Shown here piece by piece: positions 1 to 64,000 of a stretch of 64,000 nucleotides of DNA. Below the pieces are notes generated by a model, which saw only the letters and a program-made list of their open reading frames with translations, searched no databases and had not been told where the DNA came from. A program made the position numbers and the translations under genes. Each line of letters begins with the position of its first letter. Positions within the stretch are counted from its first letter, which is position 1. Origin of the DNA: Deltaproteobacteria bacterium (lineage in GTDB: Bacteria > Myxococcota_A > Polyangia > Haliangiales > Haliangiaceae); NCBI GenBank assembly GCA_020630875.1, contig JAHDIH010000002.1, positions 371,332 to 435,331 of the forward strand, written 5' to 3'.

Positions 1-2
1 GA

Positions 3-1430
3 AAAAAAGTGTACGTCATCGATGAGGTTCACATGTTGACCACCGAAGCGTTTAACGCACTACTTAAAACTTTGGAAGAGCCACCGCCTCATGTCACGTT
101 TGTCTTGGCTACGACAGAGCCGCATAAGCTGCCTAATACGATTCTCTCAAGGTGTCAGCGTTACGACTTCAAGTTGGTTCCGGGAAAGAAGTTAACCGAT
201 CACTTGCTTACTACTTTCAAAAAAGAGGGGATCGATGTCGAACCATCTGGTGCCGCTCTGATTGCTAGAGAGTCAGGTGGTTCGGTACGCGATGCATTGT
301 CATTGGCTGATCAAATAATTTCGTTCGCCTCAGAAGAGAAAATCGCAGAGAGCCATATTGCAGAAGTGCTTGGAGTCGCGGACAGAGCCATGGCTTGGCG
401 TCTTGTAGCAACGATTACAAGTAGTGACGCGGCGGCTGCGATTCGAACCGTAGAAGAAGCTGCGGAACGCGGGATTGAAGAAGCACAAGTGGCTAGAGCG
501 CTTGTTCGCGGTTTGAGACTTTTAACGCTACTGCAAATGGATCCAAACATGCCAGTTGGTGAGTTAGGAGAGGATGAGCGCAAACGTTACTCTGAGTTGG
601 CGCAAAAAGTGGGTAATAAAGCGAGCCGAATTTTTCGTAAAATGATTGTTGCGTGCGATGAGCTTGGGCAATCGAGTATGCCAAGAATGGTTTTAGAAAT
701 GGCCATCGTAGAAGCTACACAGACCCAAGATCTTGTGCCGATCAGCCAATTGATCGCTAAAGTCGAAAAGATAGCTCAAAAAAAAACGGTAGTTGAAGCA
801 AACAAGGTTTCAAGTATTAAGGAACCGCATCGGTCAGCTTCAACGCCGCAGTCGCAGAACCTACCGCCTCAAAGTGTGCGGCCGCAAAACGCACCGCCGC
901 AACAACGACAGGAAATGCGTCAAGTCCCCGTCGATAACAAACAGACGCAGGTGACGGCACCAGCCCCAGTGACGGCACCAGCCCCAGTGACGGCACCCGA
1001 GAGGGTCGAAAATCTCAGTGAAACAGCCCAGCAGGGACCTTGGGCTTCACTTGTTTCCTCCCTTGCTGACAACAGAAAGCTAACCCTCTTTGGTATTTAC
1101 GAGAGGGCTCGCGTGCTGGAATTCAGCGATAAAGCTCTCATTGTGGGGTTTCCAGAATCACTGGCGAGCGTTCGTGAGATGGCAAGTGATCTGGAAAACA
1201 AAGTTGCGATGACTGAATACATCAAAAAGCATCTCGGTCACGATGTAACCATTACAATTAAGTCTGTTGGAGAAGACGAAGCAGGTTTATCATCTGTAGA
1301 GAAAACCACAGCCGCAAAACATAAGCGTTCAGAAGACGCCAAAGAACGGGTGAAAAATCATCCCCTAACCAAAGCGATTGCCGACTCATTCGGTGCGCAA
1401 ATTCAGGAAGTAGTCGTATATGACAAATGA
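3..1430 (+). CDS. dnaX: DNA polymerase III subunit gamma/tau, 3' part
   Basis: The gene enters from the left edge, so the ATP-binding P-loop is outside the window. What remains starts at the Walker B box (VIDEVHML) and continues through sensor 1 and SRC motif (LSRCQRYDF), which identify the clamp-loader ATPase of the replisome. The collar region (domain III) runs to about residue 250 of the visible part. A Pro/Gln-rich linker follows, with three near-identical 18-bp units (VTAPAP) at 951-1000, and then a C-terminal domain expected to contact the polymerase alpha subunit and helicase. A run of nine A residues at 778-786 lies at the domain III/linker boundary; a slip of one base either way gives a stop within a few codons, as in organisms that make a short gamma form. 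Its stop overlaps the ybaB start by 11 bases. Confidence 0.97.
   Translation, partial: KKVYVIDEVHMLTTEAFNALLKTLEEPPPHVTFVLATTEPHKLPNTILSRCQRYDFKLVPGKKLTDHLLTTFKKEGIDVEPSGAALIARESGGSVRDALSLADQIISFASEEKIAESHIAEVLGVADRAMAWRLVATITSSDAAAAIRTVEEAAERGIEEAQVARALVRGLRLLTLLQMDPNMPVGELGEDERKRYSELAQKVGNKASRIFRKMIVACDELGQSSMPRMVLEMAIVEATQTQDLVPISQLIAKVEKIAQKKTVVEANKVSSIKEPHRSASTPQSQNLPPQSVRPQNAPPQQRQEMRQVPVDNKQTQVTAPAPVTAPAPVTAPERVENLSETAQQGPWASLVSSLADNRKLTLFGIYERARVLEFSDKALIVGFPESLASVREMASDLENKVAMTEYIKKHLGHDVTITIKSVGEDEAGLSSVEKTTAAKHKRSEDAKERVKNHPLTKAIADSFGAQIQEVVVYDK
778..796 (+). promoter_or_regulatory. Candidate slippage or frameshift site (A9) in dnaX
   Basis: Nine consecutive A residues occupy 778-786, in frame as the end of CAA, then AAA AAA and the first base of ACG. 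Moving to the -1 frame reads AAC GGT AGT TGA (stop at 794-796). Moving to the +1 frame reads CGG TAG (stop at 790-792). Both outcomes truncate the protein at the end of clamp-loader domain III, which would yield a gamma-type subunit. I saw no Shine-Dalgarno-like stimulator close upstream, so RNA polymerase slippage seems more likely than programmed ribosomal frameshifting. The function is inferred. Confidence 0.5.
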
Positions 1431-1770
1431 AAATTCAAACTTTCCCACAGATTTAAAAGGCATAATGGACTTAGCCCAAAAATTGCAAGGCGACGTTGCT
1501 AAGATGCAAGAGCAGTTGCAGGAAATGGTCGTAGAAGGTGCGGCAGGCGGCGGAATGGTGAAAGCCTCGGTCAACGGTAACTACGACTTAGTGTCTCTTT
1601 CTATTGAGGACGAAGTAATCGACGCAAACGAAAAAGAGATGTTGCAAGATTTGATTCTAGCAGCCGTCAATCAAGCGATCGAAAAGATGAGAGTCCACGC
1701 CAAGAGTGAAATGAACAAAACCGCTGGGGGCATAAATATTCCGGGGATGCCCGGAAACTTTTCGTTGTAG
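1420..1770 (+). CDS. ybaB: YbaB/EbfC family nucleoid-associated protein
   Basis: A 116-residue protein of the usual length for this family of small DNA-binding dimers. It has the expected N-terminal helix rich in Gln, Lys and Glu (KLQGDVAKMQEQLQEM), then a strand region with a Gly-rich turn (VEGAAGGGMVKASVNG) and a C-terminal helix (AAVNQAIEKMRVHAKSEM). It sits in the widely conserved dnaX-ybaB-recR order: its start overlaps the dnaX stop by 11 bases and recR follows after two bases, so the three genes are almost certainly co-transcribed. It probably binds DNA as a nucleoid-associated factor; its exact role in replication or repair is not settled for the family. Confidence 0.93.
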   Translation: MTNENSNFPTDLKGIMDLAQKLQGDVAKMQEQLQEMVVEGAAGGGMVKASVNGNYDLVSLSIEDEVIDANEKEMLQDLILAAVNQAIEKMRVHAKSEMNKTAGGINIPGMPGNFSL

Positions 1771-1772
1771 CG

Positions 1773-2366
1773 ATGAGCGAAGCATTCTCCAGATTGGTTC
1801 ATGAACTGAAACGCTTACCTGGCGTTGGCGAAAAGTCTGCGGGCCGATTGGCTTATCATCTGGTAGGTCAGCCGAAGCGGGCTCTTCATCAACTTGCAGA
1901 GGCCTTGGTAGAAGTTAGTGAAAGAATCGGCTTATGCACAGTTTGCATGGATCTCACGGAGTCGGAAGTCTGTAAACGGTGCGTTGATCCCACGCGGGAT
2001 CGTTCCTTGATCTGCGTAGTGGCTTCTCCCACGGATGTAGCTGCGATTGACCGAGCAGCGGGATTTAGAGGGAACTTCCACGTCTTGCACGGGGTATTGG
2101 CACCTCTTGAGGGCATTGGACCAGAGGACCTCAGAATCAAAGAGCTTTTAGCGCGTATTTCAGCGGAAGAGCCTCCTGAGGAGGTAATCTTAGCAACGAG
2201 TGCCAATGTAGATGGTGAATCTACGGCGCTTTACTTGGCAAAACTAATCAAGCCCCATGATGTCCGAGTATCCCGAATCGCAAGTGGTCTGCCGGTCGGT
2301 GGCGAGCTTGAATATACAGATCAAGCGACGATCAGCCGAGCATTAGCCGGTCGCAGACAGCTTTAA
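1773..2366 (+). CDS. recR: Recombination mediator RecR
   Basis: RecR works with RecF and RecO to load RecA on gapped DNA. The 197-residue length is typical. The N-terminal helix-hairpin-helix is visible (LKRLPGVGEKSAGRLAYHL, about residues 12-30), followed by a four-cysteine zinc finger (C55, C58, C67 and C70, within LCTVCMDLTESEVCKRC), a Toprim domain with the VVASPTDVAAID segment, and the C-terminal Walker-B-like ASGLPVGGELEYTD motif that ends nearly all RecR proteins. It is the third gene of the dnaX-ybaB-recR unit. Confidence 0.97.
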   Translation: MSEAFSRLVHELKRLPGVGEKSAGRLAYHLVGQPKRALHQLAEALVEVSERIGLCTVCMDLTESEVCKRCVDPTRDRSLICVVASPTDVAAIDRAAGFRGNFHVLHGVLAPLEGIGPEDLRIKELLARISAEEPPEEVILATSANVDGESTALYLAKLIKPHDVRVSRIASGLPVGGELEYTDQATISRALAGRRQL

Positions 2367-2380
2367 AGCCCCTATGGAGG

Positions 2381-2409
2381 TTGAAAGCCTGCTTCAGGGT
2401 TGCTAAATT
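2381..2409 (+). promoter_or_regulatory. Sigma-70-type promoter for mglBA
   Basis: A -35 hexamer TTGAAA at 2381-2386 is separated by exactly 17 bases from TAAATT at 2404-2409. The latter is preceded by TG plus one base (2401-2403), the extended -10 signature. It lies in the 85-base gap between recR and mglB and could give the polarity genes their own transcript. This is an assignment by motif only. Confidence 0.5.
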
Positions 2410-2451
2410 CCATGAGTATGGCTGTGGGTGATAAAGGTCGGGGGTTGACCA

Positions 2452-2934
2452 ATGGTTAGTAATCAGCTCGTGATGCATGAGGAAGAGCTCGAGCAAATCG
2501 GTGTCATCTGCCAACAACTGAATGCTGAGGCCAATGCACGAGCCGTTCTCGTGATTGATCGTGATGGCATTGCATTGGCTCAAGCCGGAGAAATCGATTC
2601 TATTGATATCACTTCATTGGCGTCCTTGGTCGCAGGTAATGTTGCATCGGCCGGAGGTATCGCTAACTTATTGGCAGAAAAGGAGTTTGCAGGACAATTT
2701 CACGAAGGTGAACACACAAAAGTTTTGAGCGTTATCGTTGGAGGTCGGGTTATTCTCGTCGTGCTGTTTGACCATCGGTCAAATTTGGGACTCGTTCGAT
2801 TGCGTATGAAGAAATCATCTAAAGCGCTCGACACTGTAATCAAGCAAGTCCTTGATAAAAGTGCCGCGTCATCAAGACCTTCGGTGCTCGGTGAAATTAC
2901 CGACGAAGATATCGACAATCTGTTCAGCGACTGA
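2452..2934 (+). CDS. mglB: MglB, Roadblock/LC7 GTPase-activating protein of MglA
   Basis: A 160-residue Roadblock/LC7 protein that I recognise as an MglB orthologue. It has the opening QLVM.EEE, the central [14 protein letters not shown]...GGIANLL and QFHEGEH stretches, the [20 protein letters not shown] beta-hairpin region, and a C-terminal tail ([13 protein letters not shown]) close to that of Myxococcus xanthus MglB. MglB dimers act as GAP and lagging-pole marker for the GTPase MglA in gliding and type IV pilus motility. It lies 8 bases upstream of mglA, so the pair should be translationally linked. In this window it follows the dnaX-ybaB-recR unit directly, with its own predicted promoter. 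Confidence 0.95.
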
Positions 2935-2942
2935 GGAAAACC

Positions 2943-3533
2943 ATGCCACTAATTAATGCTGCCCAACGCGAAATTCATTGTAAGATTGTCTACTACGGCC
3001 CCGGTCTTTGTGGAAAGACGACAAACCTTCAATACATATACGAAAAGACGAAACCCGATGCTCGAGGCAAGATGGTTTCCTTGCAAACTCAATCAGAACG
3101 AACCCTTTTCTTTGACTTCCTTCCGCTTTCAATAGGCGAAATTCGCGGTTTTAAGACGCGTTTTCACCTCTACACGGTACCCGGCCAAGTCTTCTATCAG
3201 AATTCAAGGCGTTTGATTTTGAAAAACGTAGACGGCATCGTGTTTGTCGCGGATTCCCAAATGGGTAGAATCGAAGCTAACATTGAATCGCTTGATGACT
3301 TGCGTCATAACCTAGAGACCCAGGGAGACATCCTAGATAACATCCCGTTGGTACTTCAGTACAACAAACGTGACCTGCCGAGTGCGTTACCCGTCGAAGA
3401 ACTAAATGAGATGCTCAACCCGACTGGGCAACTTCCGACGTTTGAAGCGATAGCTGAAGATGGAGTGGGAGTTTACGAAACACTTAAGGCCGTAGCTAAG
3501 CTTGTGCTGATGCGCATAAAGCGTGGAGAGTAG
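2943..3533 (+). CDS. mglA: MglA, Ras-like polarity GTPase
   Basis: A 196-residue small GTPase matching MglA throughout. The P-loop [12 protein letters not shown] (residues 19-30) is followed by [29 protein letters not shown]. Here the MglA-specific TVPGQ (T78-Q82) replaces the DxxG box of Ras proteins. The guanine-specificity motif NKRD is at 141-144. In myxobacteria MglA-GTP marks the leading pole and switches motility complexes. The start has an adjacent GAGGAAAACC ribosome-binding region at the end of mglB. Length and key residues are intact, so an active switch is expected. Confidence 0.96.
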
Positions 3534-3537
3534 ATTA

Positions 3538-5364
3538 ATGTTGAAACCGCATTTCCGTTCTGACTTGGTAGCCACACCAGTGATTGGTGCAGATGGGGAA
3601 CAATACGTCGACGTTGCTGATCCAACAACGGGCAAATCGTTCCGCTTTTTCGAGGTAGAGTATTCGATCGCGATGGCAATGGATGGAAAGCGCAGTCTTG
3701 CCGGAGTTGCGGCTTGGGCCGGCGAAGAAATGGAACTGGACGTTCCAGAATCGGAGTTGGTGGGGCTGGTCGCAACCTTGAGAGATTTGGGGTACCTGCT
3801 GCCTGAAAGCAATGGGGGGCTGCGTCCTCTCATTGAAGACGACGATGCTGGTGAATTCGAGGGGCAGGCCACCAAGGTGGCGGATTCTGCTTCAACCGCA
3901 GCAATGCTTGCAGCAAGAGAGAAAGAGATACGTTCCGAATCAGGAGCGATGGAAATAACCAAGCCGGTAAAGATTGCCGATCTTGCTCATGAGCGAGCCG
4001 TTTCCGCACCTAACAGATTCCCTTCTGACCCACCCACCATAGATTTGAGTATTCAGGAAATCGCAAGACAATCTTCAAAGTCAGAATCCGACCTCGATTT
4101 TCAACGAACGACTCCGGAAATGGATAAGCCCGATCTCGCGAGCAGCCCGCTAGAGGAACTCACGGAACTCGATCCTTTGAAGGGAGTGAATTCTCCCATT
4201 TCTCGTCCAGAAATTCCGGAAATGCCGGAATTGCCGCCGCTTGGCTCGAAGGATCGCCTGCCAAGTCTGGCAGCAGCTGGATCAATGGAATCCCTACCCG
4301 ACATGGATGATGCTTTTGCACCGGAAGTGTCGGTTGATCTCAGCGATCATCTTCCTGTGGATGGGCAACACGTTCGCGACGCCGTACGTCAATCACAACA
4401 AATGCCGGCGTTAAAGCCCGAGCAAGTTACTCCAGACCCCATGCCGGTCGTAAAAGAACCGGCACCCGTGGCAGTTCATGAGCAGGTTCTGAAAGCATCA
4501 CCATCCGTACCCATGACCTCCGATGATGCAGATGTTTACGAGCCCACGGTTCACAAAAAGTCGAGTAAAGTGAGAAGCGGTATCATGGCTCTTTGCCTGC
4601 TTATTTCCGTCGCTGCTGGCATTTATCTTTGGAAGAACAAACATTGGCTGACAGGCAACTCACCAGGGGGCAGTGGTGAAATTACACAAATTGCTGATCC
4701 TGACAAATTGGGAGAGATGCCGGCAGATCTCGCAGACCCATCCGCCGCGACTAATGGAGAAGAAGCAACGAACAACACGGGCGTTCCGTTGGTCGAGACC
4801 AGTTCGCAACCTTCGTCGATCTTTGTGGAGGGCGTTAGCGATGTGGTTCATTGGAAAGTCAAAGACAACGAGGTGGTGAAGTCTGGAGATGTCGTTGCCC
4901 ATATTGGCAACACGGCCGCCCTGGAGCGTGAAGTCAAAAAGCTGACCGACAAAATCGAGATCGATTATGGCACTAGAATGAAGGGGTTCGTAGCCAAGAA
5001 ACGAACGGCAAAAATCGAAGAGTTAAAGAACAAGATCGCGGCCAAACAGAAAATGCTTGATCGCGCAAAGACCAAACTTTCGAAACGTACCGTAAGTGCG
5101 ACGTCTACTGGCCCCATAACGATCACTGTGGCTAGCGGCCAAAAAGTAGTGGCAACTCAAGCTACAGTTAAAATTGCTGACATTGCTTCTGCCGGAAAAG
5201 TACTGCAAGCAACGTTCCCCTACGCGGAGTTTACCGAAGGGCAAGAAGTCGACGTTGTGTTTGGGAAAGACAAAGGTACTTGCGTCGCTCCACAAGCGGG
5301 TAAAGTGCTTACTTGTGATGATTCAAGACTAAGCGCAGGTATTGCTATCCAACTCGCGAAGTAG
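3538..5364 (+). CDS. Membrane protein with PqqD-like N-terminus and HlyD-like C-terminus
   Basis: I chose the ATG at 3538 because GGAGAG (3524-3529), inside the mglA end, is well placed for it; an in-frame GTG lies 15 bases upstream. The roughly 608-residue product starts with an 85-residue segment (HFRSDLVATPVI..., YVDVADPTTGKSFRFFEVEYSIA, LDGKRSL-like repeat) resembling PqqD-type winged-helix domains found ahead of peptide exporters. A long acidic, Pro-rich disordered region follows to about residue 345. There is then one membrane segment (IMALCLLISVAAGIYLW) and a periplasmic part with a biotinyl-lipoyl/coiled-coil arrangement like HlyD adaptors (VVKSGDVVAHIGN, then a Lys-rich coiled coil). 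It follows mglA by four bases. A link to polarity or envelope transport is inference; no inner-membrane ABC partner lies beside it. Confidence 0.6.
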   Translation: MLKPHFRSDLVATPVIGADGEQYVDVADPTTGKSFRFFEVEYSIAMAMDGKRSLAGVAAWAGEEMELDVPESELVGLVATLRDLGYLLPESNGGLRPLIEDDDAGEFEGQATKVADSASTAAMLAAREKEIRSESGAMEITKPVKIADLAHERAVSAPNRFPSDPPTIDLSIQEIARQSSKSESDLDFQRTTPEMDKPDLASSPLEELTELDPLKGVNSPISRPEIPEMPELPPLGSKDRLPSLAAAGSMESLPDMDDAFAPEVSVDLSDHLPVDGQHVRDAVRQSQQMPALKPEQVTPDPMPVVKEPAPVAVHEQVLKASPSVPMTSDDADVYEPTVHKKSSKVRSGIMALCLLISVAAGIYLWKNKHWLTGNSPGGSGEITQIADPDKLGEMPADLADPSAATNGEEATNNTGVPLVETSSQPSSIFVEGVSDVVHWKVKDNEVVKSGDVVAHIGNTAALEREVKKLTDKIEIDYGTRMKGFVAKKRTAKIEELKNKIAAKQKMLDRAKTKLSKRTVSATSTGPITITVASGQKVVATQATVKIADIASAGKVLQATFPYAEFTEGQEVDVVFGKDKGTCVAPQAGKVLTCDDSRLSAGIAIQLAK

Positions 5365-5469
5365 CCGTTTACTGCGATAATGAATACGCAAACGCGTAAT
5401 CGTGTGCGCGCCGGTTGGCGTTCATTGTTCTGTAAATGCCTAATATCATGTCATGCAAGTGTGGCTTGA

Positions 5470-6537
5470 ATGTTGCAACCATTTAGTGACATGCAAATAG
5501 CGATCATTACAAACCCTAACTCTCGTAAGAATAAGGGCAGAAGCGATCGCGTATCAGCACTTCAAGACATCGTTGGTGACCACGGAACGGTTCACCAAAC
5601 CCAGTCAACTGACGAAATCAAACCACTACTTCGAGAGTTTCTGCAAAACAAGGCAGAGTACTGGGTGGCCGATGGGGGCGACGGTGCTTTGCACTGGATG
5701 TTGCGAGCAGCGATGGAAATATTTGAAGAACAAGGATTAAGCGCGAATGATGAGCTAACTCTTCCCATCGCAATGCTTCCAACGAAGGGAGGTACTATTG
5801 ATTTTGTTGCTCACAATGTTGGTTTGCAGCAAGATACCGAGTCTCTTCTAGTGAACCTTAGAGCAGCGCTGGAACGTGGCGCCGCAGTGAAAGAAAGTCT
5901 GATCGATTCGATTGCGATTAGTGGTTTGCAAGAAGTAGATGGAAAAGTCTTGCCGTTTCGAACCTTCGGATTCGCAGTGGCAGCATGCGGTGTGGGACAA
6001 AAATTTTTCGAGAAGTATTACGACCACAGCGATCCCAACCCGAAGACTATTGTAAAGATTGTTGCGAACGCGCTTGCTTCGATGCCCGCAGCAGTCACAC
6101 CGCTCAAAAAGATGCCCGGTGCCTCCTCTTTGGGGCGTTACGCTAGCGACTTGTTTGCTCCCGTCAATGCTCTCGTGGAAATGGATGGGACCACGCTACC
6201 CCACAACTCTTTTACAGGAGTGCATGTAGCATCCATGTCACTCAATCTTGGTGGCGTTTTTCATTTGTTCCCGAAGGCCGATCAGCCAGGAAAACTACAT
6301 GCTCTCGTAGGAGCTCCAAGCGCGATGACCATTGTGAAGAACTTACCTCGGATGGCCAAAGGGAAAGCTTTGAGAGGCAATGGGCTCATAGACCAAACTT
6401 GTGAAAACTTGTTTATTCGCTCCGAAGGAAAACTGCTAGCGCCCATCATTGACGGTGAAGTATACGAGAACGTGAGAGAGATGACGCTCTCCCTTGGACC
6501 GAGAATACGTGTGCCGCTGCCTAGTTCGGACAGCTAA
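5470..6537 (+). CDS. Diacylglycerol-kinase-family lipid kinase
   Basis: A 355-residue protein of the DAGK catalytic-domain family (YegS/BmrU/sphingosine-kinase type). The N-terminal nucleotide motif ITNPNSRKNKGR and the glycine-rich loop ADGGDGALHWML are present. The usual GGDGT threonine is alanine here. The later LPTKGGTIDFVAHNVGL corresponds to the family's P-GT-ND-A segment. It probably phosphorylates a lipid head group at the inner membrane, but the substrate cannot be told. The start could also be the in-frame ATG at 5491 (MQIAIITNP), which begins right at the first strand; neither has a clear ribosome-binding site. Its last 17 bases overlap the convergent small lipoprotein gene. Confidence 0.8.
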   Translation: MLQPFSDMQIAIITNPNSRKNKGRSDRVSALQDIVGDHGTVHQTQSTDEIKPLLREFLQNKAEYWVADGGDGALHWMLRAAMEIFEEQGLSANDELTLPIAMLPTKGGTIDFVAHNVGLQQDTESLLVNLRAALERGAAVKESLIDSIAISGLQEVDGKVLPFRTFGFAVAACGVGQKFFEKYYDHSDPNPKTIVKIVANALASMPAAVTPLKKMPGASSLGRYASDLFAPVNALVEMDGTTLPHNSFTGVHVASMSLNLGGVFHLFPKADQPGKLHALVGAPSAMTIVKNLPRMAKGKALRGNGLIDQTCENLFIRSEGKLLAPIIDGEVYENVREMTLSLGPRIRVPLPSSDS

Positions 6538-6799
6538 CTTTACTCGGCCCGTTTCCTTTTGTCAGGCAGTCGGCCTCGCAGCCCGCGTGTTTGCAGGCCT
6601 CTGCCTTTGTTTCGAAACACTGTTGCTTTGCTTGGTAAAAGCATTTGTCTCGTTCACCTTTATACTTCCATCCGCTACTGTGCTTGGATTTCTTCTCTAA
6701 GTAGGTGGGACCAGTATGGTCTTTCGCTTGAGGGCCATTGTGGGTGGCGCAACTGATGGTTAAAGAAGTAGTGATGAACAAAGTGATAATTAAACGCAT
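6521..6799 (-). CDS. Small Cys-rich putative lipoprotein
   Basis: Read from the ATG at 6799, this 92-residue product begins MRLIITLFITTSLTISC, a short lysine-free but arginine-bearing signal with a weak lipobox (TISC). The mature part carries six more cysteines in a small region (CFYQAKQQCFETKAEACKHAGCEADC), suggesting disulfides outside the cytoplasm. I do not recognise the family. The 3' end overlaps the lipid-kinase gene by 17 bases, and the 5' side faces the plus-strand gene at 6815, so a shared control region is possible. A longer version starting at 6826 would place nine residues before the signal and is less likely. Confidence 0.5.
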   Translation of the reverse strand: MRLIITLFITTSLTISCATHNGPQAKDHTGPTYLEKKSKHSSGWKYKGERDKCFYQAKQQCFETKAEACKHAGCEADCLTKGNGPSKVSCPN

Positions 6800-6814
6800 G
6801 GCACTAATACCGCA

Positions 6815-7405
6815 ATGGTGCCACAATGGGGTGCAGTGAAGAAAGCTACGTTTGTTGAAAAGGTTCTGGATCTATGGGTGACGACAGCCATCCCACTGAC
6901 TCAGGCGAATGTTCAGATACATACCAAAGCTTCAAGAAAAAAGATTAAGGTCTACTTAGACGAGATGCTGAACGACGGTATTTTGGACATCGATAGTGAT
7001 CACCGAGGAAATCTGATTTATACTGTTCCTGGTGCTCAGCGAGCTTCTGGACCGAAAACATTTTCTGAAAAAAAAGCTAGGAAAGACTTAACAGGCAGCA
7101 TCGGCAATGCGTTAGCCAAAAAAAGTCGCCCTAGTATGCAACCAAGAAGCGGAGAGAAGTCACCCGTTGCATCAGGACTACTTTCGATGGTTTTTGGCCC
7201 GCTTGGGTGGTTTTATGCGGGTAGTTACAAAGAAGCCGCAATCGGTAGTGCGGCGTTTTTAGCTGCGGGAGCGATACTTCCCAGTTTTTTGTTTGGGTTG
7301 ATAGCGGTTCCAGCGATGGTCGCTTCCGGCGCAGCCGGGGCACTCTACGCATTGCAGCATAATCGGCACGGGAAACGTAAAGCTTTAATAAGTAGCGACG
7401 AATAA
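6815..7405 (+). CDS. Winged-helix-like protein with C-terminal TM2-like membrane hairpin
   Basis: A 196-residue protein. The first 75 residues look like a small winged-helix fold (VEKVLDLWVTTAIPLTQANVQ, then KIKVYLDEMLNDGILDID). After a basic linker come two hydrophobic segments (VASGLLSMVFGPLGWFYAG and AAIGSAAFLAAGAILPSFLFGL) reminiscent of TM2-domain proteins, whose hairpin contains a G-x-x-G-x-x-x-F/Y-x-G pattern. The tail is basic and cytoplasmic. An alternative GTG start at 6836 has GGGG just upstream. Function is unknown; a membrane-tethered regulator is one possibility. Confidence 0.55.
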   Translation: MVPQWGAVKKATFVEKVLDLWVTTAIPLTQANVQIHTKASRKKIKVYLDEMLNDGILDIDSDHRGNLIYTVPGAQRASGPKTFSEKKARKDLTGSIGNALAKKSRPSMQPRSGEKSPVASGLLSMVFGPLGWFYAGSYKEAAIGSAAFLAAGAILPSFLFGLIAVPAMVASGAAGALYALQHNRHGKRKALISSDE

Positions 7406-7438
7406 ACCAGCCTTAACGGATTTTTTGTACCGATAAAC

Positions 7439-7467
7439 TTGAAGGTCGAACCCTCATAAAATACTGT
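7439..7467 (+). promoter_or_regulatory. Possible promoter of the OmpA-family gene
   Basis: TTGAAG at 7439-7444 lies 17 bases before TACTGT at 7462-7467, about 25 bases upstream of the GTG start at 7493. The -35 is good but the -10 matches only half the consensus, so the call is tentative. Confidence 0.3.
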
Positions 7468-7492
7468 AGGCCCAATAGTATTTGGGGGATTT

Positions 7493-9340
7493 GTGTACAT
7501 TAGAAGCATTGTTATAGCATCACTAGTTTTTTCTTCAGTGGCTTTCGGGCAAACCGAGGAGACTAATTATCCGGCTGAGAGGTATTCTCAATCTTTAGAT
7601 CGAATGGGTGTTTGGGGGGTAGATTCTGCCGCGCCTGTTCCGAGTGGAGCGTTTGGAATCAACTTGTGGCTTGGCTACAGTAACGATCCCATTTCCGTAT
7701 ACGCAGCGAATGATTTCGACAATCGTCTGGGACGATTCGTTGGAAACCGCGTAGGTGGTGAATTGTCGGCATACTACGGCTTTCTGAAAAGATTTCAAAT
7801 CGGCGTAAGACTTCCGTTCGTCGCCTATCAAAACCGTCCTTCGTCACAATCCGACCTATCCGCAGCGCCGCTTACAGACATTGCGGCTAACGGAATCGGT
7901 GACGTGGCAGCCACGTTGAAAGTCAGCTTATTTGACAAGCCCGAGAAATTTAATCTGGCACTTGGAGTTGAGGGAACCTTTCCGACTTCAGGCGGTAGCG
8001 ACTACCTAGGGCACGATCAATGGTCGGTAACTCCAGAGCTCATGGCTTCTGTACACCTTGCGAAACTTCGCATTCTTCTCAACGTTGGATGGCTTATTCT
8101 CCCTGAAGACAACGTCAGTATTGTTCCTGTACACGACGAGTTCGTACTTAAAGTTGGTGGTGCATTTGACGTCACCGAGAAACTAGCGATTGGTGCAAGC
8201 TGGCAAATGGGTACACTTGCCTACGACTTTTTCAATAGTCGTATTGACACGTATGGCGAGTTCGTTGGTGGTGTCACATACCGCGGATCTGACAACCTTG
8301 AAGTATTTCTCGGTGGTGGAGCTGGTATCACGAACGGCTACGGTTCTCCCGACTATCGAGGAATCTTAGGTGTGAGATTCGACAAAGGATTCGTCACCGA
8401 CGCTGATGGCGATGGCATTGCCGACGAAGACGACAAGTGCATGAACGAAGGTGAAGACTTTGACAAAATTGAAGACACCGACGGTTGTCCTGAAACTGAC
8501 GCTGACGGCGATGGAATCCTTGACGAAAACGACAAAGCTCCAACGGATCCAGAAGACAAAGACGGATTCGAAGACGAAGACGGTGTTCCAGACCTAGACA
8601 ACGATAAAGACGGTATTGCCGATGCGGATGACAAATGCCCAATGGATCCCGAGAACAAGAACGACTACCAAGACGACGATGGATGTCCTGACAGCAAAGA
8701 CAAAGATGGCGACGGCGTCAACGACGACGTAGACAAGTGTCCTGAGCAAGCAGAAGACATCGATAAAATCGCCGACGAAGATGGTTGTCCAGAGGAAGAT
8801 GCAGATGGTGACGGAGTCACTGATGTTGCCGACGGCTGCCCAATGAAACCTGGACCAGTAGAGAACAACGGTTGTCCAGATACCGACCGCGACGGTGACG
8901 GTGTGGTTGACCGATTGGACAACTGTCCAGACGAAGCCGGAACCGCTGCGAATCAGGGTTGTAAGAAGAAACAAGACGTACGCATCAGCGCTGGCAAGCT
9001 CGAGATTTTGAAGAAAGTCTACTTCTCCAGCGGCAAGTCAAAAATCCGAAGCAAGTCTTACAGACTGTTGCGCCAGGTGGCCAACGTTCTTAAGAATCAG
9101 CCACGAATCAAAGGCGTGCGAGTGGAAGGTCACACGGATAGCAAAGGTCGAGACAGCCGCAACATGACACTGTCGCAAAACAGAGCACAAGCAGTGGTGG
9201 ACTTCCTCGTGAAAGAAGGCGTTGACCCATCTCGCTTGAGCCCACAAGGCTACGGCGAAGAGCGTCCTGTTGATAGCAATAGAAGTCGAAGAGGTCGTGC
9301 TAACAACCGCCGCGTGGAATTTGTAATCACGGATCAATAG
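7493..9340 (+). CDS. OmpA-family outer membrane protein with thrombospondin type-3-like repeats
   Basis: A 615-residue envelope protein starting at GTG, with GGGGGA (7484-7489) upstream. A signal peptide (MYIRSIVIASLVFSSVAFG) is followed by a beta-rich region of about 270 residues that looks like a transmembrane barrel. Residues about 300-495 contain Asp-rich calcium-binding repeats of the type DADGDGIADEDDKC / DxDxDGxxDxxDxCP, each with paired cysteines. Residues about 505-615 form an OmpA C-terminal peptidoglycan-binding domain (VYFSSGKSKIRSKS, VEGHTDSKGRDSRNMTLSQNRAQAV, GEERPVDSNR). This architecture ties the outer membrane to the wall and is common in Deltaproteobacteria and Bacteroidetes. 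A strong terminator follows, so it is probably monocistronic. Confidence 0.92.
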   Translation: MYIRSIVIASLVFSSVAFGQTEETNYPAERYSQSLDRMGVWGVDSAAPVPSGAFGINLWLGYSNDPISVYAANDFDNRLGRFVGNRVGGELSAYYGFLKRFQIGVRLPFVAYQNRPSSQSDLSAAPLTDIAANGIGDVAATLKVSLFDKPEKFNLALGVEGTFPTSGGSDYLGHDQWSVTPELMASVHLAKLRILLNVGWLILPEDNVSIVPVHDEFVLKVGGAFDVTEKLAIGASWQMGTLAYDFFNSRIDTYGEFVGGVTYRGSDNLEVFLGGGAGITNGYGSPDYRGILGVRFDKGFVTDADGDGIADEDDKCMNEGEDFDKIEDTDGCPETDADGDGILDENDKAPTDPEDKDGFEDEDGVPDLDNDKDGIADADDKCPMDPENKNDYQDDDGCPDSKDKDGDGVNDDVDKCPEQAEDIDKIADEDGCPEEDADGDGVTDVADGCPMKPGPVENNGCPDTDRDGDGVVDRLDNCPDEAGTAANQGCKKKQDVRISAGKLEILKKVYFSSGKSKIRSKSYRLLRQVANVLKNQPRIKGVRVEGHTDSKGRDSRNMTLSQNRAQAVVDFLVKEGVDPSRLSPQGYGEERPVDSNRSRRGRANNRRVEFVITDQ

Positions 9341-9362
9341 CAGCAAGCTAGAATTGTTGAGA

Positions 9363-9392
9363 GGGAGGCTTTTGGCCTCCCTTTCATTTTTT
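9363..9392 (+). terminator. Rho-independent terminator after the OmpA-family gene
   Basis: A perfect 7-bp stem GGGAGGC / GCCTCCC (9363-9369 and 9375-9381) with a TTTTG loop is followed by a T-rich tract ending in six T residues. It lies 22 bases after the stop codon. Confidence 0.9.
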
Positions 9393-9397
9393 AATTT

Positions 9398-9925
9398 ATG
9401 GAGAATATGAGCAGCGAGAGTAAAAAATATAGATTCCCCTTCGCGAAGTTGATTCTGTTGACGACAGTTTTATTGGGAGCGCCTTCAGCATTGGCAGAGC
9501 ACGTAGAATTGGAAGATGAGCATGACAATTTACTTTACGTAAGTTTCGGGGGGAAAGGTGGCGCCTATACTATTGGCTACACTCATTGCATCCATCCAGA
9601 AATTGGTTTCGGTATTGCTGGTAGTTACTTTCAAGTGGCGAACGAAAAGCTAACCACCATTGTGCCTCATTTTTCCGGAAGACCCTGGCACAAAGGCGCG
9701 CACGCGTTATTTATTGACGCCGGTCCACAACTAATGTGGTATCGCTCACGATCACCCGTAGCATTGCTGGAAGATGAAACTAAGTTTGGTATCGGCGGGC
9801 AGGTTTCAGTCGGTTACGAATTTCATAATGGTTTTCTGTTTCGACCATTTTTGATGGGAGTAGTGGGGGCTCAGCAACAACGAGCTACACTCTGGGGCGG
9901 TATTGACATAGGAGTTTCTTGGTGA
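9398..9925 (+). CDS. Small outer-membrane beta-barrel-like protein
   Basis: A 175-residue exported protein. The signal peptide is clear (FAKLILLTTVLLGAPSALA, cleavage about residue 33). The rest alternates hydrophobic and polar residues with many Gly and aromatic positions and ends in an aromatic residue (GGIDIGVSW), as small outer-membrane barrels do. The start may be the ATG at 9407, because GGAGA lies between the two ATGs. Its stop overlaps the next gene's start region, so it is probably co-transcribed with the downstream lipoprotein phosphodiesterase-like gene. The family is not recognised. Confidence 0.65.
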   Translation: MENMSSESKKYRFPFAKLILLTTVLLGAPSALAEHVELEDEHDNLLYVSFGGKGGAYTIGYTHCIHPEIGFGIAGSYFQVANEKLTTIVPHFSGRPWHKGAHALFIDAGPQLMWYRSRSPVALLEDETKFGIGGQVSVGYEFHNGFLFRPFLMGVVGAQQQRATLWGGIDIGVSW

Positions 9926-10848
9926 GGGTATTAGGTATAATTGTTGTTTCTGCTTATCTGTTAGGATGCGTTGATGTCGAGTTGTCTGGCGGAACTGGTT
10001 GGTTTCCCGCTGAAGATCTGTCAGGTAACGGACTAACCGCTGAGATGGATCTGGATACTTTTGTGGGGACTACTTCTGGAGAGCTTCGAGTCGTCACCTA
10101 CAACGTTCACTTTGGAACCAATCCAGCAGCATTCTCCAGTGTACTTTCAACTCATCCGGAATTATCTAGCGCGGATATCTACGTCATACAAGAAATCGAA
10201 ACTCATGCTGACGAATCGGTATCGCGTACCAAAGTCATAGCCGACTCTTTGCAAATGAACTACGTGTACGTTCCATGGTTCTACCGACCGGACAAAAAGG
10301 ATGGCGGCGTGTTCTTCTCCTACGGAACGGCACTTTTATCGAAGCTACCTCTTTCCAATGTTCAAGTGATGGGGCTTGATAGGACTCGTGACATCGACGA
10401 TACGCTAAGCCCTAATTATGCTATTTCAGCGGAAGTTGATGTGAACGGTACCGCACTTCGTGTAGTTAACGTTCATTTGGACTTAAGATTGAGCGTTGGT
10501 ACTAGAATAGAGCAAATGCATCCAATCGTTGAGTCGCTAGATTCCTCGACAAACGTAGTGATGGGGGGAGATTTCAATACGAACTCGTTCATCTGGAACG
10601 AAGGGATACCAATCACCCCCACGGAAGTTACGCTCAATCTGAACCATGACGATCGTTTTGATGAATACATGACCGCATACGGTTTCGATACGCCTACAAA
10701 AATGTCGGGTCCCACGCAAACGTCTATTGCTGGTGATTATCGTCTCGATGCCTGGTTTACGCGGGGGACGACAAACTCAGACTTTAGTGTAGAGCGAAAC
10801 GTGGATATTTCAGATCACTACCCTCTGTGGTTGGATGTAGAACTTTAG
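9922..10848 (+). CDS. Endonuclease/exonuclease/phosphatase-family lipoprotein
   Basis: I place the start at GTG 9922, seven bases after GGAG (9911-9914); a TTG three bases earlier is possible. The product begins with a lipoprotein signal (VLGIIVVSAYLLGC). Motifs of the EEP phosphohydrolase superfamily follow in order: RVVTYNVHFG, IQEIE (metal-binding Glu), VVNVHLDLR, MGGDFNTN and the C-terminal SDHYPLWLDVEL with the catalytic His. Members hydrolyse phosphodiesters in nucleic acids, lipids or inositol phosphates. Export and lipidation point to an extracellular or periplasmic nuclease or phospholipase, but the substrate is not readable. It ends six bases from the convergent aldehyde-dehydrogenase-like gene. 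Confidence 0.82.
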   Translation: MRVLGIIVVSAYLLGCVDVELSGGTGWFPAEDLSGNGLTAEMDLDTFVGTTSGELRVVTYNVHFGTNPAAFSSVLSTHPELSSADIYVIQEIETHADESVSRTKVIADSLQMNYVYVPWFYRPDKKDGGVFFSYGTALLSKLPLSNVQVMGLDRTRDIDDTLSPNYAISAEVDVNGTALRVVNVHLDLRLSVGTRIEQMHPIVESLDSSTNVVMGGDFNTNSFIWNEGIPITPTEVTLNLNHDDRFDEYMTAYGFDTPTKMSGPTQTSIAGDYRLDAWFTRGTTNSDFSVERNVDISDHYPLWLDVEL

Positions 10849-10854
10849 CCTTCT

Positions 10855-12591
10855 TTAGAAGAGTACTTTCGCAAAAATCCCCGGCAGTTTTCCCCACCCG
10901 GGATTTGCTTCCATTTTTAGTAGAGCAGGACAGACTTTTGCAGCTTTGTAGTTATCGTAGAACCACAGTGGTTTAGGTCTAACGACCAAGTTGCCACGAA
11001 CCACACACTTATCTATGCCTTCAAGCATATAGGTATTGTGAACCCACCCAAGACCACTTTGAATATTGTCGAGCGTACTGCTGGGGTGTCCGCCCCATGC
11101 GGTGGTACCAAATCCATAGGCCAAAGCCGGCCAATGATTTATTGCTATTGTACCGTAACGAAGTTCTACGATTGCTTTGTTTAAGACTCTATCAACTGAT
11201 GGGGTCTTTTCGAGCTTTGGATGGATAATGATGCATGCATTCAAAGTTCCCCAAACGACGTCGTTAAAAAACGTTGTGATGTTGGTTAAAAAGTCCTCGG
11301 CACTGGCTCCGTCGACTTCTGTGTGACTGAGTATTCCACAAAATGGCTCAGTAGAGAAAAGCGGGTCATTGTGGTCACTAGAATCAACGTTTTGGATAAA
11401 TGCCCATTGTAGGTTTTCATCTGTCTTCTCACCAAATTTCAAAACGTCACGGCCTTTGGTTAGCTTTTCGTAGCGGTCGAATGCGCCAGGGTAGTAGGCT
11501 CTGCGGGTTGGTGCTTCCGAAAGTGCGCGGTGAACGTATTCACAGAACTTGTCTCGTTGTTTCCAACCTTTTGCCGTTACGAGTAGTTTTGCAGCATTGC
11601 AGTTAAAAGAACCGTTATTAGCGACCATCGAAGCTACATTTTGAGCTTGAAACCACAGCTCGCTGTCGGAGTAGTTGTAAGGTACAACCGCAACGGGGCT
11701 AATGTTGCCTAGCTCAGAAAGAATTGGCTTCTTTAGTTTCGGATCGTTGTTTTTGATACGCTCTGCTTTTTCGTCTCCGAAGCCCCAGACAATAGCATCA
11801 TGCGTCCTGTCGGAGCCAGTGATGTGAATACTGTCGATTCCATCGTGGCTACTCGTATACTTTCCTACCTCAACGCCGCCGTAAACGATTCTAAGGTAGC
11901 CTTTGTCGATCATTGGCTTGAGGGCGTCCTCTAGAATTGGTCCCGACCATTCGTTTACTGGATTCATTTTTAGCAAGCAGACCGCACCGTCATGAAACAT
12001 CTTGGTAAACGCATCCATCGGACCGATAGACGATACGTTACCAGCGCCCAGGACCAGGCATAATTCTCCTTCTGGGTCCGCCTTCGAGTAAAAGCTTGCT
12101 TGTTTTTCTCTGGCCGTTTGCTTGGTAAGGCCTTCTTCCATCAGCATGTATGAAGTGAAGCCACCATACATCACTTGATCTAGCTTGCTCGATGGCATGA
12201 CCTCTACCTGTAGGTGACCATCGGTTCGTACACTAGACCCTTTTCCGAACGATGGTTTACCGGTCCGGGAAATTTCATCCAGCGATTCGGCTATCAGCCG
12301 CAGCATTCGGATCGTAGTAATTGGTCCCCCGAGCCATTCTTCTGCTTTCAAATGTCCCGTTAGACCACGAGCTCTAGAGCCTTCGTCTACCCAGCGTTGG
12401 GCTTGCCGAGCAACCGTAACAATCGTTTCTCTAGCGAGGCTCGCCTTGGCTGATGGTGACAGCCTTGCGAACTGGGTCGCGTTTCCGCGTAACTCGGCTA
12501 ATGCTTGGTCAATTTGCTTTGGCGTAGTTTCGCGCTTACTGGTAGCGCTTGCGCTCATTGCCAATGAATTTGATTGCGGAGATACTGTCAT
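10855..12591 (-). CDS. Aldehyde-dehydrogenase-superfamily protein
   Basis: A 578-residue protein, longer than the usual 480-500 residues. The region 175-340 carries recognisable ALDH features: a Rossmann-type VLGAGNVSSIGPMDAF, VCLLKMNPVNEW, DSIHITGSDRT, the general-base segment LSELGNISPV (E293) and NNGSFNCNAAK with the likely catalytic C331. The C-terminal half keeps the NHWPALAYGFGTTAWGGHPSS substrate/oligomerisation region. It would oxidise an aldehyde with NAD(P), or act as an acylating reductase; sequence alone does not decide this. The N-terminal 45 residues are Ser/Thr-rich and low in conservation, and an internal ATG at 12558 could be the true start. It stands alone on the minus strand. 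Confidence 0.8.
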   Translation of the reverse strand: MTVSPQSNSLAMSASATSKRETTPKQIDQALAELRGNATQFARLSPSAKASLARETIVTVARQAQRWVDEGSRARGLTGHLKAEEWLGGPITTIRMLRLIAESLDEISRTGKPSFGKGSSVRTDGHLQVEVMPSSKLDQVMYGGFTSYMLMEEGLTKQTAREKQASFYSKADPEGELCLVLGAGNVSSIGPMDAFTKMFHDGAVCLLKMNPVNEWSGPILEDALKPMIDKGYLRIVYGGVEVGKYTSSHDGIDSIHITGSDRTHDAIVWGFGDEKAERIKNNDPKLKKPILSELGNISPVAVVPYNYSDSELWFQAQNVASMVANNGSFNCNAAKLLVTAKGWKQRDKFCEYVHRALSEAPTRRAYYPGAFDRYEKLTKGRDVLKFGEKTDENLQWAFIQNVDSSDHNDPLFSTEPFCGILSHTEVDGASAEDFLTNITTFFNDVVWGTLNACIIIHPKLEKTPSVDRVLNKAIVELRYGTIAINHWPALAYGFGTTAWGGHPSSTLDNIQSGLGWVHNTYMLEGIDKCVVRGNLVVRPKPLWFYDNYKAAKVCPALLKMEANPGWGKLPGIFAKVLF

Positions 12592-12623
12592 GGCGGCAGT
12601 CTAAACGAGGTCTCTTAAGGATG

Positions 12624-13742
12624 CTAGTCGATAGCGACCTCGCAACCAGAAAGCACGTTAACCGACGAAACACCGTTGATTCTCATGCTGTCGCACGTTG
12701 CGATATCGAACACCACTTCACCTGTACTACTGTCGTACGTAAAACCCGAGTCCATGAGCTGACCATCAGCAAGGACAAATACATCTCCTTCAGGCATGTC
12801 TTCCACGGTGAATCGGCAAGGAATGACGCTGCCCACAATATTTTCGAGCGTTGTCCCTAGAGAAGTTGCATCGGGGGCAATATATGCGGAACCCGTGCCG
12901 CCTGCAGTGGCAATCTTATCCAAAATATACCCAGAGTTGGTTCCGTAAGCGATTGCGAAAGTGATCACACCGTCGTTGCGCAGGCTTTGTACCGCGGCTT
13001 CCGTTTCTTGCGTGCTACCACTGCAAGACTCTCCCCCATCTGTCATAAAGACAATGGCATCTTGCCCTTGGGGGGTGGAAGAAAATTGATTGTTCGCAGC
13101 AAGATATTCGAACTGAGCCGTAATAGGTGTCAGTGCCTCGTTTGACGGAGGAGTGCTGTTCATGCGACTGATGACTTGCGGCCCGTGCTGGGGACCTACC
13201 GAGGGGCTCGCTCCACCGACGTTGCAGTCTCCGCTGGACGGAAATAGTGCGAGTCCCAGGTTAGAGTTACCACCAAACGTGTTGGCAATAGAAGTCACAG
13301 CTTGTTTGGCTCCCGTCCAACCGCTGCCACTCATCGAAGACGAGCGATCGACAACCAATAAGATGTTCGGTTCTACTGGTTCCGCGACGTGCTCGTCACC
13401 ATTGCAGCCGCACGTTCCTTCATTGATGGTCTCGACCGCACCAAAGCACGTTTCGTTGCTGAGACACTGTCCGTCGGTAAAACATGGCGTTCCTGTTTGA
13501 GCATGCTCGCAAATACCAGCAGCTGAGCAGAAGGCACCGAGTCCACAGTCGTCGTGACCAATGCAGGTAAGATTACTTTCGCATTGATTGGTTGCTGGGT
13601 TACAGATTTCAGGCGCAATGCACTCTTCTGCTCGATTGCAGGTATCTGACTTTTCGCCGTCGCCGTCTCCCAATTCGGGGTCCTCAACCGGAGCAGGACC
13701 GCAAGCGAGAAGTACAACACTTAAACCTAGAATAAACCTCAT
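12624..13742 (-). CDS. VWA-domain lipoprotein, paralogue 1
   Basis: From the ATG at 13742 the product begins MRFILGLSVVLLACG, a standard lipoprotein signal. A Cys-rich N-terminal part follows (about ten cysteines in EECIAPEICNPATNQC and CSAAGICEHAQTGTPC style spacing), then a von Willebrand factor A domain. The metal-ion-dependent adhesion motif is intact (VVDRSSSMSG with DxSxS, and FMTDGGESC). A conserved C-terminal module closes the protein (DGQLMDSGFTYDSSTGEVVF...C...VNVLSGC). VWA domains bind ligands through a metal ion; a surface adhesion or sensing role is likely but unproven. It is the first and most divergent of three head-to-tail paralogues. Confidence 0.85.
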   Translation of the reverse strand: MRFILGLSVVLLACGPAPVEDPELGDGDGEKSDTCNRAEECIAPEICNPATNQCESNLTCIGHDDCGLGAFCSAAGICEHAQTGTPCFTDGQCLSNETCFGAVETINEGTCGCNGDEHVAEPVEPNILLVVDRSSSMSGSGWTGAKQAVTSIANTFGGNSNLGLALFPSSGDCNVGGASPSVGPQHGPQVISRMNSTPPSNEALTPITAQFEYLAANNQFSSTPQGQDAIVFMTDGGESCSGSTQETEAAVQSLRNDGVITFAIAYGTNSGYILDKIATAGGTGSAYIAPDATSLGTTLENIVGSVIPCRFTVEDMPEGDVFVLADGQLMDSGFTYDSSTGEVVFDIATCDSMRINGVSSVNVLSGCEVAID

Positions 13743-13752
13743 TGCGTGAATC

Positions 13753-13775
13753 GTAGTCGTATTGTGCTCGACTAC
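13753..13775. promoter_or_regulatory. Inverted repeat upstream of VWA paralogue 1
   Basis: Perfect 7-bp arms GTAGTCG (13753-13759) and CGACTAC (13769-13775) with a 9-base spacer lie 10 bases upstream of the ATG. The repeat could be an operator or a hairpin in the leader. No similar repeat precedes the two other VWA genes. Confidence 0.3.
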
Positions 13776-13813
13776 AAGCAATTTCTAAAATTACCTGTAT
13801 TTACGAGAGTTTA

Positions 13814-14923
13814 TCAGTCTGGAATGGCGGCGCAACCGGATAAAATTTCCACTTTGCTGTTGTCGTTCTGGCGAAGCATCTGGCACGTCGCGTTGTCAAA
13901 TACCACTTCGCCAGTGCTCGAATCGTAGGTCCAACCAGAATCGACGACTTCATCATCAACTAAGACCACGACGTCACCGGTAGGCATCCCTGTGACGACG
14001 TAGCTGCATGGCAGAACGTTGCCGATGATTGTGGAAAGCACCATCGCGAGAGCAGGACCGTCTGGGGCATCGTATCGGTTCACGGTACCTCCAGCGGTAG
14101 CGATTGTATCTAGTGTCGCGGCGCTAGCACTGTTTCCGTAGCCAATCGCGAAGCTGAGGACTCCTTGGTTGTTAAGCGACGTCACCGCAGCAGACAAGGA
14201 TGCGGGACTCCCTGAGCATCCATCTCCCCCGTCAGTCATAAATACGATCGCGTTTTGTCCCCCGTTGCTTGGGAATTGATTGTTGTTTGCGAAATATTCA
14301 AACTGTGCCGTAATCGGGGTGCCTCCGGTGGTGCTAACGCTGGCGATGCGCGACTTAACATTTGCGCCATTGTTGGCTGCGATTGCAGGGTTCGCCCCAG
14401 CCACGTCACAAGTACCCGACGATGGAAAAATGGCAAGTCCGAGATTCGACGACATTCCAAAGTTATCGGCGATTGAATTTACCGCAGTTTTGGCGCCAGT
14501 CCATGGCGATCCACTCATGGAACCGGAGCGATCTACAACCAATAAAATGTTTGGTGGTCTTGCTTCCGCAACGTGAGATTCAGCGGTGCATCCGCAAGCA
14601 CCGGCGCTGTCAACGGAAACGCCAAAACACATTTCGGTAGTCAAACATTGGTCGTCGGTTTCGCATGGAGAACCGGTTTCTGACTGTTGGCAAACGCCAC
14701 CCCAAGTACAGTGTCCGCCATTTCCGCATTCTGCGTGCTGGTCGCAGTCCAGATTGTCGTCGCATTGATTGGTTGAGGGATTGCATACTGCAGGGAACAA
14801 ACAAGTGGTGGCGTGAGCGCAATCATCTCCTTTAACGACAATATCACCATCTCCCTGATCGGAAGGCCCACAGTTCAAGAGTGCAAGAACTGAAATACTC
14901 AATACAATTAATCGACTCACCAC
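13814..14923 (-). CDS. VWA-domain lipoprotein, paralogue 2
   Basis: A 369-residue lipoprotein starting at GTG (MVSRLIVLSISVLALLNCG). The layout equals its neighbours: a Cys-rich N-terminus (DDCAHATTCLFPAVCNPSTNQC), a VWA domain with MIDAS residues in VVDRSGSMSG and VFMTDGGDGC, the GGTPITAQFEYFANNNQ segment, and the C-terminal module TGDVVVLVDDEVVDSGWTYDSSTG ending VEILSGC. It is clearly closer to paralogue 3 than to paralogue 1, for example in the shared GPSDxGDG, NFGMSSNLGLA and AGANPAIAANNG stretches, so this pair is the younger duplication. A TATACT hexamer lies only about seven bases before the start codon on the coding strand. Confidence 0.85.
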   Translation of the reverse strand: MVSRLIVLSISVLALLNCGPSDQGDGDIVVKGDDCAHATTCLFPAVCNPSTNQCDDNLDCDQHAECGNGGHCTWGGVCQQSETGSPCETDDQCLTTEMCFGVSVDSAGACGCTAESHVAEARPPNILLVVDRSGSMSGSPWTGAKTAVNSIADNFGMSSNLGLAIFPSSGTCDVAGANPAIAANNGANVKSRIASVSTTGGTPITAQFEYFANNNQFPSNGGQNAIVFMTDGGDGCSGSPASLSAAVTSLNNQGVLSFAIGYGNSASAATLDTIATAGGTVNRYDAPDGPALAMVLSTIIGNVLPCSYVVTGMPTGDVVVLVDDEVVDSGWTYDSSTGEVVFDNATCQMLRQNDNSKVEILSGCAAIPD

Positions 14924-14990
14924 CAGAGAGTATAGGTGAAGGTGATACAGTTAAATCGAAAAAGGAGAGGTGAGAAAAGATTGTCGAGAT

Positions 14991-16103
14991 CTATTCGGGA
15001 ATCACCGCGCAGCCAGATAGAATTTCAACTTCGGTGTTCTCGTTGTCTCGCAGCATCTGACACGTAGCGTTATCAAATGTTACTTCACCTGTGTTTGAAT
15101 CGTAGGTCCATCCAGAGTCTACCTTCTCACCATCGACAAGCACTACGACATCGCCGGAAGGCATTCCAGATACTGCGTAGTTGCAAGGTAAGACGTTACC
15201 GATAATGTTAGATAATACGGTGGCAAGGGCCGCGCCGTTTGGCGCATCGTAAGGAGTCATGGTGCCACCGGCGGTGGCAATCGTTGTAAGAGTGGAGGAG
15301 GCCGCACTACTTCCGTATGCAATCGCGAAGGTAAGTACTCCTTGGTTAGTGAGGGACGTAACGGCTGTTCCTGTGGCGCTGTCATTGCCCGAACAGGAAT
15401 CTCCACCGTCCGTCATAAATACGATTACGTTTTGACCACCGTTGTTATTGGTGAATTGATTATTGTTTGCCAGGTATTGGAATTGAGCTGTAATTGGCGT
15501 ACCTGATCCTGACGCGGTAGTTCCCGCAATCCGGGACTTAATATTGTTTCCGTTGTTCGCAGCAATGGCTGGATTAGCGCCAGCGACATCACAGCTTCCG
15601 CTGGATGGAAACATCGCTAGGCCTAGATTGGAGGACATCCCGAAGTTGTCTGCGATCGAGTCCACTGCGGTTTTGGCCCCTGTCCATGGGGTTCCGCTCA
15701 TAGAACCAGAGCGGTCGACTACCAGAAGAATGTTCGGGGCTTGAGCTTCTGCGACGTGGGACTCGCCGGTACATCCGCAAGCTCCTTCGCTGTTTACCGA
15801 AGCTCCAAAACAAGTCTCGGTGGTAAGGCATTGATCGTCTGACTCGCATGGTGAACCGGTTTGAGACTGCTCACAAATTCCGCCAGGTGTGCAGTGCCCA
15901 CCAAGTCCACAGTCGGTATGAAAGGTACAATCTAAATTACCGTCACACTGGTTGGTTTCAGGATTGCAAACTTCAGGGAAGATGCATTCCGTGGCGCGAT
16001 TGCAATCGTCACCTTTGACGACTTCTCCACCATCACCTGGGTCTGAAGGACCGCAATTTATCATTCCAAAAACTAACCCAATACTCAGTAATCGCTTCAA
16101 CAC
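14991..16103 (-). CDS. VWA-domain lipoprotein, paralogue 3
   Basis: I use the GTG at 16103, which gives a 17-residue signal before the lipid cysteine (LKRLLSIGLVFGMINC), matching paralogue 2; an in-frame TTG lies at 16127. The Cys-rich N-terminus, the VWA domain (VVDRSGSMSG, VFMTDGGDSC) and the C-terminal module (SGDVVVLVDGEKVDSGWTYDSNTG, then VEILSGC) are intact. Asn/Gly-rich insertions around the GNNIKSRIAGTTASGSGTP and NNNQFTNNNGGQN segments distinguish it from paralogue 2. It is probably a surface-exposed metal-dependent binding protein. It is the first gene of the trio in the direction of transcription, with 67 bases to paralogue 2. Confidence 0.84.
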   Translation of the reverse strand: MLKRLLSIGLVFGMINCGPSDPGDGGEVVKGDDCNRATECIFPEVCNPETNQCDGNLDCTFHTDCGLGGHCTPGGICEQSQTGSPCESDDQCLTTETCFGASVNSEGACGCTGESHVAEAQAPNILLVVDRSGSMSGTPWTGAKTAVDSIADNFGMSSNLGLAMFPSSGSCDVAGANPAIAANNGNNIKSRIAGTTASGSGTPITAQFQYLANNNQFTNNNGGQNVIVFMTDGGDSCSGNDSATGTAVTSLTNQGVLTFAIAYGSSAASSTLTTIATAGGTMTPYDAPNGAALATVLSNIIGNVLPCNYAVSGMPSGDVVVLVDGEKVDSGWTYDSNTGEVTFDNATCQMLRDNENTEVEILSGCAVIPE

Positions 16104-16172
16104 ATTCGAATGGTATAGGCGAACCAAGCGAATTAAAACGTAAAACGATAAAGGTAAAGGTATTTTTTCTAA

Positions 16173-16193
16173 AACATTTCAGTGAGAAATGTT
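16173..16193. promoter_or_regulatory. Inverted repeat in the 271-base gap upstream of the VWA trio
   Basis: Perfect 8-bp arms AACATTTC (16173-16180) and GAAATGTT (16186-16193) with a 5-base spacer. It sits 70 bases upstream of paralogue 3 and is a reasonable operator candidate. The rest of the gap is AT-rich and holds the terminator at 16326 but no gene that I can support. Confidence 0.35.
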
Positions 16194-16325
16194 CATCCAT
16201 TCATTACTGTAGTGGAGGTCTCTTTTAATCAACCTAAACACAAAGAATCGATTTCATGGTGCCCAATCAGTGAAGGTAATTCTTGAATACAATGATAACC
16301 GTCTCTGCATCCGATACTCAAACGC

Positions 16326-16354
16326 AAAAAAGCGCCCGGTAAAGGACGCTTTTT
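16326..16354 (-). terminator. Rho-independent terminator of the Cys-rich lipoprotein gene
   Basis: Read on the minus strand it is an A-run, GCGTCC, a 6-base loop, GGGCGC and six T residues. The stem has one G-T wobble. It starts about 20 bases after the stop of the upstream minus-strand gene. The flanking A and T runs make it potentially bidirectional. Confidence 0.85.
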
Positions 16355-16374
16355 CACTTATCTAAACGAGTAGA

Positions 16375-17733
16375 TTAGATTTGTTCTTGAACAAGCCCTT
16401 CAGTTACTTTTTTGTAGCTGACAGAAGGAATGTTTGGATTGTTAAGAGCTTTTTGCGCTGGGGTTGCAGCGTCCATCCACCAGGCATTTGCGTCACCAAA
16501 TGGCAAGCAACCACGTTGCAGTTCAAACTCGCCACCTTGACGTGCTTCAAATGCAGTCATGTCTTCTGCCGGATCAACGGTCATTGGAATGGTTCCACCA
16601 CTAACTGCGGCTCCAGGGTTTGGAGATGGTTGTCCCATTACTGGGGCTGCGATAGTGATCAGAGAGCAGTCCGCGTAGGCGTATGGTGCGCCAGATGCGT
16701 GTCCGGTAGTTCCTGCTTGCACTGGGTCACGAGCAGGTACGCAAATTCCAAAGTTAGGGCTGATATCGGCAGCGTCAGACCAGTTGAAAACACTATTGTA
16801 GAACTGGCACTGATGATCACCGTTGCCAACACCTTGACAGCTTTGTTCGCCACCGGAGGTATCTCCATACTTCATACCTACGCCCGGTTTGCAGAACGTC
16901 GCACAGTGCGTACGTTGGTTTGGAGAACCAGCTAGTTCGAACATGTCACGGCCAGTTACCGCGGGGTAAAGGAAAGGACCGGTTCCACCGATGCAGCCGT
17001 TAAGGAAGCACGCTGTTGGGTCTGTGACGGGGTGAAGGCACGGTTTATCTTGTCCTAAGTTTTGGTCAATGGTGTCTTGCGGTACGCGGATGCAGTTCGA
17101 TTGGTCGTCAGCGATGCTGTAGTAGCAAGCGCCGTCGCCTGCTGGACAGTCTTGAAGGTTGGCATCGCAGAAATCGTTACAAAGTCCGATGTCTGAACCA
17201 TCAAACTCGTAGAAGTTGTTGTAGGTAGAGCAGCTTTGCATTCCTGCGGTACAGCCATCATCTGTAGAAGCTTGGCAAAGTTTTTCGCAGACGCCTTCGC
17301 CTTCCGCGCTGTTATCTTTTCTGAGGCAATCAAGTCCTGCATCGCAGTCGCTGTATCCTGTGTCTTGGCTTGGCGCTCCGCCAATGTAGTTCTGACATAC
17401 GCCATTTTCAGGCACTGGGTTTGCTGGAAGAGGCCGGCATCCTAGAATTCCCAAGTACTCGTCTTGGTTGTTGGTCGCAGGGTCGTCTTCACGAATCACC
17501 ACCCAAGTGCATTTTTCCATAGGCGCGCAACCGGTGTTGACTACGGGGTTGCAGGCTTGAGGAACTTCTGTTTCGCAAAGCATGGTTGCCGCGTTACAAG
17601 TTTGTCCGGCTGGACACGCTGCGGGATCGGCGGGATCGCAGTTGATAATCGGTGGTGCGTCAACGGTTGACGAACCACTGCCGCCACCACATGCCGCAGC
17701 AAAAAGGGTTAAAAGTAAAATCGATTGTCTCAT
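16375..17733 (-). CDS. Large Cys-rich lipoprotein
   Basis: A 452-residue lipoprotein with signal MRQSILLLTLFAAACGG. The mature part has more than twenty-five cysteines spread through residues 30-330, many in CPAGQTCNAATMLC-type spacing, typical of secreted proteins of Myxococcota that are stabilised by disulfides. The C-terminal 120 residues have few cysteines and include a Pro/Gly-rich stretch (APVMGQPSPNPGAAVSGG). I recognise no catalytic motif. It is followed by a strong terminator and preceded by a 169-base divergent control region shared with the plus-strand gene at 17903. A surface structural or binding role is inferred from composition only. Confidence 0.75.
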   Translation of the reverse strand: MRQSILLLTLFAAACGGGSGSSTVDAPPIINCDPADPAACPAGQTCNAATMLCETEVPQACNPVVNTGCAPMEKCTWVVIREDDPATNNQDEYLGILGCRPLPANPVPENGVCQNYIGGAPSQDTGYSDCDAGLDCLRKDNSAEGEGVCEKLCQASTDDGCTAGMQSCSTYNNFYEFDGSDIGLCNDFCDANLQDCPAGDGACYYSIADDQSNCIRVPQDTIDQNLGQDKPCLHPVTDPTACFLNGCIGGTGPFLYPAVTGRDMFELAGSPNQRTHCATFCKPGVGMKYGDTSGGEQSCQGVGNGDHQCQFYNSVFNWSDAADISPNFGICVPARDPVQAGTTGHASGAPYAYADCSLITIAAPVMGQPSPNPGAAVSGGTIPMTVDPAEDMTAFEARQGGEFELQRGCLPFGDANAWWMDAATPAQKALNNPNIPSVSYKKVTEGLVQEQI

Positions 17734-17902
17734 TATAAAGGGTCTCCAAAAGTTAAACGTTGTCGGGGGACACTACTCAAAACAGGTAGTAGCGTCTAGC
17801 GCGAAGAACTAACTTAGCGACTTGAGTTACAGTCAATCATGACCTTTCTTCATCGAGTTTTGATAACTTCTCGTTGCGATTGTAATGAGGTAGAGTCGCT
17901 AG

Positions 17903-19150
17903 ATGAATTGGGCTGTTTCGCTTGTCACCTTACTGATTCCGTTGGCGGTTGTAGCTTCCCCGCGGGTCGTCACGATAGGTGAGTATAATTCTGCGACAGA
18001 AACCCTGCTTGTCGAAATCGCGAAGCAAGATTTTATCGTTGGAGCTGCCGTGGCTTCTGAAGTTTCAACGATTCAAGGGACGGTGCTTGACGGGCAAGTA
18101 GATCCGCAGTTGGCAGTACTTTCAAAGCGAGCGGTCGACGAATATCAGAATGGCGAAAGTCAAAAGGCGTATGCGACGGCATCATCCCTTCTTGAAAGCC
18201 AGGTCAACGTGGCGAATGCTATTGACCCGGCCGCTGCTGTTTCATTACAGACGGCACGATTGGCTTACGTGGCGGCGGCTCTAAAGATAGGAAAGGAAGC
18301 CGTCGCAACAAGAGTCATGAATGAATTTTTGCTTCGAGATGTCATGGGAGAAGGACCCGGCAACGATTGGCCACCTAGTGTTCGTAAGTTTCATGATGAA
18401 ACGCAGCGTGGTTTGAAAAAGAAACGAACGCTCAAGGTCGTCGCAGCAGAGAGTCGACAGATTCTTGTGAACGGCATCCCGGTGGGGACAGGGGTTGCGA
18501 GCGCCCTACTATTTTCTGGGTTGCATCACATTTCTGTAGAGGGAACGTCGCGAGTTTGGAGCGTCACTCTTTCGGAACAAGACCACAGCCTACAAATCCC
18601 TATTGATTTGGTGGAGGCTGTACCTGTCGCTGACGGTTGGTGGCGGACGAAAGGTCTCGTGAATCCCGCCTCACTTGCCGTGTCGCTATCACTACAGTTT
18701 GCTGACGGAGTTGTACTAATCACGAGCGAAAATCGAAAAGCCTACGCGGCAAAAAATGGAAAGTTAGTCTTTTCGCGAAAGTTAATGAGTACGTCGCAAG
18801 ACGTTGCCAATCTTTCCAAGCAGTTTTCCGGCAACCAGCTGATTGCGCAAGAAAATGAGTCTTCGCATCGGAAATGGAAGTGGATCGCGGGAGGTCTTGG
18901 AGCTGCAGCGACGGCGACCGGTGGGATTCTCTTAGGAATTCATTTCTCAGATAAGAATAGTACCAACAGGTCTAGAGAAGAAAAGAACCTGCTGGTACCC
19001 GGTACCGCGGCAGTAGGAGTAGGCGTCGGTCTACTGGTAACTTCATACATCATGTTTCGAAACGAGCGAAAGGCAGAAGATAAAACCGCATTTTCGCTCT
19101 CTCCTTTGGTCGGAGAATCTACTGGCGTGGTGTTGAGTGGTAGATTCTAA
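17903..19150 (+). CDS. Exported protein with C-terminal membrane segments
   Basis: A 415-residue protein with a signal peptide (MNWAVSLVTLLIPLAVVA, cleavage before SPRV). Residues about 50-170 are helical with repeat-like Ala-rich segments. Residues 175-225 (LKVVAAESRQILVNGIPVGTGVASALLFSGLHHISVEG) resemble a PEGA-type beta domain, which often occurs in proteins beside Ser/Thr kinases. Two hydrophobic segments lie near the C-terminus (WIAGGLGAAATATGGILLGI and GTAAVGVGVGLLVTSYIMF). Its last 4 bases overlap the convergent kinase gene; antisense effects between the two ends are possible. The function is unknown. Confidence 0.65.
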   Translation: MNWAVSLVTLLIPLAVVASPRVVTIGEYNSATETLLVEIAKQDFIVGAAVASEVSTIQGTVLDGQVDPQLAVLSKRAVDEYQNGESQKAYATASSLLESQVNVANAIDPAAAVSLQTARLAYVAAALKIGKEAVATRVMNEFLLRDVMGEGPGNDWPPSVRKFHDETQRGLKKKRTLKVVAAESRQILVNGIPVGTGVASALLFSGLHHISVEGTSRVWSVTLSEQDHSLQIPIDLVEAVPVADGWWRTKGLVNPASLAVSLSLQFADGVVLITSENRKAYAAKNGKLVFSRKLMSTSQDVANLSKQFSGNQLIAQENESSHRKWKWIAGGLGAAATATGGILLGIHFSDKNSTNRSREEKNLLVPGTAAVGVGVGLLVTSYIMFRNERKAEDKTAFSLSPLVGESTGVVLSGRF

Positions 19151-20577
19151 AACTTAAGTTGGACGGATTGCCCCCTTGTTTTGGCAACAAAGGTTGTGGA
19201 TTTTCGAGCACCGCGATTGGTGGCAGAGAACGTATAACGTTTTCCCTTGGTTAACTTTCTGTGGACGCAGGTAATTTCTCCCAGTGTCGTACCTGATAGT
19301 GCCGCGACGCCCCAAGGACTGGCGCAAAGTTTGACGCGTACGTATCTGGTACTCGTTTTTCGAGACGACGAACTAGATGAGGTACTACTTGAACTTAACG
19401 AAGATGTGGATGCCGGGACCAATGAAGCGCTAGAAGTCGTGGACGAGGAAGTGATTGCTGGGACCGTCGATGCGCGTGACACATTGCTACTTGAGCCTCC
19501 ATTTTGAGGAGTCGCCAGCTCGGTATCACCACCACTTGTCATGGCCCAAACAATTAAAAGTGCAACCCCCAATGCGAAAACTACCCCAAGCGTGACTAGG
19601 TACGCACGGGGGTTGGAAATTGCCTCTTTGTTATTCCTACTTTCATCGAAAGTTTTGGGGTGAGAACTTCCTCCAATAGCGCTGGGAATTGTTACGGTGT
19701 CGTCATGGGGAGAAGCTTTCGTTACAGGGGCTATCGAGGCATCCCTCACCGCGTCGGAGAACGCCCGCATGGAAGCGAATCGGTTTTCTTTCTTCTTTTC
19801 AAGTGCTCGCCTTACTATCACCTCCCAGGCAGGCGAAATGTCCGGTCGGTATTTTGAAAGCGGAGGAGGGGGCTCGTTACTATGTTGCAAAAGCAATTCT
19901 CCAAAGGTTTGGCCATCGAAAGGGACGACTCCCGCAATCATTTGGTAGGCGATCACTCCCAACGCGTAAATGTCGGTGCGATGATCTACTTCGCGAGTTT
20001 TTCCCATCGCTTGTTCAGGAGACATGTAACGAGGGGTTCCGATGACGACCCCCGAGCGGGTTTGACGATTGGTGTCAATTTGCAACTTAGCAATTCCAAA
20101 ATCCAATACTTTGATTCGTCGAATTCCTCCCTGTAGATTCTCAAATTGAATGTTGCCGGGTTTCAAATCACGATGAACGATTCCTTGTTCGTGAGCTGCT
20201 TGCAATGCGCTACAAAGGTCAAGCAGTACTATCTGGATAAGACCCAGGTCTAATTTGCCAAACTGCTTGATTTCATCTGCCAAGGAGTTTCCGTTAAGGT
20301 ACTCCATTACAATATAGGGACGCCCGTCCGGAAGCGTTGCAAAGTCAACGACGTTGATAATATTTGGATGGTCCACCTTGGTGGCAGACACCGCTTCTTT
20401 GAAAAAACGTTTTGCAATATCGGGGCGCGCGGCGAACTCTGCATTCAGCACTTTCAGCGCTAGTTGCTTGTCAATTTGGGGGTGGCGTAATTCGTACACG
20501 GTACCCATTCCACCACTGCCTATCTGTCGCTTGACTACATGCCCGCCTACGCGGTGGCCGATGAGTGGATCTGACAC
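19147..20577 (-). CDS. Membrane-anchored Ser/Thr protein kinase with Ser-rich linker
   Basis: A 476-residue Hanks-type kinase. Key elements are all present: the Gly loop IGSGGMGTVYEL (19-30), K42 in LALKVL, HRDLKPGN with catalytic D137, DFG at 159-161, and SPEQAMG as the APE equivalent. One membrane segment spans about 326-347 (YLVTLGVVFALGVALLIVWAM). Outside the membrane follows a low-complexity Ser/Thr linker (about 355-410) and a small beta domain (VRVKLCASPWGVAALSG...GEITCVHRKLTKGKRYTFSATN) resembling PEGA domains, which could bind an envelope ligand. It is an RD kinase and should be active. Its targets are unknown; the neighbouring exported protein is a possible partner only by position. 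Confidence 0.9.
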   Translation of the reverse strand: MSDPLIGHRVGGHVVKRQIGSGGMGTVYELRHPQIDKQLALKVLNAEFAARPDIAKRFFKEAVSATKVDHPNIINVVDFATLPDGRPYIVMEYLNGNSLADEIKQFGKLDLGLIQIVLLDLCSALQAAHEQGIVHRDLKPGNIQFENLQGGIRRIKVLDFGIAKLQIDTNRQTRSGVVIGTPRYMSPEQAMGKTREVDHRTDIYALGVIAYQMIAGVVPFDGQTFGELLLQHSNEPPPPLSKYRPDISPAWEVIVRRALEKKKENRFASMRAFSDAVRDASIAPVTKASPHDDTVTIPSAIGGSSHPKTFDESRNNKEAISNPRAYLVTLGVVFALGVALLIVWAMTSGGDTELATPQNGGSSSNVSRASTVPAITSSSTTSSASLVPASTSSLSSSSTSSSSSSRKTSTRYVRVKLCASPWGVAALSGTTLGEITCVHRKLTKGKRYTFSATNRGARKSTTFVAKTRGQSVQLKF

Positions 20578-20668
20578 ATCGCTAAGTAAACCTAAAAGGG
20601 ATTTCTTTCAAGATGAGTTTGGCCTGTTGGCGCACCTTGCCACTATTGCTGTGCTAGTATCTAAGGCG

Positions 20669-21499
20669 ATGATTGTCGCGTGCCCAGGTTGTCAAAGTCG
20701 ATATGATGTCACTGGACGGCCTCCAGGGACGCAAGCTCGTTGCCGGTGCGGTCAGGTTTTTGAGTTGCCTCACCCTACGCAGACTGCCGGCGCGCTTGGG
20801 TGTCCTAGCTGTGGCGGAAAAGTCGCACCTACGAATCATGATTGTGAATACTGCGGCCATCACTTGCTCGTAAAAGCGTGCCCTCGGTGTTTTCATAGAA
20901 TTTTTCATGGTCATAAGCACTGTCACTCGTGCGGCGAGTCAACGGTGGCACCAGCAAAATCTCTTGCCAACGGAGACGCGGCGCCTCTTGAATGCCCTCG
21001 TTGCGATGTGCACTTGGAAGGGCGATTGGTAGGCGATGTCCTCTTAGATGAGTGCAACACTTGTCATGGAATTTGGGTAGATTTGTGCGCTCTTGAACGT
21101 ATTCTGTCCGAGCGCAAGCAAGCTCGTGCTGATGTTGTATTGGGCAAATTACCGCCGGCGGGGGCACCACCCGTACCTCATCAACAAACACGTATGTACA
21201 TTCGATGCCCGGAATGCGTTGATCTCATGAATCGTCGACTGTTCGCTAAAGGGTCTGGTGTAATCGTCGACATTTGCCCCAAACACGGAGCTTGGTTTGA
21301 TGAAAGTGAACTTCAGCTGGTCATTGAATTTGTTGCTAAAGGAGGCCTTGTGACTCCTGTCAATAAAAAGAACACCAGGCCTGATTTGCCAGACGACTTT
21401 CAGTGGAAGCCTAGCGGTCGGTCTCCCAATAGAACACGAACGGGACGCAACCTGAGTTATGGTGGTCTACTTGAGGTGATCTTTGACATCTTATCGTGA
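20669..21499 (+). CDS. Zinc-ribbon protein with two zf-TFIIB-type domains
   Basis: The real start is the ATG at 20669 (MIVACPGCQSRYDV); the upstream open frame is antisense to the kinase gene. The 276-residue product has an N-terminal CPGC...CRCG ribbon (about residues 4-30), two CxxC pairs (CPSCGG, CEYCGHH), CPRC and CHSCG knuckles, and two zf-TFIIB-like units: CPRCDVHLEGRLVGDVLLDECNTCHGIWVD and CPECVDLMNRRLFAKGSGVIVDICPKHGAWFDESEL. The family is common but has no well-defined role. Its end overlaps the CobW-like gene by 17 bases, so the two are co-translated, which suggests a metal-related function. Confidence 0.8.
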   Translation: MIVACPGCQSRYDVTGRPPGTQARCRCGQVFELPHPTQTAGALGCPSCGGKVAPTNHDCEYCGHHLLVKACPRCFHRIFHGHKHCHSCGESTVAPAKSLANGDAAPLECPRCDVHLEGRLVGDVLLDECNTCHGIWVDLCALERILSERKQARADVVLGKLPPAGAPPVPHQQTRMYIRCPECVDLMNRRLFAKGSGVIVDICPKHGAWFDESELQLVIEFVAKGGLVTPVNKKNTRPDLPDDFQWKPSGRSPNRTRTGRNLSYGGLLEVIFDILS

Positions 21500-22412
21500 T
21501 ACCGTTCCATTGTTCATGCTCACTGGCTTTCTAGGCAGTGGCAAAACAACGTTACTAAACGAATTGTTGCAGGACAGAAAAGCAAGTGGCTTTTCCAACG
21601 TGGCAGTGATTGTTAATGAATTTGGCGATGTAGGAATAGATGGAGCGCTTATCGGCGAAGCAAAGCAAGTTGAGATTCCAGGCGGATGCATTTGTTGCCT
21701 TCAGGGACAGGCCCTGGAAGATGCACTGCTGGAAATATTAGCGCGTCGTCCATTTGTCGACTGTATCGTATTGGAGACCACCGGCATTGCAGAGCCTTTG
21801 CCCATCGGATGGTCTTTGGAAACAAAAACCTTGGAAGGTCGGGTTTCGTTGCGGGCGATTGTCTGCGTGGTTGCTCCCGCATTAGTTGGCACAATGCTCA
21901 CGCAAAGCCCCGCTTGTGAATCGCAGATTGTGCATGCGTCGGTATTGGTGGCTAGCCATCAAGATTCAAGTGAGGGGCATTGGCTGCAATGCCAAGAGCA
22001 AGTCGAAAGTCTCAACTCTAGTGCCTTGTTGGTAATGGGTCAGAACAGAAGTAAGGAGCTTTGGGCTTTGCTAAGTGGAGCCGGCCCGCTAGGAGCGCTG
22101 GCAGCCTGTGACCAACCGGTTAGTCACAAAGCGGAGTCCGTGAATTTTGAAGCCAATGGTAACTACGACATGGAAGAACTTAGTGACAACTTGTCAGAGT
22201 TGCCCTCATCTATTTGGAGAGTCAAAGGGGTGGTTAACGGAGAACATTACTCGCTTGGCGCCCATCACTTTGCCATCCATCTTGTAGGGGAGCGGGCTTC
22301 TTACGAAGTTACCAACGCGCCCTGCACTCCGGTTGTCGCTATTGGCAGTAAGGTGGATACTTTACTGGTAAAGGAATGCTTTGAGCGCGCTCAACTTGGA
22401 GAAACCCCCTAA
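21483..22412 (+). CDS. CobW/COG0523-like G3E NTPase
   Basis: It starts at TTG 21483, inside the zinc-ribbon gene, with GAGGTG a few bases upstream. The 309-residue product has the G3E P-loop LTGFLGSGKTTLL (13-25), the metal-binding GGCICC (C69, C71 and C72, the CxCC motif of COG0523 metal chaperones), the Walker-B-like IVLETTGIAEP, and a C-terminal CobW_C-like domain. The base-recognition NKxD motif is not obvious: the aligned position reads SHQD (VASHQDSS). Guanine specificity may therefore be altered or lost. A metal-insertion role, perhaps delivering zinc to the co-translated zinc-ribbon protein, is inference. Confidence 0.82.
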   Translation: MTSYRDTVPLFMLTGFLGSGKTTLLNELLQDRKASGFSNVAVIVNEFGDVGIDGALIGEAKQVEIPGGCICCLQGQALEDALLEILARRPFVDCIVLETTGIAEPLPIGWSLETKTLEGRVSLRAIVCVVAPALVGTMLTQSPACESQIVHASVLVASHQDSSEGHWLQCQEQVESLNSSALLVMGQNRSKELWALLSGAGPLGALAACDQPVSHKAESVNFEANGNYDMEELSDNLSELPSSIWRVKGVVNGEHYSLGAHHFAIHLVGERASYEVTNAPCTPVVAIGSKVDTLLVKECFERAQLGETP

Positions 22413-22433
22413 GTTAGTTAGTATGAAACATCA

Positions 22434-23435
22434 ATGCGTCTGATTCTCATACCCTTGGTTGGCCTTTTAGCATGTGGGAAAGAACAACCAAAAATTGAAT
22501 CTGCACCTCCAGGTGCAAACGACTTTGGACTAGCAACCGCAAGGAGCGCGGTAAAAAATTACATGAGCAGTGGTCGCACTCCCGCGAGTTACAAGGTGAT
22601 GCTCGACGAAGTAGAAAAAGTGCGCCACCGCTTTAATGCTCGCGTGACCAACGAGATAGATTTAGGACTGGCTTTTGATGGTTTGGATTTGCTCAGAGCG
22701 GCTCGAGCAAAGAGCGGAGAGGAAATATTAGAGGAGTACTCTGATTCCGTATTTGCTTACGCATTTGATGATGGTCCCAAAGAAGGAGAGTCGAAAAAGG
22801 ATTGGACGATTCGTCTTTGTCAAGAAAGACCTATCAACGGTTGTATCGGACAAGTACCCGAGGTCCATGCTGACATCTTAGTCCATCGAGCCACTGCATC
22901 TTTGGTATCCAAAGCTCGCAGTACGCTGAGAGAGTGTCAGCGATGTGGTCCAAAATTTAGAGCTCATCTACAAGACTCTGTAGCCTTGAAGCAAAGTCTG
23001 CAGGAACGTGCGCAAAAGGCACGTGAGCTCGGAAGCCCTGGACGTTGGCCCATAGCTCTAGTCGACGCTGAAAAGTGGAATAAAGAACTGAACTTGGTGT
23101 TCCTCTCCGAGAGAGGAGACTACTCACTTAACGGCAAAGTCATTTGGCGCGGACTGAAGAAAGTGCCACGCAGTACCAAGAATGAAGAACTTCTGGGAGT
23201 TCATCTTCTGCCGGAGCAGCGAATAAGTGATTTGCGGAACGTTTTGAAAATTGCGAAAAGAAAGAAGTACAGTGGCTTGGCACTGCAGGTGAGAAAGCCA
23301 AAGTACCCTTACGAACTTGGTAGCTTGCTCATCAACGACAAGATAATGCGCAAGCAAGTAACATTACCCCCAAGCGCTAGCGTTCAGGCTATGGTGGGGG
23401 AAGTTACAGCTAGCGGTTCGTCAGTTAGACAGTAG
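22434..23435 (+). CDS. Putative lipoprotein of unknown function
   Basis: A 333-residue product beginning MRLILIPLVGLLACGKEQ, a clear lipoprotein signal (lipobox LLAC). The mature region is highly charged and mostly helical, with a central cluster of cysteines (LCQERPINGC and LRECQRCGPKFR) and a C-terminal basic stretch (LKIAKRKKYSGLALQVRKP). I do not recognise it. It lies 21 bases after the CobW-like gene and may belong to the same transcript. Its last 15 bases overlap the convergent phosphatase-like gene. Confidence 0.6.
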   Translation: MRLILIPLVGLLACGKEQPKIESAPPGANDFGLATARSAVKNYMSSGRTPASYKVMLDEVEKVRHRFNARVTNEIDLGLAFDGLDLLRAARAKSGEEILEEYSDSVFAYAFDDGPKEGESKKDWTIRLCQERPINGCIGQVPEVHADILVHRATASLVSKARSTLRECQRCGPKFRAHLQDSVALKQSLQERAQKARELGSPGRWPIALVDAEKWNKELNLVFLSERGDYSLNGKVIWRGLKKVPRSTKNEELLGVHLLPEQRISDLRNVLKIAKRKKYSGLALQVRKPKYPYELGSLLINDKIMRKQVTLPPSASVQAMVGEVTASGSSVRQ

Positions 23436-23900
23436 CGTCCTTACGGCATCTTCTAATTTTGTGAGTCCGGTTGCCTCGCCGATAACCAAAGCTTCGGTAA
23501 GGGTTCGTTTGTTTATCCATGCGGCACGTAAAGCCATCATCGCTCCCACTCTGTTTCCGCTCGAGCAGTGCAGTACCTTTTTTCCCGGACGACGTAGTAC
23601 CGATTCCAGTTGTTCGACGTTAGCACGGGTCAGATCTTGGGGACCCGCGATAGGAATAGAAAAGTATGCCATGTCCAAAGACTCCACCAGTGCTTTTTCA
23701 TCTAACTCCGGCGATTGAGCATTAGAGCGTAGATTAATCACTATAGTGTAACCTTCCTCGGCAAAACGTTTGAAGTGACCTGGTGATGGTTGGCCGCCTA
23801 AGAGAACGTCTCCAAACCCAATCGCATTAGGAATCGGCACGTTGGCCGTATTCGTTGGGGTTGCGGTCGGGGTTGGCGGGAAAGTAATTGAAGGAAACAT
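23421..23900 (-). CDS. Tyrosine-phosphatase-like protein (DUF442/BLH type)
   Basis: A 159-residue protein with the Cys-phosphatase signature HCSSGNRVG (H111-C112 to R117) after a typical GGQPSPGHFKRFAEEGYTIVINLR beginning, as in the small DUF442 phosphatase-like proteins, where the Gly-Gln-Pro segment opens the domain. The first 25 residues are unusual: a Thr/Pro repeat (PPTPTATPTNTANVP) with no clear signal peptide. An alternative, shorter start is not obvious. The substrate is unknown; relatives are linked to sulfide metabolism or to low-molecular phosphatase activity. Confidence 0.8.
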   Translation of the reverse strand: MFPSITFPPTPTATPTNTANVPIPNAIGFGDVLLGGQPSPGHFKRFAEEGYTIVINLRSNAQSPELDEKALVESLDMAYFSIPIAGPQDLTRANVEQLESVLRRPGKKVLHCSSGNRVGAMMALRAAWINKRTLTEALVIGEATGLTKLEDAVRTLLSN

Positions 23901-24005
23901 AGTGGTATTTCAGTAAAGTAAGATCTTCCCCGGTTGAGGATTCGCCGATTGGACGATAGCGTCCACAGAAAAGTCACTAAGTTATCAAAATATTGATAAA
24001 AACTG

Positions 24006-24431
24006 CTAGTTTACCATCCATCCTCGTTGCACTGGTTTGATGCGATAGCCTTTGGCGGCTGCGATGGACTCTAGAGCCTTTTTCCATGGGACGTTTCGTA
24101 GCCTGAGCGACACATAACCTGAAACGGAATCACTAATTACCAGATTGACCCCAGCTTTTGTCGCAACCCGTTGCAACAACTGTCGTATTTCGGAATGCCT
24201 GGCGTCGATTGAGATCAATACTTGCTTCTGTGAGAGATGAATTTTTCTAGGTCCGACCCGTAGCCCCGCAGAACGTTGACGTTGACCGATCACAGTGTCT
24301 TTAGATACCGCGACCTCCTTGTCTTCGATATCTAAGTCTCCCACACCGTTAGGGGCATTTGAGCTTCTTGAAGCAAAGCAGCTGGGAACGAAGAGCAAGC
24401 AGATAAGCAAACGCACGCCAGATTGTCGCAA
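24006..24431 (-). CDS. Stand-alone secretin N0/STN-like domain lipoprotein
   Basis: A 141-residue product with a lipoprotein-like signal (VRLLICLLFVPSC). The C-terminal 70 residues match the pattern of secretin and TonB short N-terminal domains: ISIDARHSEIRQLLQRVATKAG, NLVISDSVSGYVSLRLRNVPW and KALESIAAAKGYRIK. In PilQ-type secretins this N0 domain docks on other subunits. Here it has no secretin pore, so the gene may encode an accessory pilot-like or truncated factor. There is a possible shared regulatory region with the plus-strand M28 peptidase gene. Confidence 0.72.
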   Translation of the reverse strand: MRQSGVRLLICLLFVPSCFASRSSNAPNGVGDLDIEDKEVAVSKDTVIGQRQRSAGLRVGPRKIHLSQKQVLISIDARHSEIRQLLQRVATKAGVNLVISDSVSGYVSLRLRNVPWKKALESIAAAKGYRIKPVQRGWMVN

Positions 24432-24534
24432 AGCTTGTGGATTGGTTCAACCTGGTTACCATTCAGATTACGACTGACACGTTTATCTCAAGTTTTTCTA
24501 TTAAGTCCGATCCGCGCATTATATAAACCAGACG

Positions 24535-26241
24535 GTGTTGCGTTCGATTTTACTGCTGTGTTTTGCGACACAAAGTCTGCATGCGTCGCCGGTGCCGACG
24601 TTGATGGATCATGTTGGCAATCTCGCGCAAGAAACTCGTTTCCACAGTACGACACCCTCGCGGCGTGCCCAGCAGTACATCACTAGGGTGCTTAGGTCGC
24701 ACGGCATAGAGCCAATCATCCAGAAGATCGGTACGCAAAAGATACCCAGCATTTCGATTCCTTATGTGGTCGAAATACCGGCCACAAGTAAGGACGTGGA
24801 CGATGCAAACATCGTTGTCAAACTAGGAGACCAAGGCCCAACGAGGGTGTTCGTAGCCCACTACGACACCGTTCATGAATCCCCAGGAGCGATAGACAAT
24901 GCGGCTTCAGTCGCGATCTTACTGGAAATCGCAAAGAGGCTAAAGGAGCAACCTCCAAAGAACCATAGGGTAGAAATTCTGTTTTCCGCCGCTGAAGAAG
25001 TTGGGTTAGTCGGTGCAAGGCACCATGCACAGAAGAATGCACCGCCAGAGCTCGCGGTCTCTCTGGATATGGTGGGGTATCGTGGTCGGATAAATCTGAA
25101 TGGCGCCGGTAAACTTATTGGTCTTGCACGCAGTCGGTGGATCAAGCAGCGTGCCATTGAATCGCAGGTAGCGGTGAACTTTGCTATCCCGCAACGAAGC
25201 CTTAGTAAACTTTTGCCAATGGCGGAGCGTTCAGATCATGGCGCGTTTTCTGAGCGTGATGTTCCTGCGTTTCATCTGTACAGCGAAGAGCCTTATTTGG
25301 CGTATCACAGTCAATGGGATACTCCGGACAAAGTGGACCTCAATGGATTAGAAAGTGGTTTTAGGTTTGCGTTCGAATTGGCTCGTTCCCCCAAAGTATT
25401 TCCGTCTACCGATAGCGCTGCGAGCTGGATCAAAATCCCGTTCGGGCCTGTGGTAATCGCTCCTGAGTGGTTGGTTAGCCTCGTGCTTCTTTGTTCGATT
25501 GTCGTCGCTCTAATCATTTTGGTTCGGCGCCGGCATGGCGATAGTTTTCGACCGTTAGGCGTACGTAATCCAATCTTGGCGATTATCGCTCATGTGTTGG
25601 CCAGCCTATCTTTGATCGGGCTCCATTTCTTTGCCGAACGACTTCACGCTTATCCTCTTCCATGGATGGATCATATCAGCGCGTCAACGCTTTGTGCGGT
25701 TGGGATTTATTTCGTATGGACAATGGTGGTGGGAAGTATGGGCTGGCAAGCCTCCAACCGTTGGTGCGCTTGGATGAGTTGGTTACTCTTTGCCGCAATC
25801 GCGATCACTTTGATTTTGTTGAATCTATCGGAGTTGGCGATTCCATTTACAGTTAGTCTGTTGTCCTTTTGCATCGCCTGTACCGCAGAACGGTCTTGGG
25901 TTCGTTTGATATTATTTTTGCCGAGTACCTTTTCTCTCCTTTGTTTTCTCAGTCCTGGTCTCATTTCGGAAATGACGTTTCATCAATTCTTTCACCAAGT
26001 TCCTTTTGGTCACGCAACTTACTTCTCACTCGTGTTTTTCCCGTCGATGTTCATTCTGACGACGTACTTCAACTGGTTTCGCATTTACCTGGCGGAGCGC
26101 TCCCAAGGCTCGCAATGGGCTTTAGTAGGTGTGGTACTGGTGGCAACCACTGCAATCCTGACAATAGCTCCTCCGAAGTGCAGCGCCGCAGATTTTTTTC
26201 GTTTCGATTCAGCGTGCACCTACAAGTACGTGAACAGGTAA
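24535..26241 (+). CDS. M28-family metallopeptidase with C-terminal membrane domain
   Basis: A 568-residue protein starting at GTG 24535 or TTG 24538. A short signal (LLLCFATQSLHA) precedes an M28 aminopeptidase domain: AHYDTVHESPGAIDNAAS (zinc His and Asp), SAAEEVGLVGA (catalytic and zinc Glu), SLDMVG and the C-terminal AYHSQWDTPDK His. Residues from about 310 onward hold at least six hydrophobic segments, so the enzyme is anchored in the inner membrane with the catalytic part in the periplasm, as in M28/membrane fusion proteins. It probably trims peptides outside the cytoplasm. All metal ligands I can check are present. Confidence 0.85.
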   Translation: MLRSILLLCFATQSLHASPVPTLMDHVGNLAQETRFHSTTPSRRAQQYITRVLRSHGIEPIIQKIGTQKIPSISIPYVVEIPATSKDVDDANIVVKLGDQGPTRVFVAHYDTVHESPGAIDNAASVAILLEIAKRLKEQPPKNHRVEILFSAAEEVGLVGARHHAQKNAPPELAVSLDMVGYRGRINLNGAGKLIGLARSRWIKQRAIESQVAVNFAIPQRSLSKLLPMAERSDHGAFSERDVPAFHLYSEEPYLAYHSQWDTPDKVDLNGLESGFRFAFELARSPKVFPSTDSAASWIKIPFGPVVIAPEWLVSLVLLCSIVVALIILVRRRHGDSFRPLGVRNPILAIIAHVLASLSLIGLHFFAERLHAYPLPWMDHISASTLCAVGIYFVWTMVVGSMGWQASNRWCAWMSWLLFAAIAITLILLNLSELAIPFTVSLLSFCIACTAERSWVRLILFLPSTFSLLCFLSPGLISEMTFHQFFHQVPFGHATYFSLVFFPSMFILTTYFNWFRIYLAERSQGSQWALVGVVLVATTAILTIAPPKCSAADFFRFDSACTYKYVNR

Positions 26242-26255
26242 ATACCTAAAAGTAG

Positions 26256-26268
26256 TGGGTATCATTCT
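26256..26268. promoter_or_regulatory. Weak copy of a Fur-like motif
   Basis: The sequence TGGGTATCATTCT, about 100 bases upstream of the trypsin-like gene, shares GTATCATTCT with the better dyad at 40890-40904. As a Fur-type half-site it is weak, and the match could be chance. Confidence 0.2.
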
Positions 26269-26369
26269 ACGTACGTAAGCGGTTTTGTGTCCTTTTGCGG
26301 CCAATCGTACGCAAATTCATACCAGTTCGAATGGTTCCCCCAGACCGTAAAGTTCGTTAGCATGGAAAT

Positions 26370-27566
26370 ATGAATGGGATTTACTACGCAGGGCTCGCAT
26401 TAATATTAGCCGCATGTGGTGCAGAGAATAGGACTCACGAGATCATTTACACCGAAGATCAGTGCGGTCCAAATCGCTATGTGAATCAAATTTACAACGG
26501 AACCGAGCAGCCGTCCTACATCCCGTTATCAGACAGCCAAATCATGGCCATCGGAACCTTCGGTGGTTGTACGGGAACGCTAGTTAACGAGCGGTGGGTT
26601 GTCACCGCAAAACACTGTCGATTGGATACGGATAAGACATTTTGCACGGGAACCGATCCAAAACGTCCGAATATCTGCGCGAACGTAGAAGTACTTCACA
26701 ACCACCCCTCTCGTGATGTGACCTTGGTTAAGCTCGATCGTGCGTTAACCGATGAACTATCGATTACTCCCATTCCAATCGTTACGACAGTTGTAAAGTC
26801 TGACTTGGTTGGGAAATTCGGTGAAGCTGCGGGATACGGTCAGCAAGAAGACTTCGAGTCTGGAGAGTTATTGTTTACCAGGGAACCAATTTCGCAGGTT
26901 TCTGATGCGTACGTAACAATTGACGGACAAGGCCAACGAGGTGCTTGTTTTGGAGACTCGGGGGGACCACTTTTCATAATGACGGATAGCGGCCCGGCAA
27001 TCGTTGGAGCTTTGTCAAACGGTGATTCGTCTTGTCTAGGAATCGACAATTACGCCAGAGTGGATAAGATTTCTGCTTGGATTGAGTCCTACACGGGACC
27101 CATTGGATTGGGTGATGATTGTGGCGGGTTCGATGATGTAGGACGATGCTTCGATGGTCTGAGTGCACGCTGTGAGAATGGTCGTCTTGTCACGTCACAA
27201 TGCGAGGGCGTTTGTGGATGGGATACTGGCGACGAAGGATTTCGATGTTTGACCGGTGAAGATCCGTGCCAAGGCGTTGATGCCTTCGGAAAGTGCGATG
27301 GCAATACTGCGCTTTGGTGTCAGGATGGAGAGTTCAAAGTGAGAGATTGCGGATGTGCCTCTGACGTTTGTCGAGAAGATGGCAGCAAGGGTGGTGCGTT
27401 CTGCGTCGAAGATCCATGCCAAGGCGTTAGCTATCAAGGCGAGTGTAGCGGGGATGTTGCAAGATGGTGCGAAAACGAAAAAGTGGTGGAGCGAGACTGT
27501 GGAAATGTTGGCGAAACCTGCGGTTTTGCTAATGATGAAGTTGGCTACTATTGCGTCCCACGATAA
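26370..27566 (+). CDS. Trypsin-like serine protease lipoprotein with C-terminal Cys-rich repeats
   Basis: A 398-residue product. A signal with lipobox (LALILAACG) is followed by a chymotrypsin-fold S1 protease. The catalytic triad is visible: TAKHC with H82, RDVTLVKL with D116, and GDSGGP with S197. Residues from about 252 to the end form three Cys-rich repeats of the pattern DxCxGVxxxGxCxG...xWCxxGxxxxRDC. These occur in other secreted myxobacterial proteins and may bind carbohydrate or substrate. The enzyme should be active on the cell surface. It is followed at ten bases by the DUF2505-like gene. Confidence 0.9.
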   Translation: MNGIYYAGLALILAACGAENRTHEIIYTEDQCGPNRYVNQIYNGTEQPSYIPLSDSQIMAIGTFGGCTGTLVNERWVVTAKHCRLDTDKTFCTGTDPKRPNICANVEVLHNHPSRDVTLVKLDRALTDELSITPIPIVTTVVKSDLVGKFGEAAGYGQQEDFESGELLFTREPISQVSDAYVTIDGQGQRGACFGDSGGPLFIMTDSGPAIVGALSNGDSSCLGIDNYARVDKISAWIESYTGPIGLGDDCGGFDDVGRCFDGLSARCENGRLVTSQCEGVCGWDTGDEGFRCLTGEDPCQGVDAFGKCDGNTALWCQDGEFKVRDCGCASDVCREDGSKGGAFCVEDPCQGVSYQGECSGDVARWCENEKVVERDCGNVGETCGFANDEVGYYCVPR

Positions 27567-27575
27567 TGTCTCGGC

Positions 27576-28076
27576 ATGCTCGCGTACCGGTTCGAACACA
27601 TTTTCAATTGCGACTCTGTAGAAAATTACTGGAAAGCTTATTTCAGTAGTGAGATGCAAGACAAACTCGACAATGCGTTGGGGATAGGTAGCACTGAGAT
27701 CTTAAACGTGGTGGATAGCGAAGATGTCATGACACGGACCGTGGTGAAGGTACCGAATCGCCAGCTGCCAAGTTTCCTAAAAAAGTTCGCTAACGGAAAA
27801 CTGGTATTCACCCAAAATCAGAGATTTCGAAAACCAGAGAATCGTATCACCATCGACGTGACAAACTCGATGTTTCCCAATCGGTCTGAGATTAAGGGGG
27901 AATACATTGTAGAGAGTGCTGGCGCTGGAAAAGTGAAGCGGACCTACACCGGAACCGTCAGCGTGACCGTACCCCTTATTGGAAAGCGTGTAGAAAAGTG
28001 GGTGTTGGTTGATCTTGAGAAATCGATGAATACAGGAGCTTCCGTAACCCAGAAGTGGCTCGACGGAAATCAATAG
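27576..28076 (+). CDS. DUF2505-family-like protein
   Basis: A 166-residue soluble protein without signal peptide. The layout fits the START/Bet-v-1-like DUF2505 family: an opening YRFEHIFNCDSVENYWKAYFSSE, then TRTVVKVPNRQLPSFLKKF, ITIDVTNSMFPNRSEIKGEYIVES and a closing VSVTVPLIGKRVEKWVLVDLEKSM. The fold suggests binding of a hydrophobic ligand. The role is unknown. A downstream 7-bp inverted repeat (GTGGGAT/ATCCCAC, 28084-28113) with no T-run is a weak terminator candidate. Confidence 0.7.
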   Translation: MLAYRFEHIFNCDSVENYWKAYFSSEMQDKLDNALGIGSTEILNVVDSEDVMTRTVVKVPNRQLPSFLKKFANGKLVFTQNQRFRKPENRITIDVTNSMFPNRSEIKGEYIVESAGAGKVKRTYTGTVSVTVPLIGKRVEKWVLVDLEKSMNTGASVTQKWLDGNQ

Positions 28077-28155
28077 TTGCATCGTGGGATGATCTGCTGA
28101 AACGTAATCCCACTAACAAACGTAGTAGACTGGCAGGATTTGTTGCAGCCGTAAC

Positions 28156-29901
28156 GTGAATATTGTTAATCTATCGTGGGGGATGCGGTGGCTGTCAAAG
28201 ATAATTAGAAAGCGTAAGCGGCGGCAAAACAAGCGCTATTCGCTGGATGCAAAGCTTAACGTGAAATGCGCAAGTTGGGATAAATTCGCCGACCTTTTCG
28301 CTGCCGATATTTCAAGAGAAGGCATCTACATCAATAGTAAATCGCTCGCCCCAGTCGGAGAAGTGGTAGCGATTGAGCTGCAACTTCCTGAAGGGAAGAC
28401 GTTACCTCTCAAAGGCGTTGTAGTTCGATGCATCGATGTGGAGCTTGCGAGAAGACTTGGTAAGCCAGCAGGGATGGGGGTTCGTTTAGAACCGCCAAAA
28501 GGAAAAGATGCGGAAGTCTTCGCAAAAGTGCTTCAGGCGGCGCAACAAAAACTTCCCGCGCCAGGCCAGTACTTAACAGAACCCCGCTTTTCAACTGATC
28601 CAGGGACAGGAGAAGCTCTTGACTCATCTGTTGTCGCGGAATCCTCATCGAAGAAGCGCTCGAATGGACCCATTGCAAGAAGTGAAACGACGCCGCCTAA
28701 CTTTACGCGAAAGTCCGTAAAAAAAGACGAAGTGATTGTCGGGATTGATTTGGGGACGAGCTACTCCTCTATTGCAGCTTTGATTGATGGAAGTGTGGTT
28801 GTACTTCCAAGAGCATCTGGTGCCCACGCGACGCCATCTGCCGTATGGTATCCAGACAGAACTTCAAGAGCAATCGTCGGCAGGAAAGCGAAGGACAAAC
28901 TAAGTACTCGCTCCAGGGAAGTGGTAACGTCTCCTAAGCGTTTGCTTGGACGTAAGTACGACGACAAAGAAGTGCAACAATTTCTCGGGGCTGCCGCCTA
29001 TGAAAGTCAACGCGGTCCGGGGGAGCAACCGCTGTTACTCATTCATGAGCAACCCATAGCCATTCCGCAGGTAGCATCCCGAATTCTTGATAGCTTGCTG
29101 GAAGTTGGTGCGAAGCATTTGGGTAGCAGACCCCAGCGGGCTGTGATCTCAGTTCCCGTGACGTTTGGACCAGAGCGAGTCGCCGCGTTAAAGAAGGCTT
29201 GCATGCTAGCCCAGTTGGACTTAGTGGATATTGTTGACGAGCCATCTTCTGCGGCAATTGCAAACCGAAACGATTCAGCAATGAAAGGTTACGTCGGTGT
29301 TTACGACTTTGGTGGAGGGACTTTCGACTTCTCCGTTGTAAATACCAACGGCGGCTGTTTTGAAGTCATTTCGACGGCAGGTGATTCATGGCTCGGGGGA
29401 GATGATTTTGACAACGCCGTGGCTAGTGCTGTGGCGAATCAGTTTTGGAAAAAACACAATGTTGAACTCCGAAATGATGCGGTCGCTTGGTATCGACTTC
29501 TGCAAGCATCTGAAGGTGCTAAGATTGCGTTGACCGCCAAGGATACCGCCAACATATTTGTTCCAAAAGTTCACAACACACAAGCAGGGCAACTTGATGT
29601 TCATGTCACTATTTCTCGAGACGCCTTCCATGACCTATGTCAAGGGTTGTTTGAGCGAACGCTTGAGACGTGCACCGCTGCGCTCGAATTGGTTGATTTG
29701 AAGCCTGCGGATATGTCCGCAATTTTTCTAAGTGGTGGCACCACGTACATGCCAATGATTCGTAAGGAATTGGCGCGATACTTTGGTTGCCCCGTTCGAA
29801 GTGGCGTGCCACCCGAACACGCAGTTTGTCTTGGGGCCGCAATCCATGGAGCGGAACTGTCCCAGCGCGCCGATGCGACCTTGAAATCTGCACAATTCTA
29901 G
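28156..29901 (+). CDS. PilZ-Hsp70 ATPase fusion protein
   Basis: A 581-residue protein. The first 130 residues form a PilZ domain with both c-di-GMP motifs: RxxxR (R23 to R27 in [10 protein letters not shown]) and DxSxxG (D51 to G56 in DISREGIYI). After a Ser-rich linker (about 140-188) an Hsp70 nucleotide-binding domain starts: [10 protein letters not shown] (196-205), [24 protein letters not shown] and [11 protein letters not shown]. It ends shortly after the last conserved ATPase strand ([11 protein letters not shown]), so the substrate-binding domain is missing. PilZ-DnaK proteins are known in Myxococcus xanthus; the present one would couple c-di-GMP to an Hsp70-type ATPase. An internal ATG at 28183 could be used, but the PilZ residues are kept either way. 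Confidence 0.88.
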
Positions 29902-29947
29902 TGGGATTGTTTGACGAGTGAGGTTCCGCCTTCTACGCTTTGGCTTC

Positions 29948-31732
29948 ATGCAAATTCGATACAGTCTGCTACTCCTCCTTGTCGCCTCATGTGGTGGTAA
30001 GGGTGGCAAATCGCAACCGCCTAAGGAAATTACCGATTCATTGAAGCTAAAGGACAAGCCGGTCGCGCCAAAGCTTGAACGCAAGAAGCCTATGGATGGG
30101 CATCAGGAAGGGAATGCTTCTGATTTGCTCGATGTCATGGCAAAAGAAAACGCAAGGTGGATGAATGCTCCAGCCGGGGCTCTTCCGCCCATGTATTACC
30201 TTTCTTATCAGGTATTCGATGAGCGTTCGATAATTATCGAAGCGCAAAGCGGAGCCATTGTTACCGATCGAGACGATACGGACAGACAGCTGGATACCGA
30301 AGTGCGAGTGGGAAGTAAGCAGATTGACAACACAACCACTCTTAGTAGTGCAGGAGAACTGAATGCACCGATGACACGGAGGGGACGTCTGCCACTGTCA
30401 AACGACAACGCTGCTGCGATTGCCCATCACCTCTGGCTTGATACAGACCGACGCTATAAGGAAGCTCAACTCGCTTATCGTCAAGTCGAAGCAGACGTTC
30501 GAGTAAGAGCCAAAGACAACAGACCTCCCGACTTTGTGTCGGCTCCCAAAGAATACTTTGTCGGGAAAGAGAAGAAGGTTTCAATCGACAAGGCTAAGTG
30601 GACAGAGACTCTGAAGCAATGTTCCAAGCGTGTTCACAATGGTGTGGCGACTCGGGGGACTTGTCGAATCGAAGTAGAGAGAGTGACGTCCTACTACGTG
30701 AACTCCGAGGGAACCAAACTACAACAATCTAGGCTCCTTGCTCAGCTCACGATAGGCGCAGGAGTTAAGGCCGATGATGGGATGCAGCTGAGGCGAATGG
30801 AACAAGCTTTTGCAGAAGATGCCAAAGACCTATTGGACCAAGCAAAAATGGACAAAATGATTGACGTTGTCTCTAAAGATTTGTTGGCACTGCACAGTGC
30901 CCCCATTGTTGATCCTTATGTTGGTCCTGCCATTTTGCAAGGAAAAGCAGCGGCCGTATTTTTTCATGAAGTATTTGGTCATCGTATGGAAGGTCATCGG
31001 CAGACCAGTGACGAAAGTGGACAAACGTTTACTTCCAAAGTTGGCAAAGAAATCATGCCAACGTGGTTGTCGGTTTTTGATGATCCTAGTGTGACGAAAG
31101 CTAACGACTTTTTTCTAAACGGTTTTTATCGGTTTGATGATGAAGGAGTAGCTGCGCAGAGAGTAGAACTTGTGAAAAAGGGGAAGTTGACTAGTTTTCT
31201 GCAGGGAAGGCACCCGATCAAAGGATTTCCAACCTCCAACGGCCACGGGAGAAAACAACCAGGCGCATTTCCCGTTAGTCGTCAAGGTAACCTGTTTGTG
31301 ACCGCCGAGAAGACTATTGGAGAAACAGAACTTGAAAAAGCACTTTTGCAAGAAGTCAAAAGACAAGGCAAACCATTCGGAATGGTGTTTACTGAGATTT
31401 CTGGAGGATTTACCAATACTACAAGATTCCTGCCACAAGCATTTAAAGTAAACCCTGTCATGGCTTATCGCATCTACCCAGACGGACGGCGGGAGTTGGT
31501 TCGTGGGGTGGATATTGTAGGGACACCTTTAACTGCGTTGGCAAATATCATGGCGGCTAGCAACAAGCTCGAAACTTTTAATGGAATGTGCGGTGCGGAA
31601 AGTGGTTGGGTTCCTGTCTCAGCCTCGGCCCCGAGTTTGCTCTTGAAAAACCTGGAGGTAGAACGAGGATTTAAACCCATTGATAGACCTCCAGTTCTTA
31701 GCCCACCGACGATTACCAAGGAGACAAACTAA
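29948..31732 (+). CDS. TldD-like metalloprotease lipoprotein
   Basis: I place the start at ATG 29948, which gives a clean lipoprotein signal (MQIRYSLLLLLVASCGG); an in-frame ATG lies 30 bases upstream. The roughly 594-residue product carries the TldD/PmbA catalytic motif HEVFGHRMEGH (HExxxH: H340, E341 and H345). Late in the protein is FNGMCGAESGWVPVSASAP, whose cysteine matches the third metal ligand of TldD. The RELVRGVDIVGTPL...ASNKLETF segment is family-typical. E. coli TldD acts in the cytoplasm with TldE; here the type II signal predicts a lipidated, periplasmic form. The next gene overlaps by one base and encodes a TldE-like partner. The substrate is unknown. Confidence 0.85.
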   Translation: MQIRYSLLLLLVASCGGKGGKSQPPKEITDSLKLKDKPVAPKLERKKPMDGHQEGNASDLLDVMAKENARWMNAPAGALPPMYYLSYQVFDERSIIIEAQSGAIVTDRDDTDRQLDTEVRVGSKQIDNTTTLSSAGELNAPMTRRGRLPLSNDNAAAIAHHLWLDTDRRYKEAQLAYRQVEADVRVRAKDNRPPDFVSAPKEYFVGKEKKVSIDKAKWTETLKQCSKRVHNGVATRGTCRIEVERVTSYYVNSEGTKLQQSRLLAQLTIGAGVKADDGMQLRRMEQAFAEDAKDLLDQAKMDKMIDVVSKDLLALHSAPIVDPYVGPAILQGKAAAVFFHEVFGHRMEGHRQTSDESGQTFTSKVGKEIMPTWLSVFDDPSVTKANDFFLNGFYRFDDEGVAAQRVELVKKGKLTSFLQGRHPIKGFPTSNGHGRKQPGAFPVSRQGNLFVTAEKTIGETELEKALLQEVKRQGKPFGMVFTEISGGFTNTTRFLPQAFKVNPVMAYRIYPDGRRELVRGVDIVGTPLTALANIMAASNKLETFNGMCGAESGWVPVSASAPSLLLKNLEVERGFKPIDRPPVLSPPTITKETN

Positions 31733-33501
31733 TGTCGCGTTTAATACTTATTTTACTAGTTTTTTCCACTACTGCATCAGCAAAGTCTCTGGCAGCCGCT
31801 GGTGCTTCCAAAGCAATCACTCAAGAAGTTATTGATGCTGTGGCGCAAGAGATGAATCGAGCCTCCGTCGGCCTCCGCTTACCCGGCGCTCCAAAACCGT
31901 ATTTCATCAGTTACAAAATTACCGAGGTTGACGTAAGCGACGTGAGTGCGTCACTAGGCGCGGTGACAGCGAAACAAGATCGGCACTTTGTATCGATCGA
32001 AGCCAAGGTGCGAGTAGGGGACTATTCGTTCGATAACTCCAACTACGTGGTGCCAGATGCCGCAGGGATGGATGGAGAAGCACAAATTACGCTCCCCATT
32101 GACGCCACGCCAAAGTCGGCGAGACGAGCCGCATGGCTCATCACAGACGCCGCTTACAAAGAAGCTCTAATCCAGTTGCGTGCCAAGAAAGAGGCAGGGG
32201 TTAGTGGAGTTTCGGTACCGTCTCTTTCCCAATCTAAATCGGTAGTAGGAAAGTTCAATCAGAACGTCCAGCCAAAGGAAAAGATCAGCGAGCTAGCTAA
32301 ACTCGCGGAGTCCGTTTCTGGCGAGTTTTCCAAGTATCCTCATATTCGAGACTCAAGAGTTTCCTATACGAGTTTTATCGAGCGGAGGTGGTATCTCAAT
32401 ACGGAAGGAACCAGCGCAAGAGACGTCCGGCGGGTTAGCGGAGTGGTGGTAACCGCAACTTCTCTAGCGAAGGACGGACAAGAACTGGCGGACTTTGTGA
32501 CGCACTACGATCAGAGTATTCTCGGGCTTCCCAAAGCCGCGGCATTGAAGAAAGAAGCGGCGCAAATTGCAAGCAATCTGCAAAAACTATCGAAAGCACC
32601 ACGTTCGGATGCCTACTCAGGACCAATACTTTTTGAAGGCCAGGCGGCTGGCGCTATGGTCAGGCACGGATTAGCTCGACATCTCGGTGGTACTCCATTG
32701 CCCGTGGGAATGGCTCCGCAGTCGGCAAAATTGTTCGGTGGTGCGTTTCATAGCAAGGTCGGCATGAGAGTGATGCCGACGCATGTCACAGTGATTGACA
32801 ACCCCACTGAAGGGAACGCTTCTATTGGCGGATACGCTTTGGATGATGAGGGCGTGGCGGCACAAAAAGTCGTAGCGATAAAAGATGGCAAGCTAAAGTC
32901 GCTACTCAGCAGTCGAACGCCGTTGAAAGCAAAAGGTTCAAGCAATGGGCACGCAAGGCGGGTAGGACAAGGTGGCGTTTACCATGGCAGTGCTACCAAC
33001 CTAACGTTGTCTTCTAAAAAGGGTCTCACCTCCGCCAAGTTGAGAAAGAAGTTTCTGGCCTTGATAAGAAAAGAAGGACTTGAGTTTGGTATCGTAGTTA
33101 AGAAAATTGACGACGCTGCTGTTACTTCCGTAGCGGAATACTCTCGAAGAGAGTTGCTGCGACTTATCAAGATCTCTGATTTGTCGTCTCTACCACCAGT
33201 TCTACTGGCTTATCGAGTCTATCCAAACGGCAAAGAGGAGTTGGTTCGAGGGCTGGGCATCAAACCTTTTGATGCTAAAAATTGGCGAAACTTGGCAGGG
33301 GTCGGAAGAAAAGCATTCACGTACAGTTATCTTGCTTCGGGCGAGCCCTACATTGCGCACAAAGTAAGAGGTACTTCCGAAGGATTTGTTCCTTCAGGCG
33401 GAATCGAGAGTACCGTGAAGTCCCCAGATTTACTGTTCCCAGAAATCGACCTCGATAGCAGAGGTTTCGCAGTAATGCCGGCTAAGATTGCCAAACCGTG
33501 A
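31732..33501 (+). CDS. TldE/PmbA-like exported protein lacking the metal site
   Basis: A 589-residue protein with a signal peptide (MSRLILILLVFSTTASA). It shares the TldD family outline with its upstream neighbour: YPNGKEELVRGLGIK, PSGGIESTVKSPDLL, FEGQAAGAMVRHGLARHLGG. However, the position of HExxxH reads VRHGLARH, without the metal Glu, and the cysteine of the MCG motif is absent. It is thus the expected inactive partner of a TldD/TldE-like heterodimer. The start codon overlaps the upstream stop (TAATG), so equal synthesis is expected. Both proteins are exported, which is unusual for the family. Confidence 0.78.
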   Translation: MSRLILILLVFSTTASAKSLAAAGASKAITQEVIDAVAQEMNRASVGLRLPGAPKPYFISYKITEVDVSDVSASLGAVTAKQDRHFVSIEAKVRVGDYSFDNSNYVVPDAAGMDGEAQITLPIDATPKSARRAAWLITDAAYKEALIQLRAKKEAGVSGVSVPSLSQSKSVVGKFNQNVQPKEKISELAKLAESVSGEFSKYPHIRDSRVSYTSFIERRWYLNTEGTSARDVRRVSGVVVTATSLAKDGQELADFVTHYDQSILGLPKAAALKKEAAQIASNLQKLSKAPRSDAYSGPILFEGQAAGAMVRHGLARHLGGTPLPVGMAPQSAKLFGGAFHSKVGMRVMPTHVTVIDNPTEGNASIGGYALDDEGVAAQKVVAIKDGKLKSLLSSRTPLKAKGSSNGHARRVGQGGVYHGSATNLTLSSKKGLTSAKLRKKFLALIRKEGLEFGIVVKKIDDAAVTSVAEYSRRELLRLIKISDLSSLPPVLLAYRVYPNGKEELVRGLGIKPFDAKNWRNLAGVGRKAFTYSYLASGEPYIAHKVRGTSEGFVPSGGIESTVKSPDLLFPEIDLDSRGFAVMPAKIAKP

Positions 33502-34076
33502 CCCGCGTAAATCTGCATAGCAAAATCGAAGGAAGTAGAGCGAACGGGCCAGGAAATCGTTACGTCGTTTGGTTTCGCGGATGCAGCTTAGGGTGTCCTG
33601 GTTGCTTCAACCCGTCGACTCACTCTCCGATTGGTGGCGATTCAGTAGATACCTCGGCCATAGCGCGAGCGGTTCTCGACGGAGATTACGACGGACTCAC
33701 AATATCTGGTGGTGAACCCTTTGAGCAGCCACAAGCTTTGCTTGCGTTGGTTAAGGAGGTCTTCCCCCAAAAAGGAATTATCGTCTTTTCCGGTTACTCG
33801 GAGTCAGAAATAATCGAGCAAGAATTAGGTAGTGAGATTCTACGTTTCGTTGATGTTTTGATTGATGGGCGCTACGAACGGGCCGAAAAAATCGCAACAG
33901 AGCTACGCGGCTCGAGCAATCAGGAGATTCGGCTCTATACCGACAGGTACGTCCGTGAAGACATAACGGCTACACCTGAACTTGAGATACGAATTGGAAG
34001 CGATGGGTTGGTTACTGTAAGTGGCGTTCAACCAATTCCTCTGGGACGGATTAGGCAAACTCAAGAAAAACCGTAA
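33498..34076 (+). CDS. NrdG-like radical SAM activase
   Basis: A 192-residue protein starting at GTG 33498, overlapping the upstream stop. The cluster-binding CxxxCxxC is at C29, C33 and C36 ([14 protein letters not shown]), the pattern of glycyl-radical-enzyme activases and related short 4Fe-4S proteins. SAM-binding features follow ([20 protein letters not shown]). It would generate a 5'-deoxyadenosyl radical. No NrdD-type or other glycyl-radical enzyme is in the window. Its position directly after the TldD/TldE-like pair and 58 bases before clpP makes a shared transcript likely. Its own target is not evident. Confidence 0.8.
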
Positions 34077-34134
34077 CCATATTGGGCCATGGACTTGCGC
34101 CAAGTTGCTTTGGCTCTTACAGTTAAGAGTGGCT

Positions 34135-34752
34135 ATGGATCCAATAAAAAATTACATGATTCCGACAGTTATTGAGACGACTCACCGCGGTGAACGTGGA
34201 TGGGACATCTTTTCAAGGCTGTTAAGAGACCGTATCGTTTTTCTCGGGACGGCAATTAACGATGAGATCGCCAACGTTGTTATTGCACAGCTTCTTTTCC
34301 TAGAGGCAGAAGATCCAGACAAGGAAATTAAACTTTACATTAACTCTCCAGGTGGGCACGTGACAGCTGGATTAGCAATCTACGACACCATGCAGTTTGT
34401 TCGTTGCGATGTCGCAACCGTTTGTATGGGCCAAGCGTCCTCAATGGGGGCGTTTCTGCTAAACGCTGGAGCAAAAGGTAAGCGTTACGCACTTCCTCAT
34501 TCGAGAATAATGATTCATCAGCCTCTCGGTGGTTTCCAAGGACAAGCGACAGATATCGATATTCACACGCGTGAAATTCTTAAGACTCGCGACACGCTAA
34601 ATCAGTTGATGGCAGACCACAGTGGTCAAGATTTGGAAAAGATCAAATCTGATACGGAGCGCGACTATTTCATGAGTGCTCAAGCTGCTAAAGACTACGG
34701 AATCATCGATGACGTAATCACACACCAAAGCAATAAAACTGCAGAAGAGTAG
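34135..34752 (+). CDS. clpP: ATP-dependent Clp protease proteolytic subunit
   Basis: The start is the ATG at 34135; the longer open frame from 34021 is an upstream extension. The 205-residue ClpP has the catalytic triad: S103 in [10 protein letters not shown]128 in MIHQPLGG and D177 in ERDYFMS. The N-terminal [23 protein letters not shown] is typical. ClpP forms the double-ring chamber that works with ClpX, encoded immediately downstream (3-base gap), to degrade tagged proteins. The upstream gene is the NrdG-like activase rather than the trigger factor gene often found before clpP. Confidence 0.97.
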
Positions 34753-34755
34753 ATT

Positions 34756-36021
34756 ATGTCTGACGCTGATAATTCGGATTTGACTTGTTCTTTTTGTGGA
34801 AAGTCTCAAAAAGAAGTTAAGAAGCTAATTGCTGGACCAAATGTCTACATCTGCGATGAATGCATTGGTTTGTGCAATGACATCATTGCCGAAGAAGTGT
34901 TACCTGAAGAGCAGGGATACAACGAAGGTGAAATTCCTAAACCGCAACAGATCAAAGAAATTCTAGACGAATACGTCATCGGACAAGATCGAGCGAAAAA
35001 GATTCTTGCAGTAGCGGTACACAATCATTACAAGAGAATTGAACATCAGCCCACCGATGAAGACGATGATGATGAAGTAGAGCTTCAGAAGTCCAATATC
35101 CTTTTACTTGGGCCTACAGGTTCTGGAAAGACGCTTCTCGCACAGACGTTGGCGCGGATTCTAAACGTTCCGTTTGCCATCGCCGATGCGACGAACTTGA
35201 CGGAAGCCGGTTACGTCGGCGAAGACGTAGAGAACATTATTGTCAGTCTTTTACAAAACGCAGACCACGACATAGAACAAGCGCAACGAGGAATCGTTTA
35301 CATCGATGAGATCGACAAAGTTGCGCGAAAAAGCGACAATCCCTCAATCACTCGAGACGTGAGTGGTGAAGGTGTTCAGCAAGCGTTGCTGAAGATCATT
35401 GAAGGCACCCTCGCTTCCGTACCTCCCAAAGGTGGGCGCAAACACCCACAACAAGAATTTTTACAGATCGATACCTCAAACATTCTGTTTATTTGTGGTG
35501 GTGCGTTCAGCGGTCTTGAAGATTTGATCGAACAACGAGTTGGTCAGCGGGCTATCGGTTTTGGATCTCAGGATACCGCTAAAGCAAAAGCTAGGACCGA
35601 CGTTGACAAGTGGAAGCTTGTAGAAAACGTAGAAGCTGAAGACTTACTTAAGTTTGGCTTAATACCCGAGTTCATCGGTCGTTTGCCAGTAGTCACCCCA
35701 CTGATGCAATTGGATGAAGACGCGTTGGTGCAGATTCTTACCGAGCCGAAGAATGCTCTTATCAAACAATATCAAAAATTGTTCGACCTTGATGGTGTAA
35801 AACTTAAGTTTACCCGTGGTGCTCTAAGCAAGGTTGCAAAGATGGCCATGGACCAAAAAAGTGGAGCTCGAGGTTTAAGAGCAATTCTGGAAAAGGCTTT
35901 ACTAGAAATTATGTTCGAAACTCCGGGGACCAACGTTACCGAAGTTTTGATCAACGAAGATGTCATCGAAAAACAATCTGCGCCGATGATTTCTTACGGA
36001 AAAGAAAAGAAGTCTGCTTAA
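34756..36021 (+). CDS. clpX: ATP-dependent Clp protease ATPase subunit ClpX
   Basis: A 421-residue ClpX of normal length. The N-terminal zinc-binding domain has C11/C14 and C33/C36. The AAA+ core shows Walker [13 protein letters not shown] (119-130), Walker B YIDEIDK, sensor regions and the ClpX-specific [15 protein letters not shown] and IGFGSQ (the IGF ClpP-docking loop). It unfolds substrates for ClpP. It is three bases after clpP and is followed by a terminator. Confidence 0.98.
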
Positions 36022-36040
36022 TCAAAGCTATTTTGAGTTG

Positions 36041-36065
36041 GCCGTCCTATGTAGGGCGGCTTTTC
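36041..36065 (+). terminator. Rho-independent terminator after clpX
   Basis: GCCGTCC / GGGCGGC arms (7 bp with one G-T wobble, 6-base loop) are followed by TTTT, 20 bases after the clpX stop. The T-run is short but the stem is strong. Confidence 0.75.
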
Positions 36066-36103
36066 GCGCATGTGAAGTATACTCCTAAAAATAACCCAAT
36101 ATA

Positions 36104-36119
36104 GTCAGCAATTGACTAG
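36104..36119. promoter_or_regulatory. Possible dyad upstream of the S1-domain gene
   Basis: TAGTCA and TGACTA arms with a 4-5 base spacer lie about 35 bases upstream of the ATG at 36152. They overlap a TTGACT hexamer that could act as a -35 element, although the best -10 (TAGACT) is spaced too far. Low confidence. Confidence 0.2.
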
Positions 36120-36151
36120 ATCAAATTCGCGGATCGGCTAGACTCTCTGGC

Positions 36152-37345
36152 ATGAGCGACAATACTGACTTTGCAGCCCTTCTCGACGAATACGACGCAG
36201 GACCACAAAAGAAAAATCCTAAAGTAGGACAGATGATAAGCGGCAAGATTTTGTCGATTGGTACTCAAAATGTTTTTGTAGATATCGGTGCCAAGTCAGA
36301 AGGTATTCTTGACTTAGCAGAAGTTCTCGATAGCGAAGGAAAGGTTACTGTCAACGAAGGCGATACGATTGAAGCGCGAGTAGTAGAAACTGACGGTAAA
36401 GCCGGTGGTATTGTTCTTCAACGCAAAGTATCTCGCGGCGCAGACGCGGCAAGCGCATTGGGTGGTGCCTTTGAACATGGACTTCCCGTAGAGGGGGTTG
36501 TTCAAGAAACTATCAAAGGTGGTTTCAACGTACAGGTTGCTGGAATGCGTGCCTTCTGTCCTGTGTCGCAAATTGATTCACGATACGTGGAAGATCCTGA
36601 AGTATTTGTTGGAAAACGATTCGACTTTGTTATTACAAAGCTAGAACCTGGACGAGGAAAGAACATGAACGTTGTCGTTTCTCGCAGACAGCTTCTTGAA
36701 AAAGAGAACGCTGTCAAAGCTGCCGAAATAAGAAAGACCTTAGAGATTGGTAAAGTGATGACGGGAGTTGTCACTACTCTTAAGGACTATGGAGCATTTG
36801 TTGATCTAGGCGGTTTGGAGGGGCTGGTGCACATCTCGGAGATGGGGCATCACCGAATATCTCATCCTAGTGAAAAAGTAGCCGTAGGTGATAAAGTAGA
36901 AGTACAAATAAAAGCCATCGAACCACCATCTGGAAAGCGAAATGAAGAAAAGATTTCTCTTTCTATGAAGTCTATGGAAGCAAGTCCGTGGCTGTCAGTG
37001 GGTGATAAAGTCAAAGCCGGAAGCAAAATGACCGGAGTGATCACTAGACTTCAACCCTTTGGCGCTTTCGTAGAAATTGCCCCAGGATTAGAGGGGTTGG
37101 TACACATTTCTCAACTCGGTGCTGACAGGAGAATCAATCATCCAAGCCAAGTCGTAAAAGAGGGGCAGTCGGTTGAAGTAAAAGTCGTGCTGGTAGATAC
37201 GCAGGCACAACGCATTTCACTTTCGATGAACATGAATGCCGACCCGGACAGAGGAAAAGCTGACTCCAAAACGATTCAAGAGGCGAATGCCAAGTCTGGC
37301 GGGAGCATGGGAACCTTTGCTGATTTGTTGAAGGGAAAAGTTTAG
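36152..37345 (+). CDS. S1 RNA-binding-domain protein (four repeats)
   Basis: A 397-residue protein made of four S1 domains (about 24-93, 108-180, 198-270 and 285-360), each with the G-x-V/I-x-G-x-x-x-x-x-x-x-x-F-V-D/E-I pattern, for example KVMTGVVTTLKDYGAFVDLGG and GLEGLVHISEMGHHRIS. The third and fourth repeats are the most canonical. Length is shorter than six-domain ribosomal protein S1 and the C-terminal SMGTFADLLKGK tail is distinctive. It may serve as an S1-like translation factor or RNA-binding protein. The end overlaps the convergent LRR lipoprotein by four bases. Confidence 0.88.
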   Translation: MSDNTDFAALLDEYDAGPQKKNPKVGQMISGKILSIGTQNVFVDIGAKSEGILDLAEVLDSEGKVTVNEGDTIEARVVETDGKAGGIVLQRKVSRGADAASALGGAFEHGLPVEGVVQETIKGGFNVQVAGMRAFCPVSQIDSRYVEDPEVFVGKRFDFVITKLEPGRGKNMNVVVSRRQLLEKENAVKAAEIRKTLEIGKVMTGVVTTLKDYGAFVDLGGLEGLVHISEMGHHRISHPSEKVAVGDKVEVQIKAIEPPSGKRNEEKISLSMKSMEASPWLSVGDKVKAGSKMTGVITRLQPFGAFVEIAPGLEGLVHISQLGADRRINHPSQVVKEGQSVEVKVVLVDTQAQRISLSMNMNADPDRGKADSKTIQEANAKSGGSMGTFADLLKGKV

Positions 37346-38769
37346 TTCCGACTTTCGAGTTTCTCTATTAGTGATTTGTCAGCCGATGAGTTATAGATGC
37401 TCGCCTTTATCCTTGGATGAGACAACAGTAGCTTTGCTCCGGCATTTCCAACTTTGGAGTGAGACAGGTTGAGATAGCGAATTTTTGGCAGTTTCACCAG
37501 TGTTTCTATCCCTTTGTCGGTTATCAAACTATCAGTGTTGGAGAACGACGTGAGATTGCGAAGGGCAGCAAGGTGTAGGACACCGGAATCTTCGATTTTA
37601 GCACCTTGGATATTTAAAGTTTTTAGTTGGGTGAAAGAGCCTAAAGTCTTTGCGCTTTTGTTGGTCATCTTTGTGTCCATCAGTTCTAGTTCTTCAAGTT
37701 TGCTGAGCGTCGCAATACTTTGAGTAGAGTCGTCGGTCCAGCTTTCAGAACTTAAACGAAGTACCTTTAGGTTCGTTAAAGTTCCTATCGCTCGTGCCGC
37801 CGCTCGTGTCATTACCGGAGCATGCACTTCTAACCTCTCCAACTTCTTAAATGTTGACAGGGTGGGAAAGATTGCATGGGACGTAATTAGTATTTTCAGA
37901 TTGGTAATTTTTGCTAGCGGGAGCGTTGTTGCGGAGTCTTTGAAGCGAGCTTGCAGTCGCTCAAGCTTGTGCAGTTGTCCTATTGCTGAAACTGCCGACG
38001 AGTCGTAAAAAGTTACAAGTGGCCCAGAACCTCTAAGATATAAAGCTCGAAGATTTCTTAACTTTGGTAGATGTTGCCAATCGGTATCAGATATCGTTTG
38101 GCCCATAAGGTTTAGCTCTTGGAGGTGCGTTAGCTTTGACAATTTCTCGAAGATGGCATCTTCGTGCCTGTCGAGACTAAGGTGGAGTGTCTTTAAGTTG
38201 TCGAACTGAAGAAGAACATCCACTAGTTGGGTAACTCCCTCCGATGAAAGTTTGGCACGAGGCAAATGAACCGCTTCTACTTGAGAAAAACGAGCAAGGT
38301 CGAAAAGGTGCTCATCTGAGAATTCACTGATGGCAACACCTTTGTACGTATTGGATACTATTTTGAGAAGTGGGACTGGAATCGCAACGTTTGGTACTTT
38401 GTCGTAGTAGCTTCGGTGTTCTTCGTAGTCATTTTTGCTGCGAATCTTTACATGCGTTGGTGGATATTGGTAAAGGCAGTCTACGTAGGTTCCTTGCCAA
38501 CTTTTTTCTTCGACTCTACGATCGCAGCTGGTGTTGCCACTGTTTGGTATGCCGTTAGCCCAACTTGTTCCCCAACCTGAGGGAAGATTGGGATAGTAGC
38601 CAATGTTGAGCCAGATGCCGTGATACCACCAGTCGGTTAACGCATACGTTTTGAGCAGCGGTTGCTCTTTTTTGACGTTTAGGTCCAAAGGGCTTTGCGG
38701 AAAGGATGATTCCGCGGTCTTGATACTACAAGACGCCGCTAATGCTACTACTGCCAGAATTCGAAACAT
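37342..38769 (-). CDS. Leucine-rich-repeat lipoprotein
   Basis: A 475-residue protein with signal MFRILAVVALAASC. After about 170 residues with several cysteines, a series of leucine-rich repeats of 22-24 residues runs to the end, with the consensus LxxLxxLxLxxxxIxDxxxxxLxx (for example LTHLQELNLMGQTISD and FTQLKTLNIQGAKIED). Such repeats make curved binding surfaces, so a surface receptor or adhesion role is plausible. It follows the 162-residue gene by three bases and is probably in the same transcript. Confidence 0.85.
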   Translation of the reverse strand: MFRILAVVALAASCSIKTAESSFPQSPLDLNVKKEQPLLKTYALTDWWYHGIWLNIGYYPNLPSGWGTSWANGIPNSGNTSCDRRVEEKSWQGTYVDCLYQYPPTHVKIRSKNDYEEHRSYYDKVPNVAIPVPLLKIVSNTYKGVAISEFSDEHLFDLARFSQVEAVHLPRAKLSSEGVTQLVDVLLQFDNLKTLHLSLDRHEDAIFEKLSKLTHLQELNLMGQTISDTDWQHLPKLRNLRALYLRGSGPLVTFYDSSAVSAIGQLHKLERLQARFKDSATTLPLAKITNLKILITSHAIFPTLSTFKKLERLEVHAPVMTRAAARAIGTLTNLKVLRLSSESWTDDSTQSIATLSKLEELELMDTKMTNKSAKTLGSFTQLKTLNIQGAKIEDSGVLHLAALRNLTSFSNTDSLITDKGIETLVKLPKIRYLNLSHSKVGNAGAKLLLSHPRIKASIYNSSADKSLIEKLESRN

Positions 38770-38772
38770 CGA

Positions 38773-39261
38773 CTACTTTATCATTTGCCGAGCTAGTTCA
38801 CGTACGAGATTGGGATAGCCTCTTTGATTTGGCATAAGTTTCACTTCACGCTTTGGGGTTGCTCTCAATATTTTGGTAATCATCGCTCGAGTGAGTTTGT
38901 GATTGGTGAGCAATGCACGCCGGATATGTGGCGCACGCACCCATTTTTGATTGGCGATAATTTTTTCAATTAGTGGTAACGCTAGCTGGGGTTTTCTGGC
39001 AATTCGCGCGACTTCAGGGGTGCTAATTTTTGGGTTGCTCAAAAGTAGGGCCCACATCTCTTTGCCATACAAACGTTCGAGAGCTATTCGATTCGCTTGT
39101 TCTCCCATCATTGCTACTTTGCGACGTTCGTGTACTGTCATGGCACGCACGCGATCCAAGGGGTTAAGCGCTAAAGGTTTACGAGCCTCATTTTCTGCCG
39201 GCTCATCATCAGTGCCAATTTCATCATCGATGCCAATCACCCAAATACTAGTTTGACACAA
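38773..39261 (-). CDS. Helical protein of unknown function
   Basis: A 162-residue protein, starting at TTG 39261 or GTG 39240 (no clear ribosome-binding site). It has an acidic N-terminus and then helical repeats with recurring NPKIS/NQKW/NHKL-type turns (LLLSNPKISTPEVARIARKP, IIANQKWVRAPHIRRALLTNHKLT). The basic C-terminus ends LMPNQRGYPNLVRELARQMIK. It has no signal peptide. I have the impression of a deltaproteobacterial family of HEAT-like proteins but cannot name it. The downstream LRR gene follows at three bases. Confidence 0.55.
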   Translation of the reverse strand: MCQTSIWVIGIDDEIGTDDEPAENEARKPLALNPLDRVRAMTVHERRKVAMMGEQANRIALERLYGKEMWALLLSNPKISTPEVARIARKPQLALPLIEKIIANQKWVRAPHIRRALLTNHKLTRAMITKILRATPKREVKLMPNQRGYPNLVRELARQMIK

Positions 39262-39267
39262 TAAGTA

Positions 39268-39296
39268 ACGCGCACACTATGCTCTAGTGTGCGCGT
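39268..39296 (-). repeat. Perfect 12-bp hairpin in a 59-base intergenic gap
   Basis: The arms ACGCGCACACTA (39268-39279) and TAGTGTGCGCGT (39285-39296) match perfectly around a 5-base loop. It lies between the stop of the metzincin-like gene and the start of the 162-residue protein gene. No T-run follows on either strand, so it is either an atypical terminator, an mRNA-stabilising hairpin or a binding site. Confidence 0.8.
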
Positions 39297-39320
39297 CTGT
39301 AGTTCTATTCGGTTAGTTGG

Positions 39321-40811
39321 TTAGAACTTTTGGCTTCCAATGCCAAGCATACCGAATCCGAAGCCAAACACGAGAAGCGTCATCAATGGTAATGTACCTC
39401 CTGCGCTGCATCCACCACCATCTGATTTTGGCCAACAATATCCAGTGGCTCCTGATGCTTTACAGGAGTAGCCATCGGGACATGAATTGCTAGCGTTCAC
39501 CAAACATTCCGAAGAACACTTACTTTCGTCGTCGAAAGTGGCACAAGTACCAGAGTTGCAGGTTTGATCCACCGTACAAGATTCGCCTAGCTCACCGGCG
39601 TTTGCTGGCCAGTAGCAACCACCGGCCATGCATTCTTGCCCGTCGTAGCAGTCGCTTGGTGCGCCGCATGGCGCTCCTTTATTGTAGGTCACGTTTCCGA
39701 TACCTACCGTTCCCAGATCGTCAAAAGCTTTAATTTCTACATTTTGAACACCGTCAGCGAGTGAGGCTGGTCCTACAAGTTTGAAGTTACTGTTTCGTTG
39801 ATTGAAGCTAAAACCATCGGCTTCGTCGTACTTGGTACCGTTGACCCACAGCTCCACTTTGAATACTTGTCGGCCTCGCTGAGGGTGGGCTTCCGTTGTG
39901 GCTTGAAAAAATACATCGAAGGCTCCGGAGACGGATGCGCCGTCGGCAGGAAAGAAAGAAGACACGTCGGGGGCAGGAATTTGAGGGTCCGGGTTAAGTC
40001 CTAGCGCCACCTTAAGTTTGGCATGCGAGTTTTGAGTGTTGCCGGTGCATGAGCAAGGAGCATCTGAGAATTCGCCACAAAGCATTGGCAAATCTCTAAA
40101 GAATTTTCGTTCGCCACTAAAAAGGTTACCCGTGATGTAGGTCATTGGATCCCGTGAATCCCGAGAGTGGTCACTGAGCCCGTAGGAATGAGCGGACTCC
40201 TGCGCTACGGTCCAGCAAAGATTTTGAGGATTTGCCATCCCCGGCTGGTTTCCGAATGAAAACGAGATCACGTTTGCCGCTGGCTGACAATTGCCAATCC
40301 CTGGTGCGATTCCACCAATGCCGCTTGGGCAACCAGCTTCTTGACTGGTACCAGCCGCTATCGCTCGGTGGTAAACAGAGTTAGCTGGAGGCCTGGTAGT
40401 TACGATTTCAACGTCGTAGGGTCTGTAAACGTCGACTAGGCAAGAGATCAAGGCAGCCCGCTCTTGTGCGTCGTAGCCCAGCGGCGAGAGCGTCACGGTA
40501 TTGCCGTTTCCGTTGCAACCACCGGCAATGATAGAAGAAGTGCTATTTTCTGCGTTGTTGGGGCCCGCTGAAATTACGCAACCAGGAGTCCCATCTTCTT
40601 TCGGGTCGCAGAAATCTACAAACAGCGTGCTGCCGGCACGCGGGTCGCCGGTTTTGGTGAACATTTCCGGAGGGTGGATTTCAACCCCAGTTTGACCTGG
40701 AAAAGTGTAGACCGTACTTTGAGGCGGGTAATTTACCGGATCAACGGTGGGACTAGCAGAAGCTGAAGTCAGGGTCGCGGATAGCGCGAATAGTGTAGTG
40801 AAAATACGCAT
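39321..40811 (-). CDS. Metzincin-like secreted protein with MYXO-CTERM-like tail
   Basis: A 496-residue exported protein (signal MRIFTTLFALSATLTSASA). Residues 204-215 read QESAHSYGLSDH, which follows the metzincin zinc motif HExxHxxGxxH except that the first His is Gln; DPMTY just after looks like a Met-turn. The catalytic Glu and two His are kept. A bacterial Ig-like domain (about 285-385) follows, then a Cys-rich region (CYDGQECMAGGC, CTVDQTCNSGTC). The C-terminus is CSAGG followed by a hydrophobic segment (LPLMTLLVFGFGFGML) and a short KF end, resembling a MYXO-CTERM sorting signal without the usual Arg cluster. A Fur-like dyad lies about 80 bases upstream. Confidence 0.75.
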   Translation of the reverse strand: MRIFTTLFALSATLTSASASPTVDPVNYPPQSTVYTFPGQTGVEIHPPEMFTKTGDPRAGSTLFVDFCDPKEDGTPGCVISAGPNNAENSTSSIIAGGCNGNGNTVTLSPLGYDAQERAALISCLVDVYRPYDVEIVTTRPPANSVYHRAIAAGTSQEAGCPSGIGGIAPGIGNCQPAANVISFSFGNQPGMANPQNLCWTVAQESAHSYGLSDHSRDSRDPMTYITGNLFSGERKFFRDLPMLCGEFSDAPCSCTGNTQNSHAKLKVALGLNPDPQIPAPDVSSFFPADGASVSGAFDVFFQATTEAHPQRGRQVFKVELWVNGTKYDEADGFSFNQRNSNFKLVGPASLADGVQNVEIKAFDDLGTVGIGNVTYNKGAPCGAPSDCYDGQECMAGGCYWPANAGELGESCTVDQTCNSGTCATFDDESKCSSECLVNASNSCPDGYSCKASGATGYCWPKSDGGGCSAGGTLPLMTLLVFGFGFGMLGIGSQKF

Positions 40812-40889
40812 GCGCGGACATTAACACGAAATAGCGCGATTTCTATGGGTTCCACTATCGATGGATGGCAAAGTCGGTTCAGAGTGTGA

Positions 40890-40904
40890 TGAGTATCATT
40901 CTCA
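40890..40904. promoter_or_regulatory. Fur-box-like dyad
   Basis: TGAGTAT C ATTCTCA is a 7-1-7 inverted repeat with one mismatched pair, and its reverse complement matches 12 of 15 positions of the TGATAATGATTATCA type of Fur-family box. It is upstream of the metzincin-like gene and could mark iron-responsive control, or be a chance dyad in AT-rich DNA. Confidence 0.35.
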
Positions 40905-40927
40905 AGTAGGTTTATTGAAGAATATTA

Positions 40928-40942
40928 GCACTTTGAAAGTGC
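40928..40942 (-). terminator. Hairpin after the second Ser/Thr kinase gene
   Basis: GCACTT and AAGTGC arms with a 3-base loop are six bases past the kinase stop on the minus strand. The following sequence is A/T-rich but without a proper T-run, so termination may be weak. Confidence 0.35.
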
Positions 40943-40948
40943 CCAGGG

Positions 40949-42601
40949 CTATTCTACGAGGTCTGGTGCCACCGTGAGATAACGTACGGCTACTGCGATT
41001 TCTTCACCCATTCCATTGATGTCGACTTCAGAAATCGACGACTTAGAATGGGTCGGAAATCTCACCCGCGAAAGTGCCCCCTCGATACACACCGCTAATA
41101 CGATGTCTTGGGTATCGAACGCGGCAACTTGAGTTGGTTTTCCATCGGAAGACAATGCGAGTTCTAGCTTAAATGCGAGTTCTCTTGTGGGATGACGCGC
41201 TTGCCATTCAGAGATGCATTTCCTGGTGTCGGAAAAGTCGCGGCGGATTGATTTGGCGATACGTTTTGATAGTCGATTCGTTCTCGTTTTCAGCCTACTA
41301 CTACCGTTCCCCATTTTTTCTCTGTTGGCAGCCTGGGATTCTACAGCGTTATCGTTTTTCGCACCGACGGCATCACCCGTTGAACTCAACGCAGTTTCTT
41401 CGACTGCTTTAGTGGGGAACTTGCCGGGCTGTTTGGCCTGAGAAGAAGCTACCGCAGTCAAGGCTGGCGGCGACTGTAACACGGCGTTGACAGAGGGGCC
41501 CCCCAGTACCTCTGGATTGACTTGCTTGATTGCGGTGGAGCGTTCAAATTCCGCTAGGTCAGCTTCGAGCGAAACGATTCTCAGGTCCGCTTTTCTTTTC
41601 TCTAAAGTGATGACTCCGGCGTAGGCGAAGGTCGCGAGAAATACCGAAGCAAGCAGCCACCTACTTGGCTGTCTTTTTCTTCTACTCGTAGCAGCATTTT
41701 GCAACGCAACGAGGAGGCGTGTCATGTTGGGGTATCGTTGAGATGGTGCCTCGCTCAGGCCCTTTTTTATAACGGATGCGACCCGTCGCTGCCAACCAGG
41801 AGGAATCATCGCATTTCCGGCATCGGGATGTTGTCCCCAAAGAGACTCGTGTAGCGAGATGCAAAAACTATATTGATCGCTCTTGGAGTCGCCTAAGTGA
41901 CCAAATTTTTGTTCTGGCGCCATGTAGCGCGGAGTGCCTCCACTTGAGATCACCGATTGCTCGGTACGTGAAAATCTCGCCAAACCAAAATCCGACACAC
42001 GAACTCGTGCATCATCTCCGACTAGAATATTGTGGGGCTTAAAATCGTGGTGGACTACGCCTGAGGCATGAGCCGATGCGAGTGCTTCCCCAGCTTGCTG
42101 GTAACGGCGAAAAACTTCCTGTTTGCTAGGATTCCACTTTCGAATCCATTCGCTCATATTGCTACCTTCAACAAGCTCCATAGCAAGATAGAGTTGATCT
42201 CTGTAGCGACCGACGGCGTAAATGGTTACGACGTTTTTGTGATTCAGCCGCGCAATGGCACGTGCTTCTTTCAGTATTCGGTCTTCATTACCATCGCAAC
42301 GTACAAACTTGAGGGCGACGTTGCGCAGTAGCTTTTCATCCCACGCTTTAAATACCACACCCATTCCGCCTGTGCCGTACCGACTTAAAATCGTAAAGTC
42401 ATCAACTCGTTGTCCTTCTGGTATATCCACATCCGGGATGCAAAAATCTGAGTTGGTACGCTCCACAGGGGTTTGGCATTGCGCGAGCATTGCAACCACC
42501 CTACGGCAATCATCGCAATCTGCGATGTGTCGTTCTACACTGCCGTTTCGCGTCTGTCCGGACAAATACGCCGATATCGTATTATCACCAAGACAGCCCA
42601 C
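40949..42601 (-). CDS. Zinc-finger Ser/Thr kinase with AgmX/PglI-like C-terminal domain
   Basis: A 550-residue protein starting at GTG 42601. The N-terminus holds an anti-sigma-type zinc motif HxxxCxxC (H25, C29 and C32 in HIADCDDC). The kinase domain spans about 66-320: Gly loop YGTGGMGVVFKA, K98, and VHHDFKPHN with D186. Here the usual Arg of HRD is His, making it a non-RD kinase. DFG is at 204-206. One membrane segment is at about 325-345. A linker rich in Ala and Ser follows, then a C-terminal periplasmic region (RKCISEWQARHP...LALSSDGKPTQV...VCIEGALSRVRFP) with paired cysteines that fits the AgmX/PglI C-terminal domain. It may sense an envelope signal. Confidence 0.88.
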   Translation of the reverse strand: MGCLGDNTISAYLSGQTRNGSVERHIADCDDCRRVVAMLAQCQTPVERTNSDFCIPDVDIPEGQRVDDFTILSRYGTGGMGVVFKAWDEKLLRNVALKFVRCDGNEDRILKEARAIARLNHKNVVTIYAVGRYRDQLYLAMELVEGSNMSEWIRKWNPSKQEVFRRYQQAGEALASAHASGVVHHDFKPHNILVGDDARVRVSDFGLARFSRTEQSVISSGGTPRYMAPEQKFGHLGDSKSDQYSFCISLHESLWGQHPDAGNAMIPPGWQRRVASVIKKGLSEAPSQRYPNMTRLLVALQNAATSRRKRQPSRWLLASVFLATFAYAGVITLEKRKADLRIVSLEADLAEFERSTAIKQVNPEVLGGPSVNAVLQSPPALTAVASSQAKQPGKFPTKAVEETALSSTGDAVGAKNDNAVESQAANREKMGNGSSRLKTRTNRLSKRIAKSIRRDFSDTRKCISEWQARHPTRELAFKLELALSSDGKPTQVAAFDTQDIVLAVCIEGALSRVRFPTHSKSSISEVDINGMGEEIAVAVRYLTVAPDLVE

Positions 42602-42763
42602 ATTTTATTGTCTCAAATTTTGCTCGAAAACACTAGGGGGAGATATCGACCACAGCGAAAAAGTAATCGCTGGCTGCTATTCCCTCTATAGGCGCACGTT
42701 AGAGGCTTTTTGATTGGTTACATTTCCAGTCCAGTAAACAGGAATGACCTCAAATCGAAAATC

Positions 42764-44323
42764 TTAGTTTGTTGGCATTTGGTATTTGGCTTTGTCTTCG
42801 ACAGTGAGTTGCGCCGAGTTATTACTCGCGGCTTTCATTCCATCCACGAGTAGTTTTAGTGAGTCTGCAGAAGACTCGAGCGTCATCGTAGCCGTTTGTT
42901 GTTCAAACTTTACGCCAATGCGCATTGGCGCAGCTTTGGATGCAGCTGCGAGATCTTTCTTTTCAGCGTTAGCGTTCTTTAGAAAGACCGACGGCTTGAT
43001 GTATCCGATCATCGATTCCTTAGTGCTTTTGGCCTCGTTCCATATCTTACTGAGAGCACCAGAGGTCGTCCCTTTCTTGTAACGAATGGATTTGATTTGT
43101 TTCTTGAGAGAATCATTTTCACCGAACAGTAAGTAATCACCGTACGCGCCCCAACTAACGTCGATGTTTTGGCGAGCATTTTTGCAACCGGGTTGTTTGC
43201 TCGTTAGTTTATACTTCTGCGTTTTTATCAGTCCTCCGTAAGACTTGCTAAGCTTTACTTTACCTTTGGCATCGTATTGGCAAGGACGGTCAGACGTATC
43301 CAGCTTAGGAGTGACCCGCGCAATGACGTTGGTGGCATTGGCGACTTCGTAAACTGCCACCGATTTATCGAGACTCGTTGTTCCTGCGGTTGCACCATCG
43401 AATACGGCTTGTACATCTTCTGCAGAGAACCCTTTCATTTGGCTTCCCGATAAATTGGAAATGGCTTTTGCAAAATCTGGATAATCTTTCATTCCCGCCA
43501 TTCTCCATGCTACCACCATTTCATCCCCTGCCCCTAGCACTGGCACAGCTAAGGGACTCGCAGGCTTTTGCTTCTCGAAGAACTGGTGCATTCCTGATTT
43601 AGCCAATGACAAGAGGTCAAGTTTCAATTTCACGTTTGCCGCAGTTTTGTCGAACAGTACTTCAATCGTTAATTTTTCAGCATCGTCAGCTGTGTTGGAC
43701 AATGTTCTGGCTAGTTGTTCTTCTGGACTCGTTCTGCCCACTCCCCCACTTACTTCTTTTCCAAATTCTTTGCTCATTTCTTCAAATGCCGCTTTGTACA
43801 TGACGGCAGTCGGTACGTTGGGAAACGGCGTCGCTACGAACTTCTTGGCGTGTTCGATACCGGCAACCAACGCAGCTTCTTCGCCTAGTATCGTAAAGTT
43901 TCCGATCGAACGATATTTCATTTCGGGGGGCAGCTGATTTTTCAGTAGTTGCATGTCAGAAACCGACACCACGACGAGAATATGCGGATTTTCTCCGCGG
44001 GCTTTTCGCGGTAGAATCAGTCCTGCGGGTTTACTCAAATCGATGCCAACGCTCGGAGCCATCATCACCGCCATTGCTAACTGAGCGAATTGAGGATCAA
44101 TCGCTTTACCGAAAGTGGTCAGCTGTTGGATGAACTCTGCGGGTTGGGCGATCGCCACCGTTCCGTAGAGCGGAGTAGGGACGCTTTTGAGTTCAGGAAG
44201 TGTCGCATTTTCTGCAACAATTTCTTTCACATCAGCTTCCGGTGGCATTTCAGGGCTTTGGGCTCTGTTTTTGGAACACGCTGAGATGGAGAAAACGACC
44301 GCGAGAATCACAATTCTAAGCAT
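42764..44323 (-). CDS. Putative lipoprotein of unknown function
   Basis: A 519-residue lipoprotein with signal MLRIVILAVVFSISACS. The mature chain has two similar halves rich in Leu, Val and Ala with regular GTVAIAQPAEFIQQL and VVSVSDMQLLKNQLP-type segments. Cysteines are few (DRPCQYD and PGCKN). The general look is of a DUF3352-like periplasmic protein but I cannot assign it. A 6-bp GC-rich inverted repeat (CCGCCC/GGGCGG, 44346-44364) is just upstream of its start, in the divergent control region with the EF-G gene. Confidence 0.6.
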   Translation of the reverse strand: MLRIVILAVVFSISACSKNRAQSPEMPPEADVKEIVAENATLPELKSVPTPLYGTVAIAQPAEFIQQLTTFGKAIDPQFAQLAMAVMMAPSVGIDLSKPAGLILPRKARGENPHILVVVSVSDMQLLKNQLPPEMKYRSIGNFTILGEEAALVAGIEHAKKFVATPFPNVPTAVMYKAAFEEMSKEFGKEVSGGVGRTSPEEQLARTLSNTADDAEKLTIEVLFDKTAANVKLKLDLLSLAKSGMHQFFEKQKPASPLAVPVLGAGDEMVVAWRMAGMKDYPDFAKAISNLSGSQMKGFSAEDVQAVFDGATAGTTSLDKSVAVYEVANATNVIARVTPKLDTSDRPCQYDAKGKVKLSKSYGGLIKTQKYKLTSKQPGCKNARQNIDVSWGAYGDYLLFGENDSLKKQIKSIRYKKGTTSGALSKIWNEAKSTKESMIGYIKPSVFLKNANAEKKDLAAASKAAPMRIGVKFEQQTATMTLESSADSLKLLVDGMKAASNNSAQLTVEDKAKYQMPTN

Positions 44324-44405
44324 GAGGTACGCTACATCCGGACCGCCGCCCTGTCATCGGGCGGAATGAGAATTGTGGCTTGATTTTGATTCAGGTAGCT
44401 ATCCC

Positions 44406-44433
44406 TTGACGAAGCTCGCCCAATCAGCATACT
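44406..44433 (+). promoter_or_regulatory. Promoter of the EF-G gene
   Basis: TTGACG (44406-44411) and CATACT (44428-44433) with a 16-base spacer give five and four matches to the sigma-70 hexamers. They lie just ahead of the AAGGAG ribosome-binding site (44447-44452). Confidence 0.45.
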
Positions 44434-44459
44434 GGCCCAGATCACTAAGGAGATAGATC

Positions 44460-46547
44460 GTGAGTTTTAATCTAGACATCGTTCGAAACATTGGAATTTC
44501 TGCCCACGTGGACAGTGGCAAAACTACGCTTACTGAGCGGATTCTTTTTTACACCAATCGTATCCATGCCATTCATGACGTTCGCGGAAAAGATGGCGTC
44601 GGCGCAAAGATGGACTCCATGGAGCTCGAGCGAGAGCGTGGAATTACAATTGCTTCTGCTGCAACGTACTGCGAGTGGAAAGACCATCACATCAATATTA
44701 TTGATACTCCTGGCCACGTTGACTTCACTGTCGAAGTAGAGCGATCCCTTCGCGTACTCGACGGTGCGGTATTGGTTCTTTGTTCTGTCGCTGGCGTTCA
44801 GTCGCAGTCGTACACCGTTGACCGGCAAATGAAACGTTATGGTGTTCCGCGAGTTGCATTCGTTAATAAATGCGATCGAACAGGTGCAAACCCACTTAAA
44901 GTTAAAGATCAGCTTATCGAAAAACTGGGCCACAACGCAGTAATGATGCAATTACCGATCGGACTAGAAGACGATCATCGTGGCGTCATCGATTTGATCA
45001 AAATGAAAGGGTACACTTTCCATGGCGACAATGGTGAAGAAATCAAAGAGATTGAAATACCTGAAGATCAAGTCGCAGAAGCCAAAGAGTATCGTGAGAT
45101 TCTTCTAGATGCTGCATCGATGTTTAACGACGATTTGATGGAAGCCGTGATGGAAGAGCGTGCGACGGAAGAGCAAGTCAAAGCAGCTCTCCGGGAAGCC
45201 ACCATCGCCCAAAAAATTACTCCGGTGTACCTTGGTTCCGCATACAAGAACAAAGGCGTTCAAAAACTTCTTGATGGTGTATTGGATTTTCTTCCGAACC
45301 CCAAAGAGATTAAGAACGTTGCTCTTGATCTGGACAAAGACGAAGCAGAAGTACCGCTTTTCTCAGACGTAGAAAAACCACTAGTTCTTCTTGCTTTCAA
45401 ACTAGAAGACGGACGCTACGGACAGCTAACGTACATGCGACTCTATCAAGGGACGCTCAAAAAAGACGACTTTATCATCAACACGACCACCGGTAAGAAA
45501 CACAAGGTTGGTCGTTTGGTTCGGATGCACTCTGACGACAAAGAGGACATCACGGAAACTGGCGCCGGTGACATTGTTGCGGTCTTTGGAATCGATTGCA
45601 GCTCTGGTGATACTTTCACCGATGGAACAATGAACGTCGCGATGACTACTATGTTTGTTCCTAGTCCGGTGATCTCTGTGGCAATTCGACCAAAAGATAG
45701 TGCTGCTGAGACAAAGATGTCCAAAGCAATTCATCGCTTCACTCGTGAGGACCCGACCTTCCGCGTTCGTGTAGACAGCGAATCGAATGAAACCATCATT
45801 TCTGGAATGGGAGAACTTCATCTCGAGGTATACATCGAGCGAATGAAGCGGGAATACGGAGCGGAAGTTGAAACTTCGCCACCACAAGTTGCCTACCGCG
45901 AAACAATCTCGAAGCGCGCTGAGTTTGACTACACCCACAAGAAGCAAACTGGTGGTTCTGGGCAGTACGGTCGCGTAGTTGGTTACATGGAGCCGAATGA
46001 CGAGGAAAACTACACCTTTATCGATAAGATTAAGGGTGGTGTTATTCCACGTGAGTTCATTCCTTCTTGCGACAAAGGTTTCAAATCCATGATGGAAAAA
46101 GGAATGTTAACTGGTTATCCGGTACAGAACGTCAGAGTAGAAATCAACGATGGTAACAACCACGCGGTGGACTCCTCTGACAACGCATTCCAAGCTGCCG
46201 CACGTGGAGCCTGGCGTGAGACCTATGGAAAAGCTGGTCCGAAACTTCTTGAGCCACTTATGAAGGTGGAAGTGGAATCGCCTACAGAGTTCTCTGGCGC
46301 GGTGCTAAAAACACTTATGCAACGCCGTGGAATGGTCGTTGATTCTTCCGAGGACGGAAGCATGGCAAGAGTGGAAGCAAACGTTCCTTTGGCAGAAATG
46401 TTTGGATACTCCAACGACCTTCGTTCGAGCACACAAGGCAAAGCTGAATTCACGATGGAGTTCAACAAGTACGCCGAAGTGCCTGCAGCTCTCGCAGAAG
46501 AAATCATCGCAAAGATTAAAAAGCAGCGAGAAGAAGAAAAGAAGTAA
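44460..46547 (+). CDS. fusA: Elongation factor G, spd/mitochondrial-like type
   Basis: A 695-residue EF-G starting at GTG 44460, seven bases after AAGGAG. GTPase motifs are [14 protein letters not shown] (G1), [15 protein letters not shown] (G3) and NKCD (G4). Domains II-V are complete, and the highly conserved [12 protein letters not shown] and [20 protein letters not shown] regions are present. The P-loop has Ser (HVDSGKTT) instead of the Ala of bacterial EF-G, and [22 protein letters not shown] closely matches the mitochondrial EF-G1 style. This fits the spdEFG1 group known from spirochaetes, planctomycetes and deltaproteobacteria. It is monocistronic and outside any str operon. The main translocase could be another copy elsewhere. 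Confidence 0.93.
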
Positions 46548-46569
46548 ATAGTCCAAATCGGTCTTTACG

Positions 46570-46600
46570 AAAAACGTCCTCTTAGCGAGGGCGTTTTTTT
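46570..46600 (+). terminator. Rho-independent terminator after the EF-G gene
   Basis: AAAAACGTCCTC pairs with GAGGGCGTTTTT around a TTAGC loop (one G-T wobble), followed by a run of seven T residues, 23 bases past the stop. Confidence 0.92.
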
Positions 46601-46663
46601 GTGCCTCTGCGGTATCGTTGGTAAACCAATTGACGATCTAGATTGGCAAGAGTACTCACAGCT

Positions 46664-48916
46664 ATGAAGTTCTGTTTGGCAGTATTGATTTTTGCCGTGG
46701 CGGGGTGCGGACTTACGGAACAAGAAGTTCAACAAAAGATTGGCGATGAATGCATTGTCGCCAAAGAGCGTGCCGCAATAGAAAAATCTATCTCGCTGAA
46801 TCCGACGTATCAGACGCAAAGTTTAGTCAATACAAGTTTTGAGTGGCCCCTTCAGAAAGTCGGATCTCCTCAAGCGGATGACTACTATACGATTTCTGGT
46901 TGGTTTGATAGAGATGGATCTTCTGGCATTTCTGATCGTCAATGCGGCGACCGAACCTACGATGGGCACTCGGGAACGGATATCGCGTTGTGGCCATTTC
47001 CTTGGGCCATGATGGAGGCAGAGGTGGTCGAAGTCATTGCAGCGGCTGACGGAATTATTGCCGCCAAAAGCGACGGCTTCTTTGATCAATACTGCAGTTG
47101 GGTCGCTTCGAGTACCGCCAATTATGTGGTGATTCAACATGGAGATGGCTCTTTCAGTTGGTACTGGCATTTAAAGAAAGATTCTGTGACCCCAAAGATG
47201 GTAGGCGACTCAGTGGTCCTTGGCGAATACCTAGGACTAGTAGGAAGCTCTGGCGTTTCAAACGGACCACATCTCCACTTTGAAGTGACCGATAGCAACT
47301 TCGTCTCTTTCGATCCGTTTTCTTCTGCCTGTCATGGATCTGACACCTCGTGGGTTGATGAGATTGCCTATGAAGATCCCAACGTCAACCAACTTGTGAT
47401 TACAGCAGCTCCCATTATTTGGCAGCAATGTCCCGCTCCCTCGAACCCTCAAGAAAAAGAAGTATTTGTTCCGGGTGACAGAGGCTACTTTTACGGTTTC
47501 TTTAGGGATGCCCAGCTCGCTGAGATTCAGTCGTTCCACCTGGAAGGTTCTGATGGTCTTGTGTGGAAAAGTTGGAGTAACGTTGCTGGCGATTACTATG
47601 ATTCTTACTGGCATTACAGCTCATTTGTATTTCCAGATGACGCGACCCACGGTCAGTGGAAGTTTGTCGCCAATTATGCTGGAAGTACGGTTACCAACAC
47701 CTTTTCGGTCGAAAACCTTTCCGTACCTAGCTGTGGAGACGGAAATGTTGACGTTGGTGAAGACTGCGATGATGGAAATTCGATTGATGGAGACGGCTGC
47801 TCATCAACGTGTGTACAAGAAGCGATAGGTACCAATTGTTCGAGCCAACTCACCGGTTTTTCGTTGTTGGGAACATCGAATGACTCTGCGTATTTCTTGT
47901 CAAGCACCAAAGTGACGTGGATTGACGCGCAGGCTAGCACAGCAGGGGAAATGGTACAGATTGATGATTCGCAAGAAAATGAATTTTTGCGAAGTCTGTT
48001 ACCTGCGGGAAGCATCTTTTTCATCGGTGCTAGCGATCACTTGGTGGAACAACAATTTCTTTGGAATGAAAGCTCAAGCCTTGGGTATTCCAACTGGGAA
48101 GGACAAAATACAGCGGACAATGACTTCGCTACGATCAATGCGTGGAACGGAAAGTGGGCATTGGAAAGTAAGTGGGTAGAAAGGTATTACGTTGTCGAGA
48201 TCCCTTGTAGGGCTTCCGATGCTCCTATGTGCGGGGATGGAACGATAGAAGCAGGAGAAGAGTGCGATGACGGAAATCTTGCATCGGGAGATGGTTGTTC
48301 ATCAAACTGCACCACAGAGAACCTCTGCGGTAATGGTGTGGTCGATACCATGGAGGAGTGCGACGATGGCAACGTAGCTAGTGGAGATGGTTGTTCTGCG
48401 AATTGTTTGAAAGAACGGATCTGCGGAGATGGCTTTCTTGATACGAACGAAGAATGCGATGATGGCAACGTTGCTAGTGGAGATGGTTGTTCCTCCACTT
48501 GTTTGGCAGAAGTCATTAGCAGTAGTTGCCCGAATCGACTACCTGGATTTTCTCATCTAGGAGATGGGTCAACATCGTCGTACTTTTTGTCTGACCATAA
48601 AGTTAACTGGCTCAACGCAATTGCTGCTGCCAACGCAATGAACTGGCCCCTTGTAGAAATTGAAGATGCTCAAGAAAATGAGTTGATCCGAAGCTGGCTT
48701 GCTCCAGGAAGTATATTTTTTATCGGCGCGAGTGACCATATTGCTGAGGGCGCACTTCTGTGGCACAGCGGCACGCCATTGCAATATGCTAATCTGGAGG
48801 TTTCGAACTCTGCAGATGGTGATTTCATGACGATCAACGCTTGGAACGGAAAATGGGCACTGGAAAGTAAATGGGTAGAAAGACGTTATATCGTTGAGAT
48901 AAATTGCGCACCTTAG
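46664..48916 (+). CDS. M23 peptidase-like lipoprotein with disulfide repeats and two C-type-lectin-like domains
   Basis: The start is ATG 46664, giving signal MKFCLAVLIFAVAGCG (lipobox VAGC); the 750-residue product is modular. An M23 LytM-type domain shows HSGTD (H102, D106), WYWH (H169) and HLHFEV (H203, H205), so its zinc site is complete. After a linker there are four MYXO-type repeats (CGDGNVDVGEDCDDGN...DGDGCSSTC), one before and three after the first lectin-like domain. The two C-type-lectin-like domains (IDAQASTAGEMVQIDDSQENEF... and a second copy) share the end INAWNGKWALESKWVER. The module set suggests cleavage of peptidoglycan, perhaps of other cells, guided by carbohydrate binding. 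Duplications are very recent at the DNA level. Confidence 0.86.
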   Translation: MKFCLAVLIFAVAGCGLTEQEVQQKIGDECIVAKERAAIEKSISLNPTYQTQSLVNTSFEWPLQKVGSPQADDYYTISGWFDRDGSSGISDRQCGDRTYDGHSGTDIALWPFPWAMMEAEVVEVIAAADGIIAAKSDGFFDQYCSWVASSTANYVVIQHGDGSFSWYWHLKKDSVTPKMVGDSVVLGEYLGLVGSSGVSNGPHLHFEVTDSNFVSFDPFSSACHGSDTSWVDEIAYEDPNVNQLVITAAPIIWQQCPAPSNPQEKEVFVPGDRGYFYGFFRDAQLAEIQSFHLEGSDGLVWKSWSNVAGDYYDSYWHYSSFVFPDDATHGQWKFVANYAGSTVTNTFSVENLSVPSCGDGNVDVGEDCDDGNSIDGDGCSSTCVQEAIGTNCSSQLTGFSLLGTSNDSAYFLSSTKVTWIDAQASTAGEMVQIDDSQENEFLRSLLPAGSIFFIGASDHLVEQQFLWNESSSLGYSNWEGQNTADNDFATINAWNGKWALESKWVERYYVVEIPCRASDAPMCGDGTIEAGEECDDGNLASGDGCSSNCTTENLCGNGVVDTMEECDDGNVASGDGCSANCLKERICGDGFLDTNEECDDGNVASGDGCSSTCLAEVISSSCPNRLPGFSHLGDGSTSSYFLSDHKVNWLNAIAAANAMNWPLVEIEDAQENELIRSWLAPGSIFFIGASDHIAEGALLWHSGTPLQYANLEVSNSADGDFMTINAWNGKWALESKWVERRYIVEINCAP

Positions 48917-48983
48917 TCGTTGGTCAATATCTCCAGTACATAAACCTCATCGCTGCTCAAGTATTGACGTTGTTCAACGCGAA

Positions 48984-49015
48984 AGGAGCTATCAATGAAG
49001 GCACTGATAGCTCCT
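48984..49015. repeat. Perfect 11-bp inverted repeat between convergent genes
   Basis: AGGAGCTATCA (48984-48994) and TGATAGCTCCT (49005-49015) with a 10-base loop are located in the 112-base space between the M23/lectin gene and the minus-strand lipoprotein. No T-run is adjacent. It may be a bidirectional terminator hairpin. Confidence 0.6.
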
Positions 49016-49028
49016 AAGTTGCGAGCGA

Positions 49029-49862
49029 CTACTGAATCGTCACTGTACCGCTAGGCACACTGCCAAGGTTTTGACCGAAATCTTCTAGGGTCCCCACTGC
49101 GCCGGACATGGCATCGATTACCAAGGGTTTAATTGCGAATGGTGCCGCTGAGTCATCAGGAACAGGTTCTACGCTGATAACCACGGTTCTTCCCGTGACA
49201 TCGATTGCTGGATTGATGAAGTCTTGCCCAGGAAAGGGAGGTGCAGCGTCTGGGCCCGCGGTAGGACCTGCGCCGTCGCTGTCAGCTGCTGCCGGATCGG
49301 AAAAGGTTCCTGTAGAGATAGGTCCGTTATCACCCACAACCCAACCTTCGTACGTCCATCCAGCAGGCAGAGTTGGCAAAGACAGAGAGGCGGCGGGACC
49401 TGTTGGGTCTAAGAACCAAACGCCATTGGTATCGTCTGTACCGTCAGCTGCTGTAGTGGGCGTCGCTAGTATTGCGCCACCAGCGGCATTTGAAAAGTCG
49501 GTTCCTAGCGCGGCACCGTGCGCTGTCGAGAGTTGCGCTTCATCTGCGCTGAAGTCCCCACCCAAAACCTTTACATCGGATGGACCTGGGTCTGCATCAG
49601 GTTCTGGTTCGATGGTCAACACGTATGCTGCAGGCGTCTCGTCAGTTTCAAAGTTGGAGATAACCGAGGGGTCGGAAAATCGTCCAGTAGAAATGGGAGT
49701 TCCATCTACGATTATCCATCCTTCGTAAACGTATCCGGCTCCGAGTGGTTCGAGTCCAGAAAAGCTAGCTCCGTAGCTCGCTGTGGCTACTTCAGTTTCA
49801 GTGGAATCCCCACACGCTGCGATAGCGAAGATGCCGATGGTAGTAATAAGTGAAAATTTCAT
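49029..49862 (-). CDS. Lipoprotein with two copies of a beta domain
   Basis: A 277-residue lipoprotein with signal MKFSLITTIGIFAIAACG. Two similar domains are recognisable by YVYEGWIIVDGTPISTGRFSDP and WTYEGWVVGDNGPISTGTFSDP, each followed by a VLTIEPEPD / VVISVEPVPD strand. The composition is acidic and rich in Ala, Gly and Pro, like secreted beta-sandwich proteins, and there is a loose likeness to anti-sigma-K-type domains. The function is unknown. The 5' flank is a 260-base AT-rich divergent region. Confidence 0.65.
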   Translation of the reverse strand: MKFSLITTIGIFAIAACGDSTETEVATASYGASFSGLEPLGAGYVYEGWIIVDGTPISTGRFSDPSVISNFETDETPAAYVLTIEPEPDADPGPSDVKVLGGDFSADEAQLSTAHGAALGTDFSNAAGGAILATPTTAADGTDDTNGVWFLDPTGPAASLSLPTLPAGWTYEGWVVGDNGPISTGTFSDPAAADSDGAGPTAGPDAAPPFPGQDFINPAIDVTGRTVVISVEPVPDDSAAPFAIKPLVIDAMSGAVGTLEDFGQNLGSVPSGTVTIQ

Positions 49863-50070
49863 AAGTTGTTTCCTTTCGTTTCAAAAACACTACAGCGACC
49901 TAATCAAAGGGTCGATTAAGGATTACGGAACGGACAATGTTAAATTTGGTATCAATTGCTATATTTCCACCCTACTTGTCATGGTTTGGTCCCATTGGTC
50001 CCATTCCACAAAATAAAACGAACCATTATAAAATATTTTCGTAACGAATTTGAAATGTAGGCAAAAAAGT

Positions 50071-50099
50071 AATGCCAAATAACCGATGGAATTGGCATT
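50071..50099. promoter_or_regulatory. Inverted repeat upstream of the molybdoenzyme gene
   Basis: Perfect 8-bp arms AATGCCAA (50071-50078) and TTGGCATT (50092-50099) with a 13-base spacer lie 23 bases before the start codon at 50123. This is a good place for a repressor or activator. A tandem GGTCCCATT pair (about 49988-50005) lies further upstream in the same AT-rich gap. Confidence 0.4.
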
Positions 50100-50122
50100 C
50101 TCGATCGCTTACTCTTAGAGGC

Positions 50123-50812
50123 ATGGAACGGAAGGACAGACGCTGGTTTTTAGGTGCTTTAGCGGGCACTACCGCAGTCGGGATGGGAGGGTTTATGTAC
50201 GTCAAGGCCGATAGGGCAGAAGCAGAAGCTGCTCGTAAAGCCAAACGACCCGATGGAAAGTCTCGGTTGCCTCCTGGTCAAAAGTTGATCAAGACGCTTC
50301 GCCCCATGGGAGGCAAACCAGGCAAACCAAAAGCAAAAGACTTTAAACTCAAGGTTCACGGTCTGGTAAAAAATGAAATCACTGTCGACTTCAATCAGCT
50401 CTACAAGCTACCTCAAGTGAAGCAAACTTGTGACGTCCATTGCGTGACGCGGTGGACGGTATTAGATGCTGTTTTTCATGGAGTTAAGATCAAAGACTTG
50501 CTCTCTGCCGCCGGAGGAACTACCGAAAAGGCTAAGTACATCATTTTTGAGGCGGCTCATGGCTATACCGCTAACTTGCCTTTGGCTGCTGCGACCAAAG
50601 ATAATTGTATTGTCGCGTATCGATATAATAATCGTTTTCTAAAAGTAGCGCACGGGGCACCGGTTCGAGCAATCATTCCCGATCACTACTTTTGGAAGAG
50701 TGCTAAGTGGCTTACTGGTATTCGGGTCTCTGAGTTTGATGAGAGAGGGTATTGGGAAACTAGAGGTTATCACAATTACGCGGATCCCTGGAAAGAGCAA
50801 CGCTACTCGTGA
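50123..50812 (+). CDS. Tat-exported molybdopterin-dependent oxidoreductase (MsrP/sulfite-oxidase-like)
   Basis: I chose the ATG at 50123 (MERKDRRWFLGALAG), because it places a twin-arginine signal at the N-terminus; an in-frame ATG at 50072 lies further upstream and covers the operator-like repeat. The 229-residue mature-type core has the sulfite-oxidase-fold signature TCDVHCVTRW, whose C107 is the expected molybdenum ligand. Segments FKLKVHGLV, LSAAGG and GAPVRAIIPDHYFWKSAKWL are also family-typical. It would act in the periplasm as a reductase or oxidase of small oxidised substrates, such as methionine sulfoxide. The downstream PepSY membrane protein overlaps by four bases and is the likely electron partner. 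Confidence 0.85.
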   Translation: MERKDRRWFLGALAGTTAVGMGGFMYVKADRAEAEAARKAKRPDGKSRLPPGQKLIKTLRPMGGKPGKPKAKDFKLKVHGLVKNEITVDFNQLYKLPQVKQTCDVHCVTRWTVLDAVFHGVKIKDLLSAAGGTTEKAKYIIFEAAHGYTANLPLAAATKDNCIVAYRYNNRFLKVAHGAPVRAIIPDHYFWKSAKWLTGIRVSEFDERGYWETRGYHNYADPWKEQRYS

Positions 50813-51387
50813 AAGTACCTCTTTCGAAACGTATTAAGAAGCGATGGCGTGCTTGGTTGCGAATTGTTCATCGAGATGCTGGGTACTTGATTGTAGGGCT
50901 AACGGTAATTTATGCGGCTTCTGGAATCGCGCTAAACCATCTCGAAGAGTGGGGCGATATTGAAACGGTAGAAGAGGTGCGCGAAGTGCAACTAAGTTTA
51001 GTTGGACAAACCGGAGATGAAATAGCCGAGGAGGTGGCTCAACTGTTATCTGTAGAAGGCGAGTTGATTTCCAAGGAGCAACTTGGACCAATGGTAACCC
51101 TCGCCTTTCCAGATCGAGAGGTTGTGATTGATATCGACACCGGCCTTGCGTCAGAAACGAAAAGAGAACGGCGTTTTGTCATCGGAGCTCTTATGTGGCT
51201 TCACCGTGCTCGCGGAAAAAAGGCATGGAAATATTTTTCCGATGTCTTTGCCATATTTTTGATCCTTATGGCCGTATCCGGAATGTTTATGCTCAAAGGA
51301 AAAAAGGGATTTTGGGGGAGGGGAATGTTCTTGGTCGGACTAGGAATCGCGATTCCTGTTGCTTACATTTATCTCGTTGGTTCGTGA
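50809..51387 (+). CDS. PepSY-type membrane protein, partner of the molybdoenzyme
   Basis: A 192-residue protein starting at GTG 50809. Three hydrophobic segments are visible: LIVGLTVIYAASGIAL near the N-terminus, FAIFLILMAVSGMFML and LVGLGIAIPVAYIYLVG at the end. Between the first two is a periplasmic part with a PepSY-like alpha/beta pattern (VQLSLVGQTGDEIAEEVAQLL). Histidines sit at the membrane edges (RIVHRDAGY, NHLEEW, LMWLHRARGKKAWKYFSD), which could ligate haem. This is similar in layout to PepSY-associated membrane proteins and would replace MsrQ in the electron route. It is co-translated with the molybdoenzyme. Confidence 0.72.
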   Translation: MKVPLSKRIKKRWRAWLRIVHRDAGYLIVGLTVIYAASGIALNHLEEWGDIETVEEVREVQLSLVGQTGDEIAEEVAQLLSVEGELISKEQLGPMVTLAFPDREVVIDIDTGLASETKRERRFVIGALMWLHRARGKKAWKYFSDVFAIFLILMAVSGMFMLKGKKGFWGRGMFLVGLGIAIPVAYIYLVGS

Positions 51388-51388
51388 C

Positions 51389-51766
51389 TCAGCCCGCGCG
51401 CTGAACGGGACCGGACCCCTCTGCTGCGACATAGCATTCGCCGGACTCTCGGATATTCCAGTTAGGATAGCCAATCATCGCTTCTGCGGGAATTTCGTGC
51501 CACCTACCAAAGAGTTTAACCTTGAGGTTGGCTCCAATTTTGGTAACCAATTCGAAGTTGCCATAACCATCGGTATTTGCAGCTGCACCGTCGGTGTATA
51601 CTACAGCATTGGCGACGGGAACGTCATCGACTAGCAGACAGCCGTAGACGTAGATGGTCTGAATGACGCCGTGGCTTTCGTGGCGTTGGTACTTCTGGGT
51701 AGGAGCATCCTTAATAGCCATGGAAACAAGCTTGAAACTCTCAGGTATTGAATGTTCTTCATTCAT
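51389..51766 (-). CDS. Small beta-rich protein of unknown function
   Basis: A 125-residue product without a signal peptide. Its core YVYGCLLVDDVPVANAVVYTDGAAANTDGYGNFELVTKIG looks like a carboxypeptidase regulatory-like or transthyretin-like beta domain, in which the NTDGYGNF turn is typical. It starts 98 bases from the plus-strand membrane protein at 51865 and its stop is one base past the PepSY gene. I cannot assign a role. Confidence 0.5.
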   Translation of the reverse strand: MNEEHSIPESFKLVSMAIKDAPTQKYQRHESHGVIQTIYVYGCLLVDDVPVANAVVYTDGAAANTDGYGNFELVTKIGANLKVKLFGRWHEIPAEAMIGYPNWNIRESGECYVAAEGSGPVQRAG

Positions 51767-51864
51767 GCCTCCAAACTACATTCTCTCACAGTGTCGGTCA
51801 AGGTGTTATTTTCGATTGCCTTAATAAACGTTGTAAATTCATAGCTTTATGATAGCCTACAGTC

Positions 51865-52110
51865 GTGGAAAATTACCTTCCTAAGCTACTTGTGGCCATG
51901 GTGTTCTGTTTTGCCGGCATTGCGCTAGGCGCTGGCGTCGGGCTTTGCATAGGCCTAAGTCTACCTCTTTTCTTCGATATCGATTCCGTCAGTTACGGGT
52001 ATTGGTCGGTAATTTTAGGGGCAACACTAGGTGGTCTCGTCGGTATGATTCTTTCTGCCTCCGCCCAAACCACTAATATTTGTGACCCCACTCAAGCTAG
52101 AATCAGATAG
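51865..52110 (+). CDS. Small two-helix membrane protein
   Basis: An 81-residue product starting at GTG 51865. Two long hydrophobic segments (LLVAMVFCFAGIALGAGVGLCIGLSLPLFF and YWSVILGATLGGLVGMILSAS) make an inner-membrane hairpin. The next gene follows after 14 bases. Small size and composition leave the function open; it might be a chance open frame, though the hydrophobic pattern is regular. Confidence 0.45.
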   Translation: MENYLPKLLVAMVFCFAGIALGAGVGLCIGLSLPLFFDIDSVSYGYWSVILGATLGGLVGMILSASAQTTNICDPTQARIR

Positions 52111-52124
52111 CGTCGTGGAGAACA

Positions 52125-53210
52125 TTGATCGCCACTGACGACGAGAAACGAACGGAGCTAGCCTTACAATGGCTTGCAAAGAGCATTGCCGTTTGCAAGC
52201 CTGAGTACGTACTTCCTCCTCACTTACACCATTTAGATATTGCGTCTTCTACGGTGATTGCATTGGGAAAGGCTGCTCCTGAAATGGTTCGCGAAGTTCT
52301 AAAAATAGGCAGGCCGCATGCGGCGATGATGGCGGGGCCCAGAGATGTCGACTACGCAGGGGTAAGCTGTTTTACAACCGGTCATCCGTTTCCCAACGAA
52401 GCCAGTTTTCAGGCAGGGGACGCAGCGATAGAGATGGCGAGAAAAGCAGAAAGACTCGTTGTGCTTCTTTCTGGTGGTAGCTCCGCTGCCGCGGTGAGTT
52501 TATCCGGGGAAACGAAAGCATCGTACCGCAATAAGCTTGCGAGTTTATTCAAAGCAAGTGCATCCATTGAAACTGTAAATCAATATCGCCGCAGTGTTTC
52601 TAACCTCAAAGATGGCAAGCTTGGCGGACTTTGCAAGGGCGACGTGGTGACCCTTGCCATTAGCGATGTGATTGGCGATGGCCCCTCCGTGATAGGTTCC
52701 GGGCCGACGGCGGGGACCACGGACTATCGAATGGTGGCTCGTAACGAAGATGCTATCGCGAAGTTGGCAGGCGAACTTCGCAATGAAGGCTACCACGTAG
52801 AAGTTGCGGCGCACGAAAACGGCGAAGGATTCAGAGTTGGCATGGAACAAATGCGATGGCTGCAAAAAGGGAATGGTAAGCGGTGTCTAATTAGTGGTGG
52901 AGAAGTTGTTAGTTCCGCGAGGAAAGGGAGTGGCGGACCTAATCACGAGTTCCTGTTGGGGATAGCGATGGCCGCCAAAGTAAAGTTTCTGGCGGCAGCC
53001 GTAGATAGTGATGGATTCGATGGTAGCAGTGGTGCTGCAGGAGGTTTGCTCTTGATGGGAGCTGCTCAGAAGTCACAGCGTACAATGATCGAAGGAGCCC
53101 TCCAAAATGGAGATTCCGCAGCAGCAGTCGCTCAGTTGGGGCAACAAATTCATTATGGGCACACGGGCACGAATGTGAACGATCTTAGGCTGCTTACAAT
53201 CGAAGAATGA
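52125..53210 (+). CDS. Glycerate 2-kinase/hydroxypyruvate reductase-type (MOFRL family)
   Basis: A 361-residue protein starting at TTG 52125 with GGAGAA just before it. The family features are present in order: VIALGKAAPEMV, TTGHPFPNEASF, LVVLLSGGSSAA, NQYRRSVSNLKDGKLGGLCKG, LAISDVIGDGPSVIGSGPTA and a C-terminal MOFRL part (LISGGEV, GSGGPNHEFLLGIAMA, DSDGFDGSSGAAGG). This is the GckA/TtuD type that phosphorylates D-glycerate at C2. It has no other glycerate-pathway gene beside it, so the pathway context cannot be read. Confidence 0.93.
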   Translation: MIATDDEKRTELALQWLAKSIAVCKPEYVLPPHLHHLDIASSTVIALGKAAPEMVREVLKIGRPHAAMMAGPRDVDYAGVSCFTTGHPFPNEASFQAGDAAIEMARKAERLVVLLSGGSSAAAVSLSGETKASYRNKLASLFKASASIETVNQYRRSVSNLKDGKLGGLCKGDVVTLAISDVIGDGPSVIGSGPTAGTTDYRMVARNEDAIAKLAGELRNEGYHVEVAAHENGEGFRVGMEQMRWLQKGNGKRCLISGGEVVSSARKGSGGPNHEFLLGIAMAAKVKFLAAAVDSDGFDGSSGAAGGLLLMGAAQKSQRTMIEGALQNGDSAAAVAQLGQQIHYGHTGTNVNDLRLLTIEE

Positions 53211-53284
53211 TGCGCTGCAGTATTCATTAGTTTATCTTTCACGATCCTTTGTACGATTGTTGGGGCAGTGTAAGGTCCGCGGGT

Positions 53285-54541
53285 ATGACGTTTGGAAAAA
53301 TTTTACTGGCATGTTTGATGCTAGCTCTCAATGCGCAGGCTTCACCGGTAGATCTTTGGGGGTTCGGCCCGGAGTCAGCTGCCACAGGGGCGACCGGCGT
53401 AGCCAATGCCAATGGATACTCGGCCCTCTATTTAAATCCCGCAGGTTTGGGAGGTAAAGTTTCAAAGCGCATTACCTTTGGTTGGCAAACTGGTTCGATG
53501 CATCTTGATTTAAACGGACAAACGAGACCCGTCGATGCGCCGACCGCATTGCTTATCGGCGGAGCCGTCCCTCTGGGGTTTGGTGGAGCTCTTAAAGATC
53601 GAGTTTCTATTGCCATCGGCGTCGTTGTTCCTCCCACCGTGGTTAACCGTGCAAAGTCACCTTTGCCTGGTAGGGCTTGGTTTCCGATACTAGAAAATCG
53701 TCCGCAAACGGTAAACGTTCATCTTGGATTCGGGGTAGGGCTAGCAAAGAACTTAAAGCTGGGTATTTCAACTCTGGCTCTTGCGACCTTGAGCGGTGTG
53801 CTTGACGTACAGGTTGATGGCGCCGGAAGATTTACGACAGTTTCGGAACAACAACTCGTGACGCGTCTAAGTCCAATTGTTGGTTTACAATATCAACTGC
53901 CAGCTTGGAATTTGGACCTGGGCTTGGTGTACCGAGGCAAGATACAATCGGATTTTGACATCGTGGTTACCAACGACCTGTCTAGCGTGCTGCCGGTAGG
54001 AATACCTGAAGTGACCATTGCAGGATCTGCACAATACACTCCAGCACAAGTTGCTCTCGAGGGCGCCTACCACCGTGGAGCATTCTCTGCGAACCTGCAA
54101 GTGGCCTACCAACGTTGGAGTCAGTATCCGTTACCTACTGAAAATGCTACCGCCAATACTCCAGAGCAAGAGGCTCCTGGGTTTAGCGACACGTTCAATC
54201 CTCGGTTAGGTGTTTCTTGGAAAGCGAAAGAATCAGACAATTTCGGTTTAACGTTGCGTGGTGGCTATCAATTTGTTTTTAGTCCTGCACCGGAAATGAA
54301 GGGACGACAATCTTTTCTTGATAACCATCGGCACGTGGCGTCTGCCGGAGTGGGGATATCTCTTCCACAAATCTCCAAAGGCATGTTTGTGGACACTTGG
54401 TTTCAATGGCACGGTCTTGTAGCCAGAACTCACGACAAAGACATGAGTCTGATTGGACCAAACGACCGCGTGGATTTTACAACAGCCGAAACCTCAGGCC
54501 ACATCTTGGCTGGAGGCTTAAGTCTGGGGGTTAACTACTAA
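53285..54541 (+). CDS. OMPP1/FadL-family outer membrane protein 1
   Basis: The start at ATG 53285 gives signal MTFGKILLACLMLALNAQA. The mature barrel starts SPVDLWGFGPESAATGATGVANANGYSALYLNPAGLGG, which is the FadL/TodX N-terminal pattern (an N-terminal hatch with NPA). It ends in a Tyr after alternating strands (GGLSLGVNY). Such proteins carry hydrophobic compounds across the outer membrane. It overlaps the second FadL-like gene by one base (TAATG), and the two plus the beta-propeller lipoprotein probably form an operon. Confidence 0.88.
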   Translation: MTFGKILLACLMLALNAQASPVDLWGFGPESAATGATGVANANGYSALYLNPAGLGGKVSKRITFGWQTGSMHLDLNGQTRPVDAPTALLIGGAVPLGFGGALKDRVSIAIGVVVPPTVVNRAKSPLPGRAWFPILENRPQTVNVHLGFGVGLAKNLKLGISTLALATLSGVLDVQVDGAGRFTTVSEQQLVTRLSPIVGLQYQLPAWNLDLGLVYRGKIQSDFDIVVTNDLSSVLPVGIPEVTIAGSAQYTPAQVALEGAYHRGAFSANLQVAYQRWSQYPLPTENATANTPEQEAPGFSDTFNPRLGVSWKAKESDNFGLTLRGGYQFVFSPAPEMKGRQSFLDNHRHVASAGVGISLPQISKGMFVDTWFQWHGLVARTHDKDMSLIGPNDRVDFTTAETSGHILAGGLSLGVNY

Positions 54542-55851
54542 TGCGTTACTTCACACTGATATTACTTTTTCCTGCACTCGCCTTCGCTAACCCTGTCGAT
54601 ATCTTTGGGTATGGTGCCCGTGGTCAAGCTCTGGGAGGCGCACAAGTCGCAAAACCCAGTGACAGCTCTGCTAACTATTACAACCCTGCTGCTATTGCCG
54701 GCTTTACCCACACGCATTTAGATATCGGCTATCAATACGCTAAGCCGCAACTTTTCATCAACAATCAGAATGTGAATGTGGATGCGGTTCGCGGCACGCA
54801 ACTAGGACTCGTTGCTCCAGGATCGGTGTTTAATACTCCTGTTGCTCTTGGAGTATCGATGTACGTCCCTGATCAACATCTAACCCGTACGCGAACGTTA
54901 AGCGTCTCTCAACCTCGATTTACCTATTACAACAATCGCCCTCAGCGAATGGTACTTGCTTTTAACCTCGGTGTTGAAATAGCCAAGGGGTTGAGAATCG
55001 GAGGCGGCATTTCGTATATGACGAGAACCCAGGGGGGACTATTGCTTGATGGTCGCGTTGGACTGGTAGCTGACCAGTCAGAACTGCAAACCGAAATGGA
55101 TATTGACCTCGTAGCCGCTAAGTACGGACAGATCGGAATACAATACGAGGTCAACGATCGATTGTCCTTTGGCGCCGTCTATCGAACAGGCTTTCAATTG
55201 GAGTTGCAGCAACGCTTTGTGATTTCAGCAGATATCGGTGCTGAGAATGTTGCCCCTGAAGTTGAAGATGCGTACTTCGAGCTAAACACCTTAGGCCGCG
55301 ATCTATATCAAGCGCCACAGCTCGTTTTGGGGATGTATTTTCAACCGACACGAAATATCTCGGTAAACTTGGATATGGCATGGCATCGTTGGTCGACGTT
55401 CGTTGCTCCTGCATCACGAATCGAAATCGAATTCGACTTAAAGCAGTTTAACGATATGGTGGACCTGCCTCCGGCGCCGTCTGTTCCTGATGCCAACTTT
55501 AGGGACATTATTGTTCCGCGACTTGGTGTGGAGTGGGTTGCTAAACGAGGACGTAATCATACGGTGCTCCTTCGTAGTGGTTATTCTTTCGAGTTCTCTC
55601 CCGTGCCTCATCAAACAGGCGAGACAAACTACATAGACAATGCAAAGCACACCATGTCTTTGGGAGCAGGTTTGTCGCTGCCAAATTTGGGTGAGCTGAT
55701 ACCTTTACCAGTCGACTTCAACTTATCTGTGGGCTCTACCCTGATGCCAAGAAGGCAAACCATAAAGTCCTCAGCAGTTGATCCTATTGGTAGCTACGTT
55801 AGCAAAGGACACACGTGGCAAGCGGCTTTCACGAGCAACTGGAGATTTTAG
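54541..55851 (+). CDS. OMPP1/FadL-family outer membrane protein 2
   Basis: A 436-residue paralogue of the upstream gene with signal MRYFTLILLFPALAFA. The opening NPVDIFGYGARGQALGGAQVAKPSDSSANYYNPAAIAGF matches the FadL hatch pattern. The barrel ends with a Phe (SNWRF). Sequence divergence from the upstream copy is large, so the two proteins may handle different substrates or form a mixed complex. It is followed immediately by the beta-propeller lipoprotein gene. Confidence 0.87.
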   Translation: MRYFTLILLFPALAFANPVDIFGYGARGQALGGAQVAKPSDSSANYYNPAAIAGFTHTHLDIGYQYAKPQLFINNQNVNVDAVRGTQLGLVAPGSVFNTPVALGVSMYVPDQHLTRTRTLSVSQPRFTYYNNRPQRMVLAFNLGVEIAKGLRIGGGISYMTRTQGGLLLDGRVGLVADQSELQTEMDIDLVAAKYGQIGIQYEVNDRLSFGAVYRTGFQLELQQRFVISADIGAENVAPEVEDAYFELNTLGRDLYQAPQLVLGMYFQPTRNISVNLDMAWHRWSTFVAPASRIEIEFDLKQFNDMVDLPPAPSVPDANFRDIIVPRLGVEWVAKRGRNHTVLLRSGYSFEFSPVPHQTGETNYIDNAKHTMSLGAGLSLPNLGELIPLPVDFNLSVGSTLMPRRQTIKSSAVDPIGSYVSKGHTWQAAFTSNWRF

Positions 55852-56808
55852 ATGATTCGAATCGTATTAATTTTAGGAATTGTAAATTGGGGTTGTGGAT
55901 TAGGTTTCGTCGACAATCAAAGTGGCGGTGCCGATAACCTTCCCACTGCGGGGCAGGGCCCATTCAAACGACTGCGTCCAGACAGTGATACTATCGGAAA
56001 AGAGCCCTTTGTAATCGAGGACCGTTTTACAAGCGATACCGATCCTACGGTACTTCCCAGAGAAGATGGTGGAGCGCGTATTTGGTTCGCAAGAACTCCT
56101 GCCTCCGGTGGAGCTAGCGAAATATTCTATACAGAAATCGAGAGCGTAACATCTGGGCCTGTAGTGGCACCTACTTTGGTTTTTAATGCAACAGAAGCTT
56201 GGGAGCAAGGTACGGTCAGAGGCCCATCGGTCGTAGAAGTAGATGACAAGCTGGTAATGTTCTACGAGGGGGGCGACTCCCTAAAACAAATTGGTAGGGC
56301 CGTCTCAAGCGACAACGGCGCGACTTGGACGAAAGACGCAGGTCCCGTTATCACGGGGGAGCAGCCATCGGTAGCGCTCGTCGACGGGAATTGGTTCTTA
56401 GCTCTCACAACTTCAAATCCAGGTATTTGGATTGCAGATAGTGAAGATGGCGAAACCTTTCAGTTGCGAGCGGATCCAACTTTAGTGGCTGGAGGTTCTC
56501 CCGAGGCGTTTGATTTCGAAAACGTTTCGCAACCGTCTCTTTCTGTGACGGTTTCTGCAGACCAGACTAGATTTCACTTATTTTACGTAGGTCGCAGTAC
56601 CCTGGAAGGGGAACTGGTTTTTGCTATCGGTCATGCGGGATCATTTAGTGGCACAACGTTTCAACGCTCTGGGGATGCACCAGTAATGGATCCTGAAGCT
56701 CCGAATGAATTCGCACCAGCAATGTTCTGGGAAGGAAGTACGTCAACACTATTCTTCTCTGAAGAAGCGTCTGGAGCACGCAACCTCTCGATGGCTGTAA
56801 GTAACTAG
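55852..56808 (+). CDS. Beta-propeller-like lipoprotein
   Basis: A 318-residue product starting on the base after the FadL stop. The signal is short (MIRIVLILGIVNWGC). The mature part has repeated blades with Asp-box-like turns, for example SSDNGATWTKDAG, IADSEDGETFQLRA and the GPSVVEVDDKLVMFYEGG pattern common in five-bladed glycoside-hydrolase or sialidase propellers. No complete catalytic set is evident. As the third gene with the FadL pair it may capture or hand over substrate at the outer membrane. Confidence 0.72.
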   Translation: MIRIVLILGIVNWGCGLGFVDNQSGGADNLPTAGQGPFKRLRPDSDTIGKEPFVIEDRFTSDTDPTVLPREDGGARIWFARTPASGGASEIFYTEIESVTSGPVVAPTLVFNATEAWEQGTVRGPSVVEVDDKLVMFYEGGDSLKQIGRAVSSDNGATWTKDAGPVITGEQPSVALVDGNWFLALTTSNPGIWIADSEDGETFQLRADPTLVAGGSPEAFDFENVSQPSLSVTVSADQTRFHLFYVGRSTLEGELVFAIGHAGSFSGTTFQRSGDAPVMDPEAPNEFAPAMFWEGSTSTLFFSEEASGARNLSMAVSN

Positions 56809-57447
56809 CTACTCGTTTACATCGCCCACTATTTCTATTGCTGCGCCGCTTCGCCATTTTTTTATCGTACTTTTGGAAAGTATCTTTCCAACTACACGAT
56901 ACTCGCTCGAAACGATTGGCAGAGCGGTAGCGGCATCTTCATTTACCACTACTCCCTTTTCATAGGAGGAGTGAATAAAGCGAATGTCACTTCCAGTGTG
57001 GAGGATAAATCCAACGTGATAGTCGAGCCCGATAATATAAAGTCCCTTACCCATATTTTTCATGGCTTTCATGAATCGTTCTATTGGTGCTTTCGAAAAT
57101 TTTCGTAGTCCGTTCTTCCCAGAAAACGATTGAATGATGTGTTGAGAATATTGTTTTTGGAGTTTGTCGACGTTGACGTTAAATCCCGCATCTCTAAGAA
57201 CGTTTCCTACAAAGCTGCCGCAGTTGACGTAATCGTCACTTGGGTGTGTGGCTTGACCTCTTCCGAGTTGCCATTTCATTCCCAACCAGTAGTTTGAAAT
57301 AGTAATCACTCGTTTAGTTAGTGCATCTTCCGTTTTAGTAGCACTCCAATTTTTCGAATCACTTTTTAAGGTGGTGACTTGTCTCTTTTCATACTCGTAG
57401 TTTTTTAGTGGTGTGGAGAGTGACAGAATCAGAAAAAAAATGGGCAT
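56809..57447 (-). CDS. NlpC/P60-like cysteine peptidase
   Basis: A 212-residue exported protein (hydrophobic start MPIFFLILSLSTPL). The catalytic cysteine lies in DDYVNCGSFVGNVLRDAGF (C76) and the His in LDYHVGFILHTGSDIRFIHSSY (H144), the arrangement of papain-fold peptidoglycan endopeptidases and amidases. The stop is one base from the convergent propeller gene. Its 5' side faces an amino-acid permease and an AmpG-like permease. A role in wall turnover is likely. Confidence 0.7.
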   Translation of the reverse strand: MPIFFLILSLSTPLKNYEYEKRQVTTLKSDSKNWSATKTEDALTKRVITISNYWLGMKWQLGRGQATHPSDDYVNCGSFVGNVLRDAGFNVNVDKLQKQYSQHIIQSFSGKNGLRKFSKAPIERFMKAMKNMGKGLYIIGLDYHVGFILHTGSDIRFIHSSYEKGVVVNEDAATALPIVSSEYRVVGKILSKSTIKKWRSGAAIEIVGDVNE

Positions 57448-57602
57448 TGTTGTACAAACGACGGAGGCAGGAAAAAGTTCCAGTTTAGATAATAATTATT
57501 TTAGATTGTCATATTGAGGTGTGAGGAGCCGTCATTCGTATGCGGCTGATAATCTCCATTGAAAATACTTTGAAATAGTACGGCAACAATGTACCAACAC
57601 TT

Positions 57603-58832
57603 ATGTCTCGTGCGCTTACGAAGAAGGTCGGACTCTTCGGTGCCGTGTTTCTCGGGCTTGGCTCCATCGTCGGGACAGGTGTTTTTGTCGGGATTTCTCA
57701 GACCGCCAACATCGTTGGCGTTAGTATCCTGCCCGCGGTAATCATCGCTGGAGCGCTAGCGATTTGTAATGGCTTGTCGAGCGCTCAGCTCGCTGGTGCG
57801 CACCCCGTGAGCGGTGGAACTTATGAATATGGCTACCAATTCATCTCACCACTTTTTGGTTATGTTGCGGGTTGTACGTTCCTTTTAGCAAAGTCAGCCA
57901 GCGCTGCGACTGCTGCGTTAGGAGCATCAAGCTATTTACTGTCTAGTACAGGGGTTGTCGACGGGGGAGCCGTACGAATTGGTGCGTTAGTGTTAGTTCT
58001 CGTTCTCGGTTGTGCTGTTACGCAAGGCATTCGCCGGACCACAACAATCAACGTCTTGTTGGTCACGGTGACCTTTACCGCTTTGATAGCTCTCATTGTC
58101 TATGGCATCGGTAGATATTGGCGGTCCGATTTTTTACCGCATTCGTTTGGTACAAAGGAAAGCCTGTTTGAAGGCGCAGCGCTGATGTTTGTGGCATTTA
58201 CTGGCTATGGGAGAATTGCAACTCTCGGTGAAGAAATTGAAAATCCAAAGCGGAACATTCCAATAGCTATTGCAGTTACATTGCTTATTGCTGTGGTGCT
58301 TTACTTTTTAGTTGCATGGTTGGTCGTATATTCAGGTGCAGCGGGAGCTCCGCTTACCTCCATTGCCGAGAACTATCTAGGTGCCGCTGGAACCAAGGTT
58401 GTAATGGTAGGTGCACTTACGGCGATGGTAGGTGTGTTGCTTAATCTCATTTTAGGTTTATCCCGGGTTGCATTAGCTATGGGACGAAGAAGCGACATCC
58501 CAAGCTATTTCTCTGAGCTATCAAACGAAGACTCTCCTGATAGATCTATATGGCTAATGACGGTAGTTGTTGGACTTTTCGTTTCCGTTGGCGATATGGG
58601 ACTAACATGGTCCTTTAGTGCTCACTCCGTGCTTATCTATTACTCAATCACCAACCTCGCTGCACTCCGTCTCGAGAAAGTAGACAGACAATTTCCGCGA
58701 ATTGTTTCTTTCTTGGGGCTGTTTGGTTGCCTAGGGTTATCGGTGTTTATTGATCGCTATGTTGCACTTGCATCCGCATTTTTCATTGCGCTTGCCTTAC
58801 TCATTAGAGGGATTAGAAATGCTCAATCGTAG
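57603..58832 (+). CDS. APC-family amino-acid permease
   Basis: A 409-residue membrane protein with about twelve hydrophobic segments. The N-terminal FLGLGSIVGTGVFVGISQTA matches the first helix substrate motif of the APC superfamily (G-S/A-G-x-G-x-x-x-G type), and the FVAFTGYGRIATLGEEIENPKRNIPIAI segment (helix 6 and the following loop) is diagnostic. It should import an amino acid or amine by cation symport. It overlaps the AmpG-like gene by 14 bases. Confidence 0.92.
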   Translation: MSRALTKKVGLFGAVFLGLGSIVGTGVFVGISQTANIVGVSILPAVIIAGALAICNGLSSAQLAGAHPVSGGTYEYGYQFISPLFGYVAGCTFLLAKSASAATAALGASSYLLSSTGVVDGGAVRIGALVLVLVLGCAVTQGIRRTTTINVLLVTVTFTALIALIVYGIGRYWRSDFLPHSFGTKESLFEGAALMFVAFTGYGRIATLGEEIENPKRNIPIAIAVTLLIAVVLYFLVAWLVVYSGAAGAPLTSIAENYLGAAGTKVVMVGALTAMVGVLLNLILGLSRVALAMGRRSDIPSYFSELSNEDSPDRSIWLMTVVVGLFVSVGDMGLTWSFSAHSVLIYYSITNLAALRLEKVDRQFPRIVSFLGLFGCLGLSVFIDRYVALASAFFIALALLIRGIRNAQS

Positions 58833-60057
58833 AGAAAAATACGGACTGCTTACCACGTTGTACTTTTCACAAGGGTTGCCATTTGGCTTCTTTGCGCAAG
58901 CACTTCCTGTCATTCTTAGGGACGAAGGCGTTTCTCTTAGTAAGATTGGTTTGAGCTCGATGCTGGCGTTGCCTTGGGCCCTGAAGTTTCTTTGGGCGCC
59001 GTGGGTAGATTCTACTTTTTCGAAACGATTTGGGCGTCGTCGGACGTGGATAATTCCACTGCAGATTGCTTGCGCGGCGGTGCTACTCCTAATTTCATTT
59101 GTTGGGTTTTCTAATATTACCTTACTCTTAGTCGCTTCACTGCTCATCAATCTTCTGTCGGCTACTCAAGACATTGCTACCGACGGTCTGGCCTTAGATA
59201 TGCTAGCTAAAAGCGAGCGTGGCGTAGCCAACGGTATCCAAGTAGCGGGTTATCGAATTGGAATGATTATCGGAGGGGGATTCCTACTAATTCTACTGTC
59301 CAGCGTTGGGCCGCAAATTGCATTTTTACTTATGGCAGTGATGACGGTACTCGCTTCATTGCCCATTTTTGTCCTGGATGAAAATACTCATCTTAAGGTA
59401 CATGCCGAGACGAGGCAACGTCCAAAGATTCGAGGGTTCCTCAATTTACCGAATGCGTTCTCAATTATTGCAGTGATATTGCTCTACAAAGTTGGCGACG
59501 CGTTTGCTACATCGATGCTTCGTCCGTTTCTCAAAGACCAGGGATTGTCTTACGGCGATCTTGGTTGGCTGCTCGGAGTTGCTGGATTTATTGCAGGACT
59601 TGCAGGCGCACTCATCGGAGGATTCGCTATCAATAAGTTAGGAAGGAAGAAATCCTTAATCTTGTTTGGAGGATTTCAGGCGCTGTCTCTCTTTGCTTAT
59701 AGTCAAATCGCTACGATGGAGCCTAATATGATGGCATTCTACATAGCTTGTTCGTTTGAACATATGGCTGGTGGTATGGCTTCTGCTGCATTGTTTACTT
59801 GCATGATGGACTGGTGTCGTTCAGATCAACGTGCCACGGACTACACCATTCAGGCTTCTATGGTGGTAGTAGCTACAGGCGTCGCCGGTGTTTTTTCTGG
59901 ATTCAGCGCAGAGACAGTAGGTTACAGCTTGCATTTTCTATTTGCAGGCCTACTTTGTTTGGTAGGTATGGTGGTAGTGCAACTGCTATTTCCCGCCGAC
60001 GCTAGTGATAGCGATGGAACCGCTTCCAAGCGAAGAAGTGAAGGTAGGCAAAAATAG
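58819..60057 (+). CDS. AmpG-like MFS permease
   Basis: I start at ATG 58819, which has AGAGGGA upstream, rather than at the longer frame. The 412-residue product has twelve hydrophobic helices. Features typical of AmpG-like muropeptide permeases are LYFSQGLPFGFFAQALPVILRDEG in helix 1, PWALKFLWAPWVDS, ATQDIATDGLALDMLAKSERG and ATDYTIQASMVVVATG. It could recover wall fragments or transport another solute. Its 3' end overlaps the convergent membrane-protein gene by 56 bases. Confidence 0.85.
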   Translation: MLNRREKYGLLTTLYFSQGLPFGFFAQALPVILRDEGVSLSKIGLSSMLALPWALKFLWAPWVDSTFSKRFGRRRTWIIPLQIACAAVLLLISFVGFSNITLLLVASLLINLLSATQDIATDGLALDMLAKSERGVANGIQVAGYRIGMIIGGGFLLILLSSVGPQIAFLLMAVMTVLASLPIFVLDENTHLKVHAETRQRPKIRGFLNLPNAFSIIAVILLYKVGDAFATSMLRPFLKDQGLSYGDLGWLLGVAGFIAGLAGALIGGFAINKLGRKKSLILFGGFQALSLFAYSQIATMEPNMMAFYIACSFEHMAGGMASAALFTCMMDWCRSDQRATDYTIQASMVVVATGVAGVFSGFSAETVGYSLHFLFAGLLCLVGMVVVQLLFPADASDSDGTASKRRSEGRQK

Positions 60058-60451
60058 ATCCAGAGATAGCAGGAACGGCATAGAAGATCGCTTTCAACCT
60101 AGGATCAGTAACTCCGTTCTTCAGGCTCGGGGTAAGAAATACCGTAACTACCGCAAAACTTGCGACTGCTAACCCGAATCCAAGAATCAGCGGTTTCTTT
60201 AAGAACAGAGAGACGGCAAGTCCTAGGCAGAGAATCCCTCCGATGATCTGAAGCAATCCTCCAGTCTTGAGACCTGAAATTAGTCGTTCGGAGTTTTCTG
60301 TTGTGTCGGAGTGAGCAAGTAGTATTTTGGATTGTTCTACCTTTCTTGCTTCTTCAAAACTTTGAACTCTATTTAGATTACCGACCACCACACCGGCTAG
60401 AGATGCAATCCCAAGTAGCACCACAGAAATAATCTTTCCCGTTTTTAACAT
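60002..60451 (-). CDS. Four-helix membrane protein
   Basis: A 149-residue product from ATG 60451 (MLKTGKIISVVLLGIASLAG); a TTG at 60490 would add 13 residues. It shows four hydrophobic segments, with a charged loop (EEARKVEQSKILLAHSDTTENSERL) between the first and second, and ends with aromatic and basic residues (AWKRFHRYH). It is not recognised. Its last 56 bases overlap the end of the AmpG-like gene on the other strand, which is long for unrelated convergent genes, so it deserves a check. Confidence 0.55.
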   Translation of the reverse strand: MLKTGKIISVVLLGIASLAGVVVGNLNRVQSFEEARKVEQSKILLAHSDTTENSERLISGLKTGGLLQIIGGILCLGLAVSLFLKKPLILGFGLAVASFAVVTVFLTPSLKNGVTDPRLKAIFYAVPAISGSIFAYLHFFAWKRFHRYH

Positions 60452-60543
60452 CCCTCGTTTAGGAACTAGCACCGACGACGTAGATGGCAATAAAAATATT
60501 CACGAATTTAGATCGAATGCGTGATGAGTTCGTTTCTTTTCTC

Positions 60544-61215
60544 ATGATGAATATTTTTAGAACGTTTTCACTGGTGGGAATCGCATGCCTACTCTCTGTT
60601 CCAGCAGTCGCAAAGCCTGCTAAAGCATTTTCTAAACTACCGTCACTTGATGGTAAAGGAAGCGGTCTAAAGATAAAAACCCTCGCTTATGACGGTAGCA
60701 CCAATGGGACGATGCACGTAAAAATCAAAAATACGACTAAGAAGATACAGGTTTTTGATCCCACAGGTCTTTTCTTTGTTCCCGATATGGATCCCAAAAA
60801 TGCCCCACAGCGCCTTGGTGCAGCGGGACCTTACGACATCAAAACTGGCAGTAAGTGGCAAGAGGCGCGTAAAACTCATATCGCTCCAGGGGCTACCGTC
60901 GAAGCGAGGCTTGCACTGTTTTGCATTGATTCACAAAGGCCGTCTCCTAGTTCATCGACCCCTTTTCGAATAGCCAAGAAGCGTATGCCGAAACAACTGA
61001 GAAAGGAACTTGCTGCGGAGAGTGACAATGCACTAAGAGGAAAGAATTCGTACAAAGACGCTGAAGCAAAGAGTGCCGTTCAAAGTAAAGTTTGGGAAAC
61101 GCGAGATAAAAAGTGGATTAAACTTGAAGGAGAGACCAAGCGAGACTCCATAGGAAAAGGTTCTAGAAGACGTAGCCGCGGACAAGTTCGGCGCCAACGT
61201 CGCGGTGGTAATTAG
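60544..61215 (+). CDS. Exported protein with Arg-rich tail
   Basis: From ATG 60544 the 223-residue product begins with a signal peptide (MMNIFRTFSLVGIACLLSVPAVA). The central part contains beta-like segments (MHVKIKNTTKKIQVFDPTGLFFVPD and ATVEARLALFCIDSQRPSPSSS). The C-terminus is strongly basic (RRRSRGQVRRQRRGGN), which could bind nucleic acid or acidic polymers. No family is recognised. It has no close neighbour on the same strand. Confidence 0.6.
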   Translation: MMNIFRTFSLVGIACLLSVPAVAKPAKAFSKLPSLDGKGSGLKIKTLAYDGSTNGTMHVKIKNTTKKIQVFDPTGLFFVPDMDPKNAPQRLGAAGPYDIKTGSKWQEARKTHIAPGATVEARLALFCIDSQRPSPSSSTPFRIAKKRMPKQLRKELAAESDNALRGKNSYKDAEAKSAVQSKVWETRDKKWIKLEGETKRDSIGKGSRRRSRGQVRRQRRGGN

Positions 61216-61268
61216 TTTAGTTCTAGGGCGTTTGCCTCACCGCATTAGGTGGGGCAGACTGCTTGCAG

Positions 61269-62141
61269 ATGGAATCCTCCGCACTAACTATCATAGTTCT
61301 TCCTGTGGCACTTGGGCTTGTAATGCTCGGCATGGGATTGACGCTGTCCGTTCGAGACTTCAAAAACGTCGCTGCCCATCCCAAGGCTGTTGCGGTTGGT
61401 CTCTTTGGTCAATTGATACTATTGCCATTACTGGCATTCTTTGTAGCGTCGATGTTTCTTAGCGACCTGTTTGCAGTAGGGCTTGTACTTGTAGCTTGTT
61501 GTCCGGGGGGCGTGACGTCAAATGCGCTAACGTTCGTAGCAAGAGGAAACGTAGCACTCTCAGTTTCCCTGACTGCGGTTTCCAGTGTTGTCGCGCCGTT
61601 TGTGATCCCGATAATCGTGGGGGTTGCGATTTCACGGTTTACAAGTTCTGAGGAGAGTTTCTCGTTGCCGCTGGTTTCTACTATCGGCAAGATTATGGTC
61701 ATTACAATTATACCGGTTGCCTTGGGCATGCTGCTGAAAGTTAAGTTTCCTAAGGCTTCGGCAAGAAGCGAAAAAGGGTTCAAGATATTTTCTATTCTCT
61801 TTTTGCTAATGATTATTGCGGGAATCGTTAAGAACAACTGGGACAGTCTTCCTTCCTATCTAGAGTCTGTGGCTTTACCAGTTCTGGTATTAAACCTAGC
61901 GGCAATGAGTCTAGGAGTTTTACTGGCCATGTTGGCCGGTCTTAATGGCCGGGATAAGATGACGATAGGACTCGAAGTCGGTATCCAAAACGGAACTACC
62001 GCATTGGTAATTGCCTACACCATTTTGGAGAATCCCACTGTCGCCATTCCGCCAGCCGTTTACTCGCTTCTAATGTTCGCAAGCGGGGCACTTTTCGTTC
62101 TCTTCTGTAAAAAGTTCTGGCAAGAAGAGTCCACGGGATAA
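61269..62141 (+). CDS. Bile-acid:sodium symporter (BASS) family transporter
   Basis: I start at ATG 61269; a TTG six bases earlier is possible. The 290-residue protein has about ten hydrophobic segments and the family pattern VALGLVMLGMGLTLSVRDF, ACCPGGVTSNALTFVARGNVALSV (with the GG/SN motif) and EVGIQNGTTALVIAYTILENP, in which the N/Q-containing segment belongs to the sodium-coupled site. Bacterial members take up organic acids such as pyruvate or bile-acid-like compounds. The substrate cannot be told. Confidence 0.9.
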   Translation: MESSALTIIVLPVALGLVMLGMGLTLSVRDFKNVAAHPKAVAVGLFGQLILLPLLAFFVASMFLSDLFAVGLVLVACCPGGVTSNALTFVARGNVALSVSLTAVSSVVAPFVIPIIVGVAISRFTSSEESFSLPLVSTIGKIMVITIIPVALGMLLKVKFPKASARSEKGFKIFSILFLLMIIAGIVKNNWDSLPSYLESVALPVLVLNLAAMSLGVLLAMLAGLNGRDKMTIGLEVGIQNGTTALVIAYTILENPTVAIPPAVYSLLMFASGALFVLFCKKFWQEESTG

Positions 62142-62159
62142 CTTTAGAGCGTCGTTACC

Positions 62160-62945
62160 TTACCAACCTGAACTCGCGCCACCGCCGCCAAAGCCGCCAC
62201 CGCCGCCACCCCAAGAACTACCGCCACTAAAGCCACCACTGGACCCTCCGCTGCTTCCGAATCCGCCCCAAGAGCTGTCACTACTACTTCCCCAAGAACT
62301 CGAATCGCCCCAGCTAGAGCCCCAGCTTCCGCGCCCCCATCCTCTGGAGGAACCTCGATGTGGGGTGGTATCACTTAACATCAGAACTACGACAAGCGCT
62401 CCGAAGAACAGCAATGCTATGAGTGCAAACGCAGCCTCGGAAGAATCTTCTGGTTCCTCTGCCCTTGGTCTGTAGGGAACCACTGGTCTCATTCCCGAAA
62501 CCGTTCCCGACACTTCCCGAATAGCGCCTTTTATTGCGCCGGCATAGTCAGAGCGTCGAAGGTTAGGGCGCATATTGTCCAATATGGTTTTGCTAGTGCT
62601 GTCCGTGAGTTTGTCTTCAAGATCGTAGCCAACTTCCAGGCGAGACGTACGATCGTCTATGGCGAGAAGCAGGAGCACTCCATCACTTCGTTTTTTGCTG
62701 CCGCCTCCCCACCGTTCAGCGACACGGATGGCGTAGTCCTGAATAGGTTCTCCTTCGGTACTACGGATAATAAGAACTGCCATCTGTAAACCGGTGCTGG
62801 TTCTCTCTTGGACCAATAAACGGTCAAGAACCATCTCCTCTGTGGTCGAAAGAACGCCTGCATGATCTGTTACTGCAGTTTTAACCAGAGGAACTGCAAA
62901 AGAGAGTTTAGAAACGAGCAGCAGTAGGAAAAATAGTCTTACCAT
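62160..62945 (-). CDS. TPM-domain protein of the YgcG family
   Basis: A 261-residue exported protein (signal MVRLFFLLLLVSKLSFA). The TPM domain (VTDHAGVLSTTEEMVLDRLLVQER..., MAVLIIRSTEGEPIQDYAIRVAERW, SDGVLLLLAIDDRTSRLEVGYDLEDKL) spans about residues 25-145. A membrane segment (ALIALLFFGALVVVLML) and a long Gly/Ser/Trp-rich tail ending GGGASSGW follow, the classic YgcG layout. It is the third gene of a TPM/LemA-like/TPM unit, overlapping the upstream gene by seven bases. Confidence 0.93.
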   Translation of the reverse strand: MVRLFFLLLLVSKLSFAVPLVKTAVTDHAGVLSTTEEMVLDRLLVQERTSTGLQMAVLIIRSTEGEPIQDYAIRVAERWGGGSKKRSDGVLLLLAIDDRTSRLEVGYDLEDKLTDSTSKTILDNMRPNLRRSDYAGAIKGAIREVSGTVSGMRPVVPYRPRAEEPEDSSEAAFALIALLFFGALVVVLMLSDTTPHRGSSRGWGRGSWGSSWGDSSSWGSSSDSSWGGFGSSGGSSGGFSGGSSWGGGGGGFGGGGASSGW

Positions 62946-63535
62946 TCTTTTATCTCGCTGGCGAGCGGGAGTTTCTTATCCATGAAAAAGAGTCGCCGCC
63001 CCCAACTTCCAGGAAAGCTATCCGCTTTTTTATTGTACGTCGTAGCAGCTTGATCGTAGCGTCGTTTTTCAATTCCAATTCTATTTTCTGCGCCCGCGAT
63101 CTCAGCAACGATCCCGGGAGTCGACGCTTTTCCCGCGAAGTTCGCTTTGGTTTGATTTCTTCGCTCAACAACGCTTGCGACTTGAGAGCGCTTTTGTGCC
63201 GCGGTTGAAGCTGCACTTTTTAGTCCCGATCGACCAACGAAACAGATCAATAGGAAAAGCGCGGCAGTGCCTAAACACACCATTAGCGCTATTTTTCTTC
63301 GACGCAAGCGTTCTGCGACTTGTCTCGCTTGCTCTTTCTTGTGCGACTCGAGTTTTCCAACAGCTTGTTCCACATCGTCTCGGTCAAGACCTACTTGCTC
63401 GCCAATGTTAACCATTTCATCAAGGGATACTTTGCCGAGCTCGCGTTGTTGTTTCTCATCGATGTCGGTGGCTAAGCCGATAACATCATCTACGTCTTTT
63501 TGGTCTATTGCTTTTGGGGTGTTCTTTTTCGTCAT
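62939..63535 (-). CDS. LemA-like protein
   Basis: A 198-residue product without an obvious N-terminal signal. The N-terminal 85 residues are charged and helical (EKQQRELGKVSLDEMVNIGEQVG). One membrane segment is at about 84-100 (IALMVCLGTAALFLLICFVG). The C-terminal part matches the end of LemA proteins (AENRIGIEKRRYDQAATTYNKKADSFPG). It lacks the usual short periplasmic start, so it may be a shortened or rearranged LemA. It overlaps both neighbours and is almost certainly co-translated with the two TPM proteins. Confidence 0.75.
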   Translation of the reverse strand: MTKKNTPKAIDQKDVDDVIGLATDIDEKQQRELGKVSLDEMVNIGEQVGLDRDDVEQAVGKLESHKKEQARQVAERLRRRKIALMVCLGTAALFLLICFVGRSGLKSAASTAAQKRSQVASVVERRNQTKANFAGKASTPGIVAEIAGAENRIGIEKRRYDQAATTYNKKADSFPGSWGRRLFFMDKKLPLASEIKEW

Positions 63536-63981
63536 GACACGGTTACCTTGTTGGATAGTTCGTTACCTGCTGGGTCGCTACTTGCTAAGTGGTGCCGCAG
63601 TATCTTACCGATCTTCTCTATCGCGAGTAGGGTGGCTGTTGTAGGAGTGAGGGTGGCATCGTTTTTACTAAAACCAGTAGCGATCGTATCGACAATCGTT
63701 TGCCACTCAGTTTGCGGGACTTGGGCGTGAATGCCGGGCCCGGCCCAAACCGCGGCGGTCTTTTTGTTGAGCGCAATAAGAATCAAAACCCCTGTGGCGC
63801 CTTTGGTCTTGTTCATGGACATTTCATGAAAGACTTCGGCTGCTCGTTCAAGTGGATCTATCTTGCAATTCTTATCAATGTGAATTCTTATTTCACCGGC
63901 ATTGCCTGTTTCAGCTTTCATAATTGCCAATGCCAATTGCCCACGACTTTTGCGAGAGAATGGTGATTTCGAGCCGAACAT
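63532..63981 (-). CDS. TPM-domain protein
   Basis: A 149-residue product. The conserved TPM region is visible as RAAEVFHEMSMNKTKGATGVLILIALNKKTAAVWAGPGIHAQVP. It lacks a clear signal peptide and the Gly-rich tail of YgcG proteins, so it is a shorter cytoplasmic or peripheral variant. It is the first gene of the TPM/LemA-like/TPM unit, with 4-base overlap to the next. Only 19 bases remain to the right window edge, so its promoter lies outside. Confidence 0.8.
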   Translation of the reverse strand: MFGSKSPFSRKSRGQLALAIMKAETGNAGEIRIHIDKNCKIDPLERAAEVFHEMSMNKTKGATGVLILIALNKKTAAVWAGPGIHAQVPQTEWQTIVDTIATGFSKNDATLTPTTATLLAIEKIGKILRHHLASSDPAGNELSNKVTVS

Positions 63982-64000
63982 TGGTCAACGGTGCGACAAA

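Follow-up and report, generated by a model that had tools for sequence, protein, structure and literature searches.

Predicted export of a TldD/TldE-like pair widespread in Myxococcota, and a possible second origin of its inactive subunit

TldD and TldE are usually pictured as a peptide 'pencil sharpener' of the cytoplasm, and enzymes of this type are known chiefly from inside cells. Two coupled genes of a Haliangiaceae bacterium, taken in an initial annotation for an unusual, exported TldD/TldE-like pair, raise the question of whether enzymes of this type also operate in the cell envelope and, if so, in what form and on what substrates. We analysed these genes within a stretch of 64,000 nucleotides (the window, whose numbering is used for the locus throughout) and in comparison with relatives from Myxococcota and beyond. 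Our search of the open-access literature found no description of an exported TldD/TldE.

The first gene (29948..31732, + strand, open from the ATG at 29948) encodes a TldD-like catalytic subunit of 594 amino acids, P0001. Its type II (lipoprotein) signal peptide, MQIRYSLLLLLVAS (29948..29989, + strand), leads up to a predicted lipobox cysteine, Cys15 (29990-29992, + strand; LVAS before the cysteine, Gly at +2), and an alternative in-frame GTG start at 29918 would extend the n-region only. The metal/catalytic motif HEVFGH occupies residues 340-345 (30965..30982, + strand), supplying H340, E341 and H345, and the third metal ligand is C548 of an MCG motif (31589..31591, + strand). In a joint alignment these residues coincide with H262, E263, H267 and C454 of E. 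coli TldD, which are its metal ligands and catalytic glutamate (PMC5810440), and 80 of 80 TldD-like relatives retain all four. The metal motifs and signal first read from this gene are upheld. E270 of the E. coli enzyme is also retained, as E348; the residues of its clamp tether, K456-D272, are replaced by A550 and H350 in P0001, and the cleft may differ from that of E. coli TldD as a result.

The second gene (31732..33501, + strand, open from the ATG at 31732) overlaps the first in the sequence TAATG (31730..31734, + strand), in which the TAA of P0001 and the ATG of P0002 share base 31732. Its product, the TldE-like subunit P0002 (589 amino acids), begins with a Sec (type I) signal peptide, MSRLILILLVFSTTASA (31732..31782, + strand), which ends in an AxA site. 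Opposite H340, E341 and H345 of P0001 it has R, H and R, and opposite C548 another R, while its relatives mostly have R, Q, P and a gap, respectively, at these four positions; the Sec signal, start-stop coupling and lack of metal motifs described in the initial annotation are thus all borne out.

PF19289 is recognized in P0001 (E 1.3e-27) and P0002 (E 8e-16), and PF19290 gives weak or moderate matches to both (E 7e-7 for P0002); the N-terminal domain PF01523 has no Pfam match in either. The nearest solved structure to P0001 by sequence is E. coli TldD (PDB 5nj5, E 5e-11), and its NCBIfam scores of 42 (PRK10735), 21 (PRK11040) and 95 bits (NF040952) compare with cut-offs of 513, 438 and 635. 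AlphaFold2 models built from family alignments reach pLDDT 93.7 and pTM 0.91 for P0001 minus its first 43 residues, and pLDDT 86.2 and pTM 0.85 for P0002 minus its signal, and Foldseek aligns the former to 5njf_A and 5nj5_A (E about 1e-33, TMt 0.77-0.78), and the latter to 5nj5 chains (E about 1e-23). TldD/TldE structures are the only PDB entries that match either model significantly, over nearly whole chains and including the N-terminal parts that Pfam does not recognize. The modelled fold therefore supports well the placement of both proteins in the TldD/TldE (M103) superfamily, to which the predicted metal site of P0001 and the metal-less P0002 also conform.

Signals at the head of both chains recur throughout the family. 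Scored by a purpose-written script rather than SignalP, 124 of the 135 relatives whose start could be used were assigned a Sec or lipoprotein signal (70 of 80 TldD-like and 54 of 55 TldE-like proteins). As the script chooses, among starts near the domain, the one that looks most like a signal, and so favors hydrophobic starts, the decisive comparison is with canonical TldD and TldE from related genomes and E. coli, of which only 3/51 received a signal by the same procedure. The predicted export signals of the family are therefore not due to chance. Wherever the start is covered in the window's family, the TldD-like chain has a signal of the lipoprotein type, the lipobox is conserved, and the residue at +2 is G, P, S or similar, never D. 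In E. coli, a residue other than D at +2 predicts an outer-membrane lipoprotein, and by that rule an outer-membrane location is predicted here. Lipidation would be typical of the window's family, but in many lineages outside it the TldD-like chain has a plain Sec signal. Seven solo TldD-like proteins of this clade (L063, L064, L065, L134, L135, L136 and L137) have the metal motif and no recognizable signal, and are perhaps back in the cytoplasm.

Far from being unusual, as initially supposed, the exported TldD-like/TldE-like type is widespread in Myxococcota and occurs in some Bacteroidota and Ignavibacteriota. The TldD-like gene is found in 29 of 29 same-family genomes besides that of the window, where a TldE-like gene adjoins it in nearly all cases and contig ends explain most exceptions. 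Across an even sample of Myxococcota, P0001 finds a match at E <= 1e-30 in 102 of 237 genomes (~43%); P0002 has matches in 104 genomes, 52 of them with at least two, a count that includes extra TldD-like copies. In a sample centered on Niabella the TldD-like gene is present in 14 of 148 genomes, and the pair is adjacent in Niabella itself, in another Bacteroidota genome and in an Ignavibacteriota genome. Many lineages carry the TldD-like protein only: in 24 genomes its gene has no TldE-like neighbor and no TldE-like member elsewhere, several of these genomes also being without a detectable canonical pair, and such solo proteins presumably work alone. Two further candidates for solo status, at loci L104 and L109, were rejected because each genome has a TldE-like gene on another contig, and their TldD-like sequences do not figure in the tree discussed below. 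In one genome (G307) the two genes likewise lie on separate contigs (L161 and L162), indicating that the pair is not always adjacent, and the arrangement is similar in G146, G181 and G275.

The best available evidence that the two halves cooperate is a natural fusion, in a genome sampled around Niabella (G370, locus L160, positions 4027-7485), in which a single frame of 1153 amino acids carries the TldE half after the TldD half via a short linker. The fused protein opens with its one signal, at the N-terminus, and lacks another ahead of the TldE half, which speaks against a sequencing error in which only a stop was lost. At the level of sequence, this arrangement supports a heterodimer, and it offers a ready-made single-chain construct for structure work.

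The relationship of the pair to canonical TldD/TldE proved the least expected result. A 90-sequence tree has a branch with 100% support that sets the exported proteins, TldD-like and TldE-like together, apart from canonical TldD and TldE, and a careful tree of 39 sequences recovers this split at 100/100; both trees cover bacterial members, and with an archaeal TldD (NF040952) as the best NCBIfam match their rooting is provisional. A single ancestral division into D and E was rejected on the 39-sequence subset (lnL difference 51.9, AU p 0.0075), with a p-value that is somewhat optimistic because the hypothesis was framed with the first tree already in view. Profile comparison agrees: exported E scores 769 against exported D, compared with 144 and 146 against canonical E and canonical D, respectively, and canonical E scores 596 against canonical D. 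Further, the N-terminal motifs RVG...DN and W..TD..Y are shared by many exported chains, D and E alike, and are absent from all canonical chains. The notion of the exported genes as canonical TldD/TldE furnished with signals was rejected on the trees and profile comparison, and the exported pair departs from the canonical equivalogs in its NCBIfam scores, in having no PF01523 match, in carrying signals and in the apparent descent of its TldE-like chain. The resemblance to TldD/TldE, as first annotated, holds for the fold and metal site, but the pair belongs to a separate clade whose inactive partner seemingly arose independently. Taken together, the trees, AU test and profile comparison suggest that the active/inactive pair probably arose twice; these sequence comparisons support, without settling, a second origin for the inactive subunit, as concerted evolution of the adjacent exported D and E genes might instead explain their grouping. 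Solo TldD-like proteins lie on one side of a 94% branch in the 90-sequence tree, and are not together in the 39-sequence tree. We consider evenly balanced the fuller proposal that a heterodimer of one active and one dead subunit evolved twice, once in the cytoplasm and once in the envelope, where its source would be a solo TldD-like protein that was already exported. On this proposal, the envelope form is a tethered protease of unfolded peptides spread through Myxococcota and part of Bacteroidota, the solo proteins have remained active homodimers, and at least one lineage has fused the pair.

As to function, we assign a probability of about 0.6 to the reading that the pair forms an envelope-anchored heterodimeric metallopeptidase of TldD/TldE type, engaged in the general turnover of unfolded periplasmic peptides. 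P0001 would leave the cytoplasm by Sec, receive its lipid at Cys15 and probably be tethered to the outer membrane, bringing the only metal site of the pair (H340/E341/H345/C548), while P0002, sent out on a Sec signal of its own and predicted to be catalytically dead, would complete a hollow periplasmic heterodimer with it. As in E. coli TldD/E, unfolded peptides might enter this chamber via a narrow pore and be shortened N-terminus first. The complex would most likely serve to break down unfolded peptides or pieces of protein in the envelope at large. This role appears the most economical in light of the wide distribution of the family and of the E. coli enzyme, which acts on unfolded peptides with no sequence preference (PMC5810440). 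Beyond the window's family, neighbor clustering, which was dominated by spurious reverse-strand ORFs, found no neighbor gene shared across lineages, and presence across families without a shared neighbor is more in keeping with a general role than with a single dedicated substrate. A protein in which Pfam recognizes a PilZ domain fused to an HSP70 (DnaK-like) ATPase region (28156..29901, + strand) ends 46 bases before the ATG of P0001, and an HSP70-like gene precedes the pair in 8 of 20 same-family or same-order regions, some of which are cut off upstream. The clpP and clpX genes downstream in the window were dropped as general operon members, being absent near the pair in relatives.

In a more specialized role, the pair would be dedicated to maturing a particular exported peptide, of RiPP-like or signalling type, given that the leaders of several RiPPs are removed by TldD/E, and would possibly be linked with the NrdG-like radical-SAM protein (33498..34076, + strand, PF13353) whose start overlaps the tldE-like stop in the sequence GTGA. 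The latter gene follows the tldE-like gene in 15 of 20 same-family or same-order regions; in other lineages no such gene was seen beside the pair. Its product is closer to NrdG than to RiPP-modifying enzymes (TIGR02491 107.8 bits, under a cut-off of 126.1); neither the window's genome nor 27 relatives (28 genomes in all) yielded a class III ribonucleotide reductase (NRDD), so that this orphan activase probably activates something else. As no precursor-like gene was seen, in a survey that did not cover small ORFs systematically, and the described removal of RiPP leaders by TldD/E occurs in the cytoplasm, we consider dedicated maturation unlikely. Peptidase chemistry is itself not certain, since N-deacetylases are reported among TldD/TldE-family members (Vobruba et al. 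2022), and the altered clamp-tether residues of P0001 might likewise suit an envelope N-deacetylase or amidase that acts on a small molecule or cell-wall fragment. That the ligands, catalytic glutamate and fold of P0001 equal those of the peptidase makes such an activity rather improbable.

The heterodimer, too, can be questioned, as P0001 might form a homodimer in the manner presumed for its solo relatives, leaving P0002 as a separate binding protein. The 24 genomes with this clade's TldD-like protein and a TldE-like member nowhere are compatible with that arrangement, as is a Sulfolobus TldD homodimer reported as active (cited in PMC5810440); conserved adjacency, the stop/start overlap in the window, the fusion at L160, and the separation of solo from paired TldD-like proteins in the 90-sequence tree weigh against it, and we judge it about as unlikely as dedicated maturation. 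Most improbable of all is that neither protein is exported, and that the hydrophobic N-termini are misassigned starts or cytoplasm-facing membrane anchors. The signal calls do rest on a simple script, and 10 TldD-like relatives, including the solo branch of L063-L065 and L134-L137, are without a signal; independent signals on both partners across phyla, lipoboxes conserved in the window's family and the near absence of signals in canonical controls weigh against such errors.

If the preferred reading of an envelope peptidase is true, a widespread exported branch of the superfamily would provide the envelope with a chambered, ATP-independent peptide shredder. If, in addition, the inactive partner arose twice, then comparison of solo, paired and fused forms could reveal what the dead subunit contributes, a question that extends from TldE to pseudoenzyme partners at large.

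Among known systems, the closest counterpart is the heterodimeric metalloprotease TldD/TldE (PmbA) of E. coli (MEROPS M103; PDB 5NJ5, 5NJ9-5NJF), with which the exported pair shares the full-length fold, HExxxH and Cys at equivalent positions, and a metal-less partner. Unlike that enzyme, it is predicted to be exported, has no match to the N-terminal PF01523, has other clamp-tether residues, is about 100 residues longer and has an inactive partner of apparently independent origin. The archaeal zinc metalloprotease TldD (NF040952) is the top NCBIfam match for both P0001 (94.7 bits) and P0002 (47 bits), although both scores fall far under its cut-off of 635 bits. The window's own genome also holds a canonical pair (G000 C11:436043-438717), likewise adjacent genes with and without the metal site and of the same superfamily, which differs in having no signals, in the presence of PF01523 and in being a distant relative, at about 45 bits to P0001. 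Finally, TldD proteins at L142 (G002 C488), L144 (G049) and L070 (G041) have a twin-arginine (Tat) motif and a cysteine as possible lipobox, and adjoin a TldE without a clear signal. These, too, are apparently exported pairs, possibly a second kind in which TldE is carried along by Tat; they differ from the pair described here in belonging to the canonical clade, and in bearing the Tat motif and possible lipobox on TldD only.
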